Assembly: GCF_005484985.1 (NCBI RefSeq) | Contig: NZ_CP027942.1 | Coordinates: forward strand, 992,001-1,056,000 | Length of the DNA: 64,000 nucleotides | Direction: 5' to 3' | Source: Agrococcus sp. SGAir0287 | Lineage (GTDB): Bacteria; Actinomycetota; Actinomycetes; Actinomycetales; Microbacteriaceae | Shown: positions 1 to 64,000 of the stretch, in pieces | How positions within the stretch are numbered: position 1 is the first letter of the stretch | Layout: each line of letters starts with the position of its first letter | The notes under the pieces: generated by a model | Told to the model about the DNA's origin: nothing | Databases searched by the model: none | Seen by the model: the letters and a program-made list of their open reading frames with translations, nothing else | Translations under genes and position numbers: made by a program

Positions 1-507
1 CTCATCGCGTGCGGCGTCTACCTCATCCTCGAGCGCTCGATCCTGCGCATCATGGCGGGCGTCATCCTCGCCGGCAACGGCGTCAACCTGCTCTTCATCG
101 TCGCGAGCGGCCCCGCGGGTCGTGCGCCGATCATCGGCGAGGGGCAGGACGCGATCGCCGACCCGCTGCCGCAGGCGTTCGTGCTCACGGCGATCGTCAT
201 CTCGCTCGCGGCGAGCGCCTTCCTGCTCGCGCTCTCGTACCGGTCGTTCCAGCTCGACGGCCACGACGAGGTCGCCGACGACGTCGAGGACGCGCTGGTG
301 CGTCGCCGTGCCGAGGCCGACCTCACCTCGGCGTCGTTCGCCGAGCGGCCCGGGGTCGACGACGACACCGAGTCGGGCGGCGTGCAGGCGCCCGACGCGG
401 TGCCCGAGGACGCCGTGCCCGACGACGCGACCGAGGAGCACATGCCCGAGCCGGGTGCCGACCACACCGACAGCGAGCACGCGATCGAGCCGGAGGGGAG
501 GGGCTGA
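1..507 (+). CDS. mrpC: Na+/H+ antiporter subunit C (MrpC/MnhC), 3' part
   Basis: The frame is open from the first base, so the 5' end lies outside the window; 168 residues are visible. MrpC is a NuoK-like integral membrane subunit of the multi-subunit Mrp Na+/H+ antiporter. The visible part has a hydrophobic helix with the NuoK-type GNGVNLL stretch, a second helix (QAFVLTAIVISLAASAFLLAL), and a long acidic hydrophilic tail of about 85 residues. Such acidic tails occur in actinobacterial MrpC. The TGA stop shares one base with the mrpD ATG (TGATG), indicating translational coupling. mrpA and mrpB, or a fused AB, should lie just upstream. Confidence 0.9.
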   Translation, partial: LIACGVYLILERSILRIMAGVILAGNGVNLLFIVASGPAGRAPIIGEGQDAIADPLPQAFVLTAIVISLAASAFLLALSYRSFQLDGHDEVADDVEDALVRRRAEADLTSASFAERPGVDDDTESGGVQAPDAVPEDAVPDDATEEHMPEPGADHTDSEHAIEPEGRG

Positions 508-2003
508 TGGATGCCGTGAACCTCATCCCGCTGCCGGTGCTGCTGCCGCTCGTCGGCGCTGGCGTCGCCATGTGCTTCCCGCGCAGCCCGCGCGTGCAGC
601 GCATCGTCTCGGCGATCTCGCTGTCGCTCGTGCTCGTCGTCGCCGTCCTGCTCGTGGCGCTGTCCACCGCCGGGCCGCAGGCGCTCTGGGTCGGCGCGTG
701 GCCCGAGGGGCTCGGCATCGTGCTCGTCGCCGATCGGCTCTCGTCGCTCATGGTGCTCGTGTCGAGCATCGTCACGATCACGGTGCTCGTCTTCGCCACG
801 CGCCAGGACCAGGATGCCGGCACGCGCGAGGCGCCGGTGTCGATCTTCCATCCGACCTACCTCGTGCTCTCGGCGGGCGTCGCGAACGCGTTCCTCGCCG
901 GCGACCTCTTCAACCTGTTCGTCGGCTTCGAGATGCTGCTGTTCGCGTCGTACGTGCTGCTCACGCTCGGCGCGCCGCGCGAGCGCGTCCGCGCCGGCAG
1001 CACGTACATCGTCGTGAGCATCGTCTCCTCGACGCTCTTCCTGGTCGCGATCGCCGTCGTCTACGGCGCGGTCGGCACCGTGAACTTCGCGCAGATGGCC
1101 GAGCGGCTGCCGCAGCTCGGCGAGGGCATCCAGCTCACGATCCAGCTGCTGCTGCTCACGGTCTTCGCGATCAAGGCGGCGATCTTCCCGCTGTCGGCCT
1201 GGCTGCCGGACTCGTACCCGACCGCGCCGGCCTCGGTCACCGCCGTCTTCGCCGGCCTGCTGACGAAGGTCGGCGTCTACGCCATCATCCGGCTGCAGAC
1301 GCTGCTGTTCCCGCAGAGCCCGCTCACCGACCTGCTGCTGTGGGTCGCGCTCGCGACCATGGTCGTCGGCATCCTCGGCGCGCTCGCGCAGAACGAGATC
1401 AAGCGACTGCTGTCGTTCACGCTCGTGAGCCACATCGGCTACATGGTGCTCGGCATCGGCCTCGCGACCGAGGCGGGGCTCGCGGGCTCGATCTTCTACG
1501 TGGCGCACCACATCCTGATCCAGACGGCGCTGTTCCTCGTCGTCGGGCTCATCGAGCGCGCGGGCGGCTCGACGTCGATGTCCCGGATCGGCGGCCTCGC
1601 CTCCATCCCGGTGCTCGCGGTGCTGTTCTTCGTCCCTGCCATCAACCTCGCGGGACTGCCGCCCTTCTCGGGCTTCCTCGGCAAGGTCGCGCTCTTCCAG
1701 GCGGGCATCGCCGAGGGCACGCCGCTCGCGTACGCGCTCGTGTTCGGCGGCATCGCCACGAGCCTGCTCACGCTGCTCGCGATCATCCGCGTGTGGCATC
1801 GTGCGTTCTGGGAGCCCGCGCAGGAGGAGCACGCCGAGCACCGCAGGCTCCCGGCGTCGTGGCTCGTGACGGCCGGCGCGCTCGTGGCCGTGACGTGCGC
1901 GATCTCGATCGTCGCCGGCCCGCTCTCGACGTTCTCGACCGACGCCGCGCACGATCTGCGCGCCCAGACGTACGTGACCGCGGTCGAGGAGGCGGTGCCG
2001 TGA
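507..2003 (+). CDS. mrpD: Na+/H+ antiporter subunit D (MrpD)
   Basis: 498 residues, almost all hydrophobic, with about 14 membrane helices, as expected for the proton-translocating MrpD/NuoN-type subunit. Family signs are the segment around NLFVGFEMLLFASYVLL, the charged helix IKAAIFPLSAWLPDSYP with its buried Lys, and the AQNEIKRLLSFTLVSHIGYM stretch typical of complex I antiporter-like subunits. The ATG at 507 is set by the 1-base overlap with the mrpC stop. The C-terminus is short and hydrophilic. Its stop overlaps the mrpE ATG by one base. Role: proton and Na+ exchange for pH and sodium homeostasis, in complex with the other Mrp subunits. Confidence 0.95.
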   Translation: MDAVNLIPLPVLLPLVGAGVAMCFPRSPRVQRIVSAISLSLVLVVAVLLVALSTAGPQALWVGAWPEGLGIVLVADRLSSLMVLVSSIVTITVLVFATRQDQDAGTREAPVSIFHPTYLVLSAGVANAFLAGDLFNLFVGFEMLLFASYVLLTLGAPRERVRAGSTYIVVSIVSSTLFLVAIAVVYGAVGTVNFAQMAERLPQLGEGIQLTIQLLLLTVFAIKAAIFPLSAWLPDSYPTAPASVTAVFAGLLTKVGVYAIIRLQTLLFPQSPLTDLLLWVALATMVVGILGALAQNEIKRLLSFTLVSHIGYMVLGIGLATEAGLAGSIFYVAHHILIQTALFLVVGLIERAGGSTSMSRIGGLASIPVLAVLFFVPAINLAGLPPFSGFLGKVALFQAGIAEGTPLAYALVFGGIATSLLTLLAIIRVWHRAFWEPAQEEHAEHRRLPASWLVTAGALVAVTCAISIVAGPLSTFSTDAAHDLRAQTYVTAVEEAVP

Positions 2004-2545
2004 TGCGACGCGTGCATCGACGCTTGAAGGCTCGTCTGTCGTGGACCGCCACGATCGGCCTCACGATCGTGTGGATGGTGCTGTGGGGCGACCTGTCGAT
2101 CGCGGCCGCCGTGCTCGGCCTCGTGGTCGCGCTCGGGGTGCAGGTCGCCTTCCCCCTCCCCGACGTGCCCGAGATGGAGCGGTTCCGGCCGCTGGCGCTC
2201 CTCCATCTGATCGCCTGGGTCGGCTGGGGCCTCGTCAAGGCGAGCGTCATCGTCTCGATCGGCGTGCTCGCCGTGCGACGCCCCGTGCAGCATGCGCTCA
2301 TCCGCGTGCCCCTCCGCAGCGAGAGCCCGTTCGTGAAGGCGATGACGGTCGAGGTCGTCACCCTGATCCCGGGGTCCGTCATCGTGGAGCTCGACCGGCA
2401 CGAGATCCTGCTGCACGTCTTCGACGCCTCGAGCCCCGCCTCCATCCAGCGTGCGCGCGACGAGGTGCACGACGCCGAGCGCCTGCTCGTGCGCGCCTTC
2501 GCGTCGCGCGCGGAGCGCGCCCGCTACGAGGAGGTGACCGCGTGA
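2003..2545 (+). CDS. mrpE: Na+/H+ antiporter subunit E (MrpE)
   Basis: 180 residues. A short basic N-terminus precedes two hydrophobic helices (about residues 15-50), a third helix near residues 65-90 (LIAWVGWGLVKASVIVSIGVL), and a soluble C-terminal half containing VEVVTLIPGSVIVELD, a stretch conserved in the MrpE family. Size and domain order fit MrpE (usually 155-190 residues). The ATG at 2003 overlaps the mrpD stop by one base. The gene ends in a 4-base overlap with a GTG start for mrpF. Confidence 0.93.
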   Translation: MRRVHRRLKARLSWTATIGLTIVWMVLWGDLSIAAAVLGLVVALGVQVAFPLPDVPEMERFRPLALLHLIAWVGWGLVKASVIVSIGVLAVRRPVQHALIRVPLRSESPFVKAMTVEVVTLIPGSVIVELDRHEILLHVFDASSPASIQRARDEVHDAERLLVRAFASRAERARYEEVTA

Positions 2546-2835
2546 GCGACTGGGTGCTCGTCGTCGCCGGCGTTCTGCTCGCCGCCGCCGCCGTCATGGC
2601 GATCGTCCGACTCGTGCGAGGACCCTCGCCGATCGACCGCGTGCTCGCGACCGACGTGCTCATCGCCGTCGTCGTCGGCGTCCTCGCGATCGAGGCCGCC
2701 GTCTCCCAGCACGCCTACACCGTGCCGGTCATGCTCGTGCTCTCGCTCGTCGCCTTCGCCGGCACCGTCGCGATGGCCCGCTACGTCGCGAGCCGCGCCG
2801 CCACGATGCGCACGGACGAGGAGGACGACGCATGA
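2542..2835 (+). CDS. mrpF: Na+/H+ antiporter subunit F (MrpF)
   Basis: 97 residues with three predicted membrane helices: one at the N-terminus, one around VLATDVLIAVVVGVLAIEAA, and one around VPVMLVLSLVAFAGTVAMARY. The GPSPIDRVLATD stretch is the most conserved part of MrpF. The GTG start is chosen because it overlaps the mrpE stop (GTGA) and gives the normal family length. The next gene starts in a further 4-base overlap. It is a small structural and gating subunit of the Mrp complex. Confidence 0.92.
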   Translation: MSDWVLVVAGVLLAAAAVMAIVRLVRGPSPIDRVLATDVLIAVVVGVLAIEAAVSQHAYTVPVMLVLSLVAFAGTVAMARYVASRAATMRTDEEDDA

Positions 2836-3173
2836 CCCTCCTCGAGACGATCCTCACGGTCGCCGGCGCCATCCTCATCCTGCTCGGCGCCCTGCTCACC
2901 GTCATCGCAGCCTTCGGCCTCCTGCGGCTGCCCGACGCGCTCGGCCGCATGCACACCGCGTCGAAGCCGCAGACGCTCGGCATCGCGCTCATCGCGATCG
3001 GCCTCGCGCTCGAGCTGCGCGATCCGCTCGCGACGGGCATGCTCCTGCTCGTCGCGCTGCTGCAGCTGCTCACGGCGCCCGTGGCGAGCCAGATGATGTC
3101 GCGCTCGGCGTACCTGGCGAAGCAGTACCGCACCGACCTGCTCGTCGAGGACGAGACCGACGACGAGCGCTGA
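2832..3173 (+). CDS. mrpG: Na+/H+ antiporter subunit G (MrpG)
   Basis: 113 residues, three membrane helices. The family core GLLRLPDALGRMHTASKPQTLG is present around residues 33-54. It is the last gene of the visible mrp operon, ordered C-D-E-F-G as in other actinobacteria. A short polar tail (VEDETDDER) ends the protein. No clear intrinsic terminator follows. The next feature downstream is the glycine riboswitch of gcvT, so transcription probably ends in the roughly 80 bases between. Confidence 0.93.
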   Translation: MTLLETILTVAGAILILLGALLTVIAAFGLLRLPDALGRMHTASKPQTLGIALIAIGLALELRDPLATGMLLLVALLQLLTAPVASQMMSRSAYLAKQYRTDLLVEDETDDER

Positions 3174-3254
3174 GCGCCGCCGCATGCGGGAGCGGACGCC
3201 GTCCGCCGTGCGCGTCGGCTACGATCGAGGCACAACTGCAGAACCCGGCCGTCG

Positions 3255-3340
3255 CAGCCCATGCGGAAGAGTCGCCTCGCGCGACACCGAAGGAGCAAGC
3301 ACTCCCCGCCAACCTCTCAGGTCCGAAGACCGCATGCGCA
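3255..3340 (+). promoter_or_regulatory. Glycine riboswitch (single visible aptamer)
   Basis: The leader of gcvT contains the conserved parts of a glycine aptamer: GCGGAAGAGTC at about 3263-3273, ACACCGAAGGAGCAAG at 3284-3299, CTCTCAGG at 3314-3321 and GACCGCAT at 3328-3335, where the closing strand pairs with ATGCGG near 3261. Glycine riboswitches control the glycine cleavage system in many bacteria. Only one aptamer is clear; a second tandem aptamer is not obvious in the remaining 75 bases before the start codon. Recognition is by motif reading only; no covariance model was run. Confidence 0.85.
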
Positions 3341-3382
3341 GGCCGCTCAGGAGCACCGGCGATCCGTCGCGCGACTGAGGGG

Positions 3383-3411
3383 GAGTCCCGATCCACTCAC
3401 GACGAGGACTC
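3383..3411 (+). promoter_or_regulatory. Hairpin that could hide the gcvT ribosome binding site
   Basis: GAGTCC (3383-3388) is the exact reverse complement of GGACTC (3406-3411), which overlaps the purine-rich ribosome binding site GAGGAC and touches the gcvT ATG at 3412. The 6-bp stem has a 17-base loop. This could be the expression platform of the glycine riboswitch, acting on translation. Function is inferred. Confidence 0.4.
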
Positions 3412-4512
3412 ATGCCCGAGATCTTGCACACCCCGCTCGAGGCCAGGCACACGGCCGCCGGCGCCCAGCTGACCGAGTTCGGCGGCTGGATGATGCCGCT
3501 GCGCTACGGCTCCGACCTGGCCGAGCACGCCGCAGTCCGCGAGCGCGCCGGCCTCTTCGACCTCAGCCACATGGCCGAGCTGCGCGTGCGCGGCGCCGAG
3601 GCGGGGGCCTTCCTGGACCACGCGCTCGCCGGCCGCCTGTCGGCGCTCGAGCTCGGGCAGGCGCGCTACACGCTGCTGCTGGCGGAGTCCGGCGGCATCC
3701 TCGACGACCTCATCGTCTACCGGCTCGGGGCGTCCGAGTGGCTCGTCGTCGCGAACGCGGGCAACCGCGCCGTCGTCGCCGAGGCGCTCGCCGAGCGCGT
3801 CGCCGGCTTCGACGCGACGGTCGTCGACGAGACCGAGGAGATCGCGCTCGTCGCCGTGCAGGGGCCCGCGTCGCAGGCGATCGTCGAGGCGATCGGCCTC
3901 GAGTCGTCGCCGCTCGACGAGCTCGGCTACTACCGCGTCCTCGAGGCGGTCTTCGAGGGCGAGGACGTGCTCGTCGCCCGCACCGGCTACACCGGCGAGG
4001 ACGGCTTCGAGCTCTACGTGCCCGCGCACGCAGCCTCGGACCTGTGGGATGCGCTCGTGCGCGTCGGCACGCCCATGGGCCTGCAGCCGTGCGGCCTCGC
4101 CGCGCGCGACACGCTGCGCCTCGAGGCGGGCATGCCGCTGTACGGCCACGAGCTGTCGACCGAGACGCTGCCTGCGCAGGTCGGCGTCGGCCGCTCGGTC
4201 GCGCTGCGCACGAAGGGCGACTTCGTCGGCCGCGAGGCCGTCGAGGCCGGGCCCGCCGCCGACGCGCCCGTGCTCGTCGGCCTCGTCGCCGAGGGTCGCC
4301 GCGCCGGCCGCGCCGGCTACCCGGTGCTCGACGGCGACGCCGAGGTCGGCGTCGTCACCTCGGGCGCCCTCTCGCCGACCCTCGGCCACCCCATCGCCAT
4401 GGCGCTCGTGACCCCCGGCCACTCGGGATCCCTCGCCATCGACGTGCGCGGCACGCGCATCCCCGTCACCATCGTCGACCTCCCCTTCTACCGCCGTCAG
4501 GAGCGAGCATGA
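3412..4512 (+). CDS. gcvT: Glycine cleavage system aminomethyltransferase (T protein)
   Basis: 366 residues, the normal size for GcvT, which moves the aminomethyl group from lipoylated GcvH to tetrahydrofolate, releasing ammonia. The N-terminal GCV_T domain has the hallmark [10 protein letters not shown] segment and [25 protein letters not shown] lies near residue 190 and the C-terminal barrel contains [14 protein letters not shown]. The ATG is preceded by GAGGAC and by the riboswitch. The gene is first of a tight gcvT-gcvH-gcvP operon. Its stop overlaps the gcvH ATG (ATGA). Expression is likely induced by glycine through the leader. Confidence 0.96.
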
Positions 4513-4864
4513 CCACGCAGTACACCGCAGACCACGAGTGGGTGCGCGCCGAGGGCGACGCCCACGTCCTCGGCGTCACCGAGCACGCGCAGCAGCAGCT
4601 GGGCGACGTCGTCTACGTCGACCTGCCCGAGGTGGGTCGTACCTTCTCCAGCGGCGAGGCCATCGGCGAGATCGAGTCGACGAAGTCGGTCGGCGAGCTC
4701 TTCGCGCCCGCCGACGGCGAGGTCGTGGCGGTCAACGACGAGGTCGCGGGCGACCCGACGCTCGTGAACCAGGACGCCGAGGGTGCGGGCTGGCTCGTCA
4801 AGGTCCGCTTCACCTCCGAGCCCGAGCTGCTCGACGCCGCGGCCTACCAGGCGACGCTCTCCTG

Positions 4865-4865
<1 letters not shown>
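4509..4865 (+). CDS. gcvH: Glycine cleavage system H protein
   Basis: 118 residues. GcvH is the small lipoyl carrier that shuttles the aminomethyl intermediate between GcvP, GcvT and the L protein. The lipoylated lysine is Lys59 within [10 protein letters not shown], and the beta-barrel core [20 protein letters not shown] is intact. The start overlaps the gcvT stop by 4 bases and the stop overlaps the gcvP ATG by one base, so the three proteins are translationally coupled. Confidence 0.97.
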
Positions 4866-7708
<2,843 letters not shown>

Positions 7709-7730
7709 GCCGCAACCTGGCAGCGCGCGT

Positions 7731-7764
7731 CAGGGTGCGTCCGTAGGATCGTCGGCGCACCCTG
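7731..7764 (+). promoter_or_regulatory. Inverted repeat around a putative -10 of the 7804 gene
   Basis: CAGGGTGCG (7731-7739) and CGCACCCTG (7756-7764) form a perfect 9-bp inverted repeat. The 16-base centre contains TAGGAT (7744-7749), a good actinobacterial -10 element. It could be the terminator of gcvP, an operator over the promoter of the lipoprotein gene at 7804, or both. Confidence 0.4.
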
Positions 7765-7803
7765 GCGACGCCCGCCAGCACGGTCTCGAGCACGGAGGTT
7801 CGC

Positions 7804-9570
7804 ATGCGCGCTGCGCGCCCCTCGGTCGTCGTCGTCGTCGCGAGCGTCGTCCTGCTCACGGGCTGCGGCCCGTCGCTGCCCGTCTCCGTGATCGAGGGTT
7901 CCGACGTCGCGATCGGCTGGCGTGGGGAGCTCACGAGCGTCAACGCGGCGTCGAGCGCGGGCGCGACGCCCGGCAACCTCGACGTCGCCGCCGCGACGCG
8001 GTCGCAGTTCGCGGCGATCGGGCTCGACGGATCCCTCGTCGCGAACGTCGACCTCGGCGAGGTCGAGATCGTCGACGACGAGCCGTTCACGGTGCGCTAC
8101 GACCTCGTCGACGACGGCATGTGGTCGGACGGCGTTCCGCTCGACGCGGCCGACCTCCTGCTCGGCTGGGTCGCCGGGTCGAACGCGCTGGCGCCCGAGG
8201 GCTTCGATCCGGCCGAGTCGATCGACGAGGCGGGCGCGCTCGTCGTGCCGGCCGACGTGGCGTGGTTCGACGTCGCCGTGTCCGGCGGACTCGCGCTCGC
8301 CGACGGGCAGCCCGAGGTCGACGAGTTCGCGAGGTCGATCGACGTGCCGCTGACGGGCCCGGTCGCCGACTGGCAGACGATGCTCGAGATCGCCGTGCCC
8401 GCCCACGTCGTCGGCCGGCTCGCGTTCGGCATCGAGGATCCGATGGAGGCGAAGCAGGCGGTGGTCGACGCCATCCGCATCGCCGATCCCGAGCGGCTCG
8501 CCGCGATCGCCGCCGTGTGGAACGAGGGGTTCGACGTCTCGCCGACGACCGACGAGGGGCTGCTCGTCTCGAGCGGCCCGTACGTCGTCGACGAGATCCG
8601 CGAGGATGGCGTGACGCTCGTCGCCAACCGTCGCTACGCGGGGACGACGCCGACGATCGAGACCGTCGAGCTCGTCGCCCTGCCCGAGGACCGGCTGCTC
8701 GCCGCGCTCGGCTCCGACGTCGACGCGGTCGAGGTGCTGCCGACGGACGAGAACTGGGAGCCGATCCGCGACCTCACCCGCGACGGCGCGCAGCTCACGG
8801 CGACGCAGACCGGCAGCATCTGGACGCTGCAGCTGCGCGGCGATCGGGGCGTGCTGCAGTCGACGCTCGCGAGGCAGTCGCTGCTGCACGCCATCCCGCG
8901 CGCCGACGTCGTCGCGGCCGGTGCGGGCGCGTGGAGCGCCGAGATGGGATCCACCGACTCCGTGCTCTTCCAGACCGGCACGGGCGGCTATCAGATCTCC
9001 CTCGAGGACTCGGGCTTCGCCGACGCCTGGGGCTCGCCGGACGCCGAGCTCGCCGCGGCCGAGCGCGACCAGGCGGGCGTGCCGGCCGGCACCGCCGTGT
9101 GCGTCGTCTACGATCGCGCCGAGCCGTTCGCAGCGGGCGCGTTCGCCGCGCTCGCCGCAGGCCTCGCGGAGTCCGGGTGGACCGCTGCCGACTGCGGCGC
9201 CGACGACCTCGACGCGCGTCTCGCCGAGGGAGGCTGGGACGCGGTCATCGCATCGGTGCCGCTGCCGACGAGCGCCGCGGACGTCGCGGCGCACTGGGGC
9301 ACGGGCGGCGCCGCGAACCTCACGGGCATCGGCGACCCCGCTCGCGACGAGGCCATCGCGACGGCGGCGACGAGGACCGAGCCGAACGACGTGCGCGACC
9401 TGCTCGTCGAGGTCGAGACCTCGATCGTGGCGCAGGGCGTCGCGCTGCCGCTGTCGACCGTGATCGTCGCCGACGTCGTCGCCTCGGGCATCGAGAGCGT
9501 GCAGCCCCGCAACGGACCTGACGCGAGGCTCACGTGGAACCTGCCGCAGTGGGCGCTGCCCGAGGAGTGA
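7804..9570 (+). CDS. Extracellular solute-binding lipoprotein, family 5 (peptide type)
   Basis: 588 residues. The N-terminus is a lipoprotein signal peptide ending in the lipobox LLTGC, so the mature protein should be lipid-anchored at its Cys outside the membrane. The body is a family 5 binding protein (oligopeptide or related ligands); the segment DDGMWSDGVPLDAADLLLGW parallels that in the second binding protein at 11069. A ribosome binding site (GGAGG) stands 6 bases before the ATG. It lies upstream of the permease and ATPase genes but is separated from them by two genes on the other strand, so whether it feeds the same transporter is unknown. Confidence 0.85.
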   Translation: MRAARPSVVVVVASVVLLTGCGPSLPVSVIEGSDVAIGWRGELTSVNAASSAGATPGNLDVAAATRSQFAAIGLDGSLVANVDLGEVEIVDDEPFTVRYDLVDDGMWSDGVPLDAADLLLGWVAGSNALAPEGFDPAESIDEAGALVVPADVAWFDVAVSGGLALADGQPEVDEFARSIDVPLTGPVADWQTMLEIAVPAHVVGRLAFGIEDPMEAKQAVVDAIRIADPERLAAIAAVWNEGFDVSPTTDEGLLVSSGPYVVDEIREDGVTLVANRRYAGTTPTIETVELVALPEDRLLAALGSDVDAVEVLPTDENWEPIRDLTRDGAQLTATQTGSIWTLQLRGDRGVLQSTLARQSLLHAIPRADVVAAGAGAWSAEMGSTDSVLFQTGTGGYQISLEDSGFADAWGSPDAELAAAERDQAGVPAGTAVCVVYDRAEPFAAGAFAALAAGLAESGWTAADCGADDLDARLAEGGWDAVIASVPLPTSAADVAAHWGTGGAANLTGIGDPARDEAIATAATRTEPNDVRDLLVEVETSIVAQGVALPLSTVIVADVVASGIESVQPRNGPDARLTWNLPQWALPEE

Positions 9571-9589
9571 GCGCGCCGCGACGCCTCCG

Positions 9590-10402
9590 CTAGCCGTCGA
9601 GGCCGAAGAGCGCCGGCCACGCACCCGCGGCGAGCGGGTATCCGACGAAGGCGACGACGTCGATGAGGATGTGCGCGATCACGAGCGGCAGCAGGCGGCC
9701 GTATCGGCTGTAGAGCCAGCCGAAGAGCAGGCCGAGCAGCAGGTTCGAGATGAAGCCGCCCACGCCCTGGTACAGGTGGTAGGTGGCGCGCAGGAGGGCC
9801 GCGGCGATGATGATCCGGTAGCGACCCCATCCGAGGCTCCGCAGGCGCTCGAAGAGGTAGCCCACGACGATGACCTCCTCGGTCACGCCGGCGCGGAACG
9901 CCGCGACGAGCAGCACGGGGATCGTGAACCACTGCGCGTCGAGCGGGCTCGGGGCGAGCGCGGCCGTGAGGCCGAGCGCACGACCCGCGACGAAGATCGC
10001 GAGCCCCGGGATGCCGATGACGAGCAGCAGCACGGCGCCCCAGCCCGCGTCGCGGGCGGGCCGGTCGAACGTGATCCCGAGCCGCGCGAGGTGGGGGCGG
10101 CGCGCGCGCCACAGGAGCCAGCACACGAGCACGACGGGCACGAGGTCGAGGAGGTGGCCGGTCAGCTGGTACGCGAGGTCGAGCCACGGCCGATCGCTGC
10201 GCGTGGGGTTGAGCGCGACGACCTGGTCGCCGATCGGCTCCGGACGGGTGGCGAGGTCGGCGATCTGGATGATCGACCAGATCGCGCTCGCGCCGAGCGA
10301 GACGAGCAGCACGCAGGCGATCTCGACCCAGCGGGACCTGCGGGAGCCGACGAGCGGCTCGGCGTCGGGGAACCAGGGCCGCGCGAGCCGCTCCTGCGTC
10401 AC
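9590..10402 (-). CDS. CPBP family intramembrane metalloprotease
   Basis: 270 residues with about seven or eight membrane helices. The CPBP (Abi, Rce1-like) motifs are present: the Glu-Glu pair Glu175-Glu176 in AGVTEEVIVVGYLFERL, His209 in RATYHLYQG, Asn220, and His244 with Asp248 in IAHILIDVVAF. The family includes prenyl-protein proteases and self-immunity proteins; the substrate here is unknown. The GTG start at 10402 overlaps the stop of the upstream DCC gene (GTGA), so the two form an operon read leftwards. It ends 20 bases from the convergent lipoprotein gene. Confidence 0.85.
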   Translation of the reverse strand: MTQERLARPWFPDAEPLVGSRRSRWVEIACVLLVSLGASAIWSIIQIADLATRPEPIGDQVVALNPTRSDRPWLDLAYQLTGHLLDLVPVVLVCWLLWRARRPHLARLGITFDRPARDAGWGAVLLLVIGIPGLAIFVAGRALGLTAALAPSPLDAQWFTIPVLLVAAFRAGVTEEVIVVGYLFERLRSLGWGRYRIIIAAALLRATYHLYQGVGGFISNLLLGLLFGWLYSRYGRLLPLVIAHILIDVVAFVGYPLAAGAWPALFGLDG

Positions 10403-10782
10403 GCGCCCGCCCCGGGCATCGCGCACGCCGGCGTGCCGCCCGGCAGCCGGTGGCGGTGCGCCGCGACCCAGTCGTAGCCGTGCTCGGCGACGCGGCGCAG
10501 CCCGGGCGCGGACAGCAGCGCCCCGGCCATGCGCGGCAGCGGGCCGCGCTGCCCCGACAGGAGCGCCGCGAAGGTCTGCGCGCCGTGCCAGCGGCGGCCG
10601 GACTCCCGATCGATGAGCCACGCGTAGCTCGTGACGTCGTCGAGCGTCAGGCCGAGCTCGTCGAGGTCGAGGAACTGCCACGGCTGCGCCTCGGGGAAGC
10701 GTTGCAGCGCCGCGCGGAGCCGATCGACGGCGCTCGTGCAGAAGCCGCAGTCGCCGTCGAACACCAGGAGCGCCGGAGTCAC
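10399..10782 (-). CDS. DCC family thiol-disulfide oxidoreductase-like protein
   Basis: 127 residues starting VTPALLVFDGDCGFC. The DGDCGFC motif (residues 9-15) defines the DCC/DUF393 family, proposed thiol-disulfide oxidoreductases. A much longer upstream frame exists, but its extra residues are Arg/Ala/Pro-rich and look non-coding. The GTG at 10782 is preferred because TATGCT (rc of 10789-10794) stands exactly 6 bases upstream, the pattern of a leaderless transcript. It overlaps the downstream CPBP protease gene by 4 bases. Confidence 0.82.
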   Translation of the reverse strand: MTPALLVFDGDCGFCTSAVDRLRAALQRFPEAQPWQFLDLDELGLTLDDVTSYAWLIDRESGRRWHGAQTFAALLSGQRGPLPRMAGALLSAPGLRRVAEHGYDWVAAHRHRLPGGTPACAMPGAGA

Positions 10783-11001
10783 GACCTCAGCATACGGCGA
10801 CGGGGGAGGCGGGGGACGCGGAGCCGTCGCCCCTGGTCTGCGCGCTCGCGCGTGCCGTCCACAACCCTTCTGCGCTGCGTTGCGCGCGCGAACGGTGCGC
10901 ACCGCGCAACGATCGTGCGTCGGCGTCACGGTCCGATGTCACCCACGTCACCACTTCATAACGGTCTTGCCGCTGGGCGCCAGGCGTCCCTCCACCCGCC
11001 A

Positions 11002-11007
11002 TAGAGT
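11002..11007 (+). promoter_or_regulatory. Putative -10 element of the 11069 binding-protein gene
   Basis: TAGAGT fits the TANNNT -10 pattern used across this window and would start a leader of about 50 bases. No clear -35 is visible. The rest of the 286-base gap (10783-11068) shows no gene; it holds the two divergent promoter regions. Confidence 0.45.
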
Positions 11008-11068
11008 CGGGGCACCTACGCGTCTGCGCCACGAGCGCGTCGCACCTTCGAACACAGCAGGAGGAATC

Positions 11069-12874
11069 TTGTTCAACAAGCAGACGCGCGCGCGCGGCCT
11101 CATGGCCGTCGCTGCGGTCGGCGTCGCCGGTCTCGCGCTCTCGGCGTGCACGACCAGCGGCGACACGCCTGGCGCCAGCGGCAGCGGGGGCGGCGAGTCC
11201 GTGACGGTCGCCGTCACCAACGCCCTGACGTCGCTCAACTCGGCCACGCCCGACACGAACCTCAACACCAACGGCATGGCCGAGTACATCTCCGGCTCCA
11301 ACGGCGGTCTCGGCACCTTCTACCAGCTGGGCAGCGACTACAGCATCGTCCACGACGAGACGAACGTCTCGTACGAGCTCGTCTCCGACGACCCGCTGAC
11401 GGTGCAGTACTCGATCAACGACGGCGCCGTCTGGTCCGATGGCGAGCCCATCACGACGACCGACCTCCTGCTGACGTGGGCGATCACGTCGGGCTACTAC
11501 GACGACGTCACGATCGACCCCGAGTCGGGCGAGCCCACCTCGGGCACGCAGTACTTCCAGCTCGCCGGCAGCACCGCCGGCCTCGACACGACCTCGTACC
11601 CCGAGATCGACGAGGACGCGGGCACCATGACGATCACGTACTCCGAGCCCTACGTGGACTGGGAGCTCGCGGGCATGCTGTCGAAGCCCGCGCACGCGAT
11701 GGCGGAGATCGCCGGCGTGTCGCTCGAGGACGTGCAGACGGCGCTCGCCAACGAGACCCGTGGCGACCCGGCGAACCCCGCCGAGCCCGACGCGACGCTG
11801 CTCGCCCTCGGCGAGGCGTGGCTGACCGGCTACAACATCACCGAGATGCCGACCGACGAGAACGTCGTCGTCGGTGCCGGCCCGTACATCCTCTCGGACT
11901 TCACGGCCGACGACGGTGGCTCGGCCGTGTTCTCGCTGAACGAGAACTGGGCGGGCGACGCTCCGGCCTTCGACACGGTCATCATGTCGTTCATCGGCGA
12001 CACGACCGCGCAGGTCTCGGCGCTCCGCAACGGCGAGGTCGACCTGATCGCTCCCACGAGCATCACGGCCGACACGACGCAGGCGCTCGACGAGGCCGGC
12101 CTCGAGGTCGACCTGGGCGACGCGCTCTCGTACGACCACGTGGACCTGTCGTTCGACAGCCCCGTGTTCTCGAACCGCGACTACCGTGAGGCCTTCCTCC
12201 TCACGATCCCGCGCCAGCAGATCCTCGACTCGATCATCACGCCGATCAACCCCGAGGCCGAGGTGCTCAACTCGCAGCTGTTCGTCTCGTCGCAGCCCCA
12301 GTACGCCGACGCCGTCGCGGCGAACGGCTACGCGGAGAACTACGGCGACGTCGACATCGCCCGTGCCCAGGAGCTCCTGGCCGGCGCGACGCCCGAGATC
12401 ACCATCCTCTACAACACGGCGAACCCGAACCGCGTCGACACGTTCCAGCTGATCCAGCAGAGCGCGCAGCAGGCCGGCTTCATCGTGAACGACGGCGGAT
12501 CGCCCGACTGGTCCTCGCTGCTCGGCGGCGGCGGCTACGACGTGTCGATCTTCGGCTGGATCTCGGCGGGCGCCGGCTACGCCGGTCTGCCGCAGATCTG
12601 GCAGACGGGTGGCGGTGGCAACTACAACGCCTACTCGAACCCCGAGGTGGACTCGCTCGTCGACCAGACGCAGGTCATCATCGACGACACCGAGGCGATC
12701 GACGAGCTGCAGATCCAGATCGACACGCTGACGCAGTCGGACGCGTACGGTCTGCCGCTCTTCCAGACGCCGGGCCTCACCGCCGGCAACGGCCGAGTCG
12801 GTGGCGTCGGAGACTTCTTCGGCGGCCAGACCGGCATCTTCTACAACGTCCTCGACTGGACGCTCGAGGACTGA
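11069..12874 (+). CDS. Peptide ABC transporter substrate-binding lipoprotein
   Basis: 601 residues from a TTG start. The TTG is chosen because a strong AGGAGG lies 5 bases upstream and because it gives a normal signal peptide (NKQTRARGLMAVAAV) ending in the lipobox ALSAC. The mature part is a family 5 solute-binding protein with VWSDGEPITTTDLLLTW. It is followed by a strong terminator hairpin and then the permease genes. This arrangement is common where the binding protein must be made in excess. It is paralogous to the gene at 7804. Probable ligand: oligopeptides, not proven. Confidence 0.9.
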   Translation: MFNKQTRARGLMAVAAVGVAGLALSACTTSGDTPGASGSGGGESVTVAVTNALTSLNSATPDTNLNTNGMAEYISGSNGGLGTFYQLGSDYSIVHDETNVSYELVSDDPLTVQYSINDGAVWSDGEPITTTDLLLTWAITSGYYDDVTIDPESGEPTSGTQYFQLAGSTAGLDTTSYPEIDEDAGTMTITYSEPYVDWELAGMLSKPAHAMAEIAGVSLEDVQTALANETRGDPANPAEPDATLLALGEAWLTGYNITEMPTDENVVVGAGPYILSDFTADDGGSAVFSLNENWAGDAPAFDTVIMSFIGDTTAQVSALRNGEVDLIAPTSITADTTQALDEAGLEVDLGDALSYDHVDLSFDSPVFSNRDYREAFLLTIPRQQILDSIITPINPEAEVLNSQLFVSSQPQYADAVAANGYAENYGDVDIARAQELLAGATPEITILYNTANPNRVDTFQLIQQSAQQAGFIVNDGGSPDWSSLLGGGGYDVSIFGWISAGAGYAGLPQIWQTGGGGNYNAYSNPEVDSLVDQTQVIIDDTEAIDELQIQIDTLTQSDAYGLPLFQTPGLTAGNGRVGGVGDFFGGQTGIFYNVLDWTLED

Positions 12875-12892
12875 TCCCGCATCAGCACGGCA

Positions 12893-12929
12893 CGAGGGGG
12901 CGTCGGAGCACCACTCCGGCGCCCCCTCG
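12893..12929 (+). terminator. Strong hairpin after the binding-protein gene
   Basis: A 16-bp stem (12893-12908 with 12914-12929, one G-U pair) and a 5-base loop, with no T-run. It likely attenuates read-through into the permease genes. A new -10-like TAGCGT lies just after it at 12939-12944. Confidence 0.75.
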
Positions 12930-12996
12930 GGCGTGTACTAGCGTGTGCGTGCGGCGCGATCCGTCGCGCGCTCCGACGTAAGGAAGAAGGCCTGGG

Positions 12997-14532
12997 TTGA
13001 TCGGTTTCATCGTGCGACGCGTGCTCGCATCGATCCTCACGCTCGTCGTGGCATCGTTCATCATCTACGTGCTCGCGGCCTACGCGGGCAATCCTCTCCA
13101 GGAGCTGGAGTCGTCGAACGCGATCAACAAGGACCAGCTGATCGCGGCCCGCATCGCGGCGCTCGACCTCGACGTTCCGCCTCCGCTGCGCTGGTTCCTC
13201 TGGATCTCCGGCGCCGCCCGCTGCGTCGTGCCCTTCGCGGGCTGCGACCTCGGCGTGAACCTCCAGAACATCGAGGTCACGACCCTGCTGCCCGGCGCCA
13301 TGGTCTCGACCATCCGCCTCGTCTCGATCGCGACCGTCGTCGCGATCATCCTCGGCATCACGATCGGCGTCGTCTCGGCCCTGCGTCAGTACTCGGGCTT
13401 CGACGTCACGATCACGTTCTTCAGCTTCTTCCTCTTCTCGCTGCCGTCCTTCCTCGTCGCGGTGCTCCTCAAGGAGTTCATCGCCATCGGCGGCAACGAC
13501 TTCTTCCTCGATCCGCAGATACCGATCGTGACGCTCATCGTCATGACCGTCGTCTCCGGATTCGTCTGGCAGGCGATCATCGGCGGCGCGCTGCGGCGTC
13601 GCCTCATCACCGCCGCGGTGGCCGCAGTCGCCACCGCCGGCCTGCTGATCGTCATGCAGGCGACGAACTTCTTCCTGCAGCCCTCGCTCGGCCCCGTCGG
13701 CCTGCTCGTGCTCATCGCGGGCACGGTCGCCGCGGTGGTCGCGCTCGTCTCCGGCTTCCAGAACCGGCGTGCGCTGCTCTCGGCGGGCATCAGCGGCGCG
13801 CTCGCCTACGTGTCGTACTTCCTCGTGCAGGGCCTGTTCGACGTCTCGACGATCTGGACGATCATCTTCCTCGGCATCGTCGCCGTGGTCGTGGGCGTGC
13901 TGATCGGCGCCGTGCTCGGCGGACCCGACCGCGGTCAGGCGATGCTCGCCTCCGGCATCACGGCCTTCGTCGCCGGCGCCTTCGTCGTGCTCGACCGCGT
14001 CATGCAGTCGTGGCCCGCCTACCTCGACAACTCGAGGATCCGCGGACGCCCGATCGCGACGGTGAGCGGCGAGACGGCCGGCTTCTCGGGTGACGTCTGG
14101 GCGACGACGATCGACGCGACGATGCACTACACGCTGCCGACGATCGCGCTGCTCCTCATCTCGTTCGCCGGCTACACGCGCTACGCCCGCGCCGGCATGC
14201 TGGAGGTGCTGAACCAGGACTACGTGCGCACGGCGCGCGCGAAGGGCCTGCCCGAGCGCACGGTCGTCATGCGCCACGCGTTCCGCAACATGCTCATCCC
14301 GCTCACGACGATCGTCGCGGCGGACATCGGCGCGCTGCTCGGCGGCGCGATCATCACCGAGACGATCTTCGCGATCGCCGGCATGGGCCAGCTGTTCAAC
14401 AACTCGCTGCGGACGAGCGACCTCAATCCGCTCATGGGCTACTTCGTGGTGATCGCGATCATGGCCATCCTGTTCAACTTCGTGGCGGACCTCTGCTACG
14501 CGGCCCTCGACCCGAGAGTGCGGGTGAAATGA
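12997..14532 (+). CDS. ABC transporter permease, DppB/OppB type, unusually long
   Basis: 511 residues from a TTG start preceded by GGAAGAAGG. The first 60 residues are a classical DppB N-terminus (IGFIVRRVLASILTLVVASF). The C-terminal 130 residues carry the coupling-loop region (YVRTARAKGLPERTVVMRHAFRNMLIPLTT), which contacts the ATPase. Between them lies an extra region of about 150 residues with four or five more hydrophobic helices (roughly residues 185-335), so the protein is about 180 residues longer than a normal DppB. It is followed after one base by the second permease. Confidence 0.9.
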   Translation: MIGFIVRRVLASILTLVVASFIIYVLAAYAGNPLQELESSNAINKDQLIAARIAALDLDVPPPLRWFLWISGAARCVVPFAGCDLGVNLQNIEVTTLLPGAMVSTIRLVSIATVVAIILGITIGVVSALRQYSGFDVTITFFSFFLFSLPSFLVAVLLKEFIAIGGNDFFLDPQIPIVTLIVMTVVSGFVWQAIIGGALRRRLITAAVAAVATAGLLIVMQATNFFLQPSLGPVGLLVLIAGTVAAVVALVSGFQNRRALLSAGISGALAYVSYFLVQGLFDVSTIWTIIFLGIVAVVVGVLIGAVLGGPDRGQAMLASGITAFVAGAFVVLDRVMQSWPAYLDNSRIRGRPIATVSGETAGFSGDVWATTIDATMHYTLPTIALLLISFAGYTRYARAGMLEVLNQDYVRTARAKGLPERTVVMRHAFRNMLIPLTTIVAADIGALLGGAIITETIFAIAGMGQLFNNSLRTSDLNPLMGYFVVIAIMAILFNFVADLCYAALDPRVRVK

Positions 14533-14533
14533 G

Positions 14534-15484
14534 ATGACGACGACCACGCAGAACCAGGCCTCCACCGAGGGCAAGGAGAGCCGCAGCCAGGGGCAGCTCA
14601 TCCTGCTCCGATTCGTCAAGAACCCCATCGCGATGGTGTCCCTCGTGCTGCTCGTCGGCATCTGGGTGTTCTCCGTCTCGGCGATCGGCCTCGGACCCAT
14701 CCCGGGCTGGTGGCCCTACGACTACACGACGCCGCTGTCGGTCGACGGACGCTCGCCGACCGCCGAGCACCCCTTCGGCCTCAGCCGCATCGGCGTCGAC
14801 TACTTCGCGCTCGTCATGCGCGGCCTGCAGAACTCGTACTTCGTGCTCATCGTCATCGCAGGCGTGGGCACGGTCGTCGGCACGGTCGTGGGCGCCATCG
14901 CCGGCTACTACCGAGGCTGGGTCGACGCCGTGCTCATGCGCATCACCGACGTCTTCATCGTGCTGCCCTCGATCGTCATCGGCGCCATCGTCGGCAAGCT
15001 CGTGTCGGGCTCGCTCGGCGTGTGGCTCCTCGCGATCCTCCTCGGCTTCACGGTGTGGATGGGCATCGCGCGACTCGTGCGCGCCGAGTTCCTCTCGCTG
15101 CGCGAGCGCGAGTTCGTCGAGGCCGCGCGCGTCGCGGGCGCGAGCGACACGCGCATCATCTTCAAGCACATCCTCCCGAACGCCGTCGGCGTCGTGATCG
15201 TCGCGTCCACGCTGCTGGCAGCGGCCGCGATCCTGCTCGAGACCGGCCTCAGCTTCCTCGGCTACGGCATCCAGCCGCCCGAGTCGTCGCTCGGCCGACT
15301 CATCTCGGAGAATCAGACGTCGTTCGCGACGCGCCCGTGGCTGTACTGGTGGCCGGCGCTGTTCATCGTGACGCCCGCGCTGCTCATCAACTTCATCGGT
15401 GACGGGCTCCGCGACGCGTTCGACCCGCGGCAGAAGCGCTTCTCGCGCCGACGCACGAAGGAGCTCCCCGGCGATGCGGCCTGA
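14534..15484 (+). CDS. ABC transporter permease, DppC/OppC type
   Basis: 316 residues. A polar N-terminus, one helix, a periplasmic loop containing the DppC-type HPFGLSRIGVDYFALVMRG, and a five-helix core. The EAA-type coupling loop is EFVEAARVAGASDTRIIFKHILPN. It pairs with the permease at 12997 to form the membrane channel of a peptide importer. The ATG lies 2 bases after the previous stop. The next gene in the same direction is the ATPase at 16181, but an oppositely oriented gene sits between. Confidence 0.93.
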   Translation: MTTTTQNQASTEGKESRSQGQLILLRFVKNPIAMVSLVLLVGIWVFSVSAIGLGPIPGWWPYDYTTPLSVDGRSPTAEHPFGLSRIGVDYFALVMRGLQNSYFVLIVIAGVGTVVGTVVGAIAGYYRGWVDAVLMRITDVFIVLPSIVIGAIVGKLVSGSLGVWLLAILLGFTVWMGIARLVRAEFLSLREREFVEAARVAGASDTRIIFKHILPNAVGVVIVASTLLAAAAILLETGLSFLGYGIQPPESSLGRLISENQTSFATRPWLYWWPALFIVTPALLINFIGDGLRDAFDPRQKRFSRRRTKELPGDAA

Positions 15485-15487
15485 TCG

Positions 15488-16123
15488 TCAGGCGCCGGCG
15501 ATGAGCCACGCGGCGACGGGGGCGGCGACCACGGCGAGCGTCGCGACGGCGATCGTCGCGACGTGCCAGGTGCGCGACACGGCGACGTCGTCGGCGTCGC
15601 CCACCGCGACGCGGCCCTCGTCGAGCGCGCGCTGCCAGCGGTCGCGGACGAGCGCGGCGACGTCGCCCGACTCCGTGCCCGGCACGTCGCCGACGTGGAC
15701 GACCCGCTCGAGCCTCGCGCGCTCGTCCGGACTGCCCTCGCGGCGCACGCGGCGCTCCGCGCCCCACGCCGAGATGCGGCTGGGCTGCGGCGCGACGAAG
15801 ACCGGCACGGCCCCGCGCGGCGTGCGCAGCGTCACCGACCACCGCGTCGAGACGTCGACGAGCGCGTCGAACGGCACGCGGCGCGTCGAGAGCACGTTGC
15901 GCACCGTGACGCCGTCCGCGTCGACGGCGACGTACGGCGGCCAGAGCACGGCCCACGCCACGATCGCGGCGGCGACGACCGTCGGGATCGCGGCGCGCGC
16001 CTGCGGCGCCTCGGCGCCGCTGACCCACAGCGCGACGCCGATGGCGGCGAGCAGCGCCCAGATGACGATCGCGAACGCTCGATGCGTTCGCGAGTGGACG
16101 ACGACCGGTTCCCCCTGTGGCAC
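15488..16123 (-). CDS. Membrane protein with bacterial PH (bPH_6-like) domain
   Basis: 211 residues from GTG at 16123. Two membrane helices near the N-terminus (about residues 16-36 and 48-66) are followed by a PH-like beta segment (VAVDADGVTVRNVLSTRRVPFDALVDVS) and a third helix at the C-terminus (about 187-209). PF10756-like PH domains of this layout are common and uncharacterised in actinobacteria. GAGAAT (a weak -10 candidate) stands 6 bases before the start. The gene lies antisense inside the peptide transporter operon, ending 3 bases from the permease stop. Confidence 0.7.
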   Translation of the reverse strand: MPQGEPVVVHSRTHRAFAIVIWALLAAIGVALWVSGAEAPQARAAIPTVVAAAIVAWAVLWPPYVAVDADGVTVRNVLSTRRVPFDALVDVSTRWSVTLRTPRGAVPVFVAPQPSRISAWGAERRVRREGSPDERARLERVVHVGDVPGTESGDVAALVRDRWQRALDEGRVAVGDADDVAVSRTWHVATIAVATLAVVAAPVAAWLIAGA

Positions 16124-16180
16124 CGAAGCATTCTCGCAGGACCACGCCCACAGGCGCGGCCTCGACGGAAGGAAGACACG

Positions 16181-18037
16181 GTGACCGACCGCCTCGCACC
16201 TCCAGCCCTCGAGATCACCGACCTCAGCGTCGACTTCGCCGTCGAGGGCTACTGGCGCCCCGCCGCCAAGCACCTGACGTACTCGATCGACCGCGGCGAG
16301 GTCGTCGCAGTCGTCGGCGAGTCCGGCTCGGGCAAGAGCGTCAGCTCCATGGCGATCCTCGACCTGCTGCCGAAGACCGCCCGCGTGCGCGGCAGCATCA
16401 AGCTCGACGGCGAGGAGCTGCTCGGCATCACGCCGGCGCAGATGCGCTCGCTGCGCGGCGAGCGCGTCGCGGCCATCTTCCAGGAGCCGATGACGGCGCT
16501 GAACCCCGTCTTCACCGTCGGCTTCCAGATCATGGAGGCGCTGCGCACGCATCGCTCGATGCTGCCGAGCGCCGCGAAGGCGCGAGCGCTCGAGCTGCTC
16601 GAGATGGTCGAGCTGCCCGACCCCATGAAGGCGTTCAAGTCGTACCCGCACCAGCTCTCGGGCGGCCAGCGGCAGCGCGCGATGATCGCGCAGTCGCTCT
16701 CGCTCGACCCCGAGCTGCTCATCGCCGACGAGCCCACGACGGCGCTCGACGTGACGGTGCAGGCCGAGATCCTCGACCTCATGCGCAACCTCAAGGACGA
16801 GCTCGGCTCGGCCGTGCTGCTCATCACCCACGACATGGGCGTCGTCGCCGACCTCGCCGACCGCATCGTCGTCATGGAGAAGGGCGACCTCGTCGAGCAG
16901 GGCGAGGTGCGCCAGATCTTCGACGCGCCCGCGCATCCGTACACGCAGATGCTGCTCGCGGCCGTGCCCCGCCTCGGCGAGGGCGGGGAGGGGAAGGCGA
17001 TCGACGTGACCGCCGCCCTCGCGCTGAGCGCCGAGGGCGAGGAGCTCGACCGCGAGCTCGAGGAGCGCGCCGCCGAGAACCTCCGCATCGCCGAGCGCGC
17101 GCAGCGCGAGGAGGCCGCGGAGGCCGACGCGGCGAAGGACGTGCTCGTCGTCGACGACGTGATCGTCGAGTACGGCCGTCGCGGCAAGCTCGGCACCTTC
17201 CGCGCCGTCGACCAGGTCTCGATGCACATCGCCGAGGGCGAGGTGCTCGGCCTCGTCGGCGAGTCGGGCTCGGGCAAGTCGACGATCGGGCGCGCCGCCA
17301 TCGGCCTGCAGCCCATCGCGGGCGGCCGCCTCACGGTCGACGGCATCGACGTCACCGCGAAGGACCGTGCGACGCGCGCACGGCTGACGAGGTCCGTCGG
17401 CATCGTCTTCCAGGACCCGTCGTCGTCGCTGAACCCGCGCCTCCCCATCGGCGAGTCGATCGGCGAGCCGATGCTGCTGGCGAAGGTGGCGAAGGGCAAG
17501 GAGCTCGAGGAGCGCGTCGTCGGGCTGCTCGAGAGCGTGCGCCTGCCCGCGTCGTACCGCAACCGCTACCCGCACGAGCTCTCGGGCGGCCAGAAGCAGC
17601 GCGTCGGCATCGCCCGCGCGCTGTCGATGGACCCGCGCCTCCTCGTCGCGGACGAGCCGACGAGCGCGCTCGACGTGTCCGTGCAGGCGACGGTGCTCGA
17701 GCTGCTGCAGGAGCTGCAGCGCGAGCGCGGCTTCGCATGCCTCTTCATCAGCCACGACCTCGCGGTCGTCGACATCATGGCCGACCGCATCGCCGTGATG
17801 CACCACGGCGAGATCGTCGAGCAGGGGCCGCGCGACGCGATCCTGCGCGCGCCGAAGGAGCCGTACACGCAGCGCCTCATCGCGGCGATCCCCGTGCCCG
17901 ACCCCGACCAGCAGCGTGCCCGCCGCGCGCTGCGCCACCAGGTGCTCGTGCAGACGGCCGAGGAGTCGAACGAGGGCGAGATCGTGGGCGGCGACGACGG
18001 CGTCGCGCCGATCATCGAGGAGACCCCGCGCACCTGA
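16181..18037 (+). CDS. Double ATP-binding subunit of peptide ABC transporter (DppD-DppF fusion)
   Basis: 618 residues, two complete ABC ATPase domains in one chain. First domain: Walker A GESGSGKS at 46-53, signature LSGGQRQR, Walker B LLIADEPTTALD. Second domain: Walker A GESGSGKS from residue 360, signature LSGGQKQR, LLVADEPTSALD. Each is followed by an oligopeptide-type C-terminal region. The GTG start is preceded by GGAAGGAAG. This subunit would energise the permeases at 12997 and 14534. It must be transcribed across or independently of the antisense gene at 15488-16123. A perfect 15-bp hairpin follows the stop. Confidence 0.93.
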   Translation: MTDRLAPPALEITDLSVDFAVEGYWRPAAKHLTYSIDRGEVVAVVGESGSGKSVSSMAILDLLPKTARVRGSIKLDGEELLGITPAQMRSLRGERVAAIFQEPMTALNPVFTVGFQIMEALRTHRSMLPSAAKARALELLEMVELPDPMKAFKSYPHQLSGGQRQRAMIAQSLSLDPELLIADEPTTALDVTVQAEILDLMRNLKDELGSAVLLITHDMGVVADLADRIVVMEKGDLVEQGEVRQIFDAPAHPYTQMLLAAVPRLGEGGEGKAIDVTAALALSAEGEELDRELEERAAENLRIAERAQREEAAEADAAKDVLVVDDVIVEYGRRGKLGTFRAVDQVSMHIAEGEVLGLVGESGSGKSTIGRAAIGLQPIAGGRLTVDGIDVTAKDRATRARLTRSVGIVFQDPSSSLNPRLPIGESIGEPMLLAKVAKGKELEERVVGLLESVRLPASYRNRYPHELSGGQKQRVGIARALSMDPRLLVADEPTSALDVSVQATVLELLQELQRERGFACLFISHDLAVVDIMADRIAVMHHGEIVEQGPRDAILRAPKEPYTQRLIAAIPVPDPDQQRARRALRHQVLVQTAEESNEGEIVGGDDGVAPIIEETPRT

Positions 18038-18043
18038 TGCCCG

Positions 18044-18083
18044 GCATCCCTGCCTCGACGCGGTAGCATCGAGGCAGGGATGC
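18044..18083 (+). terminator. 15-bp hairpin: ATPase-gene terminator overlapping the typA promoter
   Basis: GCATCCCTGCCTCGA (18044-18058) and its exact reverse complement (18069-18083) enclose a 10-base loop. The loop and first stem base contain TAGCAT (18064-18069), a good -10 for typA. The same sequence may end ATPase-gene transcripts and start typA. Confidence 0.65.
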
Positions 18084-18203
18084 GCGCGTTCGTGCCGCGA
18101 TCCCGACATCCGTCCAACGCAGCTGCAGCGCGACGGTGCCGCGCCCGCGATCTCGTCGTGCGCGGCGCCCTGCCAGCCGCATCCCGAGCCCGAGAGGCTG
18201 AGC

Positions 18204-20120
<1,917 letters not shown>

Positions 20121-20123
20121 CCC

Positions 20124-20199
20124 GATTGGTCACTTCTGCTTCGTGATTGGGCAGTAGTGGTTCGCGACACGCCGTGCTGCGAACCATTACTGCCCAATC
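20124..20199 (+). repeat. Left inverted end of the DUF559 element
   Basis: A 16-base terminal segment, a 5-base spacer (TTCGT), then a hairpin with 21-base arms and a 13-base loop. It matches 21187-21262 in reverse complement except for the spacer, two loop bases and one arm base. Confidence 0.9.
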
Positions 20200-20305
20200 G
20201 GCGTCTCCGGCGGTGATGCGGGAGTCGCGGATGCACAGGCAAGAGCTCTCCACAGCCGCGAGGATGCGGGAGAGAGGGCGGGGCGGTCGGGGACAGGATC
20301 CGCGC

Positions 20306-21199
20306 ATGGACCTCGATCACACCTCGGAGCCGTTCACCGTCGCACGAGCACTGGCTGCCGGTCGCACGCGAGGCGATCTGCGCTCACCCGATCTCGTCGC
20401 GCCCACGCGCGGGGCCCGCGTCGGCGTCGCGCAGCACGCCGTCGACCCCCGCGCAGCCTTCCTCGGCTCCCTCGAGGAGCTTGCGCGCGACGACCAGTTC
20501 TTCTCGCATGTGACGGCCGCCCGCATCCACGGGATGCCGCTGCCGGCACGGCTCGACGACGAGCCGATCCACCTCGCATCGCCGTCGTTCACGAGCCGCA
20601 TGCGCCGGGACGGGGTCGTCGGGCACCGCATCAAGGCGACCGTCGTCGAGGTCGCCGGTCACCGCGTCGAGAGCATCCCCGACGCCTTCGTGCATCTCGG
20701 CACCTCGTCCTTGACGCTCGACGAGCTCGTCGAGGTCGGCGACTGGATCGTGAGCCGTCGACGCGAGCGCCGGCTCACGCCGACCGATCTACGCGAGCAC
20801 GCCCGGCACTTCACGGGTGCGCGCGGGATCGCCCGGGTGCACAAGGCCATCCCGCTGGTGCGCGTGGGCTCCGACTCTCCCGGCGAGACGCGCACGCGAC
20901 TGCTGCTGCGACGCGCCGGACTGCCGGAGCCCGTGCTGCAGCATCAGGTGCGCGATGGACGGGCACGCGTCATCGCAACCCTCGACCTCGCGTATCCGCA
21001 GCTGCTCGTGGGCATGGAGTACGACGGCGCCTACCACCGGCTCGACGCGGAGCAGTTCGGCTACGACATCCGTCGCTCTGCCGCGCTCGATGCGCTCGGG
21101 TGGCGGATCATCCGCATCTCGCATGCGGACATCGTCGACGGCGGCCAGCGCATCCTCCCGCTCATCCGCGCCGCGCGGAGTCGGTCGATTGGGCAGTAG
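20306..21199 (+). CDS. AbiEi-like N-terminus plus DUF559 (Vsr-like) endonuclease-fold protein
   Basis: 297 residues from ATG 20306 (GGACAGG upstream; an ATG at 20231 in frame is an alternative). The N-terminal part (about 10-45, VARALAAGRTRGDLRSPDLV) resembles the AbiEi antitoxin-type winged-helix domain. The C-terminal part (about 190-285) is a DUF559/MTES_1575-like PD-(D/E)XK fold related to very-short-patch-repair nuclease: Glu194 in SPGETRTR, Asp227 in TLDLAYP, Glu238 in GMEYDGAYHR, and LGWRIIRIS. The last residues (SIGQ) are encoded by the element's right end. The protein is a candidate for the enzyme acting on the element's ends; equally it could be a defence or repair protein with REP-like flanks. 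Confidence 0.75.
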   Translation: MDLDHTSEPFTVARALAAGRTRGDLRSPDLVAPTRGARVGVAQHAVDPRAAFLGSLEELARDDQFFSHVTAARIHGMPLPARLDDEPIHLASPSFTSRMRRDGVVGHRIKATVVEVAGHRVESIPDAFVHLGTSSLTLDELVEVGDWIVSRRRERRLTPTDLREHARHFTGARGIARVHKAIPLVRVGSDSPGETRTRLLLRRAGLPEPVLQHQVRDGRARVIATLDLAYPQLLVGMEYDGAYHRLDAEQFGYDIRRSAALDALGWRIIRISHADIVDGGQRILPLIRAARSRSIGQ

Positions 21200-21262
21200 T
21201 GGTTCGCTGCGCGGCGTGTCGCGAACCACTACTGCCCAATCGGGCGGCAGAAGTGACCAATC
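21187..21262 (-). repeat. Right inverted end of the DUF559 element
   Basis: The mirror of 20124-20199. The hairpin stem (21187-21207 with 21221-21241) is perfect, and the flanking C and G extend it to 22 bp. The TAG stop of the internal gene (21197-21199) and the last two bases of the TGA stop of the LLM gene (21261-21262) lie inside it. Confidence 0.9.
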
Positions 21263-22655
21263 AGGTGGGGGAGGAGGCGGTGGCCGCGGGAGCGAGGCGA
21301 TAGCGCGCCGCTCGGTGCGACTCGGGGACGCGGGGGCCGGCGCCGTGCAGCTTCTCGCGGAGTGTGCCGGGCGCGTAGGAGGACGGATAGGCACCGCGCT
21401 CGCGGAGCACGGGGATGACGTGCTCGATGACGTCCTCCCACGTGCCGGGGGTCACGGCGTATGCGAGGTTGAAGCCGTCGACGTCCGTCTCCTCCACCCA
21501 CGACTGCAGCTCGTCGGCGATCTCCTCGCCCGAGCCGACGATCGTCGGACCGAGGCCGCCGATCGCGGCGTGCCGACCGAGGTCGCCGACGGTCCACTCG
21601 CGGCCGAGCGCCGCCTCCTGCTGCAGGTGCTGCACCGTCGACTGGATCGCGTTCGACTCGACGTCGCCGACCGGCTGGTCGGGGTCGTACGCGGCGAGGT
21701 CGACGCCCATCCAGCCCGACAGGAAGGTCAGCGCACCCTCCTCCGACGCGTACGAGCGGTAGTCGGCCTCCTTCGCGACCGCCTCCTCGTGCGTCGCCGC
21801 TGTGATGACGGTCAGCAGCGTGTAGATCCTCGCCGAGCATCGGTCGCGCCCCTCGGCCTCCAACGCGTCGCGGATGCGCTGCACGGTCGCGGCGAGCACC
21901 TCCTTCGAGCGCGCGGCGACGAAGATCGCCTCCGCGTTGCCGGCCGCGAAGCGGATCCCGCGCGGCGAGGCGCCCGCCTGGTAGATCACCGGCGTCCGCT
22001 GCGGCGACGGCTCCGAGATGTGGATGCCCGGCACGCGGAAGTGCCGACCCTCGTGGCGGATCGGGTGCACCTTCGCGGGGTCGGTGAAGATGCCGCGCTC
22101 GCGATCCTCGACGACGGCGTCGTCCTCCCACGACCCCTCCCACAGCTTGTAGAGCACCTCGAGGTACTCGTCGGCGTGGTCGTAGCGGTCGTCGTGCGCG
22201 AGCTGATCCTCCTGCCCCATGTTGCGCGCGGCGGACGGCAGGTAGCCGGTCACGACGTTCCAGCCGATGCGGCCGTTCGTGAGGTGGTCGAGCGTCGTGA
22301 GCCGACGCGCGAAGGGATAGGGATGCTCGAACGCCGTGCCGGCGGTGATCCCGAAGCCGAGGTGCTCGGTGACGGCCGCCATCGCCGACACGAGCAGGAT
22401 CGGATCGTTCACCGGCACCTGGGCGCCGTTGCGGATCGCGGCCTCGTTCGTGCCGCCGTACACGTCGTAGGTGCCGAGCACGTCGGCGATGAAGATGCCG
22501 TCGAACGTGCCCGACTCGAGCAGGCGCGCGAGCGACGTCCAGTACTCGATGGTGGTGTAGTGCCGCGAGCGGTCGTCCGGGTGGCGCCACAGGCCGGAGG
22601 ACTGGTGGGCGACGCAGTTCATGTCGAACGCGTTGAAGCGGATCTGCCTGGTCAT
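21261..22655 (-). CDS. LLM-class FMN-dependent monooxygenase, NtaA/SnaA/DszA type
   Basis: 464 residues. Bacterial luciferase-like TIM barrel: IRFNAFDMNCVAHQSSGLWRH near the start and NGRIGWNVVTGYLPSAARNMG in the middle are hallmarks of the NtaA/SnaA/DszA group, which oxidise nitrilotriacetate, sulfur heterocycles and similar compounds with FMNH2 and O2. The substrate is unknown. The start is ATG 22655. The last codons run up to the DUF559 element, and the TGA stop is completed by the element's terminal bases, so the C-terminal tail may be altered. A divergent FMN reductase gene at 22777 probably supplies FMNH2. Confidence 0.9.
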   Translation of the reverse strand: MTRQIRFNAFDMNCVAHQSSGLWRHPDDRSRHYTTIEYWTSLARLLESGTFDGIFIADVLGTYDVYGGTNEAAIRNGAQVPVNDPILLVSAMAAVTEHLGFGITAGTAFEHPYPFARRLTTLDHLTNGRIGWNVVTGYLPSAARNMGQEDQLAHDDRYDHADEYLEVLYKLWEGSWEDDAVVEDRERGIFTDPAKVHPIRHEGRHFRVPGIHISEPSPQRTPVIYQAGASPRGIRFAAGNAEAIFVAARSKEVLAATVQRIRDALEAEGRDRCSARIYTLLTVITAATHEEAVAKEADYRSYASEEGALTFLSGWMGVDLAAYDPDQPVGDVESNAIQSTVQHLQQEAALGREWTVGDLGRHAAIGGLGPTIVGSGEEIADELQSWVEETDVDGFNLAYAVTPGTWEDVIEHVIPVLRERGAYPSSYAPGTLREKLHGAGPRVPESHRAARYRLAPAATASSPT

Positions 22656-22776
22656 GCGGGCATGCAAGCTGCGCGTCCGCCGCCTGCGCAAGACGCGAGC
22701 GACTCGGGACGCAACGCGTCGTCATGCGACGCAATGCGCGCACCGCCGAGGCGCTCGTCGACCTAGCCTGCCGTGC

Positions 22777-23355
22777 ATGAGCGACACCTTCGAGCCCCCG
22801 CTGCGCGTCGTCGGCGTGAACGGCAGCCTGCAGTCGCCGTCGAAGACGGGCGTGCTGCTCGACGCCGTGCTCGCGGCCATCGGCGAGCGCGCGACGATCG
22901 AGCCGCGGCGCATCGACCTCGCGAGCATCGCGAGCGGCTTCGCGGGCGCCGTGTCGCGCGAGGGGCTGTCGCCCGAGGTCGAGGATGCGCTCGCGGCGGT
23001 CGAGGCCGCCGACGTGCTCGTCGTCGGCACCCCCATCTATCGCGCGTCGTTCACGGGCCTCTTCAAGCACTTCTTCGACTTCGTCGAGCAGCGCGCGCTC
23101 GTCGACACGCCCGTGCTGCTCACGGCCACGGGCGGCAGCGAGCGGCACACGCTCACGATCGAGCACCAGCTGCGGCCGCTGTTCGGCTTCTTCCAGGCGC
23201 TCACGCTGCCGACGGGCGTGTACGGCTCCGCGGGCGACTTCGCCGACGGACGGGTCGCATCGCCGGCGCTGCTCGACCGCATCGACGCCGCCGTCTCGCG
23301 CTCGCTGCCGCTCGTCGCGCACCGCGTGCGCCCCACGGTGCCCGCGCGCTGGTAG
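22777..23355 (+). CDS. NAD(P)H-dependent FMN reductase
   Basis: 192 residues, flavodoxin-like fold: phosphate-binding VGVNGSLQSPSKT near the N-terminus and VVGTPIYRASFTGLFKHFFDF in the middle, as in MsuE/SsuE-type reductases. It reduces FMN for a partner monooxygenase, very likely the LLM protein encoded divergently. TAGCCT (22764-22769) ends 7 bases before the ATG, suggesting a leaderless transcript. The 121-bp divergent region holds a direct repeat GACGCAAYGCG (22708 and 22728, 20 bp apart) that may be an operator. Confidence 0.88.
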   Translation: MSDTFEPPLRVVGVNGSLQSPSKTGVLLDAVLAAIGERATIEPRRIDLASIASGFAGAVSREGLSPEVEDALAAVEAADVLVVGTPIYRASFTGLFKHFFDFVEQRALVDTPVLLTATGGSERHTLTIEHQLRPLFGFFQALTLPTGVYGSAGDFADGRVASPALLDRIDAAVSRSLPLVAHRVRPTVPARW

Positions 23356-23414
23356 CGGATCGCCGCGCACGGCATCCGGCGGGCGCGACCCGCGATGGAT
23401 GCGAGGATGGTGGG

Positions 23415-24467
23415 ATGGACCTCGGGGAGCACGTGCTGTTCGTGCACGCGCATCCCGACGACGAGACGCTCTCGACCGGTGCGGCCATCGCGACGGTCGC
23501 GCAGACCGGCGTCGCCTCCGTCCTCACCCTCACGATGGGCGAGCGCGGCGAGGCGCGCCCCGAGGCGCGCGACGCCCTCGACGCCGCCGGGAGCCTGCCT
23601 GCGCTGCGCAGCCTCGAGCTCGACCGCGCGATCGTCGCGCTCGGGGCGACCCGCGTCGAGCCGGATGCGCGCTTCGAGGACTCGGGCATGGCGTGGGTCG
23701 GCGGTCGGGCGGCACCGAGCGCCGACGTGTCGACGGCGGCGCTGACGTCGCAGCCGCCGACCGACGTCGAGCTGCTCGTGCTCGACGCGGTGCAGCGCCT
23801 CCGCCCCGACGCGATCGTGACGTACGACGAGGACGGCGGCTACGGCCATCCCGACCACCGCGCCGTGCACCTCGCCGTCGTCGCGGTCGCGCGCGACCTG
23901 CGCATCCCGGTCTACGTCCGCAGCTCGGAGCCCGCCGACGTCGCAGTGCCCCTCGCACCCGTCGCCGACCGCGTCCACGACGCGCTCGCGGCGCACGCGA
24001 GCCAGCTCGCCGTCGACGGCCGCGACGTCGTGCACGTCGGCGGCCAGCGCGAGCCGATCGCCGACGTCGAGCACTACCGCCTCGTGCGCGCGCCGTCGCC
24101 GATCGGCTGGGGCACGACGGTCGTCGTCGGGCTCGTCGCGCTCGTCATCGGCACCGTCGGCACCTTCGCGTACCGCGCCGTCGAGCCGTGGGGCCTCGTG
24201 CTCGCGCTCGTCGCGGCGCTCGGCATCGTCGTCGGCCCGCGCCTGCTCGGCTCGCGGCCCGCGACGATCGCGGCGGCGGTCGGCGTCCTCGCCCCCATCG
24301 CGCTCGTCGCGCTCGACCCCTTCCGCACGGCGGGCAGCGCCGGCCTCCTCGCGGCGGACCTGCTCGGCTGGCTCTGGGTGCTCGTGCCCGGCGTCGCGGC
24401 GCTCGTCGCCGTCGCATGGCCGTCGCCCGAGGGCATCGCGCGCATCCGCGACGCGGCGCGCGGCTGA
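23415..24467 (+). CDS. PIG-L/LmbE family deacetylase with C-terminal membrane domain
   Basis: 350 residues. The N-terminal 225 residues form a PIG-L zinc deacetylase with the HAHPDDETLSTG motif at the start and GHPDHRAVH around residue 155, supplying the metal ligands. This is the family of mycothiol enzymes MshB and Mca. The C-terminal 120 residues hold about four membrane helices (from GTTVVVGLVALVIGTVG onward), so the enzyme is membrane-tethered, unlike MshB or Mca. The substrate is unknown. The start is ATG 23415; GAGGAT lies 6 bases before it. It follows the FMN reductase after 59 bases. Confidence 0.85.
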   Translation: MDLGEHVLFVHAHPDDETLSTGAAIATVAQTGVASVLTLTMGERGEARPEARDALDAAGSLPALRSLELDRAIVALGATRVEPDARFEDSGMAWVGGRAAPSADVSTAALTSQPPTDVELLVLDAVQRLRPDAIVTYDEDGGYGHPDHRAVHLAVVAVARDLRIPVYVRSSEPADVAVPLAPVADRVHDALAAHASQLAVDGRDVVHVGGQREPIADVEHYRLVRAPSPIGWGTTVVVGLVALVIGTVGTFAYRAVEPWGLVLALVAALGIVVGPRLLGSRPATIAAAVGVLAPIALVALDPFRTAGSAGLLAADLLGWLWVLVPGVAALVAVAWPSPEGIARIRDAARG

Positions 24468-24573
24468 CGACCGCGACGCACGGACGCCGCCCGGGCGCGA
24501 CACGACGCTGCCGCGGCTGGTCGAGCGGCCCGCGACGGCGACGATAGGCTGAGTCGGTCGAAAGGACCCCCTC

Positions 24574-24891
24574 GTGACCTACGTGATCGCGCTCCCATGC
24601 GTCGACGTGAAGGACCGCGCGTGCGTCGACGAATGCCCCGTCGACTGCATCTACGAGGGCGAGCGGATGCTGTACATCCACCCCGACGAGTGCGTCGACT
24701 GCGGCGCGTGCGAGCCCGTGTGCCCGGTCGAGGCGATCTACTACGAGGACGACGTGCCCGAGGAGTGGGCCGAGTACTACGACGTCAACGTGCAGTTCTT
24801 CGAGACGCACGGATCGCCCGGCGGCGCCGCGAAGGTCGGCGTCATCGCCGACGATCACGCGATCGTCAAGGCGCTGCCGCCGCAGGCCTGA
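24574..24891 (+). CDS. fdxA: 7Fe ferredoxin FdxA
   Basis: 105 residues. Eight cysteines in the 3Fe-4S plus 4Fe-4S arrangement: Cys9, 17, 21, 25 and Cys40, 43, 46, 50, with the core CVDCGACEPVCPVEAIYYED. The GTG start is preceded by AAAGGA. TAGGCT at 24545-24550 is a likely -10 with a short leader. It serves as an electron carrier for redox enzymes such as P450s or oxidoreductases. It forms an operon with dapC 15 bases downstream, an arrangement conserved in actinobacteria. Confidence 0.96.
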   Translation: MTYVIALPCVDVKDRACVDECPVDCIYEGERMLYIHPDECVDCGACEPVCPVEAIYYEDDVPEEWAEYYDVNVQFFETHGSPGGAAKVGVIADDHAIVKALPPQA

Positions 24892-24906
24892 GCGCCGCAC
24901 GATCGC

Positions 24907-25992
24907 ATGGATCAGCTGCCCGCGTTCCCCTGGGACTCCCTCGCCGAGGCGAAGGCCGTCGCGGCCGCGCACCCGGATGGCATCGTCGACCTGTCGGTCG
25001 GCTCGCCCGTCGACCCCACGCCGCACGTCATCCAGGACGCGCTCGCCGCGGCGTCCGACGCGCCGACCTACCCGACGTGCTGGGGCACGCCCGCGCTGCG
25101 CGACGCGATCGTCGACTGGTTCGCACGCGTGCGCGGCGTGCCGGGGCTCGGTCACGCGAACGTCATGCCGACCGTCGGGTCGAAGGAGACCGTGGCGGGT
25201 CTGCCGCTGTGGCTCGGCCTCGGGCCCGGCGACGTCGTCGTGCACCCCACCGTGGCGTACCCGACGTACGACATCGGCGCGCGCGTCGCGGGCGCGACGC
25301 CCGTGCCGGCCGACGACCCCGACGACTGGCCCGAGGGCACGCGCCTCGTCTGGGTGAACTCGCCGTCGAACCCCACGGGCGACGTCGCAGGCGTCGAGGC
25401 GCTGCGCCGCGTCGTGGAGCGCGCGCGGGCGATCGGCGCGGTCGTCGCGAGCGACGAGTGCTACGCGCTGCTGCCCTGGGACGTCGACGAGGTGCCCTCG
25501 ATCCTCGATCCGCGCATCGCCGGGAGCACGCGCGAGGGCCTGCTCGTCGTGCATTCGATGTCGAAGCAGTCGTCGATCGCCGGCTATCGCGCGGCGTTCG
25601 TCGCCGGATGCGCCCGCATCGTCGGCAGGGTGCTCGAGGTGCGCAAGCACGTCGGCCTCATCCCGCCCATGCCGGTGCAGCACGCCATGACGGTGGGGCT
25701 CGCCGACGACGCGCACGTGGCGGAGCAGCGCGAGCGCTACCGCGCGCGTCGCGACGCGCTGCGTCCCGCGCTCGAGGCGGCCGGCTTCGCGGTGCGCGGG
25801 GAGGCCGGCCTCTACCTGTGGTCGACGGACGGCCGCGACGCGCGCACGCAGGTCGACGCGCTCGCCGCCCACGGCATCCTCGTCGCGCCCGGCGACTTCT
25901 ACGGCGATGCCGGCCACGTACGCGTCGCGCTCACCGCGAGCGACGAGCGCATCGCCGAGGCCGCCCGGCGCCTGGCCGGTTTTCGACGCTGA
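24907..25992 (+). CDS. dapC: Succinyldiaminopimelate transaminase
   Basis: 361 residues, fold-type I aminotransferase. PLP lysine Lys220 in HSMSKQSSIAGYRAAF; substrate and cofactor motifs WVNSPSNPTG and SDECYALL. The actinobacterial DapC converts N-succinyl-2-amino-6-ketopimelate to N-succinyl-LL-diaminopimelate in lysine and peptidoglycan synthesis. The assignment rests on the fdxA-dapC gene pair and on dapD and dapE nearby at 32194-34224. The ATG lies 15 bases after fdxA. Confidence 0.92.
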   Translation: MDQLPAFPWDSLAEAKAVAAAHPDGIVDLSVGSPVDPTPHVIQDALAAASDAPTYPTCWGTPALRDAIVDWFARVRGVPGLGHANVMPTVGSKETVAGLPLWLGLGPGDVVVHPTVAYPTYDIGARVAGATPVPADDPDDWPEGTRLVWVNSPSNPTGDVAGVEALRRVVERARAIGAVVASDECYALLPWDVDEVPSILDPRIAGSTREGLLVVHSMSKQSSIAGYRAAFVAGCARIVGRVLEVRKHVGLIPPMPVQHAMTVGLADDAHVAEQRERYRARRDALRPALEAAGFAVRGEAGLYLWSTDGRDARTQVDALAAHGILVAPGDFYGDAGHVRVALTASDERIAEAARRLAGFRR

Positions 25993-26016
25993 CTGCGTAC
26001 GCCATAGGGTGTGATG

Positions 26017-27303
<1,287 letters not shown>

Positions 27304-27350
27304 ATCCATCCCACCGCAGCGAAAGCGGTTCCGTGCTCGAGGAGAGACAC

Positions 27351-28799
27351 ATGGCACGCACCGCGATCGCGACGCGGCTCGACGGATACTTCCAGATCCG
27401 CGAGCGCGGCTCCACGATCCCGCAGGAGGTCCGGGGCGGCCTCGTGACGTTCTTCGCGATGGCGTACATCATCGTGCTGAACCCGCTCATCATCGGCGGC
27501 TTCTCCGCCGACCAGGCGGCGGTCGACGTCGAGGGCGGCTGGCTGCCCAACGGGCAGGTCGCAGCCGTGACCGCGCTCGTCGGCGGCCTCATGACGATCG
27601 CGATGGGGCTCGTCGCGAACGTGCCGTTCGGGCTCGCCGCGGGCCTCGGCATCAACTCCTTCCTCGCCTTCACGCTCGTGGGCGAGCTCACGTGGCCCGA
27701 GGCGATGGGCCTCGTCGTCGTCAACGGCGTGCTCATCGTCGTGCTGAGCGTCACCGGTCTGCGCCGCCGCATCTTCGAGGCGATCCCGGCCGAGCTGAAG
27801 AGCGCGATCGCCGTCGGCGTCGGCCTCTTCATCGCCTTCATCGGATTCGTCGACTCGGGCTTCGTGCGCACGACCGAGCTCGCGTCGCCGCCGCTGCAGC
27901 TGGGCGAGGGCGGCTCGATCACGGCGCTGCCGACGATCGTCTTCCTCGTCGCGCTCGCGATCATGGGCATCCTCGTCGCCCGCCGGGTGCGCGGGGCGCT
28001 GCTCATCGGCATCGTCGTGGCGACGGTGCTCGCGATCGGCGCGCAGGCGCTGTGGCCCGTCGGCCCCGCGTTCGAGGTGGGCGTGGGCGGCTGGAACCTC
28101 GCCGCGCCCGCGCTGCCCTCGGCGCTCGTGTCGCTGCCCGATCTCTCGCTCGTCGGGCAGGTGGATCCGTTCGGCGCGTTCGCGCGCGTCGGCCCCGTCG
28201 CGGCGTCGATGCTCGTCTTCACGCTCTTCTTCCTGAACTTCTTCGACGCCATGGGGTCGATGACGGGCCTCGCGAAGCAGGCGGGCATCGCGGCGCCCGA
28301 CGGCACGTTCCCGGGCCTGAAGCGCGCGCTCGTCGTCGAGGGCGTCGGCGCGATCGCGGGCGGTGGTGCGAGCGCGTCGTCGAACACGGTCTTCATCGAC
28401 TCCGCGGCCGGCATCGGCGAGGGGGCGCGCACGGGCCTCGCGTCGGTCGTGACGGGCGTGCTCTTCCTCGCGGCGATGTTCCTCACGCCGCTCACGCAGA
28501 TCGTGCCGCTCGAGGTGGCGGCGGCGACGCTCGTCATCGTCGGCGCGCTCATGATGAGCCAGATCCGCGACATCGACTTCACCGACTTCCGCGTCGCGCT
28601 GCCCGCGTTCCTCACGATCGTCGTCATGCCGCTGACGTACAACATCGCGAACGGCATCGGCGTCGGCTTCATCGCGTGGGTGCTCGTGCACGCGGTCTCC
28701 GGTCGCGCGCGCACGATCAGCCCGCTGCTGTGGGTCGTCGCAGGCCTCTTCGTCGTCTTCTTCGTCCGCGGACCCATCGAGGCGCTGCTCGGCCTGTAG
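27351..28799 (+). CDS. NCS2 family permease, AzgA/PbuG-like (adenine/guanine/hypoxanthine)
   Basis: 482 residues with about 13-14 helices. The N-terminal IRERGSTIPQEVRGGLVTFFAMAYIIVLNP is the hallmark of the AzgA subfamily. PFGLAAGLGINSFLAF and ASASSNTVFIDSAAGIGEGARTGLAS are the two substrate-site segments. Role: proton-coupled uptake of purine bases. The ATG at 27351 has GAGGAGAG 5 bases upstream, better than the upstream GTG at 27333. Confidence 0.93.
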   Translation: MARTAIATRLDGYFQIRERGSTIPQEVRGGLVTFFAMAYIIVLNPLIIGGFSADQAAVDVEGGWLPNGQVAAVTALVGGLMTIAMGLVANVPFGLAAGLGINSFLAFTLVGELTWPEAMGLVVVNGVLIVVLSVTGLRRRIFEAIPAELKSAIAVGVGLFIAFIGFVDSGFVRTTELASPPLQLGEGGSITALPTIVFLVALAIMGILVARRVRGALLIGIVVATVLAIGAQALWPVGPAFEVGVGGWNLAAPALPSALVSLPDLSLVGQVDPFGAFARVGPVAASMLVFTLFFLNFFDAMGSMTGLAKQAGIAAPDGTFPGLKRALVVEGVGAIAGGGASASSNTVFIDSAAGIGEGARTGLASVVTGVLFLAAMFLTPLTQIVPLEVAAATLVIVGALMMSQIRDIDFTDFRVALPAFLTIVVMPLTYNIANGIGVGFIAWVLVHAVSGRARTISPLLWVVAGLFVVFFVRGPIEALLGL

Positions 28800-28834
28800 A
28801 CGCGGCGTCGGAGGCGGGGCGTAGCCTCTGCCGC

Positions 28835-29776
28835 ATGGACGACGTGACGACCTGGCTCCTCGAGGGCGATCCCGGCATCCGCTGGCAGGTCATGCAGGAC
28901 CTGCTCGACGCTCCGCAGGAGGAGGTCGACGCCGAGCGCGCCCGCGTCGCCCACGAGGGCTTCGGCGCCGCGCTGCTGGCGGCCCGCGGCGACGACGGGC
29001 TCTGGGCGGGCGGTGCGTGGGCGCCGGCAGGCTGGTCGTGGGAGCTCGGGGAGCCGCAGGCGTGGACGTCGACGTCGTGGGTGCTCGAGTCGCTGTGCGA
29101 CCTCGGGATGCCCGCCGACGAGCCCGTCATGGCGGAGACGGTCGAGCTCATCGCCCGCAACGGCCGCTGGGAGTACGGCGACCTGCCGTTCTGGCAGGGC
29201 GAGGTCGACTCCTGCATCAACGGCCGCACCATCCGCGCGGGGGCACGGTTCGGGGCCGACGTCTCGGCGATCGTCGCCTACTGCGAGGAGGATCAGCAGC
29301 CCGACGGCGGCTGGAACTGCTTCCGACTCGAGGGCGAGGGCTCGACGAGGTCGTCGTTCGCGAGCACGATCAGCGTGCTCGAGGGCCTGCTGGAGTACCA
29401 GCAGCGCACCGGCAGGTCGACGGCGGCGATGCGGGAGCGCGGCATGGCCTACCTGCTCGAGCGCTCGCTGCTGCGCGGGCTGCGCTCGGGCGAGATCGTC
29501 TCGCCGTCGTACCTGTCGTTCGCCTTCCCGCCGCGCGCGCGGTACGACGTCCTGCGCGCGCTCGACCACCTGCGGCTCGCGGGGCTCGATCCGGAGCCGC
29601 GCATGGCCGAGGCGATCGCCATCGTGCGCTCGAAGCGGCAGCCCGATGGCCGCTGGCTGTCGGAGTACGACGACCCCGGCGCCGTGCAGCTGCACCTCGA
29701 CGCGCCGTCCGGCGAGCCGAGCCGCTGGAACACGCTGCGCGCGCTGCGCGTGCTGCGCTGGGCCGACGGCGGCTGA
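28835..29776 (+). CDS. Predicted alpha/alpha-toroid (prenyltransferase/squalene-cyclase-like) protein
   Basis: 313 residues. Several helix repeats each carry a QPDGGW/QPDGRW-type motif (about residues 155-160 and 269-274), as in squalene-hopene cyclase and protein prenyltransferase toroids, but the protein is half the size of a cyclase and the acidic DXDD cyclase motif is not seen. The catalytic role is therefore unknown; hydrolase or binding functions are possible. TAGCCT (28822-28827) ends 7 bases before the ATG, the leaderless pattern. Confidence 0.6.
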   Translation: MDDVTTWLLEGDPGIRWQVMQDLLDAPQEEVDAERARVAHEGFGAALLAARGDDGLWAGGAWAPAGWSWELGEPQAWTSTSWVLESLCDLGMPADEPVMAETVELIARNGRWEYGDLPFWQGEVDSCINGRTIRAGARFGADVSAIVAYCEEDQQPDGGWNCFRLEGEGSTRSSFASTISVLEGLLEYQQRTGRSTAAMRERGMAYLLERSLLRGLRSGEIVSPSYLSFAFPPRARYDVLRALDHLRLAGLDPEPRMAEAIAIVRSKRQPDGRWLSEYDDPGAVQLHLDAPSGEPSRWNTLRALRVLRWADGG

Positions 29777-29795
29777 GGGCCGCCGGCCGCAGCGC

Positions 29796-31376
29796 TCAGT
29801 CCTCGCTCGACACCGCGGCGAGCACCTCGGGCCACGTGCGATCGAGGCGGTCGCCGCCGATGCGGATGCCCAGGCCGATCGCGACGGCGCCGACGGCGAG
29901 CCCGACGGCGACGGCGACCCAGCCGAGCCACGGCTGCCACACGACGCTCGCGATCGCGAGCGCGATGGCGGGGGCGGAGGCGACGAGCGTGATGGGCGCC
30001 ATGATCGCGAGGGCGGCGAGCGACTGCGCGCCGCCGGACGAGCCGCGGCCGAACGGCCGCTCCGGGCTGGGCGCGCGGCCCGGCAGGAAGGCGCCGACGG
30101 CGATGCCGACGCCCGCGGCGACGAGCGACGTGCCGACGGCGGCGCCGAGGCCGGCGGGCAGCAGGTCCCAGCCGCCGGTGATCCCGGCGACCACGACGGG
30201 CGCGGCGACGACCATGGGTCCGAGCACGACGCCGGCGCCGAGCAGGCGACCTGCACGGTCGGCGCGCCCCGAGACGCCGGCGAGCACGTGCAGCGCGAGC
30301 GCATCCTTGTCGTAGGCGAGCGAGAGCTGCGTGATCTGCAGCACCATGAGCGCCATCACGAGCGGCAGGAAGAGCGCCAGTCGCGGATCGAGGGCCTGGC
30401 CGCCGATGAGCTGGGAGCCCACGAGGATGAGCGGCAGCACGAGCACCGCGATGGCGTTCAGCAGGTGGCGGGGGTCGCGCCGCGTGAAGCGCACGCCGCG
30501 CGCCGCGATCGCCCCGACGGGCGTCGCCGGCACCAGCCGGTCCACGATGCCGCCCGAGCGCACACGACCGCCGCCGGAGGCCTCGACGGGCGCGACGAGC
30601 CGCGCGGCGAGCTGCGCACCCCATGCCCACCACAGCAGCGCGACGGTCGCGAGGGCGACGAGGAGGCGGACGCCGGCGGCGATCCAGTCGCCGCCGGCGA
30701 TGGCGGCGGGCACGCCCGCCGTCGCGCCGATGGGCGTCCAGGCGAGCACGGTGGCGACGTCGGTCAGGACGCCGAGTGCCGAGGGCGAGGACGTGATCGC
30801 CTGGACGGCGACGCTGACGATGAGCCCCGAGCAGATGAGCAGCAGCATGAGGACGATCGCCGTCACGTCCCGCGAGCGTCGCGACGCGAGCGTCTGCGCG
30901 AGCGCGCCGGAGACGACGCGCGCGCCGAGCATGCACGTGACGAGGGCGATCGGCAGCATGACGATCGCGGCGACGAGCGTCGCGACCTGCGTGCTCCAGG
31001 CGATGAGCAGCAGCGCGAGCGCGAGCGCCGTCGCGATGCCGCCGATGCCGAGGAGGTGGGCGAGCGCGAGCCCGGGCAGGAGCTGCCGGGCGCGGACGGG
31101 CAGCAGCGCGAAGCGCTCGGGCGCGAGCGACTCGTCGGCGCTCGTGAGGATCGCGCCCACCGCCCATCCCACGACGGCGACGGAGGTGACGAGCACGAGC
31201 ACGAACGGCACGGCCTCCGGCGCGCCGACGCGCAGCGCGACGGCTCCGGCGCCGACGAGGAAGAGCAGCCAGAGCGCGCCGAGCACGCCGAAGACGAGGC
31301 CGACGATGTGCCAGGGGCTGCGGGTGAGCGAGCGGCCCAGCTGCCGCAGGCGGAGGCCTAGGAGGAGCGCAGCCAC
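29796..31376 (-). CDS. ABC exporter membrane subunit
   Basis: 526 residues, about 12 or more membrane helices in two halves (around residues 20-250 and 290-520), no ATPase. It resembles the large permeases encoded beside single ATPases in actinobacteria. GTG 31376 overlaps the ATPase gene's end by 19 bases, so the two are coupled. Export is inferred because no binding protein is present and the ATPase is of exporter type. The substrate (antibiotic, lipid or peptide) cannot be read from sequence. Confidence 0.75.
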   Translation of the reverse strand: MAALLLGLRLRQLGRSLTRSPWHIVGLVFGVLGALWLLFLVGAGAVALRVGAPEAVPFVLVLVTSVAVVGWAVGAILTSADESLAPERFALLPVRARQLLPGLALAHLLGIGGIATALALALLLIAWSTQVATLVAAIVMLPIALVTCMLGARVVSGALAQTLASRRSRDVTAIVLMLLLICSGLIVSVAVQAITSSPSALGVLTDVATVLAWTPIGATAGVPAAIAGGDWIAAGVRLLVALATVALLWWAWGAQLAARLVAPVEASGGGRVRSGGIVDRLVPATPVGAIAARGVRFTRRDPRHLLNAIAVLVLPLILVGSQLIGGQALDPRLALFLPLVMALMVLQITQLSLAYDKDALALHVLAGVSGRADRAGRLLGAGVVLGPMVVAAPVVVAGITGGWDLLPAGLGAAVGTSLVAAGVGIAVGAFLPGRAPSPERPFGRGSSGGAQSLAALAIMAPITLVASAPAIALAIASVVWQPWLGWVAVAVGLAVGAVAIGLGIRIGGDRLDRTWPEVLAAVSSED

Positions 31377-32119
31377 GACAGCGTCTCCTCTCCGAGCTCG
31401 TGCACGCCGACGAGCTGCAGGAACCGCTGCTGCAGCGTCGTCCCCGCGCGCACCTCGTCGAGCGTGCCGTCGGCGAGGATGCGGCCCTGCGCGACGATCG
31501 CGACGCGATCGCACAGCGACTCGACGAGCTCCATGACGTGGCTCGAGAGCACGACGGTGCCGCCCGAGCCGACGAAGCCGCGCAGGATCGAGCGGATCGC
31601 CTCGCCCGACACGGGATCGACGGCCTCGAACGGCTCGTCGAGCACGAGCAGGCGCGGCGCGTGGATGAGCGCGCACGCCAGTCCGATCTTCTTCCGCATG
31701 CCCGCCGAGTAGTCGACGACGAGCGTCGAGGCGGCCTCGTCGAGGCCGAGCGCCGAGAGGAGCTCGCCCGCGCGCGCCGTGACGTCGGCCTCCCGCATGC
31801 CGCGCAGCAGCCCCGTGTAGCGCAGGAGCTCGGCGCCCGTGAGGCGGTCGAACATCCGCACGCCGTCGGGGAGCACGCCCATGCGGGCCTTCGCACCCGC
31901 CGGGTCCTGCCAGACGTCGGCACCGAGCACGTGCGCCGTGCCCCCGTCGGGGCGCAGCAGGCCCGTCGCCATCGACAACGTCGTCGTCTTGCCGGCGCCG
32001 TTGGGGCCGAGGAGGCCGAGCATCGAGCCGGCGGGCACGTCGAGCGAGAGCGCCTCGACGGCCACCTTCTGCCCGAATCGCTTGTGCAGGGATCGCAGGG
32101 ACAGCACGGGATCGGTCAT
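31358..32119 (-). CDS. ABC exporter ATP-binding subunit
   Basis: 253 residues, one ABC ATPase domain: Walker A LLGPNGAGKTTT, signature in the form VVDYSAGMRKK, Walker B LLVLDEPFEAVD, H-loop VVLSSHVMELVE. The signature YSAGMRKK (instead of LSGGQ) is typical of the DrrA/CcmA/YhaQ-like exporter group. It starts at ATG 32119 and partners the membrane subunit that follows. It is separated from dapD by 74 bases. Confidence 0.9.
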   Translation of the reverse strand: MTDPVLSLRSLHKRFGQKVAVEALSLDVPAGSMLGLLGPNGAGKTTTLSMATGLLRPDGGTAHVLGADVWQDPAGAKARMGVLPDGVRMFDRLTGAELLRYTGLLRGMREADVTARAGELLSALGLDEAASTLVVDYSAGMRKKIGLACALIHAPRLLVLDEPFEAVDPVSGEAIRSILRGFVGSGGTVVLSSHVMELVESLCDRVAIVAQGRILADGTLDEVRAGTTLQQRFLQLVGVHELGEETLSWLRSS

Positions 32120-32193
32120 GCATCCATCCCACCAGGCGCACCCTGGGCGGGGCATCCACCCGTGGGGGGACGCCGCGCGGGGGAGCCCGGCGC

Positions 32194-33117
32194 CTAGTGC
32201 AGCGCGGCGTTCAGCGCGACGCCCGCGCCCGTGCGCGGCAGCGCCTCGACGGCGCCGGACACGGAGTTGCGGCGGAAGAGCAGCCCCGCGACGCCCGAGA
32301 GGCGCTCGGCCTTCACCTGCTCGCCGCCGGGCAGCACCGTCACCTTCGTGCCGGCGGTGACGTAGAGGCCGGCCTCGACGATCGAGTCGTCGCCGATCGA
32401 GATGCCGACGCCCGCGTTGGCGCCGAGGAGCACGCGCTCGCCGATGGTGACGCGCTCGGTGCCGCCGCCGGAGAGCGTGCCCATGATCGAGGCTCCACCG
32501 CCCACGTCCGAGCCGTCGCCGACGACGACGCCCTGCGAGATGCGGCCCTCGACCATCGATGCGCCGAGCGTGCCGGCGTTGTAGTTCACGAAGCCCTCGT
32601 GCATGACGACGGTGCCCGGGGCCAGGTGCGCGCCGAGGCGCACGCGCGACGCATCGCCGATGCGCACGCCCTCGGGCAGCACGTAGTCGGTCATGCGGGG
32701 GAAGCGGTCGACGAGCTGCACCTGGATGCCGGCGGCGCGCAGCGCGGGCTGGTGCGCACGCGCGTGCTCGGGCGTCGTGGGGCCGTGCGTCGTCCACGCG
32801 ACGACCGGCAGCAGGCCGAAGACGCCGTCGAGCGCGATCGTGTTCGGCTGCACGAGGCGGTGGCTCAGCAGGTGGAGGCGCAGGTGCACGTCGAGCGCGT
32901 CGGCGGGCGCGGCGTCGAGGTCGATCTCGATCGTCACGACGCGGCGCTCGACGCCGAGCGCCGGCACGGGACCGGCGTGCGCGTCGAGGGACCGCGCGGC
33001 CAGCCATCGGGCGTCGCCCTCTGGCGCCGGTCCGAGCGCCGGGGCGGGGAACCAGGCGTCGAGCGGCTGGTCCCTGGAGAACGTCGCGAGGGCGTGTCCG
33101 TGGGCGAGGCGCGTCAT
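32194..33117 (-). CDS. dapD: Tetrahydrodipicolinate N-succinyltransferase
   Basis: 307 residues. The C-terminal half is a left-handed beta-helix of hexapeptide repeats (from [20 protein letters not shown] through [25 protein letters not shown]), with [21 protein letters not shown] typical of actinobacterial DapD. It succinylates tetrahydrodipicolinate, the step before DapC and DapE. The ATG at 33117 is supported by TAGGCT (rc of 33125-33130) 7 bases upstream, implying a leaderless mRNA. The promoter overlaps that of divergent dapE. Confidence 0.95.
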
Positions 33118-33141
33118 GCCCTCCAGCCTAGGCTGGGAGCC
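33118..33141. promoter_or_regulatory. Overlapping divergent leaderless promoters of dapD and dapE
   Basis: The palindrome AGCCTAGGCT (33125-33134) reads TAGGCT on both strands. On the plus strand the hexamer 33129-33134 is 7 bases before the dapE ATG (33142). On the minus strand the hexamer 33130-33125 is 7 bases before the dapD ATG (33117). The two -10 elements share the central TA, so RNA polymerase could not sit on both at once. Only 24 bases separate the two start codons. Confidence 0.65.
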
Positions 33142-34224
33142 ATGGCTGCCCCGACGCTCGACCTGACCGCACCCGCCGTGGACCTCACACGGCAGCTGCT
33201 CGACATCCCCTCGGTCTCCGACGACGAGGGACCGCTCGCCGACGCCATCGAGGCGGCGCTGCAGGGCGTGACGCACCTGCAGGTGACGCGCGTGGGCGAC
33301 ACGGTCGTCGCCCGCACCGACCTCGGTCGCGACCGCCGCGTCGTCATCGCCGGCCACATCGACACCGTGCCGATCAACGGCAACGTGCCCTCGCGCCTCG
33401 AGTCGCTCGGCGGCGTCGAGTACCTGTGGGGCCGCGGCGCGGTGGACATGAAGGCCGGCGTCGCCGTGCAGCTGCTGCTCGCGGTGCAGCTCGCCGAGCC
33501 GATCGTGGACGTGACGTGGATCTGGTACGACCACGAGGAGGTGGGCGAGGAGCAGAACGGCCTGCGCCGCCTCGCCGCCGAGCGGCCGGATCTCATGGCG
33601 GGCGACTTCGCGATCCTCGGGGAGCCGTCGAACGGCCACATCGAGGGAGGCTGCAACGGCACGCTCCGCGTCGAGGTGCGCACGCGCGGCGTCCGCGCGC
33701 ACTCCGCGCGCTCGTGGGTGGGCCACAACGCCATCCACGATGCGGCGCAGGTGCTGCAGACGCTGCAGGACTACCGCGCGCGCGACGTCGAGGTCGAGGG
33801 CCTCGTCTACCGCGAGGGCCTCAACGCCGTCGGCATCGTCGGCGGCGTCGCCGGCAACGTCATCCCCGACGAGTGCCGCGTGCAGGTGAACTACCGCTTC
33901 GCGCCCTCGCGGACCGTCGACGAGGCGATCGAGCACGTCACGGAGCTCTTCGAGGGCTTCGACGTGGAGGTGCAGGATGCCGCCGCGGGCGCGCGCCCCG
34001 GGCTCGACGCACCCCTCGCGCGCGAGTTCGTCGAGGCCGTCGGCGTCGAGCCGCGTCCGAAGTACGGCTGGACCGACGTGGCCCGCTTCTGGAGCCTCGG
34101 CATCCCCGCCGTCAACTACGGCCCCGGCGACCCCCTCAAGGCGCACGCCGACGACGAGCGCGTGGAGCTGCAGCAGATCGTCGACGTCGAGCGCGGCCTG
34201 CGGGCCTGGCTCACCGGCGCCTGA
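33142..34224 (+). CDS. dapE: Succinyl-diaminopimelate desuccinylase
   Basis: 360 residues, M20 metallopeptidase family. Metal-site residues are visible: His72 in IAGHIDTVP, Asp102 in [11 protein letters not shown] and the Glu pair 132-133 in [12 protein letters not shown], plus a dimerisation (lid) domain beginning around [20 protein letters not shown]. It removes succinate from N-succinyl-LL-DAP. The ATG at 33142 is backed by TAGGCT 7 bases upstream. It is followed after 15 bases by a membrane glycosyltransferase gene. Confidence 0.95.
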
Positions 34225-34239
34225 CGCGAGCGCACGCGG

Positions 34240-35403
34240 ATGCGGTGGTGGGCGCGGCTGCCGTGGTGGGGGCGCGCGCTCGCCATCTGGGCCGCGAGCC
34301 GCGTCGTGTCGACGTCGCTGCTCGCCGCGTTCGCCGCCGCGCAGCCCGCGAACGTGTACACGGCGGCGTCACCGTCGCTCGTCGAACTCTCGACGATCTG
34401 GGACGCGCGCTGGTACGAGCACGTCGCGACGCGCGGCTATCCCGACGTCCTGCCGCGCGAGCCCTCGGGTGCGATCGACGACAACGCGTGGGCCTTCATG
34501 CCCGTCTACCCGATGCTCGTGCGGGCGCTCGTGCGCCTCGGGCTCGACTGGCAGGTCGCGGCGCTCGTCATCGCGTGGGCGGCGTCGGCGGTCTTCGCGG
34601 TGCTGGCCTACCGGCTGCTGCGCGAGACGATCCCGCAGCACGCGGCCTTCGCGCTCGCGATCGTGCTCCTCGGACCGGTCGCGCCGCTCCTCCAGGTCGG
34701 CTACGCGGAGTCGCTGCACCTCGCGCTGCTCGCGGGCGCGCTCCTGGCGCTGCGGCATCGGCGGTGGGTGCTGCTCGCCGCACTCGTGCCGCTCATGGCG
34801 CTCACGCGCCCGTCGGGGCTCGCGTTCGCGCTCGCGCTCGGCATCGTCGCCGCGTGGTCGTGGTGGCGGGAGCGCGACGCCTGGCCGCGCCGCGACCTCC
34901 GCATCCTCGTCGCGCTCGCGGCGTGGGCGCTCGCATGGGGGCTCGCGTGGCCCGCCTACGCCGCCGTGCGCACGGGCGAGCCGGGCGCGTACGTCGCGAC
35001 GGAGCTCGGCTGGCGCGCGCCCTACGTCGGCCCGATGGAGCTCGTGCCGGGCACCGGCTGGGTCGCGGGCGCGCAGTGGTGGCTCGGCGGCATGGGGCTC
35101 GGGCTGCTGGCGATCGTCGTCGGCGGGCTCGTGTGGGTGCTCGCACGCCGCGCGACGCGCGAGGCGATGGGCGTCGAGGCGTGGGCGTGGACCGTCGCCT
35201 ACCTCCTCTACCTCCTGGCCGTATGGTTCCCGCAGTCGTCGACGTTCCGCATCCTGCTGCCGGCGTACGGCCTTGCCGCCGTCGTCGCGGTGCTGCCGGG
35301 CCGATGGTGGCGTCCGCTCGCGCTCGTCGCGTGCATCGCAGGGCAGGTCTGGTGGCTCGGGGCGTGCTGGTGGGTCGTGGGGGTCGACTGGACCATCCCG
35401 TAG
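34240..35403 (+). CDS. PIG-V-like integral membrane mannosyltransferase
   Basis: 387 residues with about ten helices. The first luminal loop has [15 protein letters not shown] and [13 protein letters not shown], the two segments that mark GPI mannosyltransferase 2 (PIG-V)-like proteins and their actinobacterial relatives (GT-C fold, polyprenyl-phosphate-mannose donor). Likely substrate: a cell-envelope lipid or glycan; not known. It starts 15 bases after dapE and probably shares its transcript. Confidence 0.75.
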
Positions 35404-35528
35404 CGCAGCCGCGGGGTCGTCTCGGGTCACGGTCCGCCATCGATTGCATGACGATCATGTTGCGAACCCAGGGTCCATTCCTGGATGCGTGGGATACTGG
35501 ACGTCTGGGAACGAGAGGGGAACCCCTG

Positions 35529-35702
35529 ATGGCTGCGATGAAGCCTCGCACTGGTGACGGTCCGCTGGAGGCAGTGAGGGAGGGACGGCTCATCGTCGTG
35601 CGCGTCCCCCTCGAAGGCGGCGGTCGCCTCGTCGTGTCCGTGAACGACGCCGAGGCGGCGGAGCTGCACGCTGCGCTGAGCGAGGTCGTCGTCTCGGCGT
35701 GA
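35529..35702 (+). CDS. DUF3117 small protein
   Basis: 57 residues: AAMKPRTGDGPLEAVREGR then VVRVPLEGGGRLVVSVNDAEA, the whole length of the actinobacterial DUF3117 family. Function unknown; the family is very conserved and sits near dapE in many genomes. The ATG follows GAGAGGGG. TGGGATACT around 35491-35499 may contain the -10. A long perfect palindrome ends the transcript. Confidence 0.9.
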   Translation: MAAMKPRTGDGPLEAVREGRLIVVRVPLEGGGRLVVSVNDAEAAELHAALSEVVVSA

Positions 35703-35711
35703 CGCGTCGGA

Positions 35712-35751
35712 CGTGACGAAGGGCGGGCCCGCGGGCCCGCCCTTCGTCATG
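35712..35751. terminator. Bidirectional terminator palindrome
   Basis: A perfect palindrome of 34 bases (35715-35748), extended by three pairs (one G-T) on each side. It lies between DUF3117 (plus) and the O-methyltransferase (minus), so it can end transcripts from both sides. No T-run follows on the plus strand. Confidence 0.8.
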
Positions 35752-35775
35752 CGTGCGTCGGATGCGCGTCGGCGC

Positions 35776-36408
35776 CTACGGCTCCGGCAGCCGCGTGACA
35801 TGCAGGAGGCCGTCGCCCGCGGGGCTCACGGCCATGGCGACGGCGTCGGATGCGCTCAGCTCCTTCAGCAGGGCGCGTGCGTCGGCGACCGCATCGCCGC
35901 GCTGGGCGGGGTCGGCGACCCTGCCGCCGAGCAGCGCGTGCGCGACGAGCACGGTGCCGCCGACGCGCACGAGACGCAGCGCGTGCTCGACGTGCTCGAT
36001 GCGGTCCGCGGGGTCGGCGTCCACGAGCACGACGTCGTAGCTCGCCTCGTTCATGCGCGGCAGCACCTCGCTCGCCGAGCCCGTGATGAGGCGCACCTTC
36101 GCCTGCGCGTAGCCGGCGCGCGTGAAGGCGGCGCGCGCCTGGGCGTGGTGGTCGAGCTCCGTGTCGATCGAGGTGAGGGTCGCCGCGGGCGCCCCGCGCA
36201 GCAGCCAGAGGCCGCTCACGCCCGTGCCCGTGCCGATCTCGAGGATCGCGCCGGCGCCGAGCGTCGCGGTGGTGAGGGCGAGCAGCGCACCGACGGCAGG
36301 CTCGACCGAGACGATGCCGAGCTCGTCGGCCGCGTCGCGCGCGGCGGCGATCACGGCGTCCTCGGGCGCGAGCTCGTCGAGGTACTTCGACGTCAGGGCA
36401 GTCTCCAC
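35776..36408 (-). CDS. SAM-dependent O-methyltransferase (class I, COMT/CCoAMT-like)
   Basis: 210 residues. SAM-binding motif EIGTGTGVSG at residues 57-66, acidic loop SIDTELDHH, and YDVVLVDADPADR as the metal/SAM motif of the PF01596 O-methyltransferase family (Mtb Rv1220c-like). The start is GTG 36408, with GGAGG 8 bases upstream. TAGCCT on the minus strand (rc of 36428-36433) is a likely -10 with a short leader. Substrate unknown. Divergent from tatB. Confidence 0.88.
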   Translation of the reverse strand: METALTSKYLDELAPEDAVIAAARDAADELGIVSVEPAVGALLALTTATLGAGAILEIGTGTGVSGLWLLRGAPAATLTSIDTELDHHAQARAAFTRAGYAQAKVRLITGSASEVLPRMNEASYDVVLVDADPADRIEHVEHALRLVRVGGTVLVAHALLGGRVADPAQRGDAVADARALLKELSASDAVAMAVSPAGDGLLHVTRLPEP

Positions 36409-36516
36409 GGCATCCTCCGCTCCCGAGGCTAGCCGCGCGCCCGGGTCCCGCCGCCGCGCCGCGCCGCGTGGGACGGCGCGGCGGTAGTCTGGAGGTCACG
36501 TCGAGAGGAGAGGATC

Positions 36517-36933
36517 GTGACGTTCCTCGGGCTCACCCTCGACAAGCTCATCGTCATCGGCATCATCGCGGCGATCATCCTCGGCCCCGAGCGCCTGCCG
36601 TCCGCGGCGGAGCGCCTCGCAGGCCTGGTGCGCAGCGTGCGCGACCTCGCGAACGGCGCGAAGGATCGCATGCGCGAGGAGATGGGGCCGGAGTTCGACG
36701 AGGTCGACTGGCGCAAGCTCGATCCCAGGCAGTACGACCCGCGGCGCATCGTGCGCGAGGCGCTGCAGGACGACGCGCCGACCGCGGCCCGCACGGCCAC
36801 GACGCAGGCCTCGACGGCGAGCACCGTCGCGGCGATGGCGGCGGCCGGCCGGTCGTCGAGCCGGCCGCGTCGTGCGGCCGCCGCGCGCGATCCGCTGCCG
36901 CACGGCGCGCCCTTCGACGTCGAGGCGACGTGA
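36517..36933 (+). CDS. tatB: Twin-arginine translocase subunit TatB
   Basis: 138 residues. One N-terminal membrane helix ending in ILGPERLPSAAERLAG (the Glu and Pro after the helix are typical of TatB), then an amphipathic helix and a long, charged, low-complexity tail. TatB recognises twin-arginine signal peptides with TatC. No tatC or tatA is near, as is usual in actinobacteria. The GTG start follows GAGAGGAGAGG. TAGTCT (36484-36489) is a likely -10. Confidence 0.88.
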   Translation: MTFLGLTLDKLIVIGIIAAIILGPERLPSAAERLAGLVRSVRDLANGAKDRMREEMGPEFDEVDWRKLDPRQYDPRRIVREALQDDAPTAARTATTQASTASTVAAMAAAGRSSSRPRRAAAARDPLPHGAPFDVEAT

Positions 36934-37016
36934 CGCCGACGCCCGGCGACCGTCCAGCGGGCATCCACGGGGGTTCGTCGTGACGATGCCTCACCTTCTG
37001 CCGTAGAGTCTGCAGC

Positions 37017-38372
37017 ATGCCGCAGGACCGCATCCCTCGCTCCACGGTCGTGCGCTACTCCGCGGGAGCGCTCGGCACGGGTGGCTTCAGCACGCTCCCC
37101 GGGCTCGTGCTCCTCTACTTCATGACCGACACGCTCGGCATCGCTGCGCTCTGGGCCGGGCTGGTCATCGGCATCGTGCGCGTGTGGGACGTCGTCGCCG
37201 ACCCCGTCATCGGCGCGCTGTCCGACGACGACGACGCGCGCACGGGCTCGCGTCGGCGGTGGATGCTCGTGGGCGGCATCGCCCTGCCGGTGCTGTTCGT
37301 CCTCATGTTCGCGGTGCCCGCCGACCTCCCGCCGCTCGTCGCCGTGCTCTGGGTCGGCATCGCGTACTTCGGCGCGGCGACCGCCTTCAGCGTCTTCCAG
37401 GTGCCGTACATGGCGCTGCCCGCGTCGATCTCGCACGACTACGACGAGCGCACACGACTGCTCACGGCGCGCGTCATCGTGCTGACCATCGCCATCCTCG
37501 CCTTCGGCGGCGGGGGACCGGCGCTGCGCGGCATCGTCGAGGACGCGCACGTCGGCTACCTGCTCATGGGCGTCATCTGCGCCGCCCTCCTCGCGGTCGG
37601 CTGCCTCGTCGCGGTGCGCAGCGCGCCGCGTCACGCGCCGACCGCGCCGCCGCGCCGCTCGATCGCGGCCATCTACCGCGAGACGTGGGACGTGCTGCGG
37701 CACGGCCCGAGCCTGCGCGCGCTCGTCGTGCCGTTCTTCCTGCAGGCGCTCGCGACCGGCCTCATGCTCGCGGGCGGGCAGTACGTCGCGACGTACATCC
37801 TCCAGGACGAGGATGCGATCACCTTCCTGTTCGTCGCGCTCATCGCGCCCGCCATCCTCGCGGCGCCGGGCTGGCAGTGGCTGTCGGCGCGCACGTCGAA
37901 GCGCTTCGCGTTCCAGCTCGCCTCGATCGTCTTCATCGTCGGCGGCGTGCTGCTCGTGCCTGCGCTGCTCGTGCCCGACGCCCTCGTCTACGCGCCCGTC
38001 GCCCTGGCGGGCCTCGGCTACGCCGGGATGCAGTCCCTGCCGATGGCGATGCTGCCCGACGCGATGGCCCACGACCGCAAGCGCACGGGCGTCGACCGCT
38101 CGGGCGTCATCGGCGGCGTCTGGACGGCGATGGAGACGACGGGCTTCGCGCTCGGCGGCCTCGTCATGTCCATCGTCCTCGCCGCCACGGGCTACGTCGC
38201 GAGCCGCGGCGGCGCCGAGCAGCCCGAGAGCGTCGTCGTCGGCATCGCCGTCGCCTTCAGCGTCATCCCCGCGCTCGTCGTGCTCGTGTCGCTCGTGCCG
38301 CTGCGCGGCTACCGCCTCACGCGCGCCGTCGTCGACGCGGAGGTCGCTCCCCGGCAGGAGACCCAGGCATGA
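37017..38372 (+). CDS. MFS transporter, GPH (glycoside-pentoside-hexuronide) type
   Basis: 451 residues with 12 helices. The region VWDVVADPVIGALSDDDDARTGSRRRWML is the cation:sugar symporter (GPH/MelB) signature. The substrate is unclear; the next gene, overlapping by 4 bases, is a PLP decarboxylase, so an amino compound is as possible as a sugar. TAGAGT (37004-37009) ends 7 bases before the ATG, the leaderless arrangement. Confidence 0.85.
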   Translation: MPQDRIPRSTVVRYSAGALGTGGFSTLPGLVLLYFMTDTLGIAALWAGLVIGIVRVWDVVADPVIGALSDDDDARTGSRRRWMLVGGIALPVLFVLMFAVPADLPPLVAVLWVGIAYFGAATAFSVFQVPYMALPASISHDYDERTRLLTARVIVLTIAILAFGGGGPALRGIVEDAHVGYLLMGVICAALLAVGCLVAVRSAPRHAPTAPPRRSIAAIYRETWDVLRHGPSLRALVVPFFLQALATGLMLAGGQYVATYILQDEDAITFLFVALIAPAILAAPGWQWLSARTSKRFAFQLASIVFIVGGVLLVPALLVPDALVYAPVALAGLGYAGMQSLPMAMLPDAMAHDRKRTGVDRSGVIGGVWTAMETTGFALGGLVMSIVLAATGYVASRGGAEQPESVVVGIAVAFSVIPALVVLVSLVPLRGYRLTRAVVDAEVAPRQETQA

Positions 38373-39787
38373 CCTTCGCGATCGAGCCCGACGAGGTGCT
38401 CGCGCGCCTGCGATCCCTGCGCGCGGAGCGCGACGCTCCGACGCGCGGCGGCCGCGTGCTGTCCTACGTCTACGACCCGGGCGTCCCCGAGCTGCACCAC
38501 CTCGTCGAGGAGGCCGCGCTCGAGGTGCTGCACCTCAACGGGCTCGACCCGTTCGTCTACGGCTCCCTCGCCGTCGTCGAGCGCGAGCTCGGCGCCATGA
38601 TGAAGCGACTGCTGCACGGCGACGAGGGCGTGGTCGCGACCTGCACCTCGGGCGGCACGGAGTCGATCATCCTGGCGGTGCTCGCTGCGCGCGAGGCACA
38701 TCCCGGCAGGCGCCGCATCGTCGCGCCGACCACGCGGCACCCGGCGTTCCAGAAGGCCGCGCATCTGCTGGGCATGACGCTCGAGGTCGTGCCGGTGACG
38801 CCGGACGGCGTCGTCGACGTCGACGCGTTCGTCGCGGCGCTCGACGACGACGTCGCCCTGGCGGTCGTGTCGGCGCCGAGCTATCCGCACGGCGTCGTCG
38901 ATCCGATCGAGGCGGTCGCGGCCGCATGCGCCGAGCGCGGCATCGACGTGCACGTCGACGCGTGCTTCGGCGGCATGGTGCTGCCCTTCCTCGACGACGT
39001 GCCGCCGTGGGACCTCGCCGTGCCCGGCGTCACGTCGATCTCGGCCGACCTGCACAAGTACGGCTACGGGCCGAAGGGCGCCTCCGTGCTGCTGCAGCGC
39101 GGCGCCGATCGGCAGCGCGGCATGATGTTCGCCGACGCCGACTGGCCCGGCTACCCCGTCGCGACGTCGACGCTGCTCGGCTCGCGCCAGGCCGCGGGTC
39201 TCGTCGCGGCGTGGGCGGTGCTGCAGTCGCTCGGCACCGAGGGCTTCGGCGTCCTGCAGGCGCGGTGCCGGCGCATCGCCGACGCCATCCGCTCGACCGT
39301 CGAGGGCATCGAGGGTCTGCGCGTCGTGGGCGATCCCGTCGGCGTCGCGCTCGCGATCGCGACCGACGCCGCCTCGGCGTCGCCGGTCGACCCCCTCCGG
39401 CTCGGCGACGCGCTCGTCGCGCGCGGCTTCCTCGCCCAGGCGCAGCCGGGCCTGCGGCAGCACGGCCAGCCCGACCTCCCCTCGACGCTCCACCTCACGG
39501 TGACGCCCGCGCTCGACCAGCACCTCGACGCGCTGCGCGAGGCGCTCGTCGCATGCGCCGAGGAGGTGCGGGGCGTGCCGGCCGCGACGGGCGAGGCCGC
39601 CGCGCCCCTCGCCGCGCTCGAGGGCGTGCCGATCGACTCCGCCACGGCGGGGGCGATCCTCGCGCAGGTCGGCGCGGAGGACCTCGGTGCCGAGCGCGCC
39701 GAGCTCATCGCCGTCATCGAGGCCACGCCGCCGAGCGTCGTCCACCGCCTGCTCGTCGAGCTGCTCGCGCGCGAGCTCGGCGACTGA
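38369..39787 (+). CDS. PLP-dependent decarboxylase/lyase (group II decarboxylase, S1P-lyase-like)
   Basis: 472 residues. PLP lysine Lys230 in ISADLHKYGYGPKGAS, glycine-rich TCTSGGTESIILAV for phosphate binding, HVDACFGGMVLPF for the ring. These features match the sphingosine-1-phosphate lyase/tyrosine decarboxylase group. The last 80 residues form an extra helical tail. Substrate unknown. The ATG overlaps the MFS stop (ATGA), so transporter and enzyme are made together. Confidence 0.82.
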   Translation: MTFAIEPDEVLARLRSLRAERDAPTRGGRVLSYVYDPGVPELHHLVEEAALEVLHLNGLDPFVYGSLAVVERELGAMMKRLLHGDEGVVATCTSGGTESIILAVLAAREAHPGRRRIVAPTTRHPAFQKAAHLLGMTLEVVPVTPDGVVDVDAFVAALDDDVALAVVSAPSYPHGVVDPIEAVAAACAERGIDVHVDACFGGMVLPFLDDVPPWDLAVPGVTSISADLHKYGYGPKGASVLLQRGADRQRGMMFADADWPGYPVATSTLLGSRQAAGLVAAWAVLQSLGTEGFGVLQARCRRIADAIRSTVEGIEGLRVVGDPVGVALAIATDAASASPVDPLRLGDALVARGFLAQAQPGLRQHGQPDLPSTLHLTVTPALDQHLDALREALVACAEEVRGVPAATGEAAAPLAALEGVPIDSATAGAILAQVGAEDLGAERAELIAVIEATPPSVVHRLLVELLARELGD

Positions 39788-39793
39788 GGGCCC

Positions 39794-40888
39794 TCAGCGG
39801 GTCGAGAACGGCAGCGCGCGTCCGGCGAGCCCACGGCCGCCGCGCAGGCGCTCGGCGAGCGCCGCGATCGCGCGCGCGGCGGGGTCGTCGGGATGCGCGA
39901 CGACGACGGGCGTGCCCGCGTCGCCGTCCTGCCGCAGCGCCATCGACAGCGGCACGCTCGCGAGCAGCTCCACCTCGAGCCGCGCCGCAGCCTCCGCGCC
40001 CCCGCCGGCACCGAAGAGCTCGAGCACGCCCCCGTCGGGCTGCACGAGTCCCGCCATGTTCTCGACGACGCCGACGACGCGCTGCCCCGTCTGCCGCGCG
40101 ACCTCCGCGGAGCGCTCGGCGACGTCGGCGGCGGCGCGCTGCGGCGTCGTGACGACGACCACGTCGGCGTGGGGGAGCAGCTGCCCCAGGGAGATCGCGA
40201 CGTCGCCCGTGCCCGGTGGCATGTCGATGAGCAGCACGTCGAGGTCGCCCCACCAGACGTCGGTGAGGAACTGCTGCAGGGTGCGATGCAGCATGGGTCC
40301 GCGCCAGGAGACCGCGCGGTTGCCCTCGACGAGCATGCCGATCGACACGACGTGCACGCCGTGCGCCGTCGGCGGCATCATGAGGTCCCCGACGCGCGTG
40401 GGCGCGTCGTCGACGCCGAGGATGCCGGGGATCGAGTAGCCGTGCACGTCCGCGTCCACGAGGCCGACGCGGAGGCCCGTGCGCGCGAGCGCGACGGCGA
40501 GGTTCGCGGTGAGCGTCGACTTGCCGACGCCGCCCTTGCCGCTCGTGACCGCGACGATGCGCGTGAGCGAGTCGGGGCCGAACGCGATCGTGCGGGCGCC
40601 GCGCAGCCGCTCGACGAGCGCCTGCCGCTCGGAGGGGGTCATGACGCCGACCGCGACCTCGGCGGCGTCGACGCCGTCGACGCCGAGCGTCGCCGCGCGC
40701 ACGTCCGCCTCGATGCGATCGGCGGCGGGGCATCCGACGATCGTGAGCCGCAGGTCCACGTGCGCGACACCGCCGTCGACCGCGACGTCGCCGACCATGT
40801 CGAGCTCCGTGATGGGCCTGCGGATCTCGGGATCCACGACCCGCGCGAGGGCCGCGCGGACGGCATCCGCCGTCGCCGCGTCCGTCAC
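39794..40888 (-). CDS. mrp: Mrp/ApbC-type iron-sulfur carrier ATPase
   Basis: 364 residues: an N-terminal MIP18 (DUF59) domain (1-85) and a C-terminal deviant-Walker P-loop domain with SGKGGVGKST at 116-125 and MPPGTGDVAI. It binds and transfers Fe-S clusters. The C-terminal CxxC found in many members is absent here: the region after VVENM reads AGLVQPDGGVLELFG. The GTG start overlaps the DUF1003 stop by 4 bases. It converges on the PLP enzyme gene 6 bases away. Confidence 0.92.
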   Translation of the reverse strand: MTDAATADAVRAALARVVDPEIRRPITELDMVGDVAVDGGVAHVDLRLTIVGCPAADRIEADVRAATLGVDGVDAAEVAVGVMTPSERQALVERLRGARTIAFGPDSLTRIVAVTSGKGGVGKSTLTANLAVALARTGLRVGLVDADVHGYSIPGILGVDDAPTRVGDLMMPPTAHGVHVVSIGMLVEGNRAVSWRGPMLHRTLQQFLTDVWWGDLDVLLIDMPPGTGDVAISLGQLLPHADVVVVTTPQRAAADVAERSAEVARQTGQRVVGVVENMAGLVQPDGGVLELFGAGGGAEAAARLEVELLASVPLSMALRQDGDAGTPVVVAHPDDPAARAIAALAERLRGGRGLAGRALPFSTR

Positions 40889-41445
40889 GGCCTCGACTCG
40901 GGCCCGGCGTCCCCGGCGTCCGACTCGGCTCGCCGCTGCTCCTCGATGTCGTCGAGCAGGCTCTTCAGCTCGGCGCGGATGAAGTCCTTCGTCGCCATGT
41001 CCTTGATCGCGAGGCGCAGCGCCACGACCTCGCGGGCGAGGTACTCGGTGTCGTTGAGGTTGCGCTCGGCGCGGACGCGGTCCTGCTCGATCTGCACGCG
41101 GTCGCGGTCATCCTGCCGGTTCTGCGCGAGCAGGATCATCGGGGCGGCGTAGGAGGCCTGCAGCGACAGCGCGAGCGTGAGCAGCGGGAAGCCCTGGTCC
41201 TGGGGGTCGAACTGCGAGTCGTGCGGCGCGATCGAGTTGTAGCCGAGCCAGAAGGTCACGAAGATCGTCATCCCGACGAGGAACCACGGCGTGCCCATGC
41301 CGCGCGCCATCGCCTCGCTGAAGCCGCCGAACCGGTCCTTCGACTCGCGTCGGCCGCGTCGGCGACCGAAGAGGCCCCGGCCGGCGCCCTTCGGGGTCGC
41401 GAGCCGATCCTGGCGCTCCTCGCGCTCGTCCCGACGGTCAGCCAC
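40885..41445 (-). CDS. DUF1003 membrane protein
   Basis: 186 residues. A basic N-terminus (first 45 residues), two membrane helices (TPWFLVGMTIFVTFWLGYN and the FPLLTLALSLQASYAAPMILL hairpin that marks DUF1003), then a charged coiled-coil-like helix starting QNRQDDRDR. Function unknown; DUF1003 occurs beside Mrp and MgtE-like genes in many actinobacteria. The GTG start overlaps the MgtE-like gene's end by 8 bases. Confidence 0.88.
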   Translation of the reverse strand: MADRRDEREERQDRLATPKGAGRGLFGRRRGRRESKDRFGGFSEAMARGMGTPWFLVGMTIFVTFWLGYNSIAPHDSQFDPQDQGFPLLTLALSLQASYAAPMILLAQNRQDDRDRVQIEQDRVRAERNLNDTEYLAREVVALRLAIKDMATKDFIRAELKSLLDDIEEQRRAESDAGDAGPESRP

Positions 41446-42670
41446 GGCGCACCTCCGCGTCGTCGCGGCGCCAGTCGTCGGGGAGGATGTGGTCGAGCAC
41501 GTCGTCGACCGTCACGACGCCGACGAGCCGCGACTGGTCGTCGACGACGGGCACGGACACGAGGTTGTAGGTCGCCATGCGGCGCGTGAGCTCGGCTGCC
41601 GTCTCGTCGACGCGCACGGGCTCGAGGGCGGGGTCGAGCAGCGTGCCGAGGCGCTCGTTCGGCGGGTATCGCAGCAGTCGCTGGAAGTGCACGACGCCGA
41701 GGAAGGCGCCCGTGGGCGGCTCGTACGGCGGCAGCGTCACGAAGACGGCCGCGGCGAGCGCCGGCGCGATCTCGTGCCGCCGGATCGTCGCGAGCGCCTC
41801 GGCGACCGTCGCATCCGAGGCGAGGATGACGGGCTCGGTCGTCATGAGGCCGCCCGCGGTGTCCTGGCCGTAGGCGAGCAGCATGCGTACGTCCTCGGCC
41901 TCCTCCGGCTCCATGAGCTCGAGGAGCGCCTCGCCGCGCTCGGCGGGCAGCTGCGCGATGAGGTCCGCGGCGTCGTCGGGCTGCATCTGGTCGAGGACGT
42001 CGGCGGCGCGGTCGTCGCCGAGCGCGTCGAGGATCGCGACCTGGTCGTCCTCGCCCATCTCCTCGAGCACGTCCGCGAGGCGGTCGTCGGAGAGGTCGCC
42101 GGCGACCTCGAGCATGCGCTGCGAGGGCAGGTCGAGCAGCGCCGTCGCGACGTCGGCGGCGGGCAGGTCCTGCAGCTGCGCGAGGATGTGGTCCGACTCC
42201 TGCTCGCCGGCGTCGTCGTGCACGACGTCCATCCACCGAGCGAGGGTCGTAGGCCCCTTGCCGAACGGCGACGTGCGGGGCTTGCGGAGGAAGACCTGGT
42301 CGACGACCCATTCGCCGGGCGCGGTCTCGACGATCGACAGGTCCTCGAGCCGCGCCTCGGTGCCGTCGCGGAGGGTCACCGAGCGGCCGAGCACCTCGGC
42401 GAGCACGAGCTGCTCGCCGCCGCGCTGCTCGAACCGGCGCAGGTTGATGAGGCCCGTCGTGATGAGCTGCCCGCCGCCGATCGCCATGACGCGGCCGACG
42501 GACAGGAACACGCGACGCTTGCCCGTCACCTCGACGACGAAGCCCACGATGCGAGGCGCCGCGGTCTCGCGCGGCACCATGACGACGTCGCGGACGCGCC
42601 CGACCTTGTCGCCCTGGGGGTCGAAGACGGGGCAGCCCGCGAGCCGTGCGACGAACGCCTTGCTGCTCAC
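41438..42670 (-). CDS. Soluble MgtE-like protein: PRC barrel, MgtE N domain and CBS pair, no membrane part
   Basis: 410 residues. Residues 1-130 hold a PRC-barrel-like region (VFDPQGDKVGRVRDVVM); 155-265 the MgtE_N superhelix (DLPAADVATALLDL, DRLADVLEEMGEDDQVAILDAL, MQPDDAADLIAQL); 270-400 two CBS domains (TEPVILASDATVAEALATI; LVSVPVVDDQSRLVGVVTVDD). The transport domain of MgtE is missing, so it cannot be a Mg2+ channel alone; a sensor or regulatory role is inferred. GTG 42670 follows TAGCGT (rc of 42677-42682) by 6 bases. Confidence 0.88.
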   Translation of the reverse strand: MSSKAFVARLAGCPVFDPQGDKVGRVRDVVMVPRETAAPRIVGFVVEVTGKRRVFLSVGRVMAIGGGQLITTGLINLRRFEQRGGEQLVLAEVLGRSVTLRDGTEARLEDLSIVETAPGEWVVDQVFLRKPRTSPFGKGPTTLARWMDVVHDDAGEQESDHILAQLQDLPAADVATALLDLPSQRMLEVAGDLSDDRLADVLEEMGEDDQVAILDALGDDRAADVLDQMQPDDAADLIAQLPAERGEALLELMEPEEAEDVRMLLAYGQDTAGGLMTTEPVILASDATVAEALATIRRHEIAPALAAAVFVTLPPYEPPTGAFLGVVHFQRLLRYPPNERLGTLLDPALEPVRVDETAAELTRRMATYNLVSVPVVDDQSRLVGVVTVDDVLDHILPDDWRRDDAEVRRG

Positions 42671-42746
42671 GGTGCAACGCTACCTGTGGGCTTCGCGGGT
42701 CGCGAACGCCCCACGCCAGCGCCGCGCGACGTGGGACCATGGAGGC

Positions 42747-43286
42747 GTGACCATCCTCCAGCCCTCCGACCGCGGCGAGCAGCGACTGCCCGACGGCATC
42801 GTCGTCGCGTCGTTCCCCACCTACGCCGAGGCGCAGGCGGCGGTGAACAGGCTGTCGGAGTCGGACGCGGACATCCGCGGCCTCGCGATCGTCGGCAACG
42901 ACCTCAAGCTCGTCGAACGGGTCATGGGTCGGCTCACCTGGGGTCGCGTCGCGCTGAACGGCCTGCTGCGCGGGCTCATGTTCGGCGTGTTCTTCGGGCT
43001 CGCGATCTACCTGCTCATGCCCGAGTCGCTGCAGTCGGCGTTCATCCTGCCGCTGCTCGGCGCGGCCATGGGCATCCTGCTGGCGATCGTCACGCATGCC
43101 ATGACACGCAAGCGCCGCGAGTTCTCGAGCGTGCAGCAGGTGATGGCTGCCCGCTACGACGTCGTCGCGCCGCAGGGCATCGCGGGTCGAGCGATGCACG
43201 TCATCGGGCAGCGCTCGGCACCCGCGCCGGTCACGACGCCGGCCGAGGCGCCGGTCGCGCCGGCCCCCGAGACGCCGCAGGCGTAG
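42747..43286 (+). CDS. General stress protein 17M (YflT)-like membrane protein
   Basis: 179 residues from GTG 42747. The GIVVASFPTYAEAQAAVNRLSE start is typical of PF11181 proteins in actinobacteria. Two membrane helices (about residues 75-115) follow, then a Pro/Ala-rich tail. Function unknown; stress-related in Bacillus homologues. GACCAT lies 6 bases before the GTG, a weaker version of the leaderless pattern. The 3' end overlaps the convergent lysG gene by 56 bases. Confidence 0.72.
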   Translation: MTILQPSDRGEQRLPDGIVVASFPTYAEAQAAVNRLSESDADIRGLAIVGNDLKLVERVMGRLTWGRVALNGLLRGLMFGVFFGLAIYLLMPESLQSAFILPLLGAAMGILLAIVTHAMTRKRREFSSVQQVMAARYDVVAPQGIAGRAMHVIGQRSAPAPVTTPAEAPVAPAPETPQA

Positions 43287-44154
43287 CGACGATGTCGGCC
43301 GCCTCCGCGGCAGCCGCGACCACGGCGTCCGTGATGGCGTCGAGCAGCGTCGACGCCAGGTTCCAGCGCTGCCAGTGCAGCGGCACGTCGATCGGGTCGC
43401 CGTCGAGCGCGACGAACGCGCCGGTGGCGAGCTGCGAGGGCAGCAGCATGCCCCAGCCGAGGCCCAGCTCGATCGCGTGGCCGAACTCCGCGGACGCCGA
43501 CACGAGGTGGCGCGGCGGCGAGCCCTCGACGCCGCGCGCGCCGAGGTGGCGCGACTGCAGCACGTCGGAGTCGTCGAAGTCGACATAGGGCGCGCGGGCG
43601 AGCTCGGCGGCGGTGCCCCCTTCCGGCAGCCATCGCGCGGCGAAGTCGCGGCTCGCCGCCGCGACGTAGCGCATCGCGCCGATCGGCGAGGAGACGCACC
43701 CGGGGACCGGCTCGCGCTGCGCGGTGACGGCACCCATGACCGTGCCGGCCTCGAGCAGCGCCGCCGTGCGCTCCTGATCCTCGCGGTGCAGCTCGACGAC
43801 GACGTCGTGCCGCTGCGCCACGGCGGCGACCGCGGGCAGGAACCAGCTCGCGAGGGAGTCGGCGTTGACGCCCAGGCGCATCGTCGCGGTGCCCTGGTCG
43901 GCGCCGAGCGCCCGGAGCGCCTCGTGCTCGAGCAGCGCGAGCTGCCGACCCAGGCGCAGCAGCATCGTGCCGTCGGGCGTGGGGCGCACGGGTCGCGTCC
44001 GCGCGAGCAGCACGCGTCCGAGCTGCCGCTCGAGGGCCCGGATGCGCTGGCTCACGGCGGAGGGGGTGAGGGAGAGCGCCTGCGCCGCGCCGTCGAGGGT
44101 GCCGGCGTCGACCGCGGCGACGAGGGTGCGCAGCAGGTCGCGGGGGAGGTCCAT
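43231..44154 (-). CDS. lysG: LysR-family regulator LysG/ArgP
   Basis: 307 residues. N-terminal winged helix (LLRTLVAAVDAGTLDGAAQALSLTPSAVSQRIRALERQLG), then a type 2 periplasmic-like effector domain, ending in a Pro/Arg-rich tail. LysG senses lysine or arginine and activates the divergent exporter gene lysE, here at 44239. TAGCCT (rc of 44161-44166) ends 6 bases before the ATG, so the mRNA is probably leaderless. Confidence 0.93.
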   Translation of the reverse strand: MDLPRDLLRTLVAAVDAGTLDGAAQALSLTPSAVSQRIRALERQLGRVLLARTRPVRPTPDGTMLLRLGRQLALLEHEALRALGADQGTATMRLGVNADSLASWFLPAVAAVAQRHDVVVELHREDQERTAALLEAGTVMGAVTAQREPVPGCVSSPIGAMRYVAAASRDFAARWLPEGGTAAELARAPYVDFDDSDVLQSRHLGARGVEGSPPRHLVSASAEFGHAIELGLGWGMLLPSQLATGAFVALDGDPIDVPLHWQRWNLASTLLDAITDAVVAAAAEAADIVATPAASRGPARPAPRPAS

Positions 44155-44238
44155 GCCGTGAGGCTACCTGCAGCGCTGCTTCAGGTGCTGCAGATCCCTG
44201 CGCTGGTGCTGCAGGTCGTACGGTCGTAGCGTCGACGC
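44155..44238. promoter_or_regulatory. lysG-lysE divergent control region
   Basis: 84 bp. Leaderless-type -10 elements stand at both ends (44161-44166 minus strand; TAGCGT 44227-44232 plus strand). Between them GGTGCTGCAG occurs twice (44184-44193 and 44205-44214), 21 bp apart, that is two helical turns. ACCTG (44166-44170) pairs with CAGGT (44182-44186). These are candidate LysG sites. Confidence 0.55.
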
Positions 44239-44883
44239 GTGCTCTCGCTCGCCGCCTTCCTCGCCGGACTCGCCATCTGCCTCGGCCTCATCGTCTCGAT
44301 CGGCGCGCAGAACTCCTACGTGCTGCGTCAGGGCATCCGCCGCGAGCACGTCGGCGCGATCGTGCTCGCGTGCATCGCGAGCGAGGTCGTGCTGCAGACC
44401 GCTGGCGTCGCAGGCGTGGCGGTGCTCGTCGAGCACGTGCCGTGGCTCGACGGCGTCGCGCGGTGGGCGGGCGCGATCTTCCTCGTCGGCTACGCGTTCG
44501 TGTGCGCGCGACGCGCATGGCGCGGAGGCGGCTCGCTCGTCGCGGCGCCCGACGAGACGGGAGCGGGCGAGGGCGGCGTCGCCGTGCGGCAGCGCACGTC
44601 GCGGCGCACGGCCGTGCTCACGATCCTCGCGCTCACGTGGCTCAACCCGCACGCGCTCATCGAGACCACGCTCGTCATGGGCTCGATCGCCGCGACGCAC
44701 GGCGAGGCGCGCTGGTCGTTCCTCGTCGGCGGGCTCGTCGCCGCCGCCGTCTGGTTCGTGGGCTTCGGCTACGGCGCTCGTCTGCTCGCGCCCGTCATGC
44801 GCACCGAGCGCGCGTGGCGCATCCTCGACGCCGGCATCGCCGTCGTCATGCTCGGCATCGCCGTCGGCCTCGTGACGCTCTGA
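44239..44883 (+). CDS. lysE: LysE-type amino acid exporter
   Basis: 214 residues, six hydrophobic helices. Signature GAQNSYVLRQGIRREHVGAI near the N-terminus and LNPHALIETTLVMGSIA in the middle are diagnostic for the LysE (L-lysine/L-arginine exporter) group. TAGCGT ends 6 bases before the GTG start. Regulated by LysG. It fits well with the lysine-pathway genes dapC, dapD and dapE in this window. Confidence 0.94.
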   Translation: MLSLAAFLAGLAICLGLIVSIGAQNSYVLRQGIRREHVGAIVLACIASEVVLQTAGVAGVAVLVEHVPWLDGVARWAGAIFLVGYAFVCARRAWRGGGSLVAAPDETGAGEGGVAVRQRTSRRTAVLTILALTWLNPHALIETTLVMGSIAATHGEARWSFLVGGLVAAAVWFVGFGYGARLLAPVMRTERAWRILDAGIAVVMLGIAVGLVTL

Positions 44884-44959
44884 GCGCCGGAGCGCCGGAG
44901 CGCCGGAGCGCCGGAGCGCCGGAGCGCCGGAGCGCCGGAGCGCCGGAGCGCCGGAGCGC
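44883..44959. repeat. 8-bp tandem repeat, about 9.6 copies
   Basis: The unit AGCGCCGG is repeated without error nine times plus five bases. It exactly fills the space between the stop codons of convergent lysE and the aminopeptidase gene. A unit length not divisible by three means it is not coding. It may vary in copy number between strains. Confidence 0.95.
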
Positions 44960-46450
44960 TCAGGCGCGCAGCCGCGCCATCCACGCCTCGACGTCGTCGA
45001 CCGTGCGCGGGATGGCGCCGCAGAGGTTGCGCACGCCGTCGGCCGTGACGACGACGTCGTCCTCGATGCGCACGCCGATGCCGCGCAGCTCCTCGGGCAC
45101 CGTGAGGTCGTCGGGCTGGAAGTAGAGGCCGGGCTCGATCGTGAAGACCATCCCCTCCTCGACGATGCCGTCGTGGTAGAAGTCGCGCCGCGCCTGCGCG
45201 CAGTCGTGCACGTCGAGGCCGAGGTGATGGCTCGTGCCGTGCACCATCCACCGCCGGTGCAGCTGGTTCTCGGGCTCGAGGGACTCCTCCGCCGACATCG
45301 GCAGCAGCCCCCACTCGGCGGTGCGTCGCGCGATGACCTCCATCGCGGCCGCGTGGATCTCCTTGAACACGATGCCGGGCCGCACGACCGCGAACGCGGC
45401 GTCGGCCGCCTCGAGCACGGCCTCGTAGACCTTCCGCTGCACGGGGGAGAAGGTGCCGGAGATCGGCAGCGTGCGCGTGACGTCGGCGGTGTAGAGGGAG
45501 TCGACCTCGACGCCGGCGTCGAGCAGCATGAGGTCGCCGTCGCGCACGACGCCGTCGTTGCGCGTCCAGTGCAGGATGCACGCGTGCGCACCCGAGGCCG
45601 CGATCGTGTCGTAGCCGACGGCGTTGCCGTCCATGCGCGCGCGGCGGTGGAAGGTGCCCTCGACGACGCGCTCGCCGCGGGCGTGCGCGCGAGCGGCGTC
45701 GAGGTCGCGGATGACGTCCTCGAAGCCCGCCTGCGTCGCGTCGACGGCGCGCTGCACCTCGGCGATCTCCCACGCGCTCTTGACGAGGCGCAGCTCTGCG
45801 AGGTCGCGGCCGACGACGTCGGCGCCCTCGGCGCTCGCGTTGGCGCGCTCGCTCAGCCGAGCGACGATCGCCGGATCGCCCTCGGTCGTGACGAGCACGG
45901 GCACCGAGGCGTCGTCGAGCACCGCGTCCACCTCGGCGAGGTCCTTCGTCGCGACGTCGAGGTCGGCGGCGACGTGCGCGAGCGAGGGGCGCGGACCGAT
46001 CCAGAACTCGCCGATCTCGGCGTTCGCGAAGAACTCCGTCGTGTCGCGGCCGGCGGGCTGGCGGAAGTAGAGCGTCGCGTCGTGCCCGTCGTCGGTGGGC
46101 TCGAGGACGAGCACGGAGTCGGGCTCGGCGTCGGCCCCCCAGCCCGTGAGGATCGCGAAGTCGGGGGCCGCGCGGTACGGGTAGTCCGTGTCGTTCGAGC
46201 GCTGCTTGCGCGGTCCGGCGGGCACGACGATGCGGGCGCCGGGATGCTTCGCCGACAGCGCGGCGCGTCGCGCGGCCGCCTCGGCGGCAGCGGCGCGCGG
46301 CTCGGGCAGCACCTCCTCGCGGTCCGCCCAGCCCTGCTGCACGTGCTCGACGAAGCGGCTCGACAGCGGCGTCGTCGACCGACCGGCGTTGCGCTCGTTC
46401 GCCTGGGGCTCGGCGGTGGTCTCGGCTGCGCTCGTCGTCGTGTCGCTCAT
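44960..46450 (-). CDS. pepP: Xaa-Pro aminopeptidase (M24B)
   Basis: 496 residues: N-terminal AMP_N domain (about 45-190, with YPYRAAPDFAILTGW) and a C-terminal pita-bread domain with the two-metal ligands in LLDAGVEVDSLYTADVTRTLP, HGTSHHLGLDVHD, TIEPGLYF and GIGVRIEDDVVVT. It removes N-terminal residues before proline. An Ala/Thr-rich 30-residue N-terminal tail precedes the domain. ATG 46450 is chosen because GAGG lies 9 bases upstream; an ATG three codons earlier is possible. Confidence 0.93.
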   Translation of the reverse strand: MSDTTTSAAETTAEPQANERNAGRSTTPLSSRFVEHVQQGWADREEVLPEPRAAAAEAAARRAALSAKHPGARIVVPAGPRKQRSNDTDYPYRAAPDFAILTGWGADAEPDSVLVLEPTDDGHDATLYFRQPAGRDTTEFFANAEIGEFWIGPRPSLAHVAADLDVATKDLAEVDAVLDDASVPVLVTTEGDPAIVARLSERANASAEGADVVGRDLAELRLVKSAWEIAEVQRAVDATQAGFEDVIRDLDAARAHARGERVVEGTFHRRARMDGNAVGYDTIAASGAHACILHWTRNDGVVRDGDLMLLDAGVEVDSLYTADVTRTLPISGTFSPVQRKVYEAVLEAADAAFAVVRPGIVFKEIHAAAMEVIARRTAEWGLLPMSAEESLEPENQLHRRWMVHGTSHHLGLDVHDCAQARRDFYHDGIVEEGMVFTIEPGLYFQPDDLTVPEELRGIGVRIEDDVVVTADGVRNLCGAIPRTVDDVEAWMARLRA

Positions 46451-46500
46451 GGCATCCATCCTCGCACCGTCGCCCAGGCTCGCGGTCCTACGATCGGACG

Positions 46501-47307
46501 ATGGGCGGTCGACTGCGCGCGGGCAGACGCGCCTGGCGCGCCGAGAATCGCGGTCGGCTGGGTGCGACGCGGTCGGAGCATCGGCGCGGCGAGGACGTCG
46601 TCGTCGCCTGGCACTGGCGCGGCGGCCATGCGCGCACGCTCGTCCTCGTGCACGGCATCGGCATGGGCCAGCAGTACTTCGGGCTGCTGCGCGAGGAGCT
46701 CTGCCGCCCGTACGACGTCGTCGCGATCGACCTGCCCGGCTTCGGGGAGTCGCCGGAGCCGACGAGGCAGGCGTCGATGCCGGAGTGCGCCGACCACGTC
46801 GCGGCGGTGCTGCGCGACCTGGGCATCGCCCCGGTCGTCGCCATCGGCCACTCGATGGGCACGCAGGTCGTCGCCGAGCTCGCCGCACGGCACCCGGACC
46901 TCGTCGAGCGACTCGTGCTCATCGGCCCGACGGTCGACGCGAGGCATCGCTCGAAGCGGTCGCAGACGGCGCGGCTGCTGCTCGATCTCGTCAACGATCC
47001 GCCGATCGTCGCCGCCGTCGGCCTGCGGATGTACGCGCAGGCCGGTCCGCGCTGGTTCCTCACGCAGTTCGACGCGATGCTCGCCCACCGCATCGAGGAC
47101 GTCGCACCGCGCATCGACTGCCCGACGCTCGTCGTGCGCGGCTCGAGCGACGTCGTCTGCCCCCGGGGCTGGACGCGGCACGTGGCCTCCCTCATCCCCG
47201 ACGCCACGTTCCGCGAGGCGCGAGGCAAGGGGCACGAGGCGATGATCACGGGCGCCGAGCCCGTCGCCCGCATGGTGACGAGGTTCCTCGAGGACACGGG
47301 CGCATGA
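46501..47307 (+). CDS. Alpha/beta hydrolase
   Basis: 268 residues. Nucleophile Ser118 in the elbow GHSMG, oxyanion HGIGMG at about 51-56, acid in RGSSDVVCP and His in GKGHEAMI near the C-terminus. The first 30 residues are basic. The substrate is unknown; esterase or lactonase activity is likely. TACGAT (46489-46494) ends 6 bases before the ATG. It is first of three genes joined by 4-base overlaps. Confidence 0.85.
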   Translation: MGGRLRAGRRAWRAENRGRLGATRSEHRRGEDVVVAWHWRGGHARTLVLVHGIGMGQQYFGLLREELCRPYDVVAIDLPGFGESPEPTRQASMPECADHVAAVLRDLGIAPVVAIGHSMGTQVVAELAARHPDLVERLVLIGPTVDARHRSKRSQTARLLLDLVNDPPIVAAVGLRMYAQAGPRWFLTQFDAMLAHRIEDVAPRIDCPTLVVRGSSDVVCPRGWTRHVASLIPDATFREARGKGHEAMITGAEPVARMVTRFLEDTGA

Positions 47308-48029
47308 TCCCGGACCTCGTTCGGCGCGGCGCGACGTGGGCGCTGGACTACGTCGATGCGACGCGCGGCCAGCTGCGCGCCTTCGTGCGTCGCACGACGC
47401 CCTACGACGTGCCGCCGCCCGCCGGCGCCGCGACCGTCGTGCTCCTGCCGGGGGTGTGGGAGCGCTGGCGGTACCTCGAGCCGCTCGCGCGGCGGCTGGC
47501 GGCGCGGGGGCTCGGGGTCCGCGCCGTGCCCGCGCTCGGGTGGAACCTCGCGCCGTTCGTCGACGCCGTGCCGCTCGTGCGCGCGGCGATCGACGACCTC
47601 CACGGCGACGTCGTGCTCGTCGCGCACTCGAAGGGCGGGCTGACGGGCAAGCGCGTGCTCGTCGACTGGGCGCGCGACCGCATCGCCCAGGCGACGCCCG
47701 AGGGCGTGCGGCTCGTGGGCCTCGTCGCCGTCGCGACGCCGTTCGGCGGATCCGCGCGCGCTCGGCTGCTGCCATGGTGGCGCTCGCTCGCAGAGCTCCG
47801 CGACGACTCGCCCGCGCTGCGGGAGCTCGCGGCCGAGACGGAGGCGAATGCGCGCATCGTCGAGCTCGTGCCCGCGTGGGACCCGCACGTGCCCGCCACG
47901 CCGCCGCTCGTCGGCGGCGAGGTCGTGCGCCTGCGCGCCGCCGGGCACTTCTCGAGCCTCGAGAGCCGCGAGGTGCTCGAGGCGATCGTCGCGGCCATCG
48001 ACCGCCTGCGCGCCCGGGAGCCATCATGA
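47304..48029 (+). CDS. Lipase/esterase-like alpha/beta hydrolase
   Basis: 241 residues. VVLLPGVWERWRYLEPLARRL near residue 45 and the nucleophile elbow AHSKGG (Ser109) are of the PGAP1/lipase class; VAVATPFGGS and the late His in AGHFSSLES fit the triad. A hydrophobic face near the N-terminus suggests membrane association, not proven. Coupled by ATGA overlaps to the genes on both sides. Confidence 0.75.
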   Translation: MIPDLVRRGATWALDYVDATRGQLRAFVRRTTPYDVPPPAGAATVVLLPGVWERWRYLEPLARRLAARGLGVRAVPALGWNLAPFVDAVPLVRAAIDDLHGDVVLVAHSKGGLTGKRVLVDWARDRIAQATPEGVRLVGLVAVATPFGGSARARLLPWWRSLAELRDDSPALRELAAETEANARIVELVPAWDPHVPATPPLVGGEVVRLRAAGHFSSLESREVLEAIVAAIDRLRAREPS

Positions 48030-49066
48030 CGTCGCTCGCAGCCCGACTCCTCGCCGGCCCGCGCGGTCGCCGCCTCTGCCTCGACGTCGCGATGCACGAC
48101 GACCGCGTGCGGGAGGCGGTCTTCTGGGCTGCATGGGCGATCGAGCGCGACGACCCCGCGGTCGGCACGACGTGGATCGCGCTCGACGGGCCGGGGAGCG
48201 CTGCAGCCGACGCCGTGCCGCACCGCTCGGTGGACGACGTGGTTCAGGCGATCCTGGCGTCGCACGTCGACGTCGACGCAGCGGTCGTCGACGCTGCGCT
48301 CTCCAGCGCGGTGTCCTCAGCCCGGTACTGGCAGGAGCCGGACGCCGACGATCGCATCGCGAGCGACCGGGTCGTGAGCGACGTCCTCGCTCCGATCGCC
48401 GAGGCCGTCGCCGCGAGCGACCACTGGCTGCGCGACGGCCGGGCGCGCGGCTCCTGGCTCGTGCGATGGGACGAGACGCCGCCGCGTACGGCCGTCGACC
48501 TCACCGCGGCGCGGGCGGCCGAGCTCGCCGACGACGAGGCGATGCGCGCCCACCCGCTCGACGCAGGAGGCGTGCCGGTCGGCGGCGCGTGGTGGTCGAC
48601 GCCGCAGACGCCCGAGACCGTCGGTCGCCTGCCCATCGCGCTCGCTCTCGTCGAGGACGAGCTCGGCTGGCAGGGCGCGACCGCGATCGCGATGCGCGAG
48701 CCCGACCGGCTGCTCCGGATCGCGTCGATCGACGACTGGCTGGCGCTGTGCCGAGCCCATCCGCTCGAGGTCACCTTCGCCCGTCGCCACGACTGGACGC
48801 GGACGACGGGGGAGCGGCACGCGTCATGGATCGTGCCCGACTGGGTCGCGGTCGCGGCGCACCACGACGCCGTGCACCTCGACGTGCGCTGCTGGCTCGA
48901 GGGCGCGGGACGAGCGCTGCGCGTCGACGACGACGCAGCGACCGTCATCGCGGGATGGTCGCCGGACGCGACGTGCTGGCTGCGCGACCCGCAGCCCGTC
49001 GACGGCGTCCCGTCGCGACGCTTCGCGCGCGACGACGCCGCCGGCTGGGTCGAGCTCGACGCCTGA
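48026..49066 (+). CDS. Protein of unknown function, operon with two hydrolases
   Basis: 346 residues; I do not recognise a family. It has no membrane helix or signal peptide. It is rich in Asp, Ala and Trp, with Trp-containing segments AVFWAAWAIERDDP, ARYWQEPDADDR and GGAWWSTPQTPETVGRLP. The ATG overlaps the hydrolase stop by 4 bases, so it is probably co-translated. Codon use matches the neighbours. It converges on the alkyl-DHAP synthase-like gene 18 bases away. Confidence 0.6.
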   Translation: MTSLAARLLAGPRGRRLCLDVAMHDDRVREAVFWAAWAIERDDPAVGTTWIALDGPGSAAADAVPHRSVDDVVQAILASHVDVDAAVVDAALSSAVSSARYWQEPDADDRIASDRVVSDVLAPIAEAVAASDHWLRDGRARGSWLVRWDETPPRTAVDLTAARAAELADDEAMRAHPLDAGGVPVGGAWWSTPQTPETVGRLPIALALVEDELGWQGATAIAMREPDRLLRIASIDDWLALCRAHPLEVTFARRHDWTRTTGERHASWIVPDWVAVAAHHDAVHLDVRCWLEGAGRALRVDDDAATVIAGWSPDATCWLRDPQPVDGVPSRRFARDDAAGWVELDA

Positions 49067-49084
49067 CCCAGCGCGACGGCGGCG

Positions 49085-50752
49085 TCAGTCGGCGACGATC
49101 GCGCCCGGGTTGAGGATGCGCTGCGGGTCGGACGCGGCGAACAGTCCGCGCATGACCGTGACGCCCTCGGCCGAGATGTCCTGCTCGAGCCACGGCGCGT
49201 GCTCGAAGCCGACGCCGTGGTGGTGCGAGATCGAGCCGCCGTGGTCGACGAACGACTGCTGGATGGCCGACTTCACGGTCTCGTACTCGGCGATCTCGTC
49301 GCCGCCCGCGACCCACGCGAACGTGAAGTAGAGGCACGCGCCCGAGTGGTACGAGTGCGACAGATGGCACATGATCCAGCCGGGCTGCCCGATCCGCTCG
49401 TAGGCGGCGTTCGCCGAGGCGACGGTCGCGTCGTACAGCTCGAGCAGGCGCGACCACGGCGCGACGGTCTCGGACACGTCGGCGACGGCGCCGCGGTCGA
49501 GGAGGAAGTCGCGCAGGTAGGGGGTGTCGAACTTCTTCTGGTCGTACAGCACGCCGGGGCCGGTGCCCACGCCCATGCCGCCGTACGCCTTCACGATCCT
49601 CTCGACCGCTGCGCGCTGCCGGCGCACGTGCGCGGGCGAGCCCTCGTAGCCGATGAACGACATGCAGATCTCGTCGAGGTCCCAGCCCTTCGACCGCATG
49701 AGACGGGGGAGCACCTCCTCGGCGAGGATGCGCGACGTGCCCGTGCGCAGCTTGCTCGTCGACATCGAGAACGCCGTCTCGCGCGCATCCGACACGCGTG
49801 TGATCGACGGTGCGGCATCCGACGCCGCGATCGCCTGCATCGCGCCGAGCGCGACGTTCCAGCGCGGGAAGAAGTACGCGTGGATGACGCGCTCCTCGGG
49901 GACGCGGTGCACCTGCACCGAGACCTCGGTGATGATGCCGAGACGGCCCTCCGACCCGAGCACCATCTCGCGCACGCTCGGCCCGGTCGACGCGTTCGGC
50001 ATCGCGCGGATGACGAGCGTGCCGTCGGGGCGCACGACCCGCATGCCTCGGGTGATCTCGGCGATGTCGCCGTACTTGTCCGACTGCATGCCGCTCGAGC
50101 GCGTCGCGACCCAGCCGCCGAGCGTCGAGTGCGTGAACGAGTCGGGGAAGTGGCCGAGCGTCCAGCCCTTCGCGTTCAGCTGCGCCTCGAGGTCGGGCCC
50201 GAGCGCGCCCGCCTGGATGCGCGCGATCTGCGACGGCTCGTCGATGTCGACGAGCAGGCGCATGCGACCCATGTCGACCGACACGATCGGTCGCGTCTCG
50301 GTCGCGGTCGGCTCGAGGGAGCCTGCGATGTTCGAGCCGCCGCCGAAGGGGATGAGCACGGCGTTCGCGGCGACCGCGACCTGCACGATGCGGGCCACGT
50401 CGTCCTCGTCGCCGGGGTAGGCGACGACGTCGGGGATGCGCGGCAGGATGCCGGCGCGCACCCGGATGAGGTCGCGGATCGACTTGCCGTACGTGTGCAC
50501 GACGCGATCGAGGTCCTCGGTCACGACGTGCTCGGCCCCGATGGCGCCGCGCAGCTCGTCGAGGAGTGCGGACGGCGCCTGCGACGCGGGCACGTCGAGC
50601 GCGTCGAACGACGGCGTGTCGACGGCGGGGGCGGCGTGCAGGTCGAGCCCGACGGCCTGCTGCACGAAGGGCGCGAACGCGGGCTTGTCCTCGAAGTGGA
50701 ACCCGACGCCCTCGCGGCCCCAGCCCCACCACTTCATGTGCTCGACGGTCAT
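49085..50752 (-). CDS. Alkyl-dihydroxyacetonephosphate synthase-like FAD enzyme
   Basis: 555 residues. It starts with MKWWGWG like eukaryotic AGPS, has the VAO/PCMH FAD domain (IPFGGGSNIAGSLEP; FTHSTLGGWVATRSSGMQSDKYGDI), and ends with the AGPS hallmark GGSISHHHGVGFEHAPWL (triple-His loop) after SYHSGACLYFTFAW. AGPS swaps the acyl chain of acyl-DHAP for a fatty alcohol, making the ether bond of ether lipids. The gene overlaps plsC by 4 bases (ATGA) and lies back to back with a fatty acyl reductase gene. A lactate or glycolate oxidase-like role is the main alternative, less likely given the His loop. Confidence 0.88.
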   Translation of the reverse strand: MTVEHMKWWGWGREGVGFHFEDKPAFAPFVQQAVGLDLHAAPAVDTPSFDALDVPASQAPSALLDELRGAIGAEHVVTEDLDRVVHTYGKSIRDLIRVRAGILPRIPDVVAYPGDEDDVARIVQVAVAANAVLIPFGGGSNIAGSLEPTATETRPIVSVDMGRMRLLVDIDEPSQIARIQAGALGPDLEAQLNAKGWTLGHFPDSFTHSTLGGWVATRSSGMQSDKYGDIAEITRGMRVVRPDGTLVIRAMPNASTGPSVREMVLGSEGRLGIITEVSVQVHRVPEERVIHAYFFPRWNVALGAMQAIAASDAAPSITRVSDARETAFSMSTSKLRTGTSRILAEEVLPRLMRSKGWDLDEICMSFIGYEGSPAHVRRQRAAVERIVKAYGGMGVGTGPGVLYDQKKFDTPYLRDFLLDRGAVADVSETVAPWSRLLELYDATVASANAAYERIGQPGWIMCHLSHSYHSGACLYFTFAWVAGGDEIAEYETVKSAIQQSFVDHGGSISHHHGVGFEHAPWLEQDISAEGVTVMRGLFAASDPQRILNPGAIVAD

Positions 50753-51450
50753 GCCGGCAGCTCCTTCGCGTCAGGACCGCCGTGGACGGTCACGAGTCGG
50801 ACGACCTCCGCCTGCACGCGGGCGGTGAGGTCGCGGGCGGTCTCGCCCTCGATCGGTGCGATCGGGTCGCCGAAGACGACCGTCACGGGCAGTCGCCCAG
50901 GCTTCGGCCACGACGACCCTCGCGGATGGGCCTCGTGCGCGCCGATGAGCGCGACGGGCAGGATCGGCACGCCCAGGCTCGTGGCGAGCGCCGCCGATCC
51001 GGGGCGGAAGGGCCCCATCCTGCCGGTCTTCGAGCGCGTGCCCTCGGGGAACAGCAGCACGGGGATGCCGCGCTCGAGCAGGCTGCGCGCCGACACCACC
51101 TGCTTGCGCCGTCCGGAGCGCTGCACGGGGAAGGCGTTGAAGAACAGCGCGGTGAGTCCGCGGCGCCACCACACGTCGAAGAAGTAGTCGGCGGCGGCGC
51201 CGATCGCGAGGGTCTTCGCGATGCGCCACGGCAGGGCCGAGAGGATCGACGGCGCGTCGAGGTGGCTCGAGTGGTTCGCGACGAGGATGAACGGCTTCCC
51301 CTCGAGGGCTGCCGCCTTCTCGGCGTCGACGGCGTGCAGCGTGACGGTGGCGTGGACGGCCGACTTCAGCACGCCGCGTTGCGCGCCGAAGCGAGCGACC
51401 TCATGCGCCTTCGAGTCGAAGCGGTCGCGGGGATGCGAGGCGTCTGCCAC
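50749..51450 (-). CDS. 1-acyl-glycerol-3-phosphate acyltransferase (PlsC family)
   Basis: 233 residues. PlsC motifs: NHSSHLD (HX4D catalytic box) around residues 59-65, FPEGTRSKTGRMGPFRPG, and VPILPVALIG. It transfers an acyl chain to lysophosphatidate, alkyl-glycerophosphate or DHAP. The start is GTG 51450; TAGGTT (rc of 51457-51462) ends 6 bases upstream and overlaps the TAG stop of the SDR gene. Translationally coupled to the alkyl-DHAP synthase-like gene. Confidence 0.9.
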   Translation of the reverse strand: MADASHPRDRFDSKAHEVARFGAQRGVLKSAVHATVTLHAVDAEKAAALEGKPFILVANHSSHLDAPSILSALPWRIAKTLAIGAAADYFFDVWWRRGLTALFFNAFPVQRSGRRKQVVSARSLLERGIPVLLFPEGTRSKTGRMGPFRPGSAALATSLGVPILPVALIGAHEAHPRGSSWPKPGRLPVTVVFGDPIAPIEGETARDLTARVQAEVVRLVTVHGGPDAKELPA

Positions 51451-51459
51451 CAGGACAAC

Positions 51460-52215
51460 CTATCGATCGCGACGCGATCGCAGCGCACGCGAGAGCGCTC
51501 GCACGCCCGAGCGCGGCATGACGCGCAGCAATCCCGCGAACGCCTTGTACCGAACGCTCGGTATGGACAGGACCTTGCCGCGATCGACGTCGCGCAGGCA
51601 TGCCGCGACCACGGCGTCGGGCTCGAGCCACAGCACGTCGGGCAGCCCGGACGCTGCCATGCCCGCCCGCTCGTGGAACTCGGTGCGCACCCAGCCGGGC
51701 AGCAGCGCCGTGACGGTGACGCCCGAGCCGTGCAGCTCGTTCGCGAGCCCCTCGGTCAGCGTCGTCACCCACGCCTTGATCGCCGCGTACGCGCCCATGG
51801 CAGTGAGCCCGGCGGTGGAGGACACCGTGACGATCGCGCCCTCGCCGCGTGGGCGCATCGCACGCGCCGCCGCGGCGGCGAGGCGCTGCGTCGAGCGCCC
51901 CATGACCTCCCACGCACGGTCGTGCTCGGCGGGGTCCGCGCTCATGATGGGCGCGTGCATCCCGAACCCGGCGCACGTCACGAGCATGCCGATGGGGGAG
52001 TCCTCGGACTCGAGCCGCGCGGCGACGCGCTCCTGCTCGTCGCGGACCGCGAGGTCCGCGGGCAGCACCTCGACGTCGACCGGCAGCTCCGCCGCCATCG
52101 CCTCGAGCCGCGCGCGATCGCGGGCCACGAGGACCAGGTCGTGACCGCGGGCGGCGAGGGCGCGCGCGAAGGCCGCTCCGATGCCGGAGGACGCACCGGT
52201 GACGAGCGCACGCAT
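51460..52215 (-). CDS. SDR family oxidoreductase
   Basis: 251 residues. Classical SDR: TGASSGIG at 6-13, catalytic Ser132 or Ser133, Tyr143 and Lys147 (GAYAAIKAW), then LLPGWVRTEF. In the cluster context it could reduce the ketone of alkyl- or acyl-DHAP, the job done by the SDR PexRAP/DHRS7B in animals; this is inference. TAGGGT (rc of 52223-52228) ends 7 bases before ATG 52215. First gene of the leftward group. Confidence 0.85.
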   Translation of the reverse strand: MRALVTGASSGIGAAFARALAARGHDLVLVARDRARLEAMAAELPVDVEVLPADLAVRDEQERVAARLESEDSPIGMLVTCAGFGMHAPIMSADPAEHDRAWEVMGRSTQRLAAAAARAMRPRGEGAIVTVSSTAGLTAMGAYAAIKAWVTTLTEGLANELHGSGVTVTALLPGWVRTEFHERAGMAASGLPDVLWLEPDAVVAACLRDVDRGKVLSIPSVRYKAFAGLLRVMPRSGVRALSRALRSRRDR

Positions 52216-52305
52216 GCGCCCCACCCTAGCGAGCGCCCCGGTCGAGGGGCTCGACCGTCGATCGACCGATCGGCGAGCCATGCTCGGGCCGGTATCGTCG
52301 AGACG

Positions 52306-53109
52306 ATGACCAGCACCACCGCGCCCGAGCGCGGCTTCGACGTGCGCGCGTTCGCCCGCGACGCGCGCGGCAGCCACCGCGACGCGCTCGACCTCGATGC
52401 GTTCGTCGCGAGCCCGCTCGACGACGTCTCGCTGCGCCTCGTCGCCGTGCTGCACCACGTCGAGGCCGCCACGATGGGGCGTCTGCGCGACATGCTCGTG
52501 ACCGCGACGCACAAGGACGCGCGCATGACGGCGTTCCTCGTGACGTGGGCGTACGAGCGCTTCTGGATCGCCGACGCGCTGCGCGCGATCCTCGAGGCGC
52601 ACGGTCACCCCACCGAGCTGCACGGCCGGCCGCGGCTCCGCCCGCGCGAGCTCGCCGAGCGTCGAGGACCCGTGCGCCGTGCGATCCTCGCCAACGTGAC
52701 GGGAAACGACGTCGTCGCCATCCACGCCGCGACCGGGCTCGTCGACGAGTGGATCATCGGCGAGGCCTTCGGTGCCCTCGCGCGCCACGCGCGCCACACG
52801 ACGATCGACGTGCTCGCCCGCATCGTCGACGAGGTCCAGGCGCGCCACCTCGACTTCCTCGGCCAGGAGGCGCACGCGAGGCTCGCCCGCTCGACGCGCG
52901 CCCGCCGGCTCACGCGCCGAGCGCTGCTCGGCGCCGCATGGCCCATCGGCGCCATCCACGTGCCCGCGAGGGCGCGGCACCTGCTCGAGCGGCTCACGTT
53001 CGCAGGTGCGCAGGGCCGCGAGGCCATCGTGCGCGTGCGCGACCGCGTCGCGGCGCTGCCGGGCATGGATGCGACAGCGGACCGTCTGGCTGCCAGGCTG
53101 GTGGCATGA
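52306..53109 (+). CDS. Ferritin-like/acyl-ACP-desaturase-like protein with degenerate metal site
   Basis: 267 residues, clearly paralogous to 55446-56240. Aligned by eye, only half of the di-iron ligands remain: Glu53, Glu148 and His181 are kept, while the ExxH of helix 2 is replaced (Arg85, Ile88) and the last Glu is Gln178. It is therefore unlikely to bind two irons and may be a structural or regulatory partner of the intact paralogue. TATCGT (52293-52298) ends 7 bases before the ATG. The stop overlaps the next gene's ATG. Confidence 0.78.
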   Translation: MTSTTAPERGFDVRAFARDARGSHRDALDLDAFVASPLDDVSLRLVAVLHHVEAATMGRLRDMLVTATHKDARMTAFLVTWAYERFWIADALRAILEAHGHPTELHGRPRLRPRELAERRGPVRRAILANVTGNDVVAIHAATGLVDEWIIGEAFGALARHARHTTIDVLARIVDEVQARHLDFLGQEAHARLARSTRARRLTRRALLGAAWPIGAIHVPARARHLLERLTFAGAQGREAIVRVRDRVAALPGMDATADRLAARLVA

Positions 53110-55397
53110 GTCCCACGACGCCGCACGACCTCGGGTCCGCTCACGTCCTCCTCACCGGAGCGACCGGATTCGTCGGTCAGGCCATCCTCGAGCGCCTGCT
53201 CGCGACGTTCCCCGACACGACGATCTCGATCCTCGTGCGCGGCAAGGGCGACGAGAGCGCCGAGCAGCGCGCGGCGGCGCTGCTGCGCAAGCCGGTCTTC
53301 GACGCCTGGCGCGCCGCGGTCGGCGACGAGGTCGCCGATGCCGCGATCGGCACGCGCATCACGGTCATCGACTCCGGGCTCGACGAGGTCGCGCCGCTGC
53401 CTGCCGGCATCGACGTCGTCTTCCACTCCGCGGCGAGCGTGTCGTTCGACCCGCCCATCGACGAGTCGTTCGACACGAACCTCGGGGGTGCGGTCGGCCT
53501 GTACGAGGCGGTGCGCGCCACGGGCGCCGACCCGCACGTCGTGCACATCTCCACCTGCTACGTCGGCGGCCTGCGCAAGGGCGTCGCGCTCGAGCAGAGC
53601 CTCGAGCACTCGGTCGACTGGCGCCTCGAGCACCGTGCCGCCCGGCAGGCGCGCGAGCGCGTCGAGATGCAGTCGCGCATGCCAGAGCTGCTCACGGGAT
53701 TCCTCGACGCAGCGCGCGCCGAGCACGGCAAGGCCGGACCGCTCGCGGTCGCGTCCGCGAGCGAGGAGGCACGCCGCGCCTGGGTGACCGAGCAGCTCGT
53801 CGAGGCCGGCCGCACGCGGGCGCAGAGCCTCGGCTGGACCGACGTCTACACGCTCACGAAGGCGTTCGCCGAGCGCGCCGCCGAGGAGCTGTGGGGCGCC
53901 GAGCGACGCCTGTCGATCGTGCGCCCGTCGATCATCGAGTCGGCCGCGCAGCACCCGTACCCGGGCTGGATCGACGGCTTCAAGGTCGCAGACCCCCTCA
54001 TCGTCGCCTACGGCAAGGGCCAGCTGCCCGAGTTCCCCGGCTCGCCGGATTCCGTGCTCGACGTCATCCCCGTCGACCACGTCGTGAACGCGGCGATCGC
54101 GGCCGCGACGCAGCCGCCGCCCGCCGGCAGCCCCGCGTACTACCAGGTGGCGTCGGGGCGCTCGAACCCGCTGCCGTACCACGAGATCTTCGAGGCGGTG
54201 CGGACGTACTTCACGAAGCACCCCATGCAGCAGGGCGACGCGCCCGTCATCGTGCCCGAGTGGACCTTCCCCGGCGGCATGCGCGTCGACCGGCGCCTCG
54301 CGCAGCAGCAGCGCGCCGTGACGCTCGCGCAGAAGGCGCTCGGCGTCATGCCGACGACGTCGCGCACGCGCCGCTGGCGCACGTCGACGGACAAGGCCGT
54401 GCGCGACATCGGCCGCCTGCGCCAGTTCATCGCGCTCTACAAGGTGTACGTGCAGTCGGAGATCATCTTCGACGACGCGAACACGAAGGCGCTGCACGCG
54501 TCGCTGCCGCCCGAGATCGCCGCCGACCGCGGCTTCGACATCACGGCCATCGACTGGGAGCACTACCTGCAGGACGTGCACCTGCCCGCTGTGACCGAGC
54601 TCGCCACGTCGTTCTCCGCGCGGCGTCGCGCGAAGGCGAAGGCGGCGATCGCCGAGTCCGCCGCGGGCCTGCCGCAGCGCTCCGACGTGCTCGCGGTCTT
54701 CGACCTCGAGGGCACGCTCGTGGACTCGAACATCGTCGAGCAGTACCTGTGGGTGCGCACGAACGGCGTGCGCCGCACGGCGTATCCCGCCGAGGTCGTG
54801 CGGATGCTCGCCGACGTGCCGCGCTACCTCGCCGCCGAGCGTCGCGACCGCGGCGAGTTCATCCGCGAGTTCATGCGCCGCTACGAGGGCATGGCCGTCG
54901 ACCGGCTCGAGCGCATCGTCCAGGGCAGCGGCTACCGCGAGCGGATGCTGTCCCACGCGAGCGCCGACGCGATCGAGCGCGTCCTGCAGCACCGCGCCGC
55001 CGGGCATCGCACCGTGCTCGTCACCGGATCCTTCGACCGCCTCGCCGCTCCGGTCGCCGCGCTCTTCGACGAGGTCGTCGCCGGCAGCATGCACGAGCGC
55101 GACGGTCGTCTCACGGGCTATCTCGCGACCCCGCCGCTCGTCGACGAGGCGCGCGCGTCGTGGCTCGCGCAGTACGCCGACGAGCACGGCGCCGACCTGT
55201 CGGCGTCGTACGGCTACGGCGACAGCCACGCCGACCTCGGCTGGCTGCGACTCGTCGGCACGCCGACGGCCGTGAACGCCGACTCGCGGCTCGCGGCCGA
55301 GGCGGACCGGCGCGGATGGACGTCGGTACGCTGGCGACGTGGTCCGGCAGTCCGATCCCGGGCGCTGCTCCGAACCATCCCGGAGACCGCCGCATGA
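53106..55397 (+). CDS. Fatty acyl-CoA/ACP reductase fused to HAD-IB phosphatase-like domain
   Basis: 763 residues. N-terminal part (about 10-380): FAR/NAD_binding_4 domain with LLTGATGFVGQAILERLL (TGATGFVG at 17-24), HISTCYVGG, and Tyr248/Lys252 in VYTLTKAFAERA. It should reduce activated fatty acids to aldehyde or alcohol. C-terminal part (about 528-740): HAD-IB domain with FDLEGTLVDSN (nucleophile Asp533, but Glu535 where a second Asp is usual), VLVTGSFDRLAAP and YGYGDSHADLGWL. The fusion resembles acyltransferase/HAD/FAR proteins of ether- or wax-lipid pathways. Coupled by ATGA to the upstream gene. Confidence 0.87.
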   Translation: MSPTTPHDLGSAHVLLTGATGFVGQAILERLLATFPDTTISILVRGKGDESAEQRAAALLRKPVFDAWRAAVGDEVADAAIGTRITVIDSGLDEVAPLPAGIDVVFHSAASVSFDPPIDESFDTNLGGAVGLYEAVRATGADPHVVHISTCYVGGLRKGVALEQSLEHSVDWRLEHRAARQARERVEMQSRMPELLTGFLDAARAEHGKAGPLAVASASEEARRAWVTEQLVEAGRTRAQSLGWTDVYTLTKAFAERAAEELWGAERRLSIVRPSIIESAAQHPYPGWIDGFKVADPLIVAYGKGQLPEFPGSPDSVLDVIPVDHVVNAAIAAATQPPPAGSPAYYQVASGRSNPLPYHEIFEAVRTYFTKHPMQQGDAPVIVPEWTFPGGMRVDRRLAQQQRAVTLAQKALGVMPTTSRTRRWRTSTDKAVRDIGRLRQFIALYKVYVQSEIIFDDANTKALHASLPPEIAADRGFDITAIDWEHYLQDVHLPAVTELATSFSARRRAKAKAAIAESAAGLPQRSDVLAVFDLEGTLVDSNIVEQYLWVRTNGVRRTAYPAEVVRMLADVPRYLAAERRDRGEFIREFMRRYEGMAVDRLERIVQGSGYRERMLSHASADAIERVLQHRAAGHRTVLVTGSFDRLAAPVAALFDEVVAGSMHERDGRLTGYLATPPLVDEARASWLAQYADEHGADLSASYGYGDSHADLGWLRLVGTPTAVNADSRLAAEADRRGWTSVRWRRGPAVRSRALLRTIPETAA

Positions 55398-55445
55398 GCG
55401 CGGTCCGGAGCATCACGGCGTAGAGCAGGACGGGCGAGCGGGCAC

Positions 55446-56240
55446 ATGGCCTTCGACATCGACAAGTACACGAAGCAGTCCGAGGGCGTCGAGTGGGGCG
55501 ACCTCGACCTCGACGCCTTCGACGAGCAGCCGCTCGACGAGCCGACGCTGCGCACGCTGCGCTACATGTGCGACGTCGAGTACCACACGGTCTGCTACCT
55601 GCGGGACCTGCTGACGACGCCGTCGCACAAGGAGCCCGAGGTCGGCGCCTTCATGACCATGTGGAACCGCGAGGAGTTCTGGCACGGAGAGGCGCTCGCC
55701 GCGGTCCTCGCGAAGCACGACATCACCGTCGACTACGACGTGCTGAAGGCGCGCCGCATCAAGCTCGGCTGGAAGGATCGGCTCGATCCGATCAAGCAGT
55801 CGCTGCTCGGCAACGTCGTCGGCCACGACTTCGTCGCCGTGCACATGACGTACGGCGCCGCGAACGAGTACTCGGCGAACGCCGCCTACCACCGCCTCGC
55901 GAAGATGGTCACGCATCCCGTGCTCACGCCGCTGCTGAAGCGCATCGCCATCCAGGAGTCGAAGCACATCGCCTTCTACGCGACGCAGGCGCGCAAGCGA
56001 CTCGAGGCGTCGAAGAAGGCTCGCGTCATCACCCGCTTCGTCATGTCGAAGGTGTGGCAGCCCGTCGGCTCCGGCATCAACACCGACGAGGAGGTCACCC
56101 ACGTGATGACCCACCTCTTCCAGGGCCCCGACGGCCGCAAGCTCATCCGCGACCTCGACACGAAGATCTCCGCACTGCCCGGGCTCGAGGGGCTGCGGAT
56201 CGTGGAGAAGGCCATGGACAACCGGGGCGTGCCGGCCTGA
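55446..56240 (+). CDS. Di-iron ferritin-like protein, acyl-ACP desaturase-like
   Basis: 264 residues. The ligand pattern is complete: Glu45; Glu77 and His80 (EFWH); Glu141; Glu171 and His174 (ESKH). This Glu-ExxH-Glu-ExxH order is that of soluble stearoyl-ACP desaturases; aldehyde deformylating oxygenase uses the same order. In this cluster it may desaturate a lipid chain, possibly forming the vinyl ether of a plasmalogen, or act on a fatty aldehyde; undecided. The start ATG 55446 follows GGGCGAGCGGG. The stop is inside a strong terminator hairpin. Confidence 0.8.
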   Translation: MAFDIDKYTKQSEGVEWGDLDLDAFDEQPLDEPTLRTLRYMCDVEYHTVCYLRDLLTTPSHKEPEVGAFMTMWNREEFWHGEALAAVLAKHDITVDYDVLKARRIKLGWKDRLDPIKQSLLGNVVGHDFVAVHMTYGAANEYSANAAYHRLAKMVTHPVLTPLLKRIAIQESKHIAFYATQARKRLEASKKARVITRFVMSKVWQPVGSGINTDEEVTHVMTHLFQGPDGRKLIRDLDTKISALPGLEGLRIVEKAMDNRGVPA

Positions 56241-56265
56241 CGCGCCTGCTGCGCGTCAGGCCGGC
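56231..56265 (+). terminator. 15-bp hairpin terminator
   Basis: GCCGGCCTGACGCGC (56231-56245) and its perfect reverse complement (56251-56265) with a 5-base loop. It includes the stop codon of the ferritin-like gene. There is no T-run. Confidence 0.8.
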
Positions 56266-56743
56266 GCGCGCCGGTTGGCGACGCGGAACGCAGAGAGGTG
56301 TCGTCGGTCGCACCACCCGGCCTTCCTTCGTGCTGCCGGATGCTCGTCGTGTGCTGCGTGCGCGTCTCTCCATGACCGCCCCTTGAGGTGCGAGCGCAGC
56401 GAGCCTCGAAAGGGGCTCCCGGGCTCGTTCGCCGATCAGCGGAGCGGGGTCGTCGGGCACCCTTCGAGGCTCGCTGCGCTCGCACCTCAGGGAGCGGGGA
56501 GGCTCGCTGCGCTCGCACCTCAGGGAGCGGGGAGGCTCGCTGCGCTCGCACCTCAGGGAGCGGCGGGGAGGATGCTGCTTGCACGCGGGTCTCCACGACC
56601 GCACCTCGGAGCTCTCCATGACCGCCCTCAGGGAGCGGGAACAGGTGCTGCGCTCGCGCCACAGAAGCGAGGACGTCTGCTGCGCTCGCACCTCGGGCGA
56701 ACGGGGGAGCGAGCGTTCACCGAAGCGCCCGCGGGACTGCCCG
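56266..56743. other. Gene-free repeat region
   Basis: 478 bases without a credible gene. It holds tandem and inverted copies of a 33-bp unit (56384-56564), plus partial copies: CTCTCCATGACCGCCC at about 56366 and 56612, CTCAGGGAGCGGG at 56627, and GCTGCGCTCGC pieces near 56648 and 56679. Open frames across it are only repeats of Arg/Glu/Ser/Pro-rich words and have no start signal. Confidence 0.8.
56384..56564. repeat. 33-bp tandem repeats with an inverted copy
   Basis: Three head-to-tail copies of a 33-bp unit lie at 56466-56498, 56499-56531 and 56532-56564 (last copy one mismatch). An inverted 27-base copy at 56384-56410 is the exact reverse complement of 56463-56489, so the RNA or single strand could form a 27-bp stem with a 52-base loop. 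The unit begins GAGGCTCGCTGCGCTCGCAC. Confidence 0.92.
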
Positions 56744-57751
56744 CTAGCCCTGGCGCAGCACCGCCACCACGGGGCGGTGGTCGGTGCCGAGGTCGTCGTA
56801 GCCCGTGAGCACCTGCGCGGCGATCGGGCGCCAGTCCGCCGAGGCGACGACGTGGTCGATCTGCGCGCCGAGCCACGCGGGCGCCCACGTCGGCCACGTG
56901 CCGATCGCGCCCGCACCCGTCGCGCCGGCAGCGTCCACGCACGTGCCGATGTCGCCGCTGCCGACGCCGAGCGACGTCCAGTGGTCGAGCGTCGAGTTGA
57001 AGTCGCCGCCGACGATGATCGAACGTCCCTGCGCGCAGAGGCTCGCGACGTAGGCGAGATCGTCGCGCCAGTTGCGCATCTGCTGCGGGATCGGCGCCAC
57101 GGGATGCGTCGCCACCAGCACGGGACCCGAGCCGTCGTCAGGCGTGGCGACGACGGTCGGCAGCGTGTTCGTCTGCCCGACGTCGACCGACGGCTGCGCC
57201 GTGTACGAGCCGAGCGCGGCCGACACCAGCAGCGTCGTGTTGAGCGCCCCGTACTCGGAGTTCGCGAAGTCGGTCGTGATCGCCCAGAACGGATTGCCCT
57301 CCGCGCCGAGGATCTCGGCCACGCGCGTGCCCGTCTCGATCGTCGTCTCCGGCAGCATCGCCACGTCGGCGCCCGTGTCGCGCAGCAGGCCCGCGATCTC
57401 GTCCGCGCCCGGCGCGTCGCCGAGCGTGTTCCACGTCACGACGACGAGGTCGCCCTCGGCGGCCTGCACCGGCGCGTCGTCGACGCCGCGGCTCAGGTGG
57501 ATGCCCGACGACGCGACCATGAAGACGAGCAGCATCACGACGACGGCGCCCGCGAACCGGCGGATGCGCCTCGCCGTCATGAGCAGCAGGAAGAGCACCG
57601 TCAGACCCGCCGCGATCGCCACGACGCCCATCCGCAGCGACACGACCTGCGCGACGATCGGCGCCTGCTCGAGGCCGAACGTCTGCGGCCACGCGGCGAC
57701 GAGCAGCGCGGCGGCGACCGCGATGCCGAGCAGCCAGCCGAGCACCTTCAT
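56744..57751 (-). CDS. Membrane-anchored endonuclease/exonuclease/phosphatase (EEP) family protein
   Basis: 335 residues. Three N-terminal membrane helices (about 3-24, 40-60, 66-88), then an extracellular EEP domain (about 100-335) with VVTWNTLG, the metal Glu in MLPETT, VGGDFNSTLDHW and the catalytic DHRPVVA at the C-terminus. Likely a phosphodiesterase acting outside the cell (lipid or nucleic acid). TACCCT (rc of 57758-57763) ends 6 bases before ATG 57751. Confidence 0.87.
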   Translation of the reverse strand: MKVLGWLLGIAVAAALLVAAWPQTFGLEQAPIVAQVVSLRMGVVAIAAGLTVLFLLLMTARRIRRFAGAVVVMLLVFMVASSGIHLSRGVDDAPVQAAEGDLVVVTWNTLGDAPGADEIAGLLRDTGADVAMLPETTIETGTRVAEILGAEGNPFWAITTDFANSEYGALNTTLLVSAALGSYTAQPSVDVGQTNTLPTVVATPDDGSGPVLVATHPVAPIPQQMRNWRDDLAYVASLCAQGRSIIVGGDFNSTLDHWTSLGVGSGDIGTCVDAAGATGAGAIGTWPTWAPAWLGAQIDHVVASADWRPIAAQVLTGYDDLGTDHRPVVAVLRQG

Positions 57752-57804
57752 CCGTCCAGGGTAGGCGGCGCACCTGTAGATCGTGCGGCTCCTACGATGG
57801 AGGG

Positions 57805-58689
57805 ATGACCCCCTCCAGCACGCCCGGCTCGGGCACGCCGTGGGGTCGCATCGACCTGCACGCGCACTCGACCGAGTCCGACGGCACCGAGTCGCCGCGC
57901 GAGCTCGTGCTGCAGGCGCACGCCGCGGGCATCGACACCGTCGCGATCACCGACCACGACACGACGTCGGGGTGGGAGGAAGCGGCGGCGACGGCGCGCG
58001 AGCTCGGCATGGGGCTCGTGCCCGGCGTCGAGTTCTCCGCGCAGCAGCAGTGGGCGAGCGTCCACGTCCTCGGCTACCTCCTCGACCCCGCGGCACCCGC
58101 GTTCCTCGCGGAGCGCGAGCGCATCCGCGTCGAGCGCGTCGAGCGCGCCCGACGCATGGTCGAGCGCATCGGGGCCGACCATCCGCTCACGTGGCAGGAC
58201 GTGCAGGACCACGCGGCGCCGGGCGCGACGATCGGACGGCCGCACATCGCCGACGCGCTCGTGACGCTCGGGATCGTGCCCGACCGCTCCGCTGCGTTCG
58301 ACGGCATCCTCCACTGGCGCGGCGGCTACTACCAGCCGCACCGGGCGCCGGCGCCGTCGCAGGCCGTGCGCATCATCCGTGCCGCCGGCGGCGTGCCCGT
58401 CATCGCGCATCCCGCCGCCCGCGGCCAGGCGACCATGGACGAGCGCGTCATCGCCGAGCTCGTCGACGCGGGCCTCCTGGGCCTCGAGGTCGAGCACCGC
58501 GACAACCCGCCCGAGGCGCGCGCGTGGCTGCGCGAGCAGGCGCGCATCCACGGCCTCATCACGACCGGCTCGAGCGACTGGCACGGCCGCGGCAAGCCCA
58601 ACGCGTTCGGCGAGCACACGACGAGCGCCGAGGCGCTCGACGCGATCGTCGAGGCCGCGACCGGCGCCGAGCCCACCCGCCCGCGCTGA
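57805..58689 (+). CDS. PHP domain phosphoesterase (RNase AM/TrpH-like)
   Basis: 294 residues. PHP metal motifs: RIDLHAHSTESDGT (His19, His21, Asp26), AITDHDTTSGW, PGVEFSAQ, VIAHPAARGQ, and TTGSSDWHGRGKP at the C-terminus. This group hydrolyses 3',5'-bisphosphate nucleosides and trims RNA 5' ends. TACGAT (57793-57798) ends 6 bases before the ATG. Divergent from the EEP gene with a 53-bp intergenic region. Confidence 0.9.
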   Translation: MTPSSTPGSGTPWGRIDLHAHSTESDGTESPRELVLQAHAAGIDTVAITDHDTTSGWEEAAATARELGMGLVPGVEFSAQQQWASVHVLGYLLDPAAPAFLAERERIRVERVERARRMVERIGADHPLTWQDVQDHAAPGATIGRPHIADALVTLGIVPDRSAAFDGILHWRGGYYQPHRAPAPSQAVRIIRAAGGVPVIAHPAARGQATMDERVIAELVDAGLLGLEVEHRDNPPEARAWLREQARIHGLITTGSSDWHGRGKPNAFGEHTTSAEALDAIVEAATGAEPTRPR

Positions 58690-58775
58690 CGCGCCCGCCG
58701 TCGGCACGGCGGCCGTGCGCCGATAGCCTGGCGATCGGCACGTGCCGTCGACGAGCGAGAGGACCGCATCCGCCC

Positions 58776-59429
58776 ATGGACGACCTGAGAGCTGGAGACC
58801 TGCACGCGCAGTCCCTCATGCAGCACCTCGCGGCGCACCTGGGGGAGCCGTCGACGGTGCTCGCCGAGCGCATCCCCGACGAGCTGCGCATCGACCTCGC
58901 GGTCTTCCCGCCCGCCGCCGGTCGGCCGTTCGTGACCCTCGCGACGGTCGGGATGTCGCATCTGCCGATGTTCGTCCCCTCCGAGCTCGCCGATCGCGCG
59001 CACCAGGAGCTGCTGCTCGGCGTGCCCGCCGACTGGCCGGGGCTCGTGAACGGCGTCGCCGACGTCGAGGGTGCGCTGCGCGACGATGCGGCCTACTGGC
59101 CCATCCGGCTGCTCAAGGGTCTCGCCCGCTACCCGCGCCGCAGCAGCACATGGGTGTCGTGGGGTCACACGATCCCCAGCGGCGCCCGATTCCACGACGA
59201 CGTGCCGTTCTCGACCGCGCTCGTGGCGCCGCCGCTCGGCCTGCCCGCGGAGATCATGACCGCCCGCACGCCGCTGGGTCGCGTCTCGTACCTGGCCGTC
59301 GTGCCGATCACGGATGCGGAGACGCAGCTCGCGAAGTCGACGCCGCGGGGCTCGGACGAGCTCATCGACCGGCTCGAGGCGGCCGGCGTCACGATCGCGA
59401 TCGACCCGTACCGCGCGTCCGTCGCCTGA
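58776..59429 (+). CDS. SUFU (suppressor of fused) domain protein
   Basis: 217 residues. FVTLATVGMSHLPMFVP and ELLLGVPADWPGL match the bacterial SUFU domain pattern, and the middle holds FSTALVAPPLGL. Bacterial SUFU proteins often act as immunity proteins or have unknown roles. ATG 58776 follows GAGAGGA at some distance, so the start is less certain. It ends before a strong hairpin. Confidence 0.72.
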   Translation: MDDLRAGDLHAQSLMQHLAAHLGEPSTVLAERIPDELRIDLAVFPPAAGRPFVTLATVGMSHLPMFVPSELADRAHQELLLGVPADWPGLVNGVADVEGALRDDAAYWPIRLLKGLARYPRRSSTWVSWGHTIPSGARFHDDVPFSTALVAPPLGLPAEIMTARTPLGRVSYLAVVPITDAETQLAKSTPRGSDELIDRLEAAGVTIAIDPYRASVA

Positions 59430-59461
59430 GGCGCTCGCGGGCGCTGCGGCGCACCACGACG

Positions 59462-59493
59462 TCGGCCCCTCGACCGGATGGTCGAGGGGCCGA
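59462..59493. terminator. 14-bp hairpin between convergent genes
   Basis: Stem 59462-59475 with 59480-59493 and a 4-base loop. It lies between the SUFU gene and rhlE, so it can end both transcripts. Confidence 0.8.
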
Positions 59494-59509
59494 GCGCGGG
59501 ATCGTGGCC

Positions 59510-60985
59510 TCAGGCCTGGGGCGCGGCGGGCGCGCCTGCGCCGCCGCCGGAGCGGCGACGACGACGCCTGCGACGCGCCGGCGCCGCGTTGCCGTCGTGG
59601 TGCTCCGCACCGCCGCCGTCGTGCGTGCCGCGACCCTCGGCGGGCTGCGCCTCGCGCGCGGGCGCCTCGGCGCGCGCCGACTGGTCGCGACGCTGCCCGC
59701 CGCGCCCGCCGCGGCTCGAGCCGCCGCGTCCGCGGCCCCCGTCGCGGGCGGCGCGGTCGCGCTCCCGCTCGAGCTCGCGCTTGGCGACGCGGTCCGGCGG
59801 CGTCGCGCGCAGGCGACCCTTCGAGCCGGCGGGGATCGCGAGGTCCTCGAAGAGGTGGGGCGACGACGAGTACGTCTCGGCCGGCTCGGGGATGCCGAGC
59901 TCGAGCGCGCGATCGATGAAGACCCACTTGTGCAGGTCCTCCCAGTCGACGAACGTCACGGCGATGCCGGTGCGGCCCGCGCGACCCGTGCGGCCGACGC
60001 GGTGCAGGTACGTCTTCTCGTCGTCCGGGATCGTGTGGTTGATGACGTGCGTCACATCGTCGACGTCGATGCCGCGCGCGGCGACGTCGGTCGCGATGAG
60101 CACGTCCTTCTTGCCAGCCTTGAAGGCCGCCATGGCGCGCTCGCGCGCCTCCTGGCTCATGTCGCCGTGCACGGCAGCCGCCTCGAAGCCGCGGTCGATG
60201 AGCTCCTCGCATAGGCGCGACGCCGCGCGCTTCGTGCGCGTGAAGACGACGGTCTTGCCGCGGCCCTCGGCCTGCAGGATGCGGCCGATGACCTCGTCCT
60301 TGTCGAGCGCGTGCGCCCGGTAGACGAGGTGGCGGATGTTCGCCTGCGCGATCGTGTCGTCCGGATCGGTCGCACGGATGTGGATGGGGCGCGACATGAA
60401 GCGGCGCGCGAGCGCCACGATCGGGCCGGGCATCGTGGCGGAGAACAGCATCGTGTGCCGCACGGGCGGCACGAGCGAGAAGATGCGCTCGATGTCGGGC
60501 AGGAAGCCCAGGTCGAGCATCTTGTCGGCCTCGTCGAGCACGATCTCCTGGACCTTCGACAGGTCGAGGATGCGCTGGTTGGCGAGGTCGAGCAGGCGAC
60601 CGGGCGTGCCGACGACGATCTGCGCGCCCGCCTTCAGCTGCTCCACCTGGCCCTCGTACGCCTTGCCGCCGTAGATCGACGCGATCTGCGTGGGTCGGTT
60701 GCCGGTGATGAGGACCATGTCCTCGGTCACCTGCACGGCGAGCTCGCGCGTCGGCACGACGATGAGCGCCTTCACGCCGGGGCCCGGGTCGGCGCCGAGC
60801 CGCTGCGCGACGGGGAGCCCGAACGCGAAGGTCTTGCCGGTGCCGGTCTTGGCCTGGCCGATGATGTCCTGACCCGAGAGACCGAGCGGGATCGTCTGCT
60901 GCTGGATCGGGAAGGGGTCGTGGATGCCGTGGGAGGCGAGGGCCTCGACCATGTCGGCATCGATGTTCAGTTCTGCGAACGTCAA
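59510..60985 (-). CDS. rhlE: DEAD-box RNA helicase, RhlE type
   Basis: 491 residues. Helicase core with Q motif (PFPIQQQTIP), motif I QAKTGTGKT, VPTRELA, DEAD box VLDEADKM, SAT (FSATMPG) and HRVGRTGRAGR. The last 110 residues are basic and Arg/Gly-rich, typical for RNA-binding tails. TTG 60985 gives the usual TFAELNIDADMVEAL start. Syntenic with Mtb Rv3211 and its neighbours. Role: RNA unwinding, cold or stress adaptation, ribosome assembly. Confidence 0.93.
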   Translation of the reverse strand: MTFAELNIDADMVEALASHGIHDPFPIQQQTIPLGLSGQDIIGQAKTGTGKTFAFGLPVAQRLGADPGPGVKALIVVPTRELAVQVTEDMVLITGNRPTQIASIYGGKAYEGQVEQLKAGAQIVVGTPGRLLDLANQRILDLSKVQEIVLDEADKMLDLGFLPDIERIFSLVPPVRHTMLFSATMPGPIVALARRFMSRPIHIRATDPDDTIAQANIRHLVYRAHALDKDEVIGRILQAEGRGKTVVFTRTKRAASRLCEELIDRGFEAAAVHGDMSQEARERAMAAFKAGKKDVLIATDVAARGIDVDDVTHVINHTIPDDEKTYLHRVGRTGRAGRTGIAVTFVDWEDLHKWVFIDRALELGIPEPAETYSSSPHLFEDLAIPAGSKGRLRATPPDRVAKRELERERDRAARDGGRGRGGSSRGGRGGQRRDQSARAEAPAREAQPAEGRGTHDGGGAEHHDGNAAPARRRRRRRRSGGGAGAPAAPQA

Positions 60986-61083
60986 GTCTGGTCCGTCTCT
61001 GGAGTGCGTGTGTCGCGAGCGAGTCTACCGGCGGCGCATCCCGATGCCCGCTGGCGCTCTCGCGGATGGCTAGGCTCGTCGCC

Positions 61084-61800
61084 GTGGTCCGATGGTTCGA
61101 TCGCACGCCGCGCGAGGTGACGAGGTCGCTGCTGCGACCCCGCAAGGTGGTGCCCGAGGGCGATCGCGTGCTGCTGCAGGACCTCGAGCCGAGCCTCGAG
61201 CAGTACCTCGGCCAGCTGCTCGCGCTGCAGCTCGTCGTGCTGCAGCAGGCGGGGCAGGCGGTGGCCGAGGCGCCCACGCTCGCCGCGAAGGCGAACCTCG
61301 TCGAGGCGCTGCGCATCGTGTCCACCCGCTACCGCGACCTCGTGCTGCTGCTGCCGCGCGACGTCGAGCCGCTGACCGCCATGGAGCCGTTCTTCGCCTC
61401 GAGCGAGCGCTTCGCGAAGGAGGTCGCGGGCGCCGACTGGTACGAGCAGGTGCTCTCGCTGCACGTGACGACGGGCCTGCTGTCGGACTTCTTCGTCGCG
61501 TACGGCGCGGGCCTGCCCGACGACGACCGCGACGCGGTGCTGCGGGTGCTGACGCGCGAGACGGGGCAGCCGCTCCTCGCGCGCGAGCTGCAGCGCGCCA
61601 TCGCGCAGAACCCGCGCCTGGCGGCGCGCATGGCGCTATGGGGTCGACGCCTCGTCGGCGACACGCTGCTGCAGATGTACCTGGCGGTGCACGGCCCCGA
61701 GGACGCGTCGCCCGCGCCGTCGCAGCGGCTCGAGCCGGCGTTCAACGACATCGTCGCGTCGCACACGCGACGCATGGATGCGCTCGGCCTCACGGCCTAG
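61084..61800 (+). CDS. MiaE-like ferritin-fold protein
   Basis: 238 residues, all-helical (LGQLLALQLVVLQQAGQAVAE; MEPFFASSERFAKEVAGADWYEQVL). It matches the MiaE_2-like ferritin-fold family that accompanies rhlE and DUF3107 in actinobacteria (Mtb Rv3210c). The GTG at 61084 is preferred over ATG 61066 because TAGGCT (61071-61076) ends 7 bases before it and overlaps the earlier ATG's codons. The tRNA-hydroxylase activity of true MiaE is not established for this group. Confidence 0.75.
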   Translation: MVRWFDRTPREVTRSLLRPRKVVPEGDRVLLQDLEPSLEQYLGQLLALQLVVLQQAGQAVAEAPTLAAKANLVEALRIVSTRYRDLVLLLPRDVEPLTAMEPFFASSERFAKEVAGADWYEQVLSLHVTTGLLSDFFVAYGAGLPDDDRDAVLRVLTRETGQPLLARELQRAIAQNPRLAARMALWGRRLVGDTLLQMYLAVHGPEDASPAPSQRLEPAFNDIVASHTRRMDALGLTA

Positions 61801-61834
61801 TCGCGCCGCCCCCGACGAGACGGGCCGCAGCGCG

Positions 61835-62128
61835 TCAGCGCGCCGACAGCAGCTGCTGCAGGCGCTGCGCGTCGCGTGCGGGCCGCACGCGGGCGAGGAC
61901 GAGCGCCGCGATCGTGCAGACGACGGCGGGTGCGACGAGCGCGAGCGTCCAGATCCACGGGTCGTCGAGGCTCCAGCCGGTGACGACCATGACGACCCAC
62001 GCCGTCGCGGTCGTCGCGGCGCCGAGGCCGGGCAGCAGGAGCAGGCCGTGCGTGTCGCGGCCCGGGATGACGTAGCGCAGGATCGCTCCGATCGCGGCCC
62101 CGAGCACCGGCATCCAGATGAGCTCCAC
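61835..62128 (-). CDS. Small membrane protein, three helices
   Basis: 97 residues from GTG 62128 (ATG 62113 is an alternative). Three hydrophobic stretches: LIWMPVLGAAIGAILRYVI, LLLLPGLGAATTATAWVVMVV, WIWTLALVAPAVVCTIAALVLA. No family recognised. The frame directly abuts the conserved end of the DUF3107 frame in a -1 relation, and there is no ribosome binding site, so it may be translated by coupling or frameshift. Confidence 0.55.
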   Translation of the reverse strand: MELIWMPVLGAAIGAILRYVIPGRDTHGLLLLPGLGAATTATAWVVMVVTGWSLDDPWIWTLALVAPAVVCTIAALVLARVRPARDAQRLQQLLSAR

Positions 62129-62346
62129 CAGGCCACGAATCCCACGCGGCGCGTCGACTCCGAGCCGATCTCGACGTAGGCGATCTGCGCGCTCGGCACG
62201 AGGTATCGACGCCCCTTGGCGTCGTCGAGGGAGAGGAGTCCGCCGTCGAGCGCCGACGTGACCGCGGACTCGACCTCGGCAGGCGACTGCGCCGAGTCGA
62301 ACGCGATCTCGCGGGCGGTGTCCTTGATGCCGATGCGGATGTCCAT
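62128..62346 (-). CDS. DUF3107 protein; no in-frame stop at the expected end
   Basis: Residues 1-73 (DIRIGIKDTAREIAFDSAQS ... YVEIGSES..RRVGF) are a complete DUF3107 domain, as in Mtb Rv3208A (TB9.4). Family proteins end near here, but the frame has no stop until about 61636, running through the membrane-protein gene in another frame. A one-base indel, in nature or in sequencing, or a -1 frameshift joining it to the 61835-62128 frame would explain this. TATCCT (rc of 62353-62358) ends 6 bases before ATG 62346. Coordinates give only the conserved part. Confidence 0.7.
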
Positions 62347-62444
62347 GCCGCAAGGATATGGGATCGGCTCCGGGCCATCGTGCGCGTTCGCCGACAGCGG
62401 CCGGGGTGCGCCGCGGTGTCGGCGGAGCACCCTACGGTCGAGGG

Positions 62445-64000
62445 GTGCCCACGATCCTCGACGCCTCCCAGCGCGCCGTCCTCGACCTGCCCGAGGATGC
62501 GAGCGCGACGGTGCTCGGCGTCGCCGGCGCTGGCAAGACGACGACGATCGTCGAGCTCGTGGCCGATCGGCTCGCGCGGCCGGGCTGGGCGGGCGGCGAC
62601 GTGCTCGTGCTCGCCGGGTCGCGAGCCGCGGCCACGCGGCTGCGCGATCGGCTCGCGGCGCGCGTCGACGTCGTGACGCCCGGTCCGCTCGCGCGCACGG
62701 CGGCGTCCTTCGCGTACGCGCTGCTGGGGGAGCAGGCGCTCGCGGACGGCGTCGAGCGCCCGCAGCTGCTCTCGGGCGCCGAGCAGGACGGCATGCTCGC
62801 CGACCTCCTCGCCGGCCACGTCGCGATGGAGGCTGGGCCTGCGTGGCCGCAGCACCTCGGCCCCGAGGTGCGCGAGCAGCAGGGATTCCGCACGGAGCTG
62901 CGCGACGTGCTGGCGCGGGCGCGCGAGCAGGGTCTGGATCGCGCGGCGCTCGAGGCGCTCGCGCGCGAGCAGGATCGGCCGGAGTGGGCGGCGGCCGGCG
63001 CCATCCAGCACGAGCTCGACCAGGTGCTCGCGCTCGCGCATCGCGACGGCGTCGGCGCCGTCGACGCCGCGAGCCTCCTCGCACGCGCCGCGGCCATCGT
63101 CGAGCGCGGCGGTCGACGACTGCGGCTGCTCGTCGTCGACGACGCCCAGGAGCTCACGGAGGGCGCGGCGCGTCTCGTCGCGGCGCTGCACGCGACGGGC
63201 ACCGCCGTCGTCGCGTTCGGCGACCCCGACACGGCGACCGACATGTTCCGCGGTGCCGATCCGTCGATCGTCGGCGGGCTGGGCGCGCGGCTCGGGTTCG
63301 TCACGAGGATCGACCTCGCGATCGACCATCGGCACGGACCCGCGCTGCGCGCGGCGATCGGCGACCTCTCGGCGCGCATCGGCACGGCGCTCGGCGGCAC
63401 GCACCGCGCCGCCGAGGCGGCGGGCGGCGAGGGAGCGATCGCCGTGCACCGCGTCGACGGCGCCGTCGAGCAGGCCCGCCGCGTCGCGCGCATCTTGCGT
63501 CGCAGGCACCTCGTCGACGGCGTCGCGTGGGGCGAGATGGCGGTCGTGACGCGATCGGGCAGGCTCGCCGCCGAGCTCGAGCGCGCGCTCGCCGACCTCG
63601 AGGTGCCGACGCTGCGCGAGGGCGGGTCGGCGGTGCGCGCCTCGAGCGTCGCCGACGACCTCGTCGCGATGCTCGCCGTCGTCACGGGCGTCGAGCCCAT
63701 CGGCCCCGAGTCGTCGCGCCGCATCCTCTCCTCGCCGCTCGTCGGGCTCGACGGCGTGGGTCTGCGGCGGCTGCGCCGCGCCGTGCGTCACCGGGCGATC
63801 GCCGCGGAGCGGCCACCGGGATCGGGCGACGAGCTGCTCGCCGAGGCGCTCGCCGACGAGACCGCGCTCGACGGCGTCGGCGGACCCGAGGCGCGCATCG
63901 CCCGCGACGTCGCCTCGCGGCTGCGGCACGCGGCGACGCGCGCGCAGGGCGACGACCCCGACACCGCCGTCGAGCTGCTGTGGCGGCTGTGGGACGGCGC
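62445..64000 (+). CDS. UvrD/Rep-type helicase, AdnA-like, 5' part
   Basis: 518 residues are visible; the gene continues past the window. Walker A GVAGAGKTTTIVEL with Lys31, Walker B-like LLVVDDAQELTEGA, VAFGDPDTATDMFRG (motif III region) and AIDHRHG fit a superfamily 1A helicase. In actinobacteria the gene at this spot, near DUF3107 and rhlE, is adnA, encoding one subunit of the AdnAB helicase-nuclease that resects DNA breaks; the nuclease domain would be downstream. TACGGT (62433-62438) ends 6 bases before the GTG. Confidence 0.82.
   Translation, partial: MPTILDASQRAVLDLPEDASATVLGVAGAGKTTTIVELVADRLARPGWAGGDVLVLAGSRAAATRLRDRLAARVDVVTPGPLARTAASFAYALLGEQALADGVERPQLLSGAEQDGMLADLLAGHVAMEAGPAWPQHLGPEVREQQGFRTELRDVLARAREQGLDRAALEALAREQDRPEWAAAGAIQHELDQVLALAHRDGVGAVDAASLLARAAAIVERGGRRLRLLVVDDAQELTEGAARLVAALHATGTAVVAFGDPDTATDMFRGADPSIVGGLGARLGFVTRIDLAIDHRHGPALRAAIGDLSARIGTALGGTHRAAEAAGGEGAIAVHRVDGAVEQARRVARILRRRHLVDGVAWGEMAVVTRSGRLAAELERALADLEVPTLREGGSAVRASSVADDLVAMLAVVTGVEPIGPESSRRILSSPLVGLDGVGLRRLRRAVRHRAIAAERPPGSGDELLAEALADETALDGVGGPEARIARDVASRLRHAATRAQGDDPDTAVELLWRLWDG

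Follow-up and report, generated by a model that had tools for sequence, protein, structure and literature searches.

A candidate soluble di-iron protein, FerB, encoded beside predicted animal-style ether-lipid enzymes in a conserved six-gene actinobacterial cluster

Can a single actinobacterial gene cluster account for ether lipids, and does it encode its own means of forming the vinyl ether of a plasmalogen? This question is raised by a 64,000-nucleotide stretch of the Agrococcus sp. SGAir0287 genome (NZ_CP027942.1, positions 992,001 to 1,056,000), hereafter the window. Dimethylacetals (DMAs) are a mark of plasmalogens, and the animal vinyl-ether enzyme was sought for five decades. A sequence-only reading of window positions 49085-56240 had described six adjacent genes in two divergent arms, and we found this arrangement, with AGPS, PlsC and SDR on the minus strand, FerA, FAR-HAD and FerB on the plus strand, and all six ORFs open and intact (Table 1). 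ATGA overlaps occur at two junctions, AGPS/PlsC in the minus arm and FerA/FAR-HAD in the plus arm.

Table 1. Features of the cluster in the window
Feature	Position	Strand	Details
AGPS-type alkyl-DHAP synthase (predicted)	49085..50752	-	555 aa; FAD_binding_4 + FAD-oxidase_C
PlsC-family acyltransferase	50749..51450	-	233 aa, GTG start as called; NHSSHLD and FPEGTRS motifs; PF01553
SDR	51460..52215	-	251 aa; GASSGIG and YxxxK; adh_short
Divergent intergenic region, presumed promoter region	52216..52305	.	90 bp
FerA, ferritin-like paralogue without intact di-iron site	52306..53109	+	267 aa
FAR-HAD, fused N-terminal fatty acyl-CoA reductase and C-terminal HAD-IB hydrolase	53106..55397	+	763 aa; NAD_binding_4 + HAD
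FerB, ferritin-like, complete di-iron site	55446..56240	+	264 aa; E45, E77xxH80, E141, E171xxH174

The domains claimed for the four enzyme-like proteins agreed with Pfam (FAD_binding_4/FAD-oxidase_C, Acyltransferase, adh_short, and NAD_binding_4 with HAD). The AGPS-like protein matched PF01565 (7.4e-34) and PF02913 (7.5e-41). When compared to the PDB, it aligned over nearly its full length with the solved AGPS chains 2uuu (397.6 bits, E 7.9e-118) and 4bby (283.6 bits, E 2.9e-83), and the best glycolate oxidase reached 81.1 bits (E 6.3e-22). This score comparison favors AGPS over glycolate or lactate oxidase, as had been proposed. The ranking is not specific by itself, since AGPS also came first for two more distant relatives that served as controls (163.6 bits over only residues 2-231 of 428, and 268.1 bits). 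Of the 75 cluster AGPS rows, 74 keep the HHH of the SHHHGVG loop and one has a gap there; the SHHH, CLYF and PYLRD-type motifs, aligned with 2uuu, were likewise found in 74/75. Row counts for the cluster alignments, that of FerB below included, contain a few genomes twice (same assembly, two entries). By their roles in AGPS structures, the HHH loop, Tyr and Arg are active-site positions. The loop was described correctly in the sequence-only reading, but its "MKWWGWG start" was misplaced: the protein begins MTVEHMKWWGWG, and MKWWGWG runs from residue 6. Overall, sequence comparison supports assignment of this product as an AGPS-type alkyl-DHAP synthase.

The SDR and PlsC were assigned at the family level, with predicted substrates. 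PlsC (PF01553 2.5e-22; PDB 5kym, a PlsC, 1.3e-14) is a candidate DHAP or sn-2 acyltransferase. The SDR, whose top NCBIfam model was mycolate reductase at a score under that model's cut-off, has Y143/K147 in 80/80 rows and is a candidate acyl/alkyl-DHAP reductase in the role of PexRAP. FAR-HAD matched PF07993 (3e-45), PF12710 (1.9e-32) and the FAR structure 7eoz (3.4e-47); of 81 aligned rows, 80 have a residue at HAD motif I, and 79 of these show DxE. Predicted counterparts of the FAR, AGPS, reductase and acyltransferase genes of the aerobic plasmalogen pathway are all present.

FerA and FerB are paralogues (31% identity; profile-profile E 3.8e-54), and neither had a Pfam match over any gathering cut-off. 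One of the two had been expected to carry a full di-iron site. This is FerB, whose six ligands were found in 98/98 rows and were invariant across 110 rows of another alignment; FerA, which has lost the site, probably serves as a partner without catalytic activity of its own. FerB scored 15.9 bits against PF03405 (FA_desaturase_2), below the gathering cut-off of 22.7, and this family was the commonest, albeit weak, Pfam match among 110 relatives (107 at E <= 0.01, best 1.7e-5). Sequence searches of the PDB gave nothing firm: the best E was 0.027 in one search, while in a second DesA2 reached 0.0032 and a designed helix bundle scored 6.8e-7 with an alignment of just 23 residues. NCBIfam yielded weak AcsF and encapsulin-cargo matches. 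Structure alignments with soluble acyl-ACP desaturases, at 14-17% identity, placed FerB in the desaturase fold, so that the suggested comparison of the 55446 product with stearoyl-ACP desaturase came out in favor of a desaturase-like fold. These alignments support FerB as a soluble-type di-iron protein with the acyl-ACP-desaturase fold.

Conservation of the cluster was far above chance, with all six genes together in 64 of 80 FerB loci and FerB commonly positioned directly after FAR-HAD (61/80). FerB was found in 54 of the 55 Microbacteriaceae genomes bearing AGPS (Fisher p 1.2e-40 for co-occurrence, relatedness of genomes ignored). Some Microbacteriaceae genomes, however, have FerA and FerB but no close AGPS or FAR-HAD, and other stretches carry FerB without cluster partners. 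This implies that the substrate of FerB need not be an ether lipid. In a set of 18 such other stretches, the di-iron site was present in 16 of 17 FerB-type matches, the exception (L145) being 37% identical, and the remaining stretch (L149) has FerA only. Clustering the neighbors of 13 FerA/FerB-only loci revealed no alternative pathway, the recurring genes resembling unrelated genes in local synteny when judged by eye and in part domain-scanned; neighbors in the stand-alone FerB stretches likewise gave only apparent local synteny.

The claim that DMAs are reported for some Microbacteriaceae held for cluster-carrying genera: published descriptions list them for Subtercola, for Agreia and for two species of Frigoribacterium. 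Genus names of cluster genomes were taken from FerB identity to named proteins (Subtercola 95.8-99.6%, the name resting on one metagenome-assembled genome; Agreia 98%; Labedella 98%), and those of Frigoribacterium (91%) and Frondihabitans (90%) are inferences from the same measure. AGPS occurs in 29/85 genera, a count that excludes three with a distant AGPS only (g18, g63 and g64), and with genera treated as independent, all three DMA genera would carry it by chance with probability 0.037. This association is weak because the data offer no genus that lacks the cluster and has an explicit statement on DMAs. In the report on four other Agrococcus strains (PMC12089952), the terms DMA, dimethox and acetal are absent. 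MIDI fatty-acid tables may conceal DMAs. For the same Subtercola species, two papers differ, one listing DMAs and the other 2-OH C14:0 and no DMA. Our guess is that the two labels denote one peak, although the S. lobariae column of the paper with DMAs lists both. Within the open-licence PMC literature, we found no enzyme named for Microbacteriaceae DMAs and no paper joining plasmalogen with a ferritin-like protein and desaturase.

We also searched for the known enzymes. PF10520 (CarF/PEDS1) had no match in the window's genome, in the 12 Subtercola-like genomes or in 14 control genomes; the same model matches 18/396 actinobacterial genomes, which indicates that the search is able to detect CarF-type proteins. 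PF09989, which we take as the marker of PlsA-type reductases, matched four control genomes and was found in neither the window's genome (0/1) nor the Subtercola-like genomes (0/12). Neither CarF nor PlsA was therefore detected by these models in a DMA-bearing genus.

The AGPS scores and the company of FAR, SDR and PlsC support the proposed ether-lipid gene set, and we consider it very probable that the cluster makes alkyl-ether lipids. We infer every reaction of the following scheme, the substrate of FerB above all. The FAR domain would reduce fatty acyl-CoA to fatty alcohol, PlsC or another acyltransferase would form acyl-DHAP, and AGPS would produce alkyl-DHAP by exchanging the acyl group for this alcohol. 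Reduction by the SDR would then yield alkyl-glycerol-3-phosphate, followed by acylation and head-group attachment; the HAD domain possibly takes off phosphate en route to a glycolipid or neutral lipid. With O2, FerB would desaturate the alkyl chain at C1'-C2' to the vinyl ether, FerA serving as non-catalytic partner, and would do the job of CarF/TMEM189 while being unrelated to it. The complete statement, an aerobic DHAP-dependent ether-lipid locus whose product is most likely plasmalogen with FerB making the vinyl ether, seems to us evenly poised between right and wrong. Only tentatively, at just short of an even chance, do we propose that FerB with its site-less partner is a vinyl-ether former that evolved independently of CarF/TMEM189 and PlsA, a third plasmalogen route in many aerobic actinobacteria.

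The same locus could make ether lipids while FerA and FerB act otherwise, desaturating or hydroxylating either a fatty acyl chain carried by ACP or CoA or another position of the alkyl chain, with DMAs coming from an unlinked enzyme or from FAR-derived free fatty aldehyde. We rather doubt this, but take it seriously. The loci without AGPS and FAR-HAD count against a dedicated vinyl-ether role, and both the fold of FerB and its commonest Pfam match are those of acyl-ACP desaturases. Unsaturated acids are prominent in some cluster-bearing genera, namely C18:1 in Subtercola and C17:1 (25%) in Herbiconiux daphne CPCC 203386, whose genome (L037) carries the cluster. Other fatty-acid reports list chiefly saturated branched chains, which argues the other way, as does the position of FerB directly after FAR-HAD; its near-constant presence with AGPS is what a pathway step would predict.

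Two further readings depart from plasmalogens altogether. FerA and FerB might work on fatty aldehydes or alcohols, in the manner of aldehyde deformylating oxygenase, giving hydrocarbons or waxes or tuning the alcohol pool. We set this low since AGPS, PlsC and SDR, for which a hydrocarbon pathway would have no obvious need, accompany FAR-HAD and FerB, and no wax synthase adjoins the cluster among the flanking genes: past AGPS lie two genes without Pfam match and then an alpha/beta hydrolase, and past FerB an endonuclease/phosphatase-family protein and a PHP-domain protein. We consider it unlikely. Still harder to credit is a reading of the AGPS-like protein as just another FAD-linked hydroxy-acid dehydrogenase, in a cluster unrelated to ether lipids. 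The superfamily does include GlcD and D-lactate dehydrogenase, and the two control relatives shared the AGPS-first ranking; yet the near full-length margin in bits, the conserved HHH loop, Tyr and Arg motifs, and FAR, SDR and PlsC alongside all oppose it.

Should FerB prove to form the vinyl ether, it would represent a solution unrelated to the animal enzyme for the same reaction. If it does not, an animal-type AGPS gene set is still common in actinobacteria of the Microbacteriaceae, and an unnamed di-iron family is still defined. Plasmalogen-like lipid signals described from some aerobic actinobacteria would be accounted for by the cluster, which offers a concrete pathway open to genetic testing with a candidate soluble protein for the missing vinyl-ether step.

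Among known systems, PlsA/PlsR and its relative Ger are anaerobic, make 1-alkenyl or alkyl ethers and, according to PMC9702350, convert the ester-bound acyl chain of an already complete diacyl lipid. Unlike castor stearoyl-ACP desaturase and DesA2, to which it is only 14-17% identical with a sub-cut-off PF03405 match, FerB pairs with a site-less paralogue and is encoded with AGPS and FAR. A 2022 review (PMC9131029) regards myxobacteria as exceptional among aerobic bacteria, with true CarF homologues outside them reported only in Leptospira. As described there, Myxococcus xanthus is an aerobe with plasmalogens whose elb, MXAN_1676-1674 and CarF genes share with our cluster an AGPS homologue (MXAN_1676) and FAR and acyltransferase domains; its HAD protein, ElbB, is separate. 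ElbD is a FAR-ACS-ACP-acyltransferase protein, whereas the FAR protein here carries HAD only, and Pfam found no ACS or ACP domain in any of the six cluster proteins. The animal pathway (FAR1, GNPAT, AGPS, PexRAP and PEDS1/TMEM189, from the same review) has the activities predicted here, namely FAR, acyltransferase, AGPS, SDR reductase and an O2-type di-iron enzyme. The differences are that our genes are bacterial and form a single cluster, that FAR is fused to HAD, and that the di-iron protein is of the soluble type, whereas the animal enzyme belongs to the membrane PF10520 family.

The cluster comprises six intact ORFs in two divergent arms separated by 90 bp, with ATGA overlaps between the genes for AGPS (alkyl-DHAP synthase) and PlsC and between those for FerA and FAR-HAD; FerA and FerB are names that we coined for its two ferritin-like proteins. 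The host genome is a single 3.08 Mb contig. It is close to Agrococcus jejuensis, whose FerB is 97% identical and whose locus (L003) carries six genes 88-96% identical to those of the window. When we examined loci from the best 80 of 168 FerB relatives, drawn from titled records, all six genes were present in 64 and in the same order in 61, while 13 held FerA and FerB only and three held partial clusters (L004 and L031 at contig ends, L073 within a contig). Among the organisms that carry all six genes are many Microbacteriaceae, Ruaniaceae and Jiangellaceae (Phytoactinopolyspora), and Streptomyces is represented by four records (L010, L011, L013 and L016). Since the three Streptomyces placed in our AGPS and FerB trees nest within Microbacteriaceae in both, these phylogenies suggest that the Streptomyces copies were gained by transfer. 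Across 199 Microbacteriaceae genomes, FerB was found in 60, FAR-HAD in 56 and an AGPS orthologue (at least 62% identity) in 55; the three occurred together in 54. The distribution is patchy, since all three are absent from three further genomes that share the window's genus.

Features of the cluster, its surroundings and related loci
Feature	Location	Strand	Remark
AGPS-like	window 49085-50752	minus	
PlsC	window 50749-51450	minus	
SDR	window 51460-52215	minus	
FerA	window 52306-53109	plus	
FAR-HAD	window 53106-55397	plus	C-terminal HAD-IB hydrolase domain
FerB	window 55446-56240	plus	
Alpha/beta hydrolase	window 46501-47307		Abhydrolase_1, 2e-25; three genes past AGPS; no link to cluster seen
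Repeat region	window ~56300-56700		3' of FerB; CERSEP-like units repeated in ORFs of both strands; short intergenic DNA repeat
LarA-like	L085:11120-12664		Lactate racemase N-terminal domain PF09861, 2e-28
LarA-like	L084:10328-12055		Resembles L085 copy; domain scan covers L085 copy alone
Distant AGPS lineage	L094, L095, L096, G064:C62:129680-131296		SHHH loop in three examined

In PDB searches, the AGPS-like protein matched the solved AGPS chains 2uuu at 397.6 bits (residues 55-552) and 4bby at 283.6 bits (residues 24-547), which we take to be from Dictyostelium and guinea pig, respectively, and its glycolate oxidase match lay far under them at 81.1 bits. AGPS as the top rank is no proof by itself, because two control relatives gave the same ranking, but at 163.6 bits for a Streptomyces FAD protein and 268.1 bits for a Microbacteriaceae relative of 34-37% identity. 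SHHH, CLYF and PYLRD-type motifs, presumably catalytic in AGPS, are kept in 74 of the 75 cluster AGPS rows. Four of the 199 Microbacteriaceae genomes searched carry another AGPS lineage that is more distant (35-37% identity), and no FAR-HAD match was found in those four. The FAR domain matched the solved fatty acyl-CoA reductase 7eoz at 3.4e-47. In 79 of the 80 FAR-HAD rows that have a residue at this position, HAD motif I is DxE where DxD is usual, which leaves phosphatase activity uncertain. PlsC and SDR motifs are retained; the top NCBIfam model of the SDR, mycolate reductase, fell under its cut-off, and we infer a role like that of PexRAP, the animal acyl/alkyl-DHAP reductase. Both Subtercola-like (g8) loci examined hold a LarA-like protein between FAR-HAD and FerB.

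The sequence-only reading had tied the cluster to dimethylacetals (DMAs), a plasmalogen mark, and the comparison bears this out in part. The accessible portion of PMC5945732 reports iso-C16:0, anteiso-C15:0 and anteiso-C17:0 DMAs in four Subtercola species, low iso-C15:0 DMA for Agreia in its text with ND for the major DMAs in its Table 2, and Frondihabitans without DMAs. Extracts of PMC12823222 label a peak in Frigoribacterium faeni and F. adelgis as anteiso-C15:0 aldehyde/DMA and give two other species without it. FerB sequences link these genera to g8 (Subtercola), g77 (Agreia), g36 (Frigoribacterium) and g5 (Frondihabitans). The whole cluster was present in all four loci examined from g8, g77 and g36, with AGPS in 12/12 g8 and 16/16 g36 genomes. 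As counter-cases, g5 holds the cluster too, and AGPS runs throughout g36, yet two Frigoribacterium species lack the DMA; all four genera scored are cluster-bearing, with no DMA-negative, cluster-negative genus among them. Reports also differ for the same Subtercola species, which have DMAs in PMC5945732 and, in the excerpted part of PMC9287328, 2-OH C14:0 and no DMA. Plasmalogens in Microbacteriaceae may be masked by the automated naming of fatty acids. The available sections of a paper on four other Agrococcus strains (PMC12089952) nowhere mention DMA.

FerB is the cluster's only enzyme without an assigned step that bears an oxygen-type di-iron site. This elimination argument, the desaturase fold and the presence of FerB in 54 of the 55 AGPS genomes make FerB our preferred candidate for the vinyl-ether desaturase, with a probability of about one half. 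Alternatively, the vinyl ether may come from an enzyme encoded away from the cluster. Neither PF09989, the marker of the anaerobic PlsA system, nor PF10520, that of CarF, was found in the window's genome or in 12 Subtercola-like genomes; four control genomes matched PF09989, and none of 14 control genomes matched PF10520. The PF10520 search is able to find actinobacterial members, since 18 of 396 actinobacterial genomes matched, 17 over the cut-off. These 17 genomes, whose PF10520 lipid desaturases may be of CarF or FAD4 type, fall mostly in one family (f18; one in f47) and include G246, G296 and G350. According to the consulted part of a review (PMC9131029), true CarF has been reported outside myxobacteria in Leptospira alone.

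FerA/FerB also occurs without a close AGPS in five Microbacteriaceae genomes (G025, G057, G079, G102 and G142); in a sixth, G107, the contig is cut off inside PlsC. The pair lies ~7 kb away from the ether module in G097 and G159, and G101, an 85%-complete genome, has the module without the pair. FerB was found in 40 of 394 genomes of a class-wide draw that included the window's own family. Among 18 stretches around such hits, 14 had FerB without any of the other five genes, and in 13 of these 14 the stand-alone FerB has all six ligands (L132-L134, L148 and others; four belong to the family to which Phytoactinopolyspora contigs are also assigned). An alkyl ether is therefore not necessarily needed for FerB chemistry, and such separability from AGPS is the main weakness of assigning vinyl-ether formation to FerB.

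Taken together, the cluster is best called a variant of the aerobic route to ether lipids via DHAP, one that includes an undescribed di-iron family; within the open-licence literature searched, we found no paper describing this combination. It differs from the CarF pathway, as no PF10520 match was found in the window's genome, and from ElbD in architecture, whereas its gene set is similar to the myxobacterial elb and MXAN_1676 genes, as far as the consulted part of PMC9131029 describes them, and would work like that of the animal pathway.
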